Position numbers and translations under genes: made by a program. Positions 1-23,878 of a stretch of DNA of 23,878 nt are shown piece after piece. The DNA lies in the IMG/VR virus record IMGVR_UViG_3300046810_000208, positions 1 to 23,878 of that record; one strand, given 5' to 3'. The stretch's first letter is position 1. Every line of letters begins with the position of its first letter. The notes under the pieces are model-generated. The model did not search any database. It was given only the letters and a program-made list of their open reading frames with translations, and had not been told where the DNA came from. The stretch is from a virus.

Positions 1-439
1 GCAGGCTGTCACCAGTCAGGTCAGGAGCGGCATTCCCTGTGATAAAAACATGGGTCGACCCCGGCGCTAACCCTGCGAGTTTGAAATTTAGAGCGCTCAC
101 GACATCTGATGCCGCGCCCCGAACAGCATCACGGCCATACCTAAGGCGATGAGCCGCATATTTCCAAGACCTCGTTAATGGGCCAATAGTGTCGAGGAAG
201 GAGTCGAGAGGAATACTCCCGTTTGCCCTTGGGCCAATAAGCCTAACATCGAGGAGCTCCCCAATCTCATCCGCCTCAGCCAACGATGCTCGCTGAGATG
301 CAACCCCCGCCGCGGCAGACTGATTTCTGGCTGCCAGCTGGAGCAGAAAATTGTCCGGGTTCGAGCGTGCGTGATCTTTAGTGTCATCAGCGAACTTTTT
401 CAAAGATTGCGCGTGCTCACGAAGAAATGTGCTGCTCAT
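1..439 (-). CDS. Unrecognised partner protein of the nucleotidyltransferase-like gene, partial
   Basis: The frame opens with ATG at 439 and stays open for 146 codons to the left edge, so the C-terminus is missing. A GGAG Shine-Dalgarno sits 8 nt before the start, and the ATG overlaps the upstream stop codon as ATGA, so the two genes are translationally coupled. The protein begins MSSTFLREHAQSLKKFADDT; the first 60 residues are helical and rich in Ala, Gln, Glu and Arg, and a more mixed region follows with the segment GSTHVFITGNAAPDLTGDS near the edge. No catalytic motif, signal peptide or membrane segment is visible. I do not recognise the family. Its position behind cI and the upstream nucleotidyltransferase-like gene suggests one operon expressed in the lysogen, with a possible role in superinfection exclusion or a toxin-antitoxin-like pair. 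That role is inference only. Confidence 0.75.
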   Translation of the reverse strand, partial: MSSTFLREHAQSLKKFADDTKDHARSNPDNFLLQLAARNQSAAAGVASQRASLAEADEIGELLDVRLIGPRANGSIPLDSFLDTIGPLTRSWKYAAHRLRYGRDAVRGAASDVVSALNFKLAGLAPGSTHVFITGNAAPDLTGDSL

Positions 440-897
440 AATGTGATCTCCGCGAAACCCTTGGCCGTGATTCGATCATGACAAAACCCAAGGATACCTC
501 GCCAGTAAGCCTCGCGATGGAATATCTGATCGGGGGGAGGGAGCTCGAGGTAGAAGTCTAGTCCGTAAACAGCTTCGGCGTGAGCATGATCGAAAAGCCT
601 AGACAGGCGATCCTGGGCTTCAGGAGTGTTGAGCGCAGGGTCTACCCAGCGAGGATTCCAAAGAATACAGTCAATATCCCCGGGATCTGCTTTTTCGGTC
701 AGAAAAGATCCATCGAGCCAAAGCTGACCCGCAATTCCAGACGCTCTAACTGCTTCAGCCCAGATCAGGAGTTTCTGGAACAGATCAGCCCGTTTTGCGT
801 CCTGGCCAAAAGGCGCGACCGCCAAGCCGTGGAGGTCATCAAGAGACAGTGGATGCATGCCTGGGGGCAAGAGCGGGGGAAAGTCCGGTTTAGCCAT
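436..897 (-). CDS. Nucleotidyltransferase-like protein (DUF6932-type)
   Basis: This 153-residue protein carries a Pol-beta-type nucleotidyltransferase signature, LDGSFLTEKADPGDIDCILW, around residues 60-80: the Gly-Ser pair and the D-x-D acids are those that bind nucleotide and metal in that superfamily. The rest lacks the extra domains of tRNA or antibiotic nucleotidyltransferases, so it resembles the small stand-alone proteins grouped as DUF6932. I chose ATG 897 because GGAA lies about 8 nt upstream; an in-frame TTG at 915 would add six residues but has no Shine-Dalgarno. The stop overlaps the start of the next gene (ATGA). The gene begins 55 bp after the cI stop on the same strand with no terminator visible between, so it is probably co-transcribed with cI. 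Nucleotidyl transfer is likely from the motif; the target (RNA, protein or small molecule) is unknown. Confidence 0.7.
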   Translation of the reverse strand: MAKPDFPPLLPPGMHPLSLDDLHGLAVAPFGQDAKRADLFQKLLIWAEAVRASGIAGQLWLDGSFLTEKADPGDIDCILWNPRWVDPALNTPEAQDRLSRLFDHAHAEAVYGLDFYLELPPPDQIFHREAYWRGILGFCHDRITAKGFAEITL

Positions 898-952
898 GAT
901 TCTGATTCCATTCAATTTTATGATGCTAGTCAGCTATCTTCGCACTACTGCT

Positions 953-1804
953 TCACACCAAATTCCCATTCCAGACGAACAGGACGCGCGCCTGGATGTA
1001 GGTCTCGTCGATGAAAATGTCTTCGGCCTTGTGCTTCCGGTTGTCCGAGATCATCTTGAATTTGTCCTTGCCCTTCATCTGCAGGCGCTTGATGTACTGA
1101 AAGCCTCCGTAGGAGAAGTAGTAGATCCCATCGCCGACGAATTCCCTGATGCTGATGTCGACCAAGCACGGATCCCCATGCTTGATGGTCGGCGTCATCG
1201 ACTGACCCCAGCCGGTGATCACCTTGAGGTGATAGTGTTCTTTGAACTCAACGCCCATCGAGCGAAGCTGGGAAGGGCTGACGCGAACGTCCTGCAGCAT
1301 TTCCGGGAAATCGTGAGCAACCTCGCCGCCGCCGAGCGCACCGCGCACGTCATAGTGCGCGATCCACACTTCGTCGCCGACCTTGCCGATGCCTGGCTTG
1401 TAGGCGTCGTTTACGAGCACTTCGATGGTGTCGTCCTGATCGGTTCCTTCAGCTACTGACAGAAGCTTTTGCAGACGATCGTCGCCCAGCTTCTTGCCTG
1501 CCAGCATCTCACGGATCTTGTCAGCGGCCGATGCAGGTGCAGGAGCGTCTTCATGTTCAGGCTCGCCATCATTCCCAACTTCAAACGGCGCATACCCCCG
1601 CAGCTGGTCGGTGGTCATCCCGAACAATTCGGCTAGAGGGCGTACCTGCTTATCAGTTGGCTCTTTGATCCCTTTGGGCCCATTGGGCTTGAGGATTCTG
1701 GAGATCGTGGACTGACCAACCTTGGAGCGCGCGGAGACCTCGACCTGGCTCAGGCCGTCCCGCCGCATCAGTTCAGCCAGAATTTTATCAATGGTTTTAT
1801 GCAT
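953..1804 (-). CDS. cI: CI-type repressor, Xre HTH plus S24 self-cleaving peptidase
   Basis: This 283-residue protein is the lysogeny repressor. Residues about 5-70 form an HTH_3/Xre DNA-binding domain (helix-turn-helix near residues 18-38, GLSQVEVSARSKVGQSTISR). A linker rich in Glu, Asp and Ala follows at 72-95. Residues about 145-283 form a LexA-like S24 domain with the serine in GQSMTP (Ser202) and the general-base lysine in YIKRLQ (Lys239). The likely self-cleavage segment is RGALGGGE at 154-161; it has Leu-Gly or Gly-Gly rather than the usual Ala-Gly. RecA-stimulated self-cleavage on DNA damage follows from family knowledge. ATG 1804 fits the start of the HTH domain. Upstream GTG 1867 and ATG 1837 would add a tail with no ribosome site. 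There is no good Shine-Dalgarno at 1804, so the message may be leaderless, as for lambda cI. Confidence 0.93.
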   Translation of the reverse strand: MHKTIDKILAELMRRDGLSQVEVSARSKVGQSTISRILKPNGPKGIKEPTDKQVRPLAELFGMTTDQLRGYAPFEVGNDGEPEHEDAPAPASAADKIREMLAGKKLGDDRLQKLLSVAEGTDQDDTIEVLVNDAYKPGIGKVGDEVWIAHYDVRGALGGGEVAHDFPEMLQDVRVSPSQLRSMGVEFKEHYHLKVITGWGQSMTPTIKHGDPCLVDISIREFVGDGIYYFSYGGFQYIKRLQMKGKDKFKMISDNRKHKAEDIFIDETYIQARVLFVWNGNLV

Positions 1805-1811
1805 AGGTGCA

Positions 1812-1840
1812 ATCGTCGCCTTGCTCGGTGCATACATCAA
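1812..1840 (-). promoter_or_regulatory. Candidate pRM promoter for cI
   Basis: Read leftward, TTGATG (1840-1835) and GACGAT (1817-1812) are separated by 17 bp. Transcription would begin at about 1805, right at the cI ATG (1804), giving an almost leaderless message. The match to consensus is moderate. The placement, back to back with pR and among the GTGCA half-sites, is what supports it. Confidence 0.45.
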
Positions 1841-1852
1841 TAGAGGGGAGCG

Positions 1853-1881
1853 TTGACAGATATGCACCAGTGCATGATCAT
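1853..1881 (+). promoter_or_regulatory. Candidate pR promoter for cro and the early operon
   Basis: A perfect -35 TTGACA (1853-1858) is followed after 17 bp by GATCAT (1876-1881), which matches four of six -10 positions. The -10 lies in the operator palindrome, so repressor bound there would block initiation. The predicted start is 15-20 bp before the strong Shine-Dalgarno of the Cro-like gene. Confidence 0.65.
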
Positions 1882-1906
1882 GTGCATAACTACAAAGGAG
1901 GCAGCC

Positions 1907-2128
1907 ATGAGCGCTACCGATCTTCCGAAAAAACTGGATGCATTGCTTGGCTCTGGCATGACCTACAAGGCCATCGCAGAGCGCGCTAAATGCGACATCT
2001 CAACCATTTTTCGTATCCGCAACGGCCAGATCAGCAACCCCAGCTACATCGCCGGGAAGGCAATCGACCTTATGCACGATGAGCTGTCCAGGCCTGTTAA
2101 GTCGTCCGCTAAGAAAACAGCCGCCTAA
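1907..2128 (+). CDS. Cro-like DNA-binding protein
   Basis: This 73-residue basic protein contains one helix-turn-helix around residues 18-40 (GMTYKAIAERAKCDISTIFR) and ends in a Lys/Ala-rich tail. Size, fold and position, divergent to the repressor and first behind pR, mark it as the Cro-type early repressor. ATG 1907 is chosen because AAAGGAGG lies 6 nt upstream; in-frame upstream starts would translate the promoter itself. Its stop codon TAA (2126-2128) overlaps by 3 nt the stop of the convergent gene on the minus strand. It probably competes with CI at the GTGCA operator sites and damps early transcription. Confidence 0.85.
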   Translation: MSATDLPKKLDALLGSGMTYKAIAERAKCDISTIFRIRNGQISNPSYIAGKAIDLMHDELSRPVKSSAKKTAA

Positions 2129-2331
2129 CCGCGCTTTGAGCTAAGCGAGATCGTCGCCAGCTCGAAGCCGCGCAGAGCCTCTTGGCTCAACTGATCACGT
2201 AACTGACTGGCCTTCTGCTCGAACGCAGGCCAGAGCCTCAACTGAGAAGACAGGGGCAGGGTGGATGCCAAGGCACCCACAAAGCAGCAAAGGGCGGTTA
2301 TCTCGCCTTGCAGTTCGGAAGAGTCGGTCAT
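2125..2331 (-). CDS. Small antisense protein between cro and the CII-position gene
   Basis: This 68-residue frame begins MTDSSELQGEITALCCFVGA and continues as an amphipathic helical protein with a Glu/Gln/Arg-rich second half. AGGA lies 7 nt before ATG 2331, a good ribosome site. Longer in-frame starts up to 2505 run into the plus-strand gene and have no ribosome site. The hydrophobic stretch at residues 12-30 is interrupted by charge only at its ends, but a membrane role is uncertain. No family is recognised, although similar short proteins sit beside the regulators of other Pseudomonas prophages. The gene lies antisense in the early operon, with its stop overlapping the cro stop in the tetranucleotide CTAA. 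Its promoter would have to lie inside the 5' part of the 2395-3006 gene. Confidence 0.6.
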   Translation of the reverse strand: MTDSSELQGEITALCCFVGALASTLPLSSQLRLWPAFEQKASQLRDQLSQEALRGFELATISLSSKRG

Positions 2332-2394
2332 GGATACATCCTTGATCAGTAGTAGCGAATTGGCATGAACCCAGAATACGAACGAGAGACCCCC

Positions 2395-3006
2395 ATGGAA
2401 ACGTCCAGTCCAAGACATGCAGAGCAAACCCGTGATCAGGTGCTGATCGCTCACGCCCAAAACCAGATCGCTCGCACCAGCCTGAGCCAGGACGATTTCG
2501 CTCAAGCGCTGAGCGTTGAGTTGTGGCGTTCACTTCCTGCCAAGGCCAAACATAAAGACGTTCCGAACTTCAACAGTGAGGAGCTCTCCGGTGACGCGGG
2601 TGAATACATCAAGGCAACCGGGCGCTGGTTGAAGCGCGTGCAGCGGTGGCTTTCCGGTGATCAGGAGATGCCTTCTTGGCTGGAAGAGGCTTGGGTGGAT
2701 GCGCTCATTCCTGAGTATCGAGACCACTGCATCAATGAGCTGGCAGGCCGTCACGGCCTGATCGGCGCTCGTCACCTGGACAGCGACCTGTGTGCGAACA
2801 AAAGCTTCGGCGCGTTGATCCGCGCACTGGGCGATGTCATCGACACCGGCAGTGAAGTCTTCGACGACCAGGTGATGTGCGAGCAGGACCTTCCTCACCT
2901 CCCGGCTTTCGCCAAGCAATGCAGGCAGGTGGAAGCGCGGGCGGGTGAATTGGGGCGTAAAGCCGAGCAGTTGATGAGCTCCGGCCGACTGAAAGTCGTT
3001 TCCTGA
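2395..3006 (+). CDS. Early phage protein in the CII/YdaT position
   Basis: This protein of about 203 residues sits between the Cro-like and O-like genes, where lambdoid phages keep cII and Rac-like prophages keep ydaT. A Trp-rich centre (GRWLKRVQRWLSGDQEMPSW, residues about 78-97) resembles the way YdaT-type proteins combine a small helical DNA-binding region with a tail. The C-terminal 40 residues (VEARAGELGRKAEQLMSS) look like a coiled-coil helix suited to oligomerisation. I start it at ATG 2395, which has GAGA upstream; ATG 2365 would add ten residues and has no Shine-Dalgarno. A CII-like transcription activator role is inferred from position only, and sequence similarity is not strong enough to name it. 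Confidence 0.72.
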   Translation: METSSPRHAEQTRDQVLIAHAQNQIARTSLSQDDFAQALSVELWRSLPAKAKHKDVPNFNSEELSGDAGEYIKATGRWLKRVQRWLSGDQEMPSWLEEAWVDALIPEYRDHCINELAGRHGLIGARHLDSDLCANKSFGALIRALGDVIDTGSEVFDDQVMCEQDLPHLPAFAKQCRQVEARAGELGRKAEQLMSSGRLKVVS

Positions 3007-3017
3007 AATTCAGACAC

Positions 3018-3042
3018 AAAAAAACCGCCGGGCATGGCGGTT
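3018..3042 (-). terminator. Hairpin with T-run on the minus strand
   Basis: AACCGCC (3023-3029) and GGCGGTT (3036-3042) form a 7-bp stem with loop GGGCAT. Seven adenines precede it on the plus strand (3018-3024), so the U-tract exists only for leftward transcripts; rightward RNA has just CTT after the stem. It would stop leftward transcription coming out of the replication gene and should be leaky for the early operon. Confidence 0.5.
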
Positions 3043-3071
3043 CTTCAGCAAAGCAGTAAGCGAGAAAAATC

Positions 3072-3929
3072 ATGACAAACATCGTCTCATTTGACAAGTC
3101 CCGAGGGTTCACCCGAATGGACAATTCCGTTATGGAGGCGCTTTCCACCGTCGACCTGCCTGCGCGCGAGCTTCGTGTTGTCATGGCAATCGCCCGTCAG
3201 ACAATCGGGTACCAGGTCGAAACGAAGCGCCTTACCGCCGACGACCTCGGCAAACACACCAACATGCGCCGCGACGTCACGTCGAAGGCAATCAGTCATC
3301 TCCTTGAGCGCCGGATCATCTACCGCGTCGGTGGAAGCCGTGGCGACATCGGCATTTCCCCTGTGTCGGAATGGGTGTTCTACGAAGAAAAACAACAGAG
3401 TCTCACTGAGACCAAAACGTCTCACTGGGACAATATCGTCTCACTGAGACAGGAATCGAGTGAGACCAAAACGGCAACTTGCCTTCTTTATACAAAGAAA
3501 GAACCCCCTATAACTCTTCCTTCGGAAGAGATTATTACCCCCCAAGCTGAGAAGGCTCAGGCCAAGGCTGATCGCAAAAAGCCGTTCGGCCTGACCAACC
3601 TGCTTGCAAACAATCCTCACTGCCTGACCGAGGGCCTGCTCAAAGACTGGCTGGCCCTGCGCAAGGAGAAAAAAGCCGCCGTCACCGAGACCGTCTGGAA
3701 CTCGCTGAACGCCGAATTGGTGAAGTGCGCTGATCTGGGGATCGCTGCTGATGTCGCGATGACTGAGGCGCTCTCCGCTGGCTGGCAGGGGTTCAAGGCA
3801 GCCTGGATTGCCAACCGCATCGCTGAAAAACCAGCCGCTGCACCCTCCGCATCACGACACCACGGCTTCGCCGGTCGCGACTACACCGCAGGCCTGACCC
3901 AGCGGGAGGACGGCAGCTATGCGCTCTGA
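3072..3929 (+). CDS. Replication initiator, lambda O-like
   Basis: This 285-residue protein has an N-terminal winged-helix Phage_rep_O domain (residues about 5-110: TRMDNSVMEALSTVDLPARE, then helices ending in ISPVSEWVFYEE). A low-complexity linker encoded by iteron DNA follows (about 110-165), and the C-terminal region (about 175-255) contains DWLALRKEKKAAVTETVWNS, typical of O-family proteins that recruit the helicase loader. It binds repeats in its own gene to open the origin. Only a weak GAGA precedes ATG 3072. Its stop lies inside the start of the DnaC-like gene (overlap 11 bp), which fits co-translation of partners. The codons over 3400-3545 are unusual because they also encode the origin. 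Confidence 0.88.
   Translation: MTNIVSFDKSRGFTRMDNSVMEALSTVDLPARELRVVMAIARQTIGYQVETKRLTADDLGKHTNMRRDVTSKAISHLLERRIIYRVGGSRGDIGISPVSEWVFYEEKQQSLTETKTSHWDNIVSLRQESSETKTATCLLYTKKEPPITLPSEEIITPQAEKAQAKADRKKPFGLTNLLANNPHCLTEGLLKDWLALRKEKKAAVTETVWNSLNAELVKCADLGIAADVAMTEALSAGWQGFKAAWIANRIAEKPAAAPSASRHHGFAGRDYTAGLTQREDGSYAL
3400..3545 (+). other. Candidate replication origin: iterons and AT-rich segment within the initiator gene
   Basis: GTCTCACTGAGAC occurs at 3400-3412 and 3438-3450, with GTCTCACTGGGAC at 3419-3431, so the three units are spaced exactly 19 bp apart. Each exact unit is a 6+1+6 perfect palindrome. A partial inverted copy, AGTGAGAC, lies at 3459-3466, and GAGACCAAAACG follows both the first and last copies. 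Downstream is an AT-rich stretch (about 3484-3515) with TTTATACAAAG and TATAAC, then a 7-bp hairpin (3514-3530) and more AT (3531-3538). Iterons followed by an AT-rich unwinding region inside the O gene is the lambda ori plan. Melting at the AT-rich segment is inference. Confidence 0.75.
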
Positions 3930-4731
3930 AAAGGTGATTGCCATGTCCGACGTGAAACAGGCCGCCGGCCAGCGTATCCAGCCAGGCCACTGCGACGATC
4001 ACGGCCCGTTCGAACAGCGCGTCACCGTGCTGCTGGGGCGCGAGATCGTTGGCCGCTGCCCTGAGTGCGAACGCAAGGAGCGCACCGAGCGCGAAGCCAA
4101 GCAACGCGCCGAAGAAATCCGGATCAAGCGTGAAGCCATGGCGAAGAAGCTCGGCGCAGCGCTGATCCCGAAGCGCTTCGCTGATCGCACCCTGGACAAC
4201 TACCAGGTCGAGCACGAAGGCCAGCGCAAGGCCTTGGCGTTCTGCCGTCGCTACGTCGCCGCGTTCGCCGAGATCGAGCGCACGGGTCGCTGCCTGATGT
4301 TGCTGGGCCAGCCCGGCACCGGAAAGACCCATCTCGGCGCTGCCATGGCAAACGATCTGATGCGCGCCACCTCGGCCACAGCCGTGTACCGAACTGTCGG
4401 CTCAATCCTGCAGTCGATCCGCGCGACCTACGACCGCAACAACGAGCAGTCCGAGGCCGACATCCTGTCCAGCCTGATCGAACCTTCGCTGCTGGTCCTC
4501 GATGAGGTCGGTGTGAGCAAGGAGCAGCCCAGCGACTTCGAGCTGACCACCTTGTTCGCAATCATCAACGGCCGGTATGAGCAGATGCGACCGACTGTGG
4601 TGATCTCCAACCTGAGCGGCGACCAATTGCCTCTGGCGATGGGCGAGCGTTGCGTTGATCGGCTGCGCGAGGGTGGTGGGGTGGTTGTTCCTTTCGATTG
4701 GGAATCGCAGCGCGGCAAGGAGGGTTTCTGA
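3919..4731 (+). CDS. DnaC/IstB-like helicase loader (AAA+ ATPase)
   Basis: This 270-residue protein loads the host replicative helicase at the phage origin. A putative zinc-binding site at the N-terminus uses Cys25, His28, Cys47 and Cys50 (the last pair in RCPECERK), followed by a charged helix. The AAA+ core shows Walker A GQPGTGKT (130-137), Walker B LLVLDEVG (191-198) and a sensor-like VISNLSG (about 228-234). ATG 3919 has GGAGG at a 9-nt distance and overlaps the initiator gene by 11 bp. ATG 3943 with AAAAGG upstream is an almost equally good start and would shorten the protein by eight residues. With the O-like protein it forms a complete lambda O/P-type initiation pair. Confidence 0.9.
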   Translation: MRSEKVIAMSDVKQAAGQRIQPGHCDDHGPFEQRVTVLLGREIVGRCPECERKERTEREAKQRAEEIRIKREAMAKKLGAALIPKRFADRTLDNYQVEHEGQRKALAFCRRYVAAFAEIERTGRCLMLLGQPGTGKTHLGAAMANDLMRATSATAVYRTVGSILQSIRATYDRNNEQSEADILSSLIEPSLLVLDEVGVSKEQPSDFELTTLFAIINGRYEQMRPTVVISNLSGDQLPLAMGERCVDRLREGGGVVVPFDWESQRGKEGF

Positions 4732-4925
4732 TGACTGTACGTCTCGCAACACCAGTGGAGGCGCGCCAGGCCCTCGAACTGGCAGTCACCATGACGAACC
4801 ATCGAGTGCGCTATGTGAGCGTTCCGGTTCTGAGCGACGACGATTACGACCAGATGCTTGCTCTGTCGATGTCGCGTCTTGACTCGCTCATCGATCGCGC
4901 AGAAGCGGAGGAAGCCCGCCCATGA
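4731..4925 (+). CDS. Small early phage protein, unknown function
   Basis: This 64-residue acidic protein starts with ATG 4731, which shares a base with the helicase loader stop (TGATG). AAGGAGGG sits 6-7 nt upstream. The sequence MTVRLATPVEARQALELAVT is followed by an Asp-rich stretch (LSDDDYDQM) and a helical, Arg/Glu-rich end. No motif names it. Tight coupling on both sides shows it is a real gene of the early operon. Confidence 0.72.
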   Translation: MTVRLATPVEARQALELAVTMTNHRVRYVSVPVLSDDDYDQMLALSMSRLDSLIDRAEAEEARP

Positions 4926-5038
4926 TCAGCCGAATCTGGATCGTGCTCACTCTCATAACCCTGTTAGCTGGTTACGGCTTCAACCACAAGGTGGTGCGGT
5001 CAGCTCAGTCCGTGAATCTGCAGGAGGTTTTTCGATGA
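4922..5038 (+). CDS. Very small single-span membrane protein
   Basis: This 38-residue frame is held by ATGA overlaps at both ends: its start overlaps the upstream stop (4922-4925) and its stop overlaps the next start (5035-5038). GGAGG lies about 10 nt before the ATG. Residues 5-20 (IWIVLTLITLLAGYGF) form a hydrophobic helix preceded by one Arg, and a short Lys/Arg-containing tail follows, so an inner-membrane span is likely. The function is unknown. The two couplings argue strongly that it is translated despite its size. Confidence 0.65.
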   Translation: MISRIWIVLTLITLLAGYGFNHKVVRSAQSVNLQEVFR

Positions 5039-5472
5039 GTGATTTCGCCGATTTGAAGAAGCTTGCGCAAGAAGCGAATAAGGAGTTTCCCGCCAAGGAA
5101 GACATTTGGAGCATGGTCTGCACACCAACTGTGGGTCTTGAGCTGATCGCGGAGATTGAGCGGCTTCAGGGTTTCGAGGCGGCCTACAAGGAATTCAGCG
5201 ATAAGACCGACTGGGTGAAGGAGACCGCCCACTGGTCTGAGCTGGGCATGCATCGTGCTGACGTGCTCCGCAAGCGCGTTGATGAGCTTCAGGCCGAGAA
5301 CGAGGTGCTGCGCACGGATGCTGAGCGGTACCGGTGGTTGCGCGCAGAGACTGGTTCGGGACCGAATATTCAGGTCAGCGAATGGGTTGGCCCGCACGAG
5401 TACCGTTTGTTCACCGAAGAGCTTGATGCCGCTATCGACAACGCATTGAGTGAGGAGTCCAGCCATGGCTGA
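5035..5472 (+). CDS. Ead/Ea22-like early protein
   Basis: This 145-residue protein starts at ATG 5035 behind GCAGGAGG, an excellent ribosome site; the frame remains open upstream but nothing supports a longer start. The first two thirds are helical and charged, with an apparent coiled coil at residues about 78-97 (RADVLRKRVDELQAENEVLR). Then comes ERYRWLRAETGS, a signature common in Ead/Ea22-like and similar accessory early proteins. It is likely non-essential for plating, as other ea genes are, and its molecular role is not known. Its stop lies just inside the next gene (8 bp overlap). Confidence 0.6.
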   Translation: MSDFADLKKLAQEANKEFPAKEDIWSMVCTPTVGLELIAEIERLQGFEAAYKEFSDKTDWVKETAHWSELGMHRADVLRKRVDELQAENEVLRTDAERYRWLRAETGSGPNIQVSEWVGPHEYRLFTEELDAAIDNALSEESSHG

Positions 5473-5923
5473 GAAGATCCGCATCAACTCACTGGCCGAG
5501 CTTTCCAATATCAACGCTGCGATCCGCAACAAGGGCTTTCCCTGCAACGTCACGATCACCGGGGCAAATCGCAGCCTTCCTCAGAACGCTCTGTTTCACA
5601 AGTGGTGTGAGTGTGCTGCCCAGTTCTTCGTGAGCATGGGCAAGACCACGTTCGCCACCGGCGCGCCGATGAACATGGAGAACATGAAGCGCAACTTGAA
5701 ACTCACCTTCCTCGGCGAAGAAGTGGTGCGCGACATCAACCTGAAGACCGGCGAAGTCACAGAGCGTTACGAACTGCGCCACACCAGCGAGCTGGACAAG
5801 GGCGAGATGCATTCCTTCATGACCTGCATCGACGCCTGGGCGCAGGAGCACGGGATCTACCTCCCGCATCCGGAAGACAGCGAGTACATGAAGATGCGCT
5901 GCAATATGGGGGAGGCTGCATGA
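5465..5923 (+). CDS. NinB/YbcN-like recombination protein
   Basis: This 152-residue protein starts at ATG 5465 with GAGGAG upstream, overlapping the previous gene by 8 bp. The segment RSLPQNALFHKWCECAAQFF (about 36-55) carries the Gln-Asn pair that opens the NinB/YbcN core, and HTSELDKGEMHSFMTCIDAW near residues 108-127 matches the C-terminal helical part. Lambda NinB (Orf) binds single-stranded DNA and helps recombinases load. The gene stands beside ninG, as in the lambda nin region. The family assignment rests on motif memory and position, so alternative naming is possible. Confidence 0.65.
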   Translation: MAEKIRINSLAELSNINAAIRNKGFPCNVTITGANRSLPQNALFHKWCECAAQFFVSMGKTTFATGAPMNMENMKRNLKLTFLGEEVVRDINLKTGEVTERYELRHTSELDKGEMHSFMTCIDAWAQEHGIYLPHPEDSEYMKMRCNMGEAA

Positions 5924-6018
5924 AGACCATCAATGCTCTTATCAGCGCGTTGGCGAGCATCCTCGAAGCCGGGTATCACGCTCAGCCCATGTCGGTTCAG
6001 TTCGGGGGTGGGCTTTGA
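5920..6018 (+). CDS. Tiny coupled protein between ninB-like and ninG
   Basis: This 32-residue frame, MKTINALISALASILEAGYH and onward, has GGGGGAGG 4-5 nt before its ATG. The start overlaps the NinB-like stop (ATGA), and its stop overlaps the TTG start of NinG (TTGA). The first 20 residues are a predicted amphipathic or hydrophobic helix; the end is Gly-rich (QFGGGL). It may work mainly as a translational coupler for NinG, or be a small membrane-active protein. Confidence 0.5.
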   Translation: MKTINALISALASILEAGYHAQPMSVQFGGGL

Positions 6019-6632
6019 TCGGACAGGCAGTTAAGAAGTCGCCACCGGCACGTAAGCAAAAGACCTGCGCCAATCCGGAATGCGCCACCAAGTTCGTGCC
6101 GGCCAAGCTGGGGCAGAAGGTTTGCGGCTGGGCGTGCGGCCTTGCCATCGCTCCGGCGAATCAGGACAAGGCCCGCAAGGCGCTGGCACAGATCGAGCGC
6201 AAGGAAGTCAGGGCACGCAAGGAGAAGCTGAAGAGCAGGGCAGAGCACATGCGCGAAGCTCAGACAGAGTTCAACGCCTTCATCCGTCTCCGTGACGCGC
6301 ACCGGCCATGCATCAGCTGCGACTCGATCGCCACGGATGATGGGTTGATCACCGGCAGCCGCTGGGACGCCGGCCACTACCGATCAGTCGGCGCCTGTCC
6401 TGAGCTGCGATTCGAGCCGTTCAACGTCCACCGCCAGTGCGTGCGTTGTAACCGCAACCTGTCCGGCAACGCTGTCGAGTACCGCATCCGACTGATGACC
6501 AGGATCGGTGCTGAGAGGCTGGCATGGCTCGAAGGCCGTCATGAAGCACGCAAATACACCATCTCGGACCTGCAAGACATTAAGGCGCAGTACCGGGCGA
6601 AAATCAGAGAGCTGAAGGGGAGAGCAGCATGA
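6015..6632 (+). CDS. ninG: NinG (Rap) recombination protein
   Basis: This 205-residue protein matches the NinG/Rap family in length and plan. An N-terminal zinc knuckle uses Cys18, Cys23, Cys37 and Cys41. A basic coiled helix follows (about 50-85), then FIRLRDAHRPCISCD, the conserved GSRWDAGHYRSVGACPELRF and the second CxxC block HRQCVRCNRNLSGN. Lambda Rap is a Holliday-junction endonuclease that acts with Red or RecBCD recombination. The frame has only a TTG start at 6015 before the conserved region, coupled to the upstream stop, with GGGGGTGG just before it as a modest ribosome site. Its stop overlaps the next start (ATGA at 6629). Confidence 0.92.
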   Translation: MIGQAVKKSPPARKQKTCANPECATKFVPAKLGQKVCGWACGLAIAPANQDKARKALAQIERKEVRARKEKLKSRAEHMREAQTEFNAFIRLRDAHRPCISCDSIATDDGLITGSRWDAGHYRSVGACPELRFEPFNVHRQCVRCNRNLSGNAVEYRIRLMTRIGAERLAWLEGRHEARKYTISDLQDIKAQYRAKIRELKGRAA

Positions 6633-7210
6633 AGATCAATTCGGCACGTCAGGCATGGCACGACTGCACCTATAACCCGGCGCCGGGTCAGAGCTCGGAC
6701 GTCGTTCAGTTGGGCGTGGTGGTCCAGGCCACCGAGCGCGGGCCGACCGCGAACCACGCCGTACACAGCGCGCTGGCGGGTCACATTCAGTCCGTCATTG
6801 CCAAGCTGCACCCTCAGGTCCGTGTGTTCGGCGAGTACATGTATGCCGCGCACCGGAGCGACGATATTCAGGAGGCAGCGGAAGAAGTGGTTTTGGGCAT
6901 GGTTGTCTCGAAGTCCAAGCGCATGACTGCAGCGAAGCGCGAAAAGCTGGAGTACGTGGTAAAGGGTGTGATGCGCCGCTATAGATACATGCACCAGGGC
7001 GGGCAGTCGGCAAACGACGACCCTTTGATCAAGCCGGAAGGCTTTCGCTCGTGGCTAATGGCCGAGTACGGGGTTCGCTTGGAGTCCTGCGCTTGGGCGC
7101 GCGATTGGGAGCCGGTGATCACCCTGATTTTCGAATGCTGTGAGGACCTGGATCGGATGGCGTTGAGCCCGGTCGGAGCGGTTATCTACCAGATGAAGGA
7201 GGCAGCGTAA
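6629..7210 (+). CDS. Protein in the Q (late antiterminator) position
   Basis: This 193-residue protein is coupled to ninG by ATGA and is the last gene of the early operon. It is followed immediately by a long hairpin, a candidate promoter and a terminator, which is the lambda Q-pR'-tR' order. The basic central part (SKSKRMTAAKREKLEYVVKG, about 91-110, then RRYRYMHQ) could bind DNA or RNA polymerase, and the C-terminus is acidic. I do not see the cysteine motif of lambda Q or the 933W-type Antiterm family. A Q-like role is inferred from position and downstream signals, not from sequence. A phage protein of other function remains possible. Confidence 0.6.
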   Translation: MKINSARQAWHDCTYNPAPGQSSDVVQLGVVVQATERGPTANHAVHSALAGHIQSVIAKLHPQVRVFGEYMYAAHRSDDIQEAAEEVVLGMVVSKSKRMTAAKREKLEYVVKGVMRRYRYMHQGGQSANDDPLIKPEGFRSWLMAEYGVRLESCAWARDWEPVITLIFECCEDLDRMALSPVGAVIYQMKEAA

Positions 7211-7214
7211 CGTC

Positions 7215-7250
7215 CCTTAAAGTCCCACTGCATCCAGTGGGACTTTAAGG
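7215..7250. other. Perfect 16-bp hairpin after the Q-position gene
   Basis: CCTTAAAGTCCCACTG (7215-7230) pairs without mismatch with CAGTGGGACTTTAAGG (7235-7250) around the loop CATC. No run of T follows on either strand, so it is not a standard intrinsic terminator. It begins 4 bp after the stop codon and ends 2 bp before the -35 of the candidate late promoter. It could be an RNA processing or stability element, or a protein-binding palindrome. Confidence 0.8.
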
Positions 7251-7252
7251 TG

Positions 7253-7281
7253 TTGACTTCCCGCACGGCTGAGGGCATCAT
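7253..7281 (+). promoter_or_regulatory. Candidate late promoter (pR'-like)
   Basis: TTGACT (7253-7258) and CATCAT (7276-7281) are 17 bp apart, and the -10 has the same ATCAT core as the candidate pR. A start near 7288 would give a short leader ending at the terminator at 7324-7350, the arrangement used by Q-controlled late promoters. It is not supported beyond sequence match and position. Confidence 0.45.
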
Positions 7282-7323
7282 TTCTCCATATTGAGTATTT
7301 TGCCTACGGCAACTTGCTGTAAG

Positions 7324-7350
7324 AACCCGGCCTTGGAGTCGGGTTTTTTT
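7324..7350 (+). terminator. Intrinsic terminator (tR'-like)
   Basis: AACCCG (7324-7329) and CGGGTT (7340-7345) form a 6-bp stem with a 10-nt loop, followed by a run of T (7344-7350). It is oriented rightward and ends at the stop codon of the convergent secreted-protein gene, whose TAA uses two of its T positions. It closes the early operon or the candidate late leader. Confidence 0.75.
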
Positions 7351-7744
7351 ATGGGCAGGATTGAATCTGGCCAGCATCGTTGAAGTAGCAGTTCTTCCCG
7401 CGTTCCTTGCTATACCGAAGCCCATTTCCCAATGGCACTCCATTCCTGTCCTGAAGCTTCTCGTTCAAGCGAGTGCAGGAGGGTGTGCCGCTGTTCTCTC
7501 GAAACATCGAGGTCTGTTCTTTGTCGCATTTCGCGCGAAGGTCTTCGGTTATTTCAACTGTGTGCCTGTCGTAGTCGTTGGACATCTTATCCAGTCGATC
7601 GCAAGTCGGCGTTCCGTTGTTATCGCGAAACATTGAGGCGCGCTCCTTTTCGCATTTCTGCCTCATTTCTTGTACCTGCGGACTGTCTGCCGCCACCGCG
7701 ACGACGGGGGTCAACAACGCCAGGACAATTACCAGATTTCTCAT
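7349..7744 (-). CDS. Secreted cysteine-repeat protein (moron)
   Basis: This 131-residue protein starts at ATG 7744 behind AGGAG at 8 nt. Residues 1-19 are a signal peptide (MRNLVIVLALLTPVVAVAA, cleavage after AVA or AA), so the product goes to the periplasm. The mature part holds two copies of one unit 42 residues apart, at about 28-51 and 70-93, sharing a Lys-Cys start and the core SMFRxNxGTPxCxRL. A degenerate third end follows (NGVPLGNG, then Cys119 and Cys130). Six cysteines (31, 48, 73, 90, 119, 130) suggest three disulfides. I do not recognise the family. It lies opposite the late transcript inside the terminator-flanked island, so a lysogen-expressed envelope function, such as receptor masking or exclusion, is possible but unproven. 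Confidence 0.75.
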   Translation of the reverse strand: MRNLVIVLALLTPVVAVAADSPQVQEMRQKCEKERASMFRDNNGTPTCDRLDKMSNDYDRHTVEITEDLRAKCDKEQTSMFRENSGTPSCTRLNEKLQDRNGVPLGNGLRYSKERGKNCYFNDAGQIQSCP

Positions 7745-7837
7745 CGACACCACTCCTTGCCGCCGCGCTGTCCTGCCTGTTTTATTTCGCTCAGGCGGCC
7801 AGCGTGTGGTTCGTATTCCGCGTGGAAAAAAAGAGAG

Positions 7838-7877
7838 GGCGACTCCAGAGGGTGCTGTAACACCCAAGGGAGTCGCC
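7838..7877 (-). terminator. Long composite hairpin with T-run on the minus strand
   Basis: GGCGACTCC (7838-7846) pairs with GGAGTCGCC (7869-7877). Inside it GGGTG (7850-7854) pairs with CACCC (7861-7865) around the loop CTGTAA, with a symmetric 3/3 internal loop. On the plus strand seven A (7826-7832) precede the stem, so leftward RNA would carry the hairpin followed, 5 nt later, by a U-run. It may be a leftward terminator or a regulatory RNA element. No leftward gene lies to its right inside the island, which makes its client unclear. Confidence 0.5.
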
Positions 7878-7961
7878 AGATCGCAGACAGTACCTGCAAG
7901 CCAGCCAAGGCCCTCACTGCTCGCGCGAGCGGGGCGGAGCCTAGCAGAAAACCATAAGGCT

Positions 7962-7994
7962 TTGCAGATGTTGAAAGATTGCAGATGTGGAAAG
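7962..7994 (+). repeat. 16-nt direct repeat over the com start
   Basis: TTGCAGATGTTGAAAG (7962-7977) recurs with one change as TTGCAGATGTGGAAAG (7979-7994). The first copy contains the com start codon and the second lies in the first codons. The 17-nt offset is not a multiple of three, so protein repetition does not explain it. A binding site for Com on its own message is one possibility. Confidence 0.6.
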
Positions 7995-8153
7995 TGCAAA
8001 AGACTTCTCGCCCGTATAGGTGAGATGACGGAGCTCCAGATCAAATGTTCCCGGTGCGGAACGTTGAATCATGTGAGGGCCACGAGCCCCGAGCTATCGC
8101 CTGTGAGCGACATGAAAGCGGAATCCTCCGCTCAAAATCATTCGACTCAATAG
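7968..8153 (+). CDS. com: Mu Com-like zinc-binding translational regulator
   Basis: This 61-residue protein matches the Mu-like Com family over residues 1-42: Cys7-Gly-Lys-Cys10 and Cys27-Ser-Arg-Cys30 form a zinc ribbon, with KRLLARIGEMTELQIKC between and GTLNHVRATSPE after. The C-terminal 19 residues are a polar tail. In Mu, Com binds the mom message and exposes its translation start, so that the DNA-modification gene is translated. AAGG lies 8 nt before ATG 7968. Here the next gene, 8 bp downstream, is a lectin and not a mom-type modifier, and no methyltransferase is present in the window. Com may therefore regulate the lectin, or may have lost its partner. Confidence 0.85.
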   Translation: MLKDCRCGKCKRLLARIGEMTELQIKCSRCGTLNHVRATSPELSPVSDMKAESSAQNHSTQ

Positions 8154-8161
8154 GTATCGAA
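8117..8161 (+). promoter_or_regulatory. RNA hairpins at the com-lectin junction
   Basis: AGCGGA (8117-8122) pairs with TCCGCT (8127-8132) around a 4-nt loop. TTCGA (8141-8145) pairs with TCGAA (8157-8161), ending directly at the lectin ATG and holding the com stop and the only Shine-Dalgarno-like AGG in its loop. This resembles a structured translation start of the kind Com relieves on mom RNA. The second stem is only 5 bp, so the evidence is modest. Confidence 0.4.
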
Positions 8162-9019
8162 ATGGCTCTGACGATCTACCCACCAATTGCTCAGAACGGC
8201 ATCTCAGTCCTGCTACCTCAAACGGAAATTAGACTGGGACAGTACCTCCAGTCGCCTAACAAGCGCTGGAAGCTTCTTTTCAAGCAAGAAGATACCGATC
8301 TGGTTCTATTCGATGGTGATATTGCGGTCTGGTCAGCTTACTGGGCGACACCTTATTCTACGCAGGTCTACCCTCAGGTTTATTACGCAGGGGAGTATAG
8401 TCGCGTCTATATGAACGGCAGTTTGTCGCTGATGGATCGCGAGCGCGGTCGGCTTTGGGGTGCGACTACCAGCACACCACTGGATGGCAACGGTGCCGCG
8501 GCAGCGGTACGCACCTTCACCCAGCTCCAAGACGACGGGAACCTCGTCACTATTGATGCGATTCCCGTCTGGGCGACGAACAAATCAATCCCCGTTACGC
8601 CCGACATCGAAGCCGCCATCATTCCGCCCGGCACAAGCCTAACTCCAGGCCAGCAGATTAAGATCGGCTCCTATTTGTTCGTTTTCCAAACCGATGGGAA
8701 CTTGGTTCTCTACGGCCCAAACAACTCCGTTGTATGGGCTAGCTACACTCAGGGCGGAGCCCTTGCTGCAATGCAGGAAGATGGCAACTTCGTGATCTAC
8801 GACGGCAACATGAAGCCCCTCTGGTACACCGGCACTACCGCCTTCCCTGGCGCTCATGCACGCATCCAGGCAAACGGTAGCTTTTCCATCGTGGTCCACA
8901 AGGTTGTTTGGGCTCGATTTGGATATACGCCAGTGGTTAAAGCACGCCCTGTTTATTATCCTGACCACACTAAAGACGAACTTGAGACGTTCTACAGCCA
9001 CGTTATTTACACATTTTAA
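8162..9019 (+). CDS. Tandem B-lectin protein, LlpA/L-pyocin-like
   Basis: This 285-residue protein is built from two monocot-mannose-binding-lectin domains. The sugar-site pattern QxDxNxVxY is exact at 176-184 (QTDGNLVLY) and 205-213 (QEDGNFVIY), nearly so at 123-131 (QDDGNLVTI), and degenerate at 42-50, 83-91 and 236-244. That is three strands per domain, with the second domain best preserved. A short aromatic extension ends in YTF. There is no signal peptide. Length, two domains, stronger C-terminal sites and the missing signal are as in LlpA bacteriocins (L-pyocins, putidacin), which bind rhamnose-containing LPS and kill related Pseudomonas through BamA. A phage-particle or lysogen surface lectin is an alternative. 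The start ATG 8162 has a weak AGGT only. Confidence 0.82.
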   Translation: MALTIYPPIAQNGISVLLPQTEIRLGQYLQSPNKRWKLLFKQEDTDLVLFDGDIAVWSAYWATPYSTQVYPQVYYAGEYSRVYMNGSLSLMDRERGRLWGATTSTPLDGNGAAAAVRTFTQLQDDGNLVTIDAIPVWATNKSIPVTPDIEAAIIPPGTSLTPGQQIKIGSYLFVFQTDGNLVLYGPNNSVVWASYTQGGALAAMQEDGNFVIYDGNMKPLWYTGTTAFPGAHARIQANGSFSIVVHKVVWARFGYTPVVKARPVYYPDHTKDELETFYSHVIYTF

Positions 9020-9117
9020 CTGCGGCTGATTTCCCAGAGTGAAGACGGCCAGGATGAGCACCTGTGGCCTTGGCCGTTGACATTCCGTATTACAAAGTTG
9101 AACTGCAATGCTTGTGA

Positions 9118-9145
9118 GCCTCGGTATACACCGAGGCCTTTTTTT
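9118..9145 (+). terminator. Strong intrinsic terminator before the lysis genes
   Basis: GCCTCGGT (9118-9125) and ACCGAGGC (9130-9137) form a perfect 8-bp stem with loop ATAC, followed by C and seven T (9139-9145). It ends the com-lectin transcript and marks the right border of the island. Late transcription entering from the left must read through it, or must start between it and 9170. Confidence 0.9.
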
Positions 9146-9169
9146 CATGCCCAGTACGGAGTCGAGCGC

Positions 9170-9499
9170 ATGGACTTTCTACAGCGCCTGTTCGATAAAC
9201 TGGACTGGGCATTTGCTGGATTGCTTGGCGCCATCGCCGCGAGCTTCTGGCATCGAGATGACCTGGTAGACCGAAAGGCCTGGGCGATCTTCATTTTCTC
9301 CGGCGCTGTAAGCGCCCATTACCTGACAGGACTGATCAGCGCCTATCTCGGAGTAGTTGAACCCCGGAGTGTGGCGGGTGTTGGCTTCCTGCTAGGTACC
9401 TTCGGGGGGTCGCTCATCGCAGCGATCACCCGGGCCATTAAAGCCGCTGACCTCTGGGCACTCATTCGCCAGCGGTTCGGGGGAGGCAATCCACCATGA
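9170..9499 (+). CDS. Holin-like membrane protein
   Basis: This 109-residue protein starts at ATG 9170 with GGAG 8 nt upstream. Three hydrophobic segments are visible: about 14-28 (FAGLLGAIAASFW), 41-63 (WAIFIFSGAVSAHYLTGLIS) and 70-90 (VAGVGFLLGTFGGSLIAAI). A charged tail follows. Size, three spans and position suit a class I holin that makes the membrane lesion at the end of infection. The stop overlaps the next start (ATGA at 9496), a second small membrane protein, which suggests a holin/antiholin pair. No endolysin follows. Confidence 0.65.
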   Translation: MDFLQRLFDKLDWAFAGLLGAIAASFWHRDDLVDRKAWAIFIFSGAVSAHYLTGLISAYLGVVEPRSVAGVGFLLGTFGGSLIAAITRAIKAADLWALIRQRFGGGNPP

Positions 9500-9855
9500 A
9501 CCTTGAATTGATCAACTCCATTGCCTGCGGCCTGATCGCGCTGTGGGCTACCTGGTGCGTGCTGAGCGGAAAGGTCCGCGACGGGATCGTCGGCAAGCTG
9601 ATCTATTCGGCGATCGCCATCAGTGGTTTCGTTGTGATGACGCGAAACCAGACACTTTTCTTCGGCCCGACCAATGCCGGGCTGACGCTTCACGCATCCC
9701 TATGTCTGGCTGGAGTACGCCACATGTTCATGGTCACCTACTGGCCTGCGGTGAAGAAATGGATCTGCTCGAAGCTGAACTGCGAGCATTGCCTACGTGA
9801 TCCGCGCTTTGGTGCGCAGCCTGGTCAGGTAGATCGTCGCCGCCGGCCGCGCTGA
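9496..9855 (+). CDS. Second small membrane protein, holin-superfamily-like
   Basis: This 119-residue protein is coupled to the upstream holin-like gene. It has three hydrophobic stretches at about 5-23 (INSIACGLIALWATWCVL), 34-48 (KLIYSAIAISGFVVM) and 62-85 (GLTLHASLCLAGVRHMFMV), followed by a cytosolic tail with Cys-Glu-His-Cys (KLNCEHCLRDP) and an Arg-rich end. The plan matches the three-span phage membrane proteins usually annotated as holin family. Whether it is the holin or its antagonist cannot be decided from sequence. Confidence 0.6.
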   Translation: MNLELINSIACGLIALWATWCVLSGKVRDGIVGKLIYSAIAISGFVVMTRNQTLFFGPTNAGLTLHASLCLAGVRHMFMVTYWPAVKKWICSKLNCEHCLRDPRFGAQPGQVDRRRRPR

Positions 9856-9857
9856 TC

Positions 9858-9894
9858 CGCGCCACAAATTAAGATGCGCCCCTTTTGTGGCGCG
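9858..9894. other. 11-bp hairpin before the small gene at 9914
   Basis: CGCGCCACAAA (9858-9868) pairs perfectly with TTTGTGGCGCG (9884-9894) around a 15-nt loop containing a further GCGCC that could pair with the same arm. It lies 3 bp after the second membrane gene and 19 bp before the next ATG. There is no T-run after it. It could stabilise or process the late message. Confidence 0.7.
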
Positions 9895-9913
9895 GGATAT
9901 TCCGGAGCAAGCC

Positions 9914-10117
9914 ATGCCCAGAAAACCTAAAGAGCAGTTGCCGCCGCCATTCCAGGAAGCGCCGCCTGCTGTGGATATTAATGCCGAGGTCGGCCATCTC
10001 GACCGAGCAATCACGACTGCGCTGAACGCCGCAGTGGCTGGTGGAATGCCAAAAGGTTACATAGTCGCGGTGCTACACGCTCACGCTTTGAAGCAGACAC
10101 AGCAGCTGTTGGGTTGA
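9914..10117 (+). CDS. Small late protein, unknown function
   Basis: This 67-residue protein starts at ATG 9914 with GGAG 6 nt upstream; an in-frame GTG at 9887 lies inside the preceding hairpin and lacks a ribosome site. The N-terminus is Pro- and charge-rich (MPRKPKEQLPPPFQEAPPAV), and a helical domain follows (VGHLDRAITTALNAAVAGG) ending LLG. No family is recognised. It lies 4 bp before the Ntn hydrolase gene, probably in the same message. Confidence 0.65.
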   Translation: MPRKPKEQLPPPFQEAPPAVDINAEVGHLDRAITTALNAAVAGGMPKGYIVAVLHAHALKQTQQLLG

Positions 10118-10121
10118 GCCC

Positions 10122-10610
10122 ATGACGACCATTGCCTACAAAGACGGCGTCATCGCCTATGACTCCCGTCAAACCCGAAGCGGCTCGATTGTCTCCGACG
10201 ATGCTGAGAAGTCCGAGCTTGTGAATGGCGTTCGATTCTTCCTGGCCGGCGCTGTGTGCGACATGCCAGCGCTGATAGCTGCTTACTTCGGTACACCCTC
10301 ACCAGTGCCCGTGGAGTGCTCGGGTTACGTAATCGATGGCGGCAAGCTGCTGCTGATCGGTCACGACGACAAGACGGGTATCTGGAAGCAAGAGCTTGAT
10401 CTGTCCAATCCTGATGCTATCGGATGCGGCGCTCCGTATGCGCTGGCTGCAATGGACATGGGAGCCAGTGCTACTGATGCGGTTCGCGCTGCGATGAAGC
10501 GGGATATCTACACCGGCGGCACGATTCGAACGCAGGTGATCCATGGAGCCAAGTCAGATGGTTCGGCCTCAACCTCCGAAATCGCTGCAGGAACTGTCAG
10601 AGCTCTCTGA
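10122..10610 (+). CDS. HslV/proteasome-like Ntn hydrolase
   Basis: This 162-residue protein begins MTTIAYKDGVIAYDSR. Removal of Met would expose Thr2, the N-terminal nucleophile used by HslV and proteasome beta subunits. Asp14 corresponds to the conserved Asp17, and Lys30 (DDAEKSEL) is a candidate for the catalytic lysine. The C-terminal half, GCGAPYALAAMDMGASATDA and the following helix to RDIYTGG, is strongly HslV-like. No HslU-type ATPase is encoded in the window. As it lies just before the terminase genes, it may process a head protein or assemble as a peptidase with another role; neither is shown. The ribosome site is weak, suggesting dependence on upstream translation. It overlaps the metallopeptidase gene by 68 bp. 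Confidence 0.8.
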   Translation: MTTIAYKDGVIAYDSRQTRSGSIVSDDAEKSELVNGVRFFLAGAVCDMPALIAAYFGTPSPVPVECSGYVIDGGKLLLIGHDDKTGIWKQELDLSNPDAIGCGAPYALAAMDMGASATDAVRAAMKRDIYTGGTIRTQVIHGAKSDGSASTSEIAAGTVRAL

Positions 10611-11181
10611 CTTCGGTATTCGCCTGACGCCTGCGCCTGAGGTGTGGGAATGGATTCAAGGCGAGATCCTTGCAGACACCGGAAGCATCCATAACGAAGA
10701 CCACGCACACCTGATTTATGCGCCTGTCCGCATCCTTTGGGCGTCCTCATGCTTCGAGAAGCAAGGTCGCACAGTGTTGGGCCAAGCCGAATCGGTGATG
10801 TTCCGCGCTGGTGGATGGCAGAAGGCGCGACAAGAGCAACAGATGGTCGACTGGTTTGGCGAAGTGCCGGACTTCCTCATCACCCTGGCCGCTGACTACT
10901 GTGCCCAATGCACCGACGCTGAGTTCTGCGCGCTAGTCGAGCATGAGCTTTATCACATCGCACAGAAGCTCGATCAGTATGGCGCTCCCAAGTTCAAAGA
11001 GGACGGGACGCCCAGCCTGACGCTTCGTGGTCGCGACGTCGAAGAGTTCGTCGGTGTGGTCCGGCGATATGGTGCGAGCACTGAGGTTCAGGCCATGGTC
11101 GACGCTGCAAACAAACCCGCCGAGGTGGGGAAACTGAATATTTCGAGGGCCTGCGGAACCTGTCTGCTCAAGTCGGCCTGA
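10543..11181 (+). CDS. Putative phage metallopeptidase (HExxH)
   Basis: This 212-residue protein has the zinc-protease motif HELYH at residues 134-138 within ALVEHELYHIAQKLDQYG. Upstream is a domain with VRILWASSCFEKQGRTVLGQ, and downstream an acidic helix, GRDVEEFVGVVRRYGAS, that could supply the third ligand. This is the layout of the phage-restricted metallopeptidase family. ATG 10543 has AGGTG about 5 nt upstream and starts inside the previous gene; ATG 10558 is an alternative. The substrate is unknown. The proximity to terminase and to the Ntn hydrolase suggests a role in particle maturation or host takeover. Confidence 0.8.
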   Translation: MEPSQMVRPQPPKSLQELSELSDFGIRLTPAPEVWEWIQGEILADTGSIHNEDHAHLIYAPVRILWASSCFEKQGRTVLGQAESVMFRAGGWQKARQEQQMVDWFGEVPDFLITLAADYCAQCTDAEFCALVEHELYHIAQKLDQYGAPKFKEDGTPSLTLRGRDVEEFVGVVRRYGASTEVQAMVDAANKPAEVGKLNISRACGTCLLKSA

Positions 11182-11212
11182 AGTGAGACAGGCATGAGAC
11201 GGATGGAAATCT

Positions 11213-11689
11213 ATGGCAGCCCTGAAAAGCGATGTGAAAGCCTTCATCGTTCAGGCTTTGGCGTGCTTCGACACTCCTACCCAAGTCTCACAGGCGGTGA
11301 AGCAGGAATTTAACGTTGACGTGACTCGTCAGCAGGTTGAGCAGCACGACCCAACCAAGCGAGCAGGTGTGAACTTGGCGAAGCGCTGGGTGACGCTGTT
11401 CGAAGACACTCGGAAGCGGTTTCGCGAAGAGACAGCCGACATACCGATAGCGAATCGTGCGTTCAGACTGCGGGCCATGAACCGGTTCGTTGAGAAGGCA
11501 GAGACGATGAAGAACATCGTGCTCGCCATGCAGATTCTGGAGCAGGCCGCCAAAGAAACCGGCGACATGTACGTCAACCGGCAGAAGAAAGCCGATGCGG
11601 ACGAGGAACCAGTTGTCCCTACCGCCGTGTCGGTTCACGTAATTGATGCGAGGAAGCGGGATGCCGAGCCTGAACGTTCCCCAGGCTGA
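11213..11689 (+). CDS. terS: Terminase small subunit, DUF2280 type
   Basis: This 158-residue protein has an N-terminal DUF2280 domain (residues 1-75: MAALKSDVKAFIVQALACFD, then VSQAVKQEFNVDVTRQQVEQ) that contains a helix-turn-helix for recognising the packaging site. A helical oligomerisation part (about 80-120) and a charged tail follow. It directs the large subunit to phage DNA. ATG 11213 has GGA about 8 nt upstream. The last 29 bp overlap the large-subunit gene, as is usual for terminase pairs. Confidence 0.85.
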   Translation: MAALKSDVKAFIVQALACFDTPTQVSQAVKQEFNVDVTRQQVEQHDPTKRAGVNLAKRWVTLFEDTRKRFREETADIPIANRAFRLRAMNRFVEKAETMKNIVLAMQILEQAAKETGDMYVNRQKKADADEEPVVPTAVSVHVIDARKRDAEPERSPG

Positions 11690-12962
11690 CTTCCTCCAGC
11701 TACCACATAAGTTTCGTGGATTCGTTGCAGGGTTCGGTTCGGGCAAGACGTGGGTGGGCTGTGCAGCTCTCTGCAAACACGTATGGGAATGGCCGGGCAT
11801 CAACTCCGGCTACTTCGCTCCGACTTATCCGCAGATCCGTGACATCTTCTTCCCAACGATCGAGGAAGTGGCCTACGACTGGGGCTTGAAGGTCAGGACC
11901 AAGGAAAGCGACAAAGAAGTCGACTTCTACAGCGGGAGACAATACCGAAGCACGACGATATGTCGTTCGATGGAAAAGCCGCAGACCATTGTCGGTTTCA
12001 AGATCGGGCACGCACTGGTCGATGAGCTTGATGTTCTCCCAGCGCTCAAGGCTCAGCATGCCTGGCGCAAGATCATTGCCCGGATGCGTTACAACGTGCC
12101 GGGTCTGAAGAACGGTGTGGATGTGACGACGACCCCTGAGGGGTTCAAGTTCGTCTACCAGCAGTTCATGAAGCAGATCCGCGAGAAGCCCGCGCTCGCT
12201 TCCATGTACGGCCTGATCCAAGCCAGCACGTTCGACAACGAGCTGAACCTACCCGACGATTACATCCCATCGCTGATGGAGTCGTACCCGGCTCAATTGA
12301 TCCGCGCTTACCTGAACGGGCAGTTCGTAAACCTGACGTCAGGGTCGATCTACCACGCGTACGATCGCAAGCTGAATCAGTGCTTCGACAAGGTCGAACC
12401 TGGTGAGCCGCTGTTCATCGGGATGGACTTCAACGTTGGCAAGATGGCGGCGATCACCCATGTGAAGCGTGACCAGGGCATGCCCCGCGCGGTTGATGAG
12501 CTCATGAACGGATATGACACCCCGGACATGATCCGACGCATCAAGGAAAAATACTGGCGGCACAACGGCAACGACTTTGAGAAGACCTGCGAGATTCGGA
12601 TCTACCCGGATGCCTCGGGCGACTCTCGCAAGTCGGTGAATGCCAGCCTGACTGACATCGCGATGCTCAAACAGGCCGGATTCGCGGTGATTGCTCCAGC
12701 AGCAAACCCGCCGGTGAAAGACCGGATCAATGCCATGAACGCCATGTTCTGCAACGCACAGGGCGAGCGCCGCTACAAGGTCAACCCGTTCACATGCCCG
12801 ACCTACGCCGATGGCCTGGAACAGCAGATCTGGGCGCCCAACGGCGAGCCAGACAAGACGCAAGGTAACGACCACGCAAACGACGCGGGCGGCTACTTCA
12901 TTCACAAAGACTTCCCGATCATTAAACCGGTCACCACCTTGAACATGGGGTTTGCACGCTGA
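11661..12962 (+). CDS. terL: Terminase large subunit
   Basis: This 433-residue packaging motor and nuclease has Walker A GFGSGKT (24-30) and Walker B HALVDELD (117-124). The coupling motif is probably VTTTPEG (155-161). The C-terminal RNase H-like nuclease has Asp256 (FIGMDFN), Asp317 (IYPDASGD) and Asp404/408 (GNDHANDAGGY). It cuts and pumps DNA through the portal. ATG 11661 follows AGGA at 6-7 nt; TTG 11643 and ATG 11646 are weaker in-frame choices. Its stop shares a base with the portal start (TGATG). Confidence 0.95.
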   Translation: MPSLNVPQADFLQLPHKFRGFVAGFGSGKTWVGCAALCKHVWEWPGINSGYFAPTYPQIRDIFFPTIEEVAYDWGLKVRTKESDKEVDFYSGRQYRSTTICRSMEKPQTIVGFKIGHALVDELDVLPALKAQHAWRKIIARMRYNVPGLKNGVDVTTTPEGFKFVYQQFMKQIREKPALASMYGLIQASTFDNELNLPDDYIPSLMESYPAQLIRAYLNGQFVNLTSGSIYHAYDRKLNQCFDKVEPGEPLFIGMDFNVGKMAAITHVKRDQGMPRAVDELMNGYDTPDMIRRIKEKYWRHNGNDFEKTCEIRIYPDASGDSRKSVNASLTDIAMLKQAGFAVIAPAANPPVKDRINAMNAMFCNAQGERRYKVNPFTCPTYADGLEQQIWAPNGEPDKTQGNDHANDAGGYFIHKDFPIIKPVTTLNMGFAR

Positions 12963-14422
12963 TGGCCAATGACGTCACATTCACCCGCCCGGAATACCAC
13001 GCGGCGAAATCCCGCTGGCGCCTGGTGCGTGACGTCTGCAAAGGCTCGGAAACCATCAAGGCGGCCGGTGATTTGTATCTGCCAAAGCCAAATGCTCATG
13101 ACCTGAGCAAGGAGAACACAGAGCGGTACAAGGGCTACAAGGCTCGTGCAGTTTTCTACAACGCAACGGGCCGCACGAAAAATAGCCTCGTAGGGGCAGC
13201 ATTCCGCACCTGGCCGACGCTCACCACCCCTGGTGCTCTCGAATACGTATCCAGAGACATCGACGGGCAGGGCGTCAGCATCTATCAGCAGTCACAGTCG
13301 GTGATCGGGCATCTGCTTGAGGTCGGCCGCCATGGGCTGCTGGTGGACTACGCAGCGGTCGAGGCTGGTAGCGTCAGCAAGGCTGATGAGATTTCGGGCC
13401 GTGCCCGTTCGAATGTCAGCAGCTATCCGGCTGAGTCCATCATCAACTGGAAAACTCATCAGGTCGGCGGTCAGCATCTGCTTAGCCTGGTGGTTCTGCG
13501 TGAGACCGTTGATGTGGACACCGAAGACGGCTTCGGTAGCGAACAGAGGGTTCAGTTTCGGGTTCTGCGGCTCGATGAGGCCGGCGTGTACACGCAAGAG
13601 GTCTGGGAAGAGGGCGCAAAGGAGAGTTCGCGCATTGTCGAGCCCTTCGCTCCGCTTAACGGATCCGGTCAGCGCTGGACAGTCATCCCCTTCCAGTTCC
13701 TCGGCAGCGAGAACAACGACACCAGCATCGACGACTCGCCGCTGTACGACATGGCCGAGGTCAACATCGGTCATTACCGGAACAGCGCCGATTATGAAGA
13801 CGCGGCGTTTCTGATGGGGCAGCCGCAAGTGTTCATGGCCGGGCTCGATGAGCAGTGGGTCAAGATGCTGGAAGAGAAGGGCATCTACTTCGGCTCGCGG
13901 GCGATCCTACCGCTGCCGGCGAATGGTTCGGCGAGCATCCTGCAGGCTCAGGCCAACACGATGATCAAAGAGGCCATGGACGCCAAGGAAGAGCAGTTGG
14001 TCTCCTTGGGTGCCCGGTTGATCGAGCGCGGCAGCGCAGTGAAGACCGCCACGCAGGCCGACAGCGACAGCGCCGCCGAACATAGCGTGCTTTCGCTGGT
14101 GGTCAGCAACGTCAGCGAGGCCTACACCCAGTGCCTGGCATGGATGGCTGAGTTCACCGCTGCGACAGGCAAGGCAGAGTACAAGCTCAATCAGGACTTC
14201 ACACAGATCAGCCTGGACGCGAACATCATGGCCGGCCTGTTCAACGCAGTGCAGGGCGGTCGCCTGCCGGTTACCGACTTCTGGCAGTACCTGCGTGATC
14301 GCGGAATCATCAATCCTGAAAAGGATGACGATCAGATCCGTGATGAGCTTGAGACGGACGCGGCCAGCCTGAACCTGGACAACGAGGACCCACCGAATGG
14401 CGGCCAACCAAGCAATACTTGA
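12962..14422 (+). CDS. Portal protein, DUF4055 type
   Basis: This 486-residue protein starts MANDVTFTRPEYHAAKSRWR and has the core NATGRTKNSLVGAAFRTWPT, the wing region with VGRHGLLVDY and the stem helices around DMAEVNIGHYRNSADYEDAA, as in DUF4055 portal proteins. Twelve copies form the ring through which DNA enters and to which terminase and neck bind. The C-terminus is acidic (LDNEDPPNGGQPSNT). It starts on the last base of the terL stop and overlaps the minor head gene by 26 bp. Confidence 0.9.
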   Translation: MANDVTFTRPEYHAAKSRWRLVRDVCKGSETIKAAGDLYLPKPNAHDLSKENTERYKGYKARAVFYNATGRTKNSLVGAAFRTWPTLTTPGALEYVSRDIDGQGVSIYQQSQSVIGHLLEVGRHGLLVDYAAVEAGSVSKADEISGRARSNVSSYPAESIINWKTHQVGGQHLLSLVVLRETVDVDTEDGFGSEQRVQFRVLRLDEAGVYTQEVWEEGAKESSRIVEPFAPLNGSGQRWTVIPFQFLGSENNDTSIDDSPLYDMAEVNIGHYRNSADYEDAAFLMGQPQVFMAGLDEQWVKMLEEKGIYFGSRAILPLPANGSASILQAQANTMIKEAMDAKEEQLVSLGARLIERGSAVKTATQADSDSAAEHSVLSLVVSNVSEAYTQCLAWMAEFTAATGKAEYKLNQDFTQISLDANIMAGLFNAVQGGRLPVTDFWQYLRDRGIINPEKDDDQIRDELETDAASLNLDNEDPPNGGQPSNT

Positions 14423-15488
14423 CGCCACCATTCGGCATGCTGTCTTTCTGGAGCAGTTGAAGTCGGGTGAGGTGAAGAAGTTCGCCCCGTTCCTGAAAGA
14501 GATCGACCGCAGCATCCGTGACCGGCTGACCAAGGCAGATCTGACCGACTACACAGCAGTGCGGCTTGAACGTCTGCTCAAAGAAGTCGACAGCCTGCTG
14601 CTGGGTATCTTCGACCGGTTTACCGATCAGCTGAACCTCGATCTGGTGGACATTGCCAACTACGAGGCGCAGTTTGAGGCGACCAGTCTGACGCGCGCGG
14701 CACCGCCAAGCATCACGTTCGACGCGGCGCTGCCCGGCTCTGCTGCAATCCGCGCCGCCATCCTCACGAACCCGCTCAGCGTGCGCGGTGCGGACGGCGG
14801 CAAGCTGCTCGACTCGTTCATCGAGGGCTTCACCTCAACTGAGCGACAACGCCTTACAGGCGCGATCAGGCAAGGCTTCTTCGAAGGCCAGACGAACTTC
14901 CAGATCATCAAGAAGATTCGCGGCACCAAGGCGCTCCACTTCAACGATGGCATCCTGGCCACGACCAACCGCAACGCCGGTTCAGTGGTTCGAACTGCAG
15001 TCCAGCACGTGGCCACCCAGGCGCGAATGGAGACGCTGAAGGAAAACAGCGACGTCGTTCAGGCCGTGGAGTGGGTCAGTACGCTTGATTCGAAGACGAC
15101 CGCCCAGTGCCGGACGCTGGATGGCCGGCGATTCAAGCTGACAGAGGGGCCGCGACCGCCTATCCACATCAACTGCCGCTCGACGGTGGTGGCAGTCACC
15201 CGATTCAGCGCGCTGCTCTCGAAAGACGGCACACGCGCCTCGGTCGGTGACAGTGGACCGCAGCAGGTGAGGGCAGACCTGAGTTATTACGACTGGCTCA
15301 CCAAGCAGCCCGCAGCATTCCAGGACAAGGCCATTGGCCCCGTACGAGCAAAACTGCTCCGTGATGGCGGCCTCAGCGTCGAGCGCTTCTCCGAACTGCA
15401 GCTCGACCGCAACTTCGCACCTCTGACCCTCGAACAGATGAAGGCTCTTGAGCCCCTTGCGTTCGAACGCGCGGGGCTAACCCTTTAG
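14397..15488 (+). CDS. Minor head protein, Mu gpF-like
   Basis: This 363-residue protein has a helical N-terminal half. Residues about 224-265 carry the Mu gpF-like head-morphogenesis domain (VEWVSTLDSKTTAQCRTLDG, then IHINCRSTVVAV, with paired Cys). A C-terminal part of about 95 residues is helical. Such proteins bind portal and scaffold and are present in few copies in the head. The start at 14397 lies in the portal end. The stop TAG (15486-15488) overlaps the stop of the minus-strand moron in the tetranucleotide TTAG. Confidence 0.88.
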   Translation: MAANQAILDATIRHAVFLEQLKSGEVKKFAPFLKEIDRSIRDRLTKADLTDYTAVRLERLLKEVDSLLLGIFDRFTDQLNLDLVDIANYEAQFEATSLTRAAPPSITFDAALPGSAAIRAAILTNPLSVRGADGGKLLDSFIEGFTSTERQRLTGAIRQGFFEGQTNFQIIKKIRGTKALHFNDGILATTNRNAGSVVRTAVQHVATQARMETLKENSDVVQAVEWVSTLDSKTTAQCRTLDGRRFKLTEGPRPPIHINCRSTVVAVTRFSALLSKDGTRASVGDSGPQQVRADLSYYDWLTKQPAAFQDKAIGPVRAKLLRDGGLSVERFSELQLDRNFAPLTLEQMKALEPLAFERAGLTL

Positions 15489-16084
15489 CGGTAGGTTTGT
15501 TGGCCGTACCAAAAATACGTGGGGATCGGATCCTGAACCGCAGGCTTGCCGTCAAGGTAAGCGCGGCCCGCGTCCACGTTGAAGTCGAGAGCATTCACTG
15601 GGCGGTAGAAATCAAATTTCCGCTTTGTTTTGGTGAAAATGCCAGTTTTTACGAGGGCGTCAACTACCGCCGTTGTAGCCTGCATTGTGTTGCGATAAGG
15701 CGAGTCCTTCGCCAGGAAGAAGCGGCGGATCAGCGGGTCGAGCCCGCCGGAAAACTGGCTGTCGAAGCGTTCTAGGGCTTGGGTACGAGCGTTGACGGGC
15801 AAGCTGTCACGATAAAGCTCAAATTTTTCCGCTCTGTCGTCGTCGGCTCCCAGCGACACTGTCGCCTGCCGCAGGCAGTAATCGACTAAACGCACCAGGT
15901 CAATGTGCTCTCCATCGGCTTCAGGTAGTTCGATGTAGCGGTCGTCTTTCAGCAGGGGGGTTGGCAGTGTTTCTGCCATCGGATGGTTGGTCATAAGAAC
16001 CTCGTAAAAATGGTAAGGAAGGACGGCGAAAGCAGGCCGGCCTTTCTCGTCGTTGATGAATTGCACCGTTTGTTTCAGGGTCAT
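15485..16084 (-). CDS. Antisense moron with antitoxin-like N-terminus
   Basis: This 199-residue protein is encoded against the head operon between the minor head and scaffold genes. GAGGA lies 6-7 nt before ATG 16084. Residues 1-31 (VQFINDEKGRPAFAVLPYHF, then YEVL) resemble the short beta-strand module that opens many type II antitoxins and related regulators. The rest is mixed alpha/beta with no known motif, ending FWYGQQTYR. No toxin gene lies beside it. Its own promoter and a palindromic operator-like site precede it, which suits lysogen expression with autoregulation. Function unknown; the antitoxin resemblance is by eye and covers only the first 31 residues. Confidence 0.75.
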   Translation of the reverse strand: MTLKQTVQFINDEKGRPAFAVLPYHFYEVLMTNHPMAETLPTPLLKDDRYIELPEADGEHIDLVRLVDYCLRQATVSLGADDDRAEKFELYRDSLPVNARTQALERFDSQFSGGLDPLIRRFFLAKDSPYRNTMQATTAVVDALVKTGIFTKTKRKFDFYRPVNALDFNVDAGRAYLDGKPAVQDPIPTYFWYGQQTYR

Positions 16085-16097
16085 GCTTTTTCCTCTT

Positions 16098-16126
16098 TTT
16101 CATTTCCCAAATGAAATATATGAAAT
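16098..16126. promoter_or_regulatory. Palindromic operator-like site of the 15485-16084 moron
   Basis: TTTCATTT (16098-16105) and AAATGAAA (16109-16116) form a perfect 8+3+8 palindrome, and ATGAAAT recurs at 16120-16126. The site lies between the candidate promoter and the moron start, ending 13 bp from the ATG. A DNA-binding product could repress its own gene there. Confidence 0.55.
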
Positions 16127-16143
16127 AAACGATGCGCCCGCAA
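16115..16143 (-). promoter_or_regulatory. Candidate promoter of the 15485-16084 moron
   Basis: Read leftward, TTGCGG (16143-16138) and TATATT (16120-16115) are 17 bp apart, in the most AT-rich short stretch of the head region. The -10 overlaps the operator-like repeats. It points only to the moron, which fits expression independent of the late operon. Confidence 0.5.
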
Positions 16144-16200
16144 CCTCTGTTTTTTCTATCCGCAGGCAGGGCCTGCATCCTCGTCTCTGGGAGACAACCA

Positions 16201-16908
16201 ATGCTGAAGTTCCAACTGGACACCCTTGATGGCGTCGACGAATCCGTGCGCGCGCTGTACACCGAAAAAGACGGCAAATTCGTGCTTGGCATCGAAGGCC
16301 TGCCGCAACAGGAAGACGTTTCTGGCCTGAAAGCCAAGGTCGATGAGCTGCTCGGCGAGAAGAAAGCCGCTGAGAAGGCCCGCAAGGAAGCCGAGGAGAC
16401 CGCACGCGCTGAGCGCGAGGAAGCCGCGCGCAAGTCCGGCAACGTCGAAGAGCTCGAAAAGTCCTGGTCGGAAAAGTACAACCGCCGCGAAGCAGAGCTG
16501 AACGGCTTGCTCGAACAAGAGCGTGGCAGCCTCGGTGGCCAGATCCGGGATCTGACCGTGGGCCGCACCGCGACCGATATCGCAGCAGCATTGGCAATCC
16601 CAGGCAGCGCCAAGGCGTTGCTCCCTCACATCGAACGCCGCCTGAGCGTCGAACTGCGTGACGGCAAACCCACCGTCGTAGTTCTCGATCAGGCCGGCAA
16701 GCTCTCCGCGGCAACGCTGGATGAGCTGAAAGCAGAATTCACCAACGACACGGCGTTCGCGCCGCTGATCGCTGGCAGTAAGGCATCGGGCGGCGGGGCT
16801 GCAGGTGCTGGGAATGGCGGCGGGGCCGCAAAAGGAAACATCGGCGGCACTAAAACGGAACGCACAGCGGCAATCGCCAGCAAGTTCCCGGACCTCCCTC
16901 TCAATTAA
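16201..16908 (+). CDS. Head scaffolding protein
   Basis: This 235-residue protein starts at ATG 16201 with GGAG 7 nt upstream. A long charged coiled coil spans about 45-115 (repeated Ala-Glu-Lys-Arg, such as EKARKEAEETARAEREEAAR). Then come a small domain (RTATDIAAALAIPGSAKALL) and a Gly/Ala-rich linker (about 197-220), ending near KFPDLPLN. Scaffold proteins of this type guide the capsid protein into a shell and are removed before packaging. It lies directly before the major capsid gene, as expected. Confidence 0.82.
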   Translation: MLKFQLDTLDGVDESVRALYTEKDGKFVLGIEGLPQQEDVSGLKAKVDELLGEKKAAEKARKEAEETARAEREEAARKSGNVEELEKSWSEKYNRREAELNGLLEQERGSLGGQIRDLTVGRTATDIAAALAIPGSAKALLPHIERRLSVELRDGKPTVVVLDQAGKLSAATLDELKAEFTNDTAFAPLIAGSKASGGGAAGAGNGGGAAKGNIGGTKTERTAAIASKFPDLPLN

Positions 16909-16918
16909 GGAATAACAC

Positions 16919-17887
16919 ATGTCCCTGTCTCAAATGCAGGTCTTCAACGATTACGTCATGCCGGCGACTCTGGAGACCTTGGACCAAATGCTCGCGGCCT
17001 TCAACGCTGCGAGCAACGGCGCGATCGTTCTGTCGCCGGAAGGTTTCACCGGTGACTTCTTGCAGGAGTCGTTCTTCCAGAACCTGGCCTCTGCCCAGCG
17101 CCGTGTGAACCGTTACGCTGCTCAGGCTGCTGTGACTCCGGTCGATCTGACCGAGCTGCAGAACACCACCGTGAAGGTGGCTGGTGGTTTCGGCCCAGTC
17201 CGCTATGAGCCTTCCCAGATGACCTGGCTGCAACGCCCGACTGCTCAGGGCATCGAAGTGGCCTCGCGCGCGTTCGCTGAAATCCTGCTCAAGGATCAGC
17301 TGAACACCGCCATTGCCGCACTGGTGGCCGCAATCACCGCTCAGGCTGCCGCCGTCAACGACGTTTCGGCCACCGCTGGCATCTCGCAGGCAGGCCTGAA
17401 CAGCTCGCACGCGAAGTTCGGCGATGCCAGTCAGAACCTCGTCGCCCAGGTCATGACCGGCAGTTCGTGGCACAAGCTGGTCGGCCAGAACCTGGCGAAC
17501 GTCAACAACCTATTCTTGGCAGGCAACGTTCGGGTGGTCGATATCCTCGGAAAGACCTCCGTGGTCACCGACGCTCCGGCGCTGTCCCAGACCGGCACGC
17601 CGAACAAGGAAATCATCCTCAGCTTGGCGTCCGGCGCCGCTTTGGTTCATGACAGCCGTGACATCATCTCGAACGTCGAAACCAGCAACGGCCAGACTCG
17701 TATCGAGACCACGATTCAGGTCGATTACACCTTCGGCCTCGGCCTGAAGGGTTACACCTGGGACACCGCCAACGGCGGCAAGTCGCCGACCAGTGCGGCA
17801 CTGGCCACCGGCACTAACTGGGACAAAACCGCCACCAGCATCAAGGACACCGCTGGTGTTGCCCTGATCGGTGACGCTTCCAAGTAA
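16919..17887 (+). CDS. Major capsid protein
   Basis: This 322-residue protein starts at ATG 16919 with AAGGA 7-8 nt upstream, a strong site for a highly made product. It begins MSLSQMQVFNDYVMPATLET and is neutral to acidic, rich in Ala, Thr, Asn and Gly, with short strands and a helix in the style of HK97-fold capsid proteins. It ends DTAGVALIGDASK. It follows the scaffold and precedes the head connectors. The HK97 fold is inferred from context and length. Confidence 0.88.
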   Translation: MSLSQMQVFNDYVMPATLETLDQMLAAFNAASNGAIVLSPEGFTGDFLQESFFQNLASAQRRVNRYAAQAAVTPVDLTELQNTTVKVAGGFGPVRYEPSQMTWLQRPTAQGIEVASRAFAEILLKDQLNTAIAALVAAITAQAAAVNDVSATAGISQAGLNSSHAKFGDASQNLVAQVMTGSSWHKLVGQNLANVNNLFLAGNVRVVDILGKTSVVTDAPALSQTGTPNKEIILSLASGAALVHDSRDIISNVETSNGQTRIETTIQVDYTFGLGLKGYTWDTANGGKSPTSAALATGTNWDKTATSIKDTAGVALIGDASK

Positions 17888-17938
17888 CCCTTTGATGTCC
17901 ATGCCGGGACGTGTGCCCGGCTTGGCGGAGATGCAATC

Positions 17939-18253
17939 ATGAGCGAGAACAACGTCTGGTATTTGCCGGGCCCTTTTCACCGCTACGAAGGCGACGTGAA
18001 GGCCCAGGCCAAGAAGGCCGGTTTGATCATCGTCGACGCTAACGTGACGGACAGCCGTGACGGTGCTGCTGAAAAGACGCCCGCTGCCAAGCTGAAGCCG
18101 GAATGGTCAGCCAGGTCTGAAAAGACCGGGCCTGAAACCGATCCGAAGAAAATGAACGTTGAAGACCTGCGCGCTTGGCTGACGTCCAAGGGCATCGAGT
18201 ATGATGCCAATGCACTGAAGCCGGACCTTCAAGCCCTCATCCCAGTGGAATAA
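17939..18253 (+). CDS. Small head protein with HeH/LEM-like C-terminus
   Basis: This 104-residue protein lies between the major capsid and connector genes. Residues 1-40 (MSENNVWYLPGPFHRYEGDV and on) are a small basic domain, a Lys/Pro/Glu-rich linker spans about 45-75, and residues 76-103 (MNVEDLRAWLTSKGIEYDAN) form a helix-extended-loop-helix unit like HeH/LEM or SAP domains that touch nucleic acid or protein. Such proteins are common at this locus and may decorate or stabilise the head. A GC-rich hairpin without a T-run (17903-17921) lies between it and the capsid gene. Confidence 0.68.
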   Translation: MSENNVWYLPGPFHRYEGDVKAQAKKAGLIIVDANVTDSRDGAAEKTPAAKLKPEWSARSEKTGPETDPKKMNVEDLRAWLTSKGIEYDANALKPDLQALIPVE

Positions 18254-18256
18254 CCC

Positions 18257-18760
18257 ATGGCACTCATCACCGAGGACGGTACCGGCAAGCCTGATGCCGA
18301 AAGCTACGCGAGCGCTGCCGATCTGGTCATCTACGCCGGAAAGTTCGGCGTGACGATCCCGGCAGACGAGCCGGCTCAGGAAGCATTGCTGCGCCGGGCC
18401 GCCCTGGCGATGGATGGCATGACGTGGAAAGGGCGCAAGATGTCGAGTGATCAGGCTTTGGCCTGGCCTCGGCGTGGCGTTGAGCTGGACTATGAACTGA
18501 AACCGGACAACTACCTGCCAGCGCGGATCGAGTACGGGCAGATGGCGTTGGCTGCTGAGATCCACGCAGATGACATTGACCCACCGGAGAAGCGCAAAGG
18601 CGCAATCACGGTGGATCGTGTCGAAGGCGCGGTAACCCGGGAGTACGCCGTGATCCCCATCAATAGTTCACGACTGCTGCCAGCGGCGCCGGATCGGCCA
18701 AGTGCAACCCAGTTCGCCGACTATCTGCTCAAGCGCGGTTTGTTTGCGGTTAGGGCCTAA
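18257..18760 (+). CDS. Head-tail connector, DnaT-like (DnaT_2) family
   Basis: This 167-residue protein starts MALITEDGTGKPDAESYASA and contains LRRAALAMDGMTWKGRKMSS, then ALAWPRRGVELD. The pattern 'DxxxWxG...ALxWPR' is the hallmark of the family called DnaT-like ssDNA-binding, which in tailed phages sits at the adaptor (gp6-like) position. The DNA-replication name comes from distant similarity, and its location makes a neck role far more likely. It starts 3 bp after the preceding stop. Its stop overlaps that of the minus-strand moron (CTAA 18757-18760). Confidence 0.82.
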   Translation: MALITEDGTGKPDAESYASAADLVIYAGKFGVTIPADEPAQEALLRRAALAMDGMTWKGRKMSSDQALAWPRRGVELDYELKPDNYLPARIEYGQMALAAEIHADDIDPPEKRKGAITVDRVEGAVTREYAVIPINSSRLLPAAPDRPSATQFADYLLKRGLFAVRA

Positions 18761-19047
18761 AGGCCCAAATCAACTGCCAGAGCTTTCTCCCAGTAGATGC
18801 TTACTCTTCGTGACGTCCGGCGCTGCGTGCCTCCGGTCGCCAGTTCTCTAAGCAGATCGATGTTCGCAGGCTTTCCGCGAGGGAAACAAGCTTCGTATAT
18901 ATCCAGATAGACATTGTTGAGTGGGGTGTTTTGAAGTGCTGTTGCCAGGGCGTGTTCGGCAACCAAGCGTTTGGCAGGGACGTTGCCGTAACCGGAAGCC
19001 ATCGCTTCATTCAGTCTTACAACGGCGGTTTCAAAATGATTTTGCAT
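18757..19047 (-). CDS. Antisense moron, unknown function
   Basis: This 96-residue basic protein starts at ATG 19047 with AGAGGA about 4 nt upstream. It reads MQNHFETAVVRLNEAMASGY, a helical middle (VAEHALATALQNTPLNNVY), then an Arg-rich part (RGKPANIDLLRELATGGTQR) and ends AVDLGL. No family is recognised. It is inserted between two neck genes, antisense to the late message, and its stop is interlocked with that of the connector gene. The small palindrome GGGCC-TAAA-GGCCC lies across the two stops. Lysogen expression is inferred from orientation. Confidence 0.65.
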   Translation of the reverse strand: MQNHFETAVVRLNEAMASGYGNVPAKRLVAEHALATALQNTPLNNVYLDIYEACFPRGKPANIDLLRELATGGTQRRTSRRVSIYWEKALAVDLGL

Positions 19048-19070
19048 GCAATCCTCTTGGGGGGTGGAGT

Positions 19071-19439
19071 GTGAGTTTTTATGATGAGATGGCGCTGGTC
19101 GCGCTTGATTTAATCACTGAACTTGGTCAGCCCATAGCCCTTCGAGACATGGTCAAGGGCGTATACGACCCCGGCACCGGCAAGACCGGCCCGGACACGG
19201 TCACCGAGCGGATCGCCCAAGGAATCCTGCTCAACTTCACCGGCCAAGAATTCCAGACCAACAGCCTGATCAAGGTCGGCGACAAGAAATTGAAGATCGC
19301 CGCGAGCGGGCTCAGTTCGCCGCCCACGCTGCTGAGCAAGGCGGTCATCCAGGGCAAGACTTGGTCTATCGTCCCTCCACTGAAAGAGATCAATCCCGCA
19401 GGCACGCCGTTGCTGTACGAGTTGCAGGTGCGGTCATGA
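19071..19439 (+). CDS. Neck/head-closure protein, putative
   Basis: This 122-residue protein starts at GTG 19071 (VSFYDEMALVALDLITELGQ) behind GGGGTGGAG. The frame is open further left but there overlaps the antisense moron, and no other start has a ribosome site. The sequence contains DPGTGKTGPDTVTERIAQGI and a beta-rich second half (KVGDKKLKIAASGLSSPP). Small proteins of this type lie between the adaptor and the HK97-gp10-like protein and usually close the head. The stop overlaps the next start (ATGA). The role is inferred from position. Confidence 0.68.
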   Translation: MSFYDEMALVALDLITELGQPIALRDMVKGVYDPGTGKTGPDTVTERIAQGILLNFTGQEFQTNSLIKVGDKKLKIAASGLSSPPTLLSKAVIQGKTWSIVPPLKEINPAGTPLLYELQVRS

Positions 19440-20092
19440 GCCGCGCGGGCTCCGGCCAGTCCGGCAGCTTCGCGCTGAGCCTGGCCCAGTTCGCCGAGCA
19501 GGCCAAGGAAGCAATCGACGCTAGCCTGCGAGAGATCGTGATCGAACTTGGCAGCAGCGTGATTCGCATGTCACCAGTGGGTAACCCCGAGATCTGGGCA
19601 GCCAACGTCGCGCACCGCGAGAAGAACACCCGCGAAGCCGACGACTACGACTTCAAGGTTGCAGCTCGTAACACGGTCATAAACCTGACCGAATCGAATT
19701 TCACCAAGTCCGGTAAGCTCAAGAAGGGCGTCAAGTACGCCAACCCGTTGACGAAAGCCGAACGGGTCCAGAACTTCAACGTGAACGGTCTGGTTTCCGG
19801 CAAGGACTATGTCGGCGGGCGCTTTCGTGGCAACTGGATGTTCAGCATCGGCTCGCCGGACAGCACAACAACAGACGAGGTCGACCCGAGCGGGCGCAAG
19901 TCCACCGCGCGGATCGTCGACGGAGCGATCGAGTTTAAGGCGGGCGACACGGCGTACATCACCAACTCACTGCTATATGCCATCCCGCTGGAGTTCGGTC
20001 ACTCCCAGCAGGCCCCCGGCGGCATGGTCCGCATCACCGTCGCACGCTTCCAGCAGATCGTGCTGGAGGCCATCAGGAACAACCAGGTATGA
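19436..20092 (+). CDS. HK97 gp10-like neck/tail completion protein
   Basis: This 218-residue protein starts at ATG 19436, coupled by ATGA. A helical N-terminus (SLAQFAEQAKEAIDASLREI) is followed by SPVGNPEIW, a Lys-rich segment, then GNWMFSIGSPDS and the typical C-terminal AYITNSLLYAIPLEFGHSQQ with APGGM. The 'NxLxYAxxLExGxSxQAPxG' pattern identifies HK97 gp10-like proteins, which act at the head-tail joint. It ends by ATGA overlap with the tail terminator gene. Confidence 0.85.
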   Translation: MSRAGSGQSGSFALSLAQFAEQAKEAIDASLREIVIELGSSVIRMSPVGNPEIWAANVAHREKNTREADDYDFKVAARNTVINLTESNFTKSGKLKKGVKYANPLTKAERVQNFNVNGLVSGKDYVGGRFRGNWMFSIGSPDSTTTDEVDPSGRKSTARIVDGAIEFKAGDTAYITNSLLYAIPLEFGHSQQAPGGMVRITVARFQQIVLEAIRNNQV

Positions 20093-20499
20093 GTCATCAA
20101 GTCATCCGGCGTTTGTACGAACAACGCCTTGCTGCGTGGGCAGGGGAGCGCGATTTGCGCGTAGCGTTCGAGAGCGTTGAGTTCGAGCCCTCGAACAATG
20201 AGACCTACATCAGAGCCTTCACCCTTCCAGCAGGGACCGACACCCAGACGCTGGAAGGCACAGACCGGGTTTACACCGGCGTCTTCCAGATCAGCATCGT
20301 GTCACCGGCCGGCAACGGCACCGGCGATGCGGAAGGGCTCGTCGATGAACTCGACGGTCTCTTCCCGGCCTTCCTGCGACTGCAGCAGGGCGAGATCGAG
20401 GTGATGGTGCTGACGCCTATTGAACCCGGGCCCGCCATCGTCGACGACACCACGCTTACCGTATCGGCTTCGTTTCAATACCGGGCCGACCGCGCATAA
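20089..20499 (+). CDS. Tail terminator, DUF4128-like
   Basis: This 136-residue protein has the order of lambda gpU-like terminators: an N-terminal helix (RRLYEQRLAAWAGERDLRVA), a strand pair with YIRAFTLPAG and YTGVFQISIVSPAG, a helix (GLVDELDGLFPAFLRL) and a final beta strand (LTVSASFQYRADRA). DUF4128 proteins occupy this place and cap the tail tube at its head-proximal end. It is coupled by ATGA and is followed by 71 bp with a hairpin before the tail tube gene. Confidence 0.82.
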   Translation: MSHQVIRRLYEQRLAAWAGERDLRVAFESVEFEPSNNETYIRAFTLPAGTDTQTLEGTDRVYTGVFQISIVSPAGNGTGDAEGLVDELDGLFPAFLRLQQGEIEVMVLTPIEPGPAIVDDTTLTVSASFQYRADRA

Positions 20500-20521
20500 C
20501 CCGCCCATTGGGCAAACCCTG

Positions 20522-20542
20522 AACCCCGCCAAGTGCGGGGTT
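20522..20542 (+). other. Hairpin before the tail tube gene
   Basis: AACCCCGC (20522-20529) and GCGGGGTT (20535-20542) form a perfect 8-bp stem with loop CAAGT, followed by ATTCATTT. The T-tract is broken, so it would be at best a weak terminator. It may protect the 5' end of the abundant tail tube message. Confidence 0.6.
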
Positions 20543-20570
20543 ATTCATTTCTGCGAAGAGGAAAAAACCC

Positions 20571-21233
20571 ATGGGCTACAAACTCCCGAACGGCGCCACC
20601 ATCCAGCACGGGGCGACATACGCTACCGAACTGGCTTTCGCCACCATCTCCAATGCTTCCGAAGCGGTGGCGACCGTTGTCGGCGGCACTCTGTCGGCAG
20701 GTGACATCGTACTGGTCACGTCGGCATGGTCGCGCCTCAACAATCGCGTGGTGCGTGTGAAGGCTGCTACAGCGACTGCGATCACCCTCGAAGCCATGGA
20801 CACCACCGATACGCAGCTCTACCCGACCGGTAGCGGTGCAGGCACCCTGAAGAAGGTGCTCTCTTGGGTTGCTGTGCCGCAAGTCGTTGATGTGGTGTAT
20901 TCCGGTGGCGACCAGAACTACACCGACGTCGTCTTTCTGGAAGACGACCAAGGCCGGCAGATCCCCACCGATAAAGCCGCATCGAGCATGGCGCTGACAA
21001 TTGCTGACGATCCTGCGCTGCCGCACAACGCCGTGCTGTCGAAGGCCGACTCCGGCAAGCAGATCCAAGCCGCACGCATGAACCTGCCGGGCAACGACAC
21101 CATCTTCTACGGCACCTACACCTCGTTTTCCAAGCAGCCGACCATCACCCGGAACAACCTGATGGCCCGGACGGTTAACTTGGCTCTGCAGGCGGAGCCT
21201 ACCCGTTACACCACCGCAGCGGCCGGGGCGTAA
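20571..21233 (+). CDS. Major tail (tube) protein
   Basis: This 220-residue protein starts at ATG 20571 behind AGAGGAAAAAACCC, a fair site. It is rich in Ala, Thr, Val and Gly with alternating strands (ASEAVATVVGGTLSAGDIVL, VVYSGGDQNY) and resembles lambda gpV-type tail tube proteins (Phage_tail_3 group). It is followed after 3 bp by the tail assembly chaperone, the conserved order in siphoviruses. The hexameric rings it forms set the tail diameter. Confidence 0.85.
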   Translation: MGYKLPNGATIQHGATYATELAFATISNASEAVATVVGGTLSAGDIVLVTSAWSRLNNRVVRVKAATATAITLEAMDTTDTQLYPTGSGAGTLKKVLSWVAVPQVVDVVYSGGDQNYTDVVFLEDDQGRQIPTDKAASSMALTIADDPALPHNAVLSKADSGKQIQAARMNLPGNDTIFYGTYTSFSKQPTITRNNLMARTVNLALQAEPTRYTTAAAGA

Positions 21234-21236
21234 CGC

Positions 21237-21626
21237 ATGGCTAAGTTCAAGATTGCCCAGGACGCAACGTTCAAGGCTGATGTCCAAATCCCACGGGTGG
21301 GCGGTACGTTCAACAAGGTGCCGTTCGAGTTCAGGTATCGGGACCGCAAGGAACTGGCGGCGCTTTTTGCTGGATGGCAGCAGTCCGCCAAGGACGATCA
21401 GCAAAGGTTCAAGGAAAAGGGTGATGACATCACTCTCGTCGACATCACTGATGCAAACATCGAGCGGCAGATTGAGCAGGTTGGCGAACTGGTGGTGGGC
21501 TGGGCTTTTGAAGACAAGTTTTCCCCGGAGAACATTCGCAAGCTTGTCGAAACGTCCGCAGGCGCCGGTGACGCCATCGTCGCCGCTTATCAGGCAGCCT
21601 TTGCGGCGGCCCGATTGGGAAACTGA
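21237..21626 (+). CDS. Tail assembly chaperone (TAC), short form
   Basis: This 129-residue protein, MAKFKIAQDATFKADVQIPR and on, has the short N-terminal beta region and helical C-terminus of the Phage_TAC_4 group, equivalent to lambda gpG. It binds the tape measure and tail tube subunits during tail assembly. Its last codons before the stop (21624-21626) form the heptamer G_GGA_AAC in the zero frame, and a GC hairpin follows. A fraction of ribosomes should shift -1 and make a longer fusion. Confidence 0.85.
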   Translation: MAKFKIAQDATFKADVQIPRVGGTFNKVPFEFRYRDRKELAALFAGWQQSAKDDQQRFKEKGDDITLVDITDANIERQIEQVGELVVGWAFEDKFSPENIRKLVETSAGAGDAIVAAYQAAFAAARLGN

Positions 21627-21660
21627 AGGAGGTGGCGCAGGCGCTTTACACGCCGGCGCC
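21617..21660 (+). promoter_or_regulatory. Programmed -1 frameshift signal
   Basis: GGGAAAC (21617-21623) is read as G_GGA_AAC, the X_XXY_YYZ pattern, just before the TGA stop. After slippage the codons GGG AAA CTG AAG GAG GTG lead into the next frame without a stop. Ten nt further is a GC stem: GGCGC (21634-21638) with GCGCC (21656-21660), and GGCG (21640-21643) with CGCC (21651-21654), loop CTTTACA, one A/G mismatch. The heptamer matches lambda G/GT (GGGAAAG) except in the last base. Confidence 0.82.
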
Positions 21661-21934
21661 GCCGCCTGACCAGTTGGCCCTGTTCGGAATCTCCTCTCTC
21701 GACCTCGATGACACTGTCGAAGTGCTTCCGGGCAACTGGCCTGCGTTCGTCGTCATGGAAGCCATGGCCACCCAATGGCGTACCGGAATGGGCGGCGCCA
21801 GTGGATTGGACTACTCCGTTGTGCCGGCCGTCATGTCGCTCGTCAACATTCCTAAGAAAACCAGAAACCAGGTGTTCCATGACCTTCGGGTGATGGAGGC
21901 CGAGGCGTTGCTCGTCATGAGCGAATCGAAATAG
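21623..21934 (+). CDS. DUF1799 frame of the tail chaperone fusion (GT-like)
   Basis: Read after the -1 shift, this frame continues the chaperone to a product of about 232 residues (21237-21623 joined to 21623-21934). The added part contains ALYTPAPPPDQLALFGISSL, the conserved NWPAFVVMEAMATQWRTGMG and MSLVNIPKKTRNQVFHDLRV, as in DUF1799. It corresponds to the T part of lambda gpGT, which recruits the tube protein. The only possible separate start, GTG 21632, has no properly spaced ribosome site because AAGGAGG runs into it, so a fusion is more likely than a separate gene. Confidence 0.8.
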   Translation: MKEVAQALYTPAPPPDQLALFGISSLDLDDTVEVLPGNWPAFVVMEAMATQWRTGMGGASGLDYSVVPAVMSLVNIPKKTRNQVFHDLRVMEAEALLVMSESK

Positions 21935-21944
21935 CGGAGCACTC

Positions 21945-23878
21945 ATGTCGGGCACAATCGCAGCACTTGGGATAGCGGTTGATTCGGGCGATGCTGCCCA
22001 AGCCGCGAGCGATCTCGACAAACTCACAGAGGCTGGAGCCAACGCCGAAAAAGCCGCTGACGGCGTCACCACCGGTTTCAAGAAGACCGCTGATGCGGCT
22101 GACAAACTGGCAGAGGCTGAGGCCCGCGCCGCGCAGGCAACCGAGGATGCGAAGGCACGGCTGCTGGAAACCGCGCAGACGTCGCTGAAGAACAGCGAGT
22201 ATTACCAGCGCCTGACTACCAGCGTGACTAGCACCGCCGGCGCGATGGATGTCAGTCGCGATTCAACGGCAAGTCTTCTCGCGCTGCAGAAGCGCATGCA
22301 GGCCGAGTCCGACGCGCTTGTCGGGACCACTCAGGATAGCGCCAAGGCTGCGAAGGATGCAGCGGCGGCCACCGGCGTACAGGCGGAGGGCTTGCAAGCA
22401 CTGCTGGGCAAGATCAGCCCGACGCTCGCCGCGCTGCAGAAACTGGACGATCAACAGGAGCTGCTGAACAAACATCGCGCCGCTGGCAACCTCGGAGAGG
22501 ACGACTACAAAACCTTTTCGGCAGATATCGACACCGCCCGCCAGAAGGTCAAAGGCCTGGGTGACGAGACATCGAAGTTCAGCCTTAACACCAAGGGCGC
22601 GCGCGAGAACGTGCTTCAGCTGGGCAACGCCCTGGCCGAGGGCAACTTCCGTGTCGCCGCTCACAACCTACTGGAAATCGGCACAAGCGCTGGCACGTCG
22701 GCTCTGCGCTTGGCTGCGATCCTTGCGCCCATCGCAGCAGTTGCCGCGGTGGTCGCCACCTTGGGCATTGCCTACTACAAAGGCAGCGAGGAGGCCGACA
22801 ACTACAACAAATCGCTAATTACCACCGGCAACGCAGCGGGGGTAAGCGCTGAACAGCTTGGAGCTCTGGCTCGGCAAGTCAGCGCAACGGTAGGCACAAC
22901 AGGCGCTGCCGCCGAAGTGCTCGCGACATTGGCAGCCAACGGCAAAATCGCGGGCGACAGCTTTGGGGCGATCACCCAGGCCGCCGTCGGCATGCAAGAG
23001 GCGACCGGAACCGCCGTCAGCGCCACCATTGCCGAGTTCGTGAAGCTCGCCGACGACCCTGTGAAGGCGTCTGCGGCCCTGAACGAGCAGTATCACTACC
23101 TCACTGCATCCGTTTACTCGCAGATCGCTGCGCTGGAAGAGCAGGGCGACCATGCCGCAGCGGTAAAGCTCGCGACTGAGCAGTACGCCGACGCAATCAA
23201 TGAGCGTACTCCCAAGATTCTTGAAAACCTGAGTATCTGGGAGCGCGGTTATCTGGCGGTGGTGAAAGCCGCTGACGGGTTGAAGAACTTGGGCCGCTCC
23301 GATATCGACACAGATATCGCCAATGCACAGCGGGATCTCGATCAGGCTCAAGCCGGCGATGTCGGCCTGTTCCAAAACAAGCAGGAGATGATCGAGTACT
23401 ACACGGACAAGCTGACCTTCCTGAAGGACACTAAGGCTGCCAACGCTGACATCGCGAAATACGATGCCGAGCAGGCCAAGGCACAGCAAGACTCGATCAG
23501 TGCCATGGGCAAGATCGATGCGCTGACGAAATCGTCCTGGACCAACGAACAAAAGCGCACTGAGGCGGTAAAGGAATACAAGAAGTGGCTGGATGACATC
23601 CGGAAGACCGATCCCAATGACACCCGGCTCAACCAAGCGACGGTCGACAAAAACCTCGCCAATATCAACGACAAGTTCAAAGACCCGAAAGGCCCGGCAA
23701 ACCAGCTGAACCTGACCGGGTACAATGACGCGCAGAACAATCTCAAGTCGATCACCGGGTACTACCAGAACCTCGAAAAGGAACTGGATTCCGCTCAAAA
23801 GGCCGGGCTGGTCTCGGCGGAGTCGTACAGCAGCCAGCGCGTCGCGATCGTTGAGCAGGAGAAGGGCGACCTCACCGC
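21945..23878 (+). CDS. Tail tape measure protein, partial
   Basis: The frame opens at ATG 21945 (MSGTIAALGIAVDSGDAAQA) with GGAG 5 nt upstream and runs open for 644 codons to the right edge. The first 240 residues are Ala/Asp/Lys-rich coiled coil. A hydrophobic segment follows at about 251-276 (ALRLAAILAPIAAVAAVVAT), and then a region rich in Ala, Gln and Lys. The block GKISPTLAALQKLDDQQELL is typical of lambda-type tape measures (TMP_2). It sets tail length and is ejected with the DNA. Long antisense frames over this gene are codon shadows. Confidence 0.92.
   Translation, partial: MSGTIAALGIAVDSGDAAQAASDLDKLTEAGANAEKAADGVTTGFKKTADAADKLAEAEARAAQATEDAKARLLETAQTSLKNSEYYQRLTTSVTSTAGAMDVSRDSTASLLALQKRMQAESDALVGTTQDSAKAAKDAAAATGVQAEGLQALLGKISPTLAALQKLDDQQELLNKHRAAGNLGEDDYKTFSADIDTARQKVKGLGDETSKFSLNTKGARENVLQLGNALAEGNFRVAAHNLLEIGTSAGTSALRLAAILAPIAAVAAVVATLGIAYYKGSEEADNYNKSLITTGNAAGVSAEQLGALARQVSATVGTTGAAAEVLATLAANGKIAGDSFGAITQAAVGMQEATGTAVSATIAEFVKLADDPVKASAALNEQYHYLTASVYSQIAALEEQGDHAAAVKLATEQYADAINERTPKILENLSIWERGYLAVVKAADGLKNLGRSDIDTDIANAQRDLDQAQAGDVGLFQNKQEMIEYYTDKLTFLKDTKAANADIAKYDAEQAKAQQDSISAMGKIDALTKSSWTNEQKRTEAVKEYKKWLDDIRKTDPNDTRLNQATVDKNLANINDKFKDPKGPANQLNLTGYNDAQNNLKSITGYYQNLEKELDSAQKAGLVSAESYSSQRVAIVEQEKGDLT

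What the first reader, a model, noticed from the sequence alone, without database searches (positions are those of the whole stretch)
1..952. Two-gene nucleotidyltransferase module in the rexAB position behind cI
Directly seen: a Pol-beta-type motif protein (436-897) and an unrecognised partner (1-439) are coupled by ATGA and lie 55 bp behind the cI stop, same strand, with no terminator between. Known: in lambda the genes at this place (rexA, rexB) are made in the lysogen and exclude other phages, and nucleotidyltransferases such as MenT/MNT act in defence or toxin-antitoxin pairs. Inference: this pair may be a new lysogen-expressed exclusion or abortive-infection system, with the nucleotidyltransferase modifying either its partner or a cellular target. 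This is the strongest candidate in the window.
Basis: partly seen in the sequence, partly recalled or inferred. Interest (0 to 1): 0.75.

Follow-up and report, generated by a model that had tools for sequence, protein, structure and literature searches.

The report
Nucleotidyltransferase gene pair behind phage repressor
Directly behind a prophage's repressor gene sits a two-gene unit, a small nucleotidyltransferase plus a partner with a nucleic-acid-binding-type domain, that recurs as a pair across bacteria and in phages of four unrelated hosts; it is probably a lysogen-expressed anti-phage module, but no one has yet shown that it protects cells.

Summary
Gene A (436-897, minus) and gene B (cut off at the window edge; 304 aa in an identical contig) overlap by ATGA and lie 55 bp behind cI. 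The pair is not new: A is Pfam DUF6932/PADLOC PDC-M63A and B is PDC-M63B, a catalogued "phage defence candidate".

New here: (1) Linkage is nearly obligatory: 121 of 130 distinct A genes have B next, and in 398 Pseudomonadota genomes all 12 confident B genes lie beside A. (2) The pair sits behind the repressor in phages of Pseudomonas, E. coli, Erwinia and Mycobacterium abscessus; most chromosomal copies stand alone. (3) A keeps a nucleotidyltransferase active site; B has no conserved catalytic residues, no HEPN motif, no membrane helix, and ends in an OB fold. (4) Some DUF6932 genes are coupled instead to HTH-ImmA/IrrE protease fusions.

Most likely A is the effector and B its nucleic-acid-binding sensor or restraint, made by the lysogen. 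Defence is unproven: deletion in E. coli NILS69 (10 virulent phages) had no effect, and deleting NC101 prophage NC-SV, which carries the pair, changed plaque numbers for none of 4. Classical HEPN-MNT, MenT/AbiE and RexAB membership are each rejected.

The parts
436..897 (-). Gene A, 153-aa DUF6932 / PDC-M63A nucleotidyltransferase
   Evidence: Pfam PF22014 6e-28; phrog_9194 2e-25; PADLOC PDC-M63A 1e-31; AF2 pLDDT 97.1
1..439 (-). Gene B, first 146 aa of the 304-aa PDC-M63B partner (cut by the window edge)
   Evidence: PADLOC PDC-M63B 1e-21; phrog_6603 7e-16; full length in the identical contig L009:5001-5915; AF2 pLDDT 94.4
436..439 (-). ATGA stop/start overlap of A and B (translational coupling)
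   Evidence: sequence; a 4-nt overlap in 89 of 130 distinct loci
670..720 (-). Active-site motif of A, residues 60-76: WLDGSFLTEKADPGDID (GSX9DXD form)
   Evidence: W60, D62, G63, T67, K69, D74 in 95/95; S64 and D76 in 94/95
556..558 (-). Probable third metal ligand of A, Asp114 (His in 14 of 95 homologues)
   Evidence: D in 77/95, H in 14/95; on the strand at 113-118 of the model
898..952 (-). 55-bp spacer between cI and A, without a strong terminator or sigma-70-like promoter
953..1867 (-). cI-type repressor (HTH + Peptidase S24), upstream gene of the unit; likely real start at 1804
   Evidence: Pfam Peptidase_S24 2e-13, HTH_3 5e-5; phrog_4 9e-32

Best explanation
A two-gene anti-phage (exclusion or abortive-infection) module made by the lysogen from the repressor transcript. 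A is a nucleotidyltransferase effector that, when active, transfers a nucleotide to a host molecule needed for growth; tRNA 3' ends are the likeliest class of target, by analogy only. B is a non-enzymatic partner with a helical hairpin, an alpha/beta body and a C-terminal OB fold. It binds A together with nucleic acid and either restrains A until infection or brings A to its target. Shown: the pair, the coupling, the site behind the repressor, the preserved active site of A and the lack of a conserved active site in B. Inferred: co-transcription with cI, complex formation, nucleic-acid binding, the target, and defence itself.
For: Repressor-A-B order in phages of Pseudomonas (window, L002), E. 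coli (PhiR30_1, mEpX1), Erwinia and M. abscessus, where repressor, A and B all overlap by 4 nt. Of 50 genes upstream of A in distinct viral loci, 29 match HTH_3 and 20 Peptidase_S24; in chromosomal loci HTH_3 matches 3 of 53, so the pair is a mobile unit that phages place behind the repressor. 121 of 130 distinct A genes have B next, 89 with a 4-nt overlap; all 12 B hits with E<1e-4 in 398 genomes lie beside A; A and B distances correlate at r=0.86 against a maximum of 0.09 in 500 permutations. The active site of A is near-invariant in 95 sequences, while in B only G127, S128, G173, W198 and G236 pass 90%. Foldseek: A to MNT proteins (weak), B C-terminus to OB folds of IF1, SSB and RuvA. Partner exchange: DUF6932 genes coupled to HTH + M78 protease fusions, which fits A as the constant working part. 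An IS element that removes the first ~53 aa of A leaves B intact.
Against: PDC-M63AB deletion in E. coli NILS69 did not change infection by 10 virulent phages. Deleting NC101 prophage NC-SV, which carries the pair, changed plaque counts of none of 4 virulent phages. Defence genes near chromosomal copies were scattered, not dense, and no control was run. No enzymatic, expression or toxicity data exist. The fold match of A is weak (best E 0.055).
Confidence: 0.45

Rival explanations
1. Toxin-antitoxin pair of the MNT-HEPN logic: B is the toxin and A silences it by adding a nucleotide to it, for example at the near-invariant Ser128.
For: The best Foldseek hit of A is an MNT antitoxin in a HEPN complex (7ae9, E 0.055). 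B never occurs with confidence away from A. Ser128 is kept in 89 of 91 B proteins.
Against: B has no HEPN RX4-6H motif: 59 of 91 rows match against 58.2 in shuffles, and no His column exceeds 26 of 91. No conserved catalytic residues in B. E. coli KL53 has lost the start of A to an IS element with B intact. Prophage NC-SV could be deleted without growth defect.
Confidence: 0.2
2. A module that tunes the phage's own lysogeny or induction, acting with the neighbouring repressor.
For: Position behind cI and full translational coupling to the repressor in M. abscessus prophages; relatives coupled to HTH-ImmA proteases, a known repressor-inactivating type.
Against: Many chromosomal copies, across many phyla and one archaeon, have no repressor beside them.
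Confidence: 0.15
3. An RNA or tRNA repair or modification pair that helps the lysogen or its phage, such as restoring tRNA ends, with B as the RNA-binding subunit; not toxic at all.
For: A nucleotidyltransferase with an OB-fold partner also fits a repair enzyme.
Against: The patchy, mobile distribution (18 of 398 genomes) and the repressor-operon site are not typical of repair genes; no CCA-adding or RNA-ligase family is matched.
Confidence: 0.1

Closest known systems
PADLOC candidate system PDC-M63 (PDC-M63A + PDC-M63B)
   Same: Both genes match the two models, in the same order and adjacent.
   Different: Nothing essential: this is a member. The candidate has no demonstrated activity; the one deletion test found was negative (PMC12409345).
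HEPN-MNT (HepT/MntA) type VII toxin-antitoxin
   Same: Small nucleotidyltransferase with a GS..DxD motif next to a partner gene; nearest solved fold (weak).
   Different: The window protein has GSX9DXD, not GSX10DXD, and matches no MNT Pfam model at E<=1. B (304 aa) lacks RX4-6H and carries an OB fold.
MenAT / AbiE nucleotidyltransferase toxin-antitoxin
   Same: Nucleotidyltransferase as the likely active part; partner families vary (PMC10435456).
   Different: No DUF1814 match; no winged helix-turn-helix family is matched in B.
Lambda RexAB and Pseudomonas putida RexAB-type system
   Same: Two genes behind the repressor in prophages; probable exclusion role.
   Different: No membrane protein (highest 19-residue hydropathy 1.09 and 0.89); A is a nucleotidyltransferase.
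DUF6575-domain phage protein A0A8S5QA00
   Same: Best structural match of B (BFVD E 7.7e-15, 18% identity).
   Different: B matches no Pfam DUF6575 model; whether that protein is paired with a nucleotidyltransferase was not tested.

Membership tests
PDC-M63 (PADLOC) | A matches PDC-M63A and B matches PDC-M63B, adjacent | tested here: met
   1e-31 and 1e-21; ATGA overlap
PDC-M63 (PADLOC) | Protects against phage | not testable with these tools
   Literature: no effect in NILS69 against 10 virulent phages
HEPN-MNT toxin-antitoxin | NTP_transf_2-type MNT with GSX10DXD | tested here: not met
   No PF01909 match at E<=1; the motif is GSX9DXD
HEPN-MNT toxin-antitoxin | Partner with a HEPN RX4-6H motif | tested here: not met
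   59/91 rows against 58.2 in shuffles; no conserved His
MenT / AbiEii | DUF1814 domain | tested here: not met
   Pfam returned only DUF6932 for A
RexAB | Location directly behind the phage repressor | tested here: met
RexAB | A membrane effector (RexB) | tested here: not met
   Highest 19-residue Kyte-Doolittle mean 1.09 (A) and 0.89 (B)
RexAB | Expressed in the lysogen and excludes other phages | not testable with these tools
Nucleotidyltransferase (Pol-beta-like) superfamily | G[SG]...DxD plus a third acidic residue | tested here: met
   G63, D74 95/95; S64, D76 94/95; D114 77/95 with His in 14; fold match weak

The most novel reading that the evidence does not exclude
A further class of nucleotidyltransferase immunity module, separate from HEPN-MNT and MenAT/AbiE: one effector family (DUF6932) coupled to interchangeable sensors, either an OB-fold nucleic-acid-binding protein (B) or an HTH-ImmA/IrrE protease fusion, and favoured by temperate phages as the cargo behind their repressor.
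Probability: 0.3. Interest if true: 0.75.

Novelty: new member of a known kind. Interest (0 to 1): 0.5.

Why it matters
The slot behind the repressor is read in the silent prophage, so what recurs there in unrelated phages is likely to matter for the lysogen. This pair recurs there from Pseudomonas to Mycobacterium, occurs in about 2% of complete E. coli genomes (96 and 18 of 5426 for two versions), and is unstudied beyond two deletions with no effect on plaque numbers. Two phages, mEpX1 and PhiR30_1, are recorded from E. coli K-12 and E. coli C, so the question can be settled in standard strains.

Tried and rejected
Sequence search of solved structures with either protein or profile found nothing convincing. 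HEPN motif in B: rejected. RexB-like membrane protein: rejected. Rfam over window 1-6000: nothing. An all-family alignment (A1) was too diverse for a genome scan; a narrower one worked. Defence-island test by PADLOC on 115 neighbours of chromosomal copies: a few scattered hits (SoFic, TIR proteins, methyltransferases, PDC-S02), no control, so no claim. Apparent A-only loci looked at one by one: L114 and L148 keep a truncated start of B, L126 has a broken A, L029 ends at the contig edge, L176 has a TPR protein with a B-like start, L019 has an ImmA gene nearby; L117, L150 and L177 have no recognisable partner.

Full report
Observation. The window is an IMG/VR viral record. The local gene order is lambda-like: cI on the minus strand, then on the plus strand a Cro-like gene, a CII-like gene, an O-like gene, a DnaC-like loader and NinB; cI DNA is 74% identical to that of Pseudomonas phage VW-6S over part of its length. 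Behind cI lie A (436-897) and B (from 439 leftwards), overlapping by ATGA, 55 bp after the cI stop. A 49-kb contig with identical A and B supplies the rest of B: 304 aa.

Identity. A is Pfam DUF6932, phrog_9194 and PADLOC PDC-M63A; B is phrog_6603 and PADLOC PDC-M63B. The pair is therefore a catalogued candidate defence system without known mechanism. No paper in the library names DUF6932. One names PDC-M63: deletion in E. coli NILS69 had no effect on 10 virulent phages.

Linkage. From 80 viral and 80 genome loci plus annotated phages, 130 distinct A genes were taken; 121 have B immediately downstream and 89 use a 4-nt overlap. To avoid search bias, 398 Pseudomonadota genomes were searched with each profile: A at 19 places in 18 genomes; all 12 B hits with E<1e-4 lie next to A, and one more B was found by reading the locus. 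A and B distance matrices correlate at r=0.86, against a permuted maximum of 0.09, as expected for genes inherited together.

Place. In annotated phages the order is repressor-A-B in E. coli PhiR30_1 and mEpX1, Erwinia vB_EhrS_59 and M. abscessus prophages; in the last, all three genes overlap by 4 nt. In viral loci 29 of 50 upstream genes are HTH_3 and 20 Peptidase_S24; in chromosomal loci HTH_3 matches 3 of 53. Related cI genes are followed by other, unknown genes in phages VW-6S and D14O, and a RexAB-type pair lies downstream of the repressor, two genes away, in a P. putida prophage (PMC12894663), so this is a cargo slot.

Structure. A models at pLDDT 97.1 as a small alpha/beta nucleotidyltransferase; the closest solved folds are MNT proteins and Pol beta, but weakly (best E 0.055). 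R36, W60, D62, G63, T67, K69 and D74 are invariant in 95 sequences, D76 in 94; the third ligand D114 is His in a subgroup of 14. B models at pLDDT 94.4: helical hairpin, alpha/beta body, C-terminal OB fold; the best viral match is a DUF6575-domain protein. B has no invariant position, and those above 90% are G127, S128, G173, W198 and G236: it looks like a binding protein, not an enzyme. That is an inference from conservation and fold.

Partner exchange. Three DUF6932 genes in the unbiased sample (L190-L192) are coupled by 4-8 nt overlaps to HTH_3 + Peptidase_M78 (ImmA/IrrE) fusions in place of B; in Streptococcus phage MissE1 an ImmA/IrrE gene follows A after a 55-aa ORF. HTH-COG2856 fusions are known companions of toxins (PMC2701414). 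A is thus the constant part, which favours A as effector and the partners as sensors or restraints.

Function. Prophage NC-SV of E. coli NC101 sits at icd (PMC12803456); the pair in NC101 lies in the prophage whose integrase gene adjoins icd, so by inference NC-SV carries it. Deleting NC-SV gave no growth defect and no change in plaque counts for four virulent phages; the plaque-size effect on two of them was assigned to an sRNA at the cI 3' end. Together with NILS69 this speaks against a strong addiction module and leaves defence open, since only virulent dsDNA phages were tested in NILS69 and only four virulent phages in NC101.

Verdict. A real, conserved, catalogued but uncharacterised phage-borne module. 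Defence by an A effector under B control is the best single explanation (0.45); toxin-antitoxin with A silencing B 0.2; lysogeny control 0.15; RNA repair 0.1.

Noticed in passing
L190:1895-3633, L191:130-2038, L192:1968-3892: DUF6932 nucleotidyltransferase genes coupled to HTH + ImmA/IrrE protease fusions in place of B: a second partner type for this family.
   Followed up: partly
A homologues in L034, L035, L136, L138, L142, L147, L149, L152, L153, L157, L158, L171-L173: The third metal-ligand Asp of A is replaced by His in 14 of 95 homologues while the GS..DxD part of the active site is intact.
   Followed up: no
L184 (E. coli NC101) 4227-6403: The pair lies in prophage NC-SV, in which a published phage-resistance effect is assigned to an sRNA (svsR) at the 3' end of cI, directly in front of A.
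   Followed up: partly
L185 (E. coli KL53) 1779-4248; L183 (E. coli OkiPb01716) 2298-4961: Natural insertions: an IS4-type element removes the start of A with B intact; an IS3 sits between A and B, both still annotated as genes.
   Followed up: partly
L176:4067-5113: Downstream of an A homologue, a protein that begins like the B helical hairpin and continues as TPR repeats.
   Followed up: no
window 1910-5923 (+): Ordinary lambda-like order beyond cI: Cro-like, CII-like, O-like, DnaC-like loader, NinB.
   Followed up: yes

Follow-up and report, generated by a model that had tools for sequence, protein, structure and literature searches.

A com-associated RNA element before a lectin-like bacteriocin gene in a Pseudomonas prophage: a candidate Mu-type translational switch

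In phage Mu, Com activates mom (PMC6483171). The stretch of DNA analyzed here (the window; an IMG/VR virus record of 23,878 bases, with terminase, portal, head, and tail genes typical of a tailed phage) is part of a Pseudomonas prophage in which com is followed by a lectin-like bacteriocin gene, llpA. One question raised by this locus is whether, and by what means, Com might control a bacteriocin. The linkage itself is already published, as is the presence of com before other cargo. Ghequire, Ozturk and De Mot (2018) found com (PF10122) before ~90% of the L-type bacteriocin (llpA) genes outside P. aeruginosa, reported that it can also precede other bacteriocins, a lytic enzyme, and glycosyl hydrolases, and left its general role for exploration (PMC6240691). 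Srivastava et al. (2012) described com before genes for levansucrase and cellulase in P. syringae (PMC3899960). The gene pair in the window is one more case of the com-linked llpA and other tailocin/prophage cargo of the 2018 study, which covers gene linkage and an alignment of the Com proteins; an RNA leader is added here. This leader, its two-state model, the match to the Com consensus, and leader copies without com were not found in the literature searched, where coverage of subscription journals was partial and a prior description is possible.

The com-llpA gene pair and its surroundings

The com gene (7968..8153, plus strand) runs from an ATG at 7968 to a TAG at 8153, and its 61-residue product is a Mu-like Com zinc-ribbon regulator, matching PF10122 (68.3 bits against a cut-off of 22.9; E 3.9e-19) and PHROG 6417 (translational regulator). 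Both CxxC pairs of the zinc ribbon are present (C7-C10 and C27-C30), which agrees with the initial annotation of an intact Com. Also confirmed is the tandem lectin gene beginning 8 bp later: llpA (8162..9019, plus strand) is separated from com by a spacer at 8154-8161 and encodes 285 residues. Its product, a tandem B-lectin, scores 340.6 bits with NCBIfam NF033557 (“putidacin L1 family lectin-like bacteriocin”; cut-off 275, model positions 2-274 of 274), matches PF01453, and aligns with putidacin L1 over residues 12-271 (phmmer 3.2e-44). The C-terminal lectin domain contains two QxDxNxVxY motifs (QTDGNLVLY and QEDGNFVIY). Judged by its sequence, this lectin is an ordinary new member of the putidacin L1/LlpA family, above the family cut-off and different in nothing of kind from the known bacteriocins, which kill Pseudomonas via LPS rhamnose and BamA (PMC6240691).

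Replication genes and a NinG gene lie upstream of the pair, and two holin genes are found just downstream. Between llpA and the holin genes is an intrinsic terminator-like hairpin with a T run (9118..9145, plus strand), from which it is possible that com-llpA forms its own transcription unit without read-through to the lysis genes. Mu-type promoter control by GATC methylation was considered; the only GATC sites 5′ of com are at 7597 and 7879, and no cluster exists. A scan for SOS-box-like patterns returned six matches where 8.45 are expected, a sigma-70 scan gave a single match (7253) that is not above chance, and an Rfam gathering search of the window gave zero matches. Between the NinG-side genes and com, and antiparallel to com-llpA, is an ORF of 131 residues (7349-7744, minus strand) with two similar repeats (KCEKE..SMFR.N.GTP.C.RL), an apparent signal peptide, and no confident family match. 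A strong leader hairpin is located 5′ of com (7838..7877, plus strand; GGCGACTCC..GGAGTCGCC with inner GGGTG..CACCC), near the expected map position of the lscB transcription start (PMC3973379). The motif of its first arm recurs at a fixed distance from com (134-137 nt 5′) in 57 of 172 com loci, whose cargo is diverse.

The RNA element and its conservation

The RNA element spans 8077-8155 and covers the 3′ half of com together with the Shine-Dalgarno (SD) sequence of llpA. It begins with a putative Com-binding hairpin, HP1 (GGGC[CACGA]GCCC; 8077..8089, plus strand), followed by a second candidate, HP2 (TCGC[CTGTGA]GCGA; 8097..8110, plus strand), and by a long stem (8099..8155, plus strand) in which 8099-8115 pairs with 8138-8155 around an apical hairpin, GCGGA-ATCC-TCCGC (8118..8131, plus strand). 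The SD, AGGT (8152..8155, plus strand), overlaps the com stop codon (8151-8153), and in the long stem it is paired, as AGGU, with an anti-SD arm, GCCU (8099-8102); the stem is a putative analogue of the translation inhibitor structure. HP2 takes up the 5′ arm of the long stem, and the two are therefore mutually exclusive. The hairpin first drawn by hand, GC[CCCGA]GC slightly downstream, was abandoned in favor of HP1, whose pairs covary and whose register is preserved in the stand-alone copies.

The fold of 8095-8164 has a z of −4.45, with none of 200 shuffles as good. The hairpins that the initial annotation had placed around the lectin start are beyond chance, but they lie upstream of the ATG, nearly all inside the 3′ half of com. 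Its description of the lectin ribosome site as weak was not upheld: the AGGU lies 6 nt 5′ of the ATG and is not especially weak, being predicted instead to be buried in the stem. Energy-parameter predictions give the free window RNA −30.0 kcal/mol, with the SD bases unpaired at probabilities of 0.0-0.2, whereas with HP2 enforced the energy is −24.8 kcal/mol and the four SD bases are unpaired at 0.97, 0.73, 0.15, and 0.95. Over 124 copies of the element the mean predicted unpaired probability of the SD is 0.063 in the native sequences versus 0.359 when the 5′ part is shuffled.

Covariation was assessed in an alignment (A2) of these 124 distinct copies, which are related, so that the counts do not represent independent events. 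In HP1 (xGGC[CNNGA]GCCx) all four pairs covary, 96.6% of cells are paired, and none of 500 shuffles matches the covariation score. Its outer pair is A-U in 78 copies and G-C in 35, a swap that appears at the level of the Com protein as Lys37 and Leu41 versus Arg37 and Pro41. The loop of HP2 (UCGC[CNNNGA]GCGA) is C(N)3GA in 124 of 124 copies, comprising 12 distinct loop sequences; the hairpin is almost invariant within the Pseudomonas set, and evidence for its covariation thus rests on distant phages. RNAalifold alone recovered HP1 and HP2 and did not report the long stem, which was for this reason tested by named-structure counts. Taken jointly with HP1, the stem has 88.2% of cells paired, where slid versions have 31-41%, and the both-side changes number 103, compared with 27.1 in shuffles, figures to be read with the caveat that the stem had been drawn from those same sequences. 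The bulk of this joint signal comes from HP1 and the apical hairpin (92% of cells paired, compensatory changes in four of five pairs); the SD:anti-SD pairs are conserved, with few compensatory changes.

Most of the element is also coding sequence. Codon 46 of com is NNG in 102 of 102 genes, though it encodes L, V, M, K, S, W, or G, and codons 39 (NNG) and 43 (NNA) are each fixed in 101 of these genes while the amino acids vary. Both hairpins are present in 85 of 109 com genes, compared with 0.26-0.53% of protein-preserving codon shuffles; the genes being related, this figure is descriptive and carries no significance level. Conservation from protein coding alone is rejected on the basis of these shuffles and of the copies without com presented below.

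In vitro selection with the Com protein of Haemophilus sputorum yielded GAG(N)2CC and CC(N)2-3GAG in hairpin loops, often as paired copies, and the GA bases of the selected loops were protected (PMC6483171). The loops of HP1, C(N)2GA, and HP2, C(N)3GA, fit the published consensus CC(N)2-3GAG, the motif thus occurring twice in the leader. The loop of the native Mu site, AUGC[CUGCGA]GCAU, begins at com nucleotide 114; a coordinate comparison reveals that the HP1 loop starts at the same nucleotide. In the annotated phages B3, UMP151, AP3, Mana, Smp131, and JD024, com precedes DNA-modification genes, and both hairpins were found in all seven com-modification phages examined, with differing stems (GGGC/GCCT, CAGC/GCTG, and GGGC/GCCC for HP1; GCGC/GCGC, AGGC/GCCT, and TCGC/GCGA for HP2). 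A covariance model built from the Pseudomonas copies hits the outgroup phage loci in place (E 8.6e-9 to 0.1). When both hairpins are enforced, predicted SD exposure increases in six of the seven outgroup phages, phage B3 showing no predicted gain. Clear hairpins of the HP1/HP2 form were not found in two distant loci (L210 and L213).

Like the window, Mu com/mom combines a Com of the same family with a Com-motif hairpin, followed by a stem that keeps translation of the next gene from starting (PMC6483171). The Mu-type layout is present here as a predicted, covarying structure, with the Com-site hairpin directly 5′ of the initiation-blocking stem. The two systems differ in that the target in the window is a bacteriocin and not a DNA-modification gene, the ORFs do not overlap (8 bp apart), and the stem covers the SD, not the start codon. 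In addition, the window possesses a second Com-motif hairpin (HP2) overlapping a stem arm, and the Pseudomonas leaders are repeated, some of them without com.

Cargo diversity and leaders without com

A survey of com comprised 80 relatives in viral contigs, 78 bacterial-genome loci, and a further 49 loci from viral contigs that partly repeat the first set; once duplicates had been discarded, 174 distinct loci with a com ORF of more than 40 residues remained. Clustered by sequence, the genes after com form 13 groups, with singletons besides. An ORF follows com in 172 of the loci, and its start is within −17 to +13 nt of the com stop codon in 159 of these. The commonest cargo families are llpA (44), a 106-residue family without matches (44), and DUF642 secreted proteins (32), followed by GH5 cellulase (10), colicin M (8), a beta-propeller protein (6), a 213-residue secreted protein (6), GH68 levansucrase (6), alginate lyase (2), a beta-helix protein (2), DNA methylase (2), and a few others. 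The initial annotation had suggested that Com is a general translation switch for toxic or costly late products. This is partly supported: generality is favored by the unrelated cargo, the position of the starts near the com stop codon, and an element that joins the Com consensus to an SD-burying stem, but several of the cargo products are exported enzymes and not toxins.

The 106-residue family (MExVxxGxxF...PAxNVxG; L032:5196-5513 and 43 other com loci) is as frequent as llpA in this sample. It has no match in Pfam, PHROG, or NCBIfam; its AlphaFold2 model is confident (pLDDT 90.5), all-beta, and jelly-roll-like, and a fold search returned only weak jelly-roll matches, with no PDB match at E <= 0.001. 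The phage-associated promoter element before the P. syringae lscB/lscC and cellulase genes, described as a mobile promoter (PMC3899960, PMC3973379), contains com and the same leader, here ahead of different cargo (L148, L150, L156, and L089 in A2). A GH5 cellulase (L089:4194-5363) and a GH68 levansucrase (L150:3229-4521) possess similar N-termini (MSNSSSVIAQLKNIPLV and MSTSNSAVSQLQNSPLV), from which we surmise that the transferred module can extend into the cargo coding sequence, as was likewise noted earlier (PMC3899960).

No intact com ORF is present in 13 copies of the element. The gene after each of them is a second cargo gene, in most cases llpA or a member of the 106-residue family. Ten of these copies lie 14-93 nt past the stop codon of the first cargo gene, and one (L164, 5688) resembles a decayed com. 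The C(N)2GA loop is retained in 11 of the 13, and their HP1 stems differ from one another yet stay complementary. Arrays of three to four leaders, each before different or decayed cargo and with com intact, partly decayed, or absent, were seen at L164, L108, and L028.

Among 298 Pseudomonas genomes searched for the llpA family, 13 loci that scored above the cut-off were fetched, all with full-length llpA. The element is found immediately 5′ of llpA in every one of them (E 7e-7 or better), including two loci (L252 and L258) in which the nearest full com is further off, and seven of the 13 carry an additional element within the same fetched stretch. Among 16 single-lectin loci neither the element (best E 0.18) nor com was present. 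Unlinked com and lectin genes at most loci had been put forward as evidence that would speak against a switch; instead, the element adjoins all of these full-length llpA genes.

A conditional model and its alternatives

Our preferred reading, to which we assign a probability of roughly 0.7, is that com, the two-state RNA leader, and llpA constitute a Com-activated bacteriocin unit that operates as a Mu-type translational switch. In free mRNA the llpA SD would pair with the anti-SD arm, and little llpA would be translated. Com produced from that mRNA would bind the C(N)2-3GA loops of HP1 and HP2; HP2, so held, would deprive the SD-burying stem of its 5′ arm and free the SD, the energy of binding paying the cost of switching, which is about 5 kcal/mol. 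Translation of llpA would then follow the accumulation of Com, and the adjoining lysis genes could release the product. The leader would be portable: cargo genes of many unrelated kinds follow it, and its com-less copies stand ahead of second cargo genes in the same arrays, where a single Com could serve several leaders; in com-linked copies, coupling to com translation may contribute as well. This reading draws on the covariation of HP1 and the long stem, the constant form of the HP2 loop, loops that fit the SELEX consensus, and the agreement with Mu at nucleotide 114. It draws further on the hairpins of the com-modification phages, the fixed third bases of codons 39, 43, and 46, the codon shuffles, the com-less copies, the element at 13/13 llpA versus 0/16 single-lectin loci, and the low native exposure of the SD.

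The main contrary evidence is that a stop codon in com left lscB expression unchanged in P. syringae, a result given as data not shown (PMC3899960); an effect might have been masked by further com copies of that strain, acting in trans. The null result for exposure in B3 and the near-invariance of HP2 within Pseudomonas also count against a Com switch, and in com-linked copies ribosomes translating com would open the stem too. The last point leads to plain translational coupling, in which such ribosomes melt the stem and re-initiate at llpA while the Com protein has no effect on it. The overlap of the SD with the com stop codon, the llpA start 8 bp further on, and the position of the long stem inside translated com are all congruent with coupling, and the lscB result would suit an idle Com protein, though the introduced stop should have cut coupling as well. 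We nevertheless regard it as unlikely, since HP1, HP2, and the long stem are kept in copies without a com ORF and the loops hold the Com consensus while the stems change.

Two further alternatives appear much less probable still. The conserved segment could be mainly a recombination anchor for cargo swaps, as in the view of it as a “phage-associated promoter element”, and the fold of its RNA would then have no regulatory role at present. Near-identical leaders before very different cargo, the leader arrays, and the mobile element proposed for the lsc genes (PMC3899960) would all fit; an anchor, however, needs sequence identity and not the compensatory changes counted above, and distant phages retain the structure despite other sequences, which makes this explanation highly improbable. 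About equally improbable is that Com, once bound to the leader, acts as an autoregulator or repressor and limits com or cargo expression. The sign of an effect is not readable from sequence, and Com bound to hairpins inside com could halt com translation, but HP2 excludes the SD-burying stem, such that holding HP2 would free the SD, and the Com of Mu is an activator (PMC6483171).

For the Com-activated unit, the covarying element and the two-state model make the role of Com before bacteriocin genes open to a direct reporter experiment. The signature, whether com with the leader or the leader alone, helps to find new phage-borne cargo such as the 106-residue family. We see about even odds that the switch is portable and protein-gated, one phage Com controlling in trans a set of leaders that includes com-less copies. 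If Com does act in this manner, the textbook one-gene switch would become a small regulon: the bacteriocins and exported enzymes of Pseudomonas prophages would be grouped in small translational regulons, and placing new cargo behind a leader would suffice to bring it under Com control.
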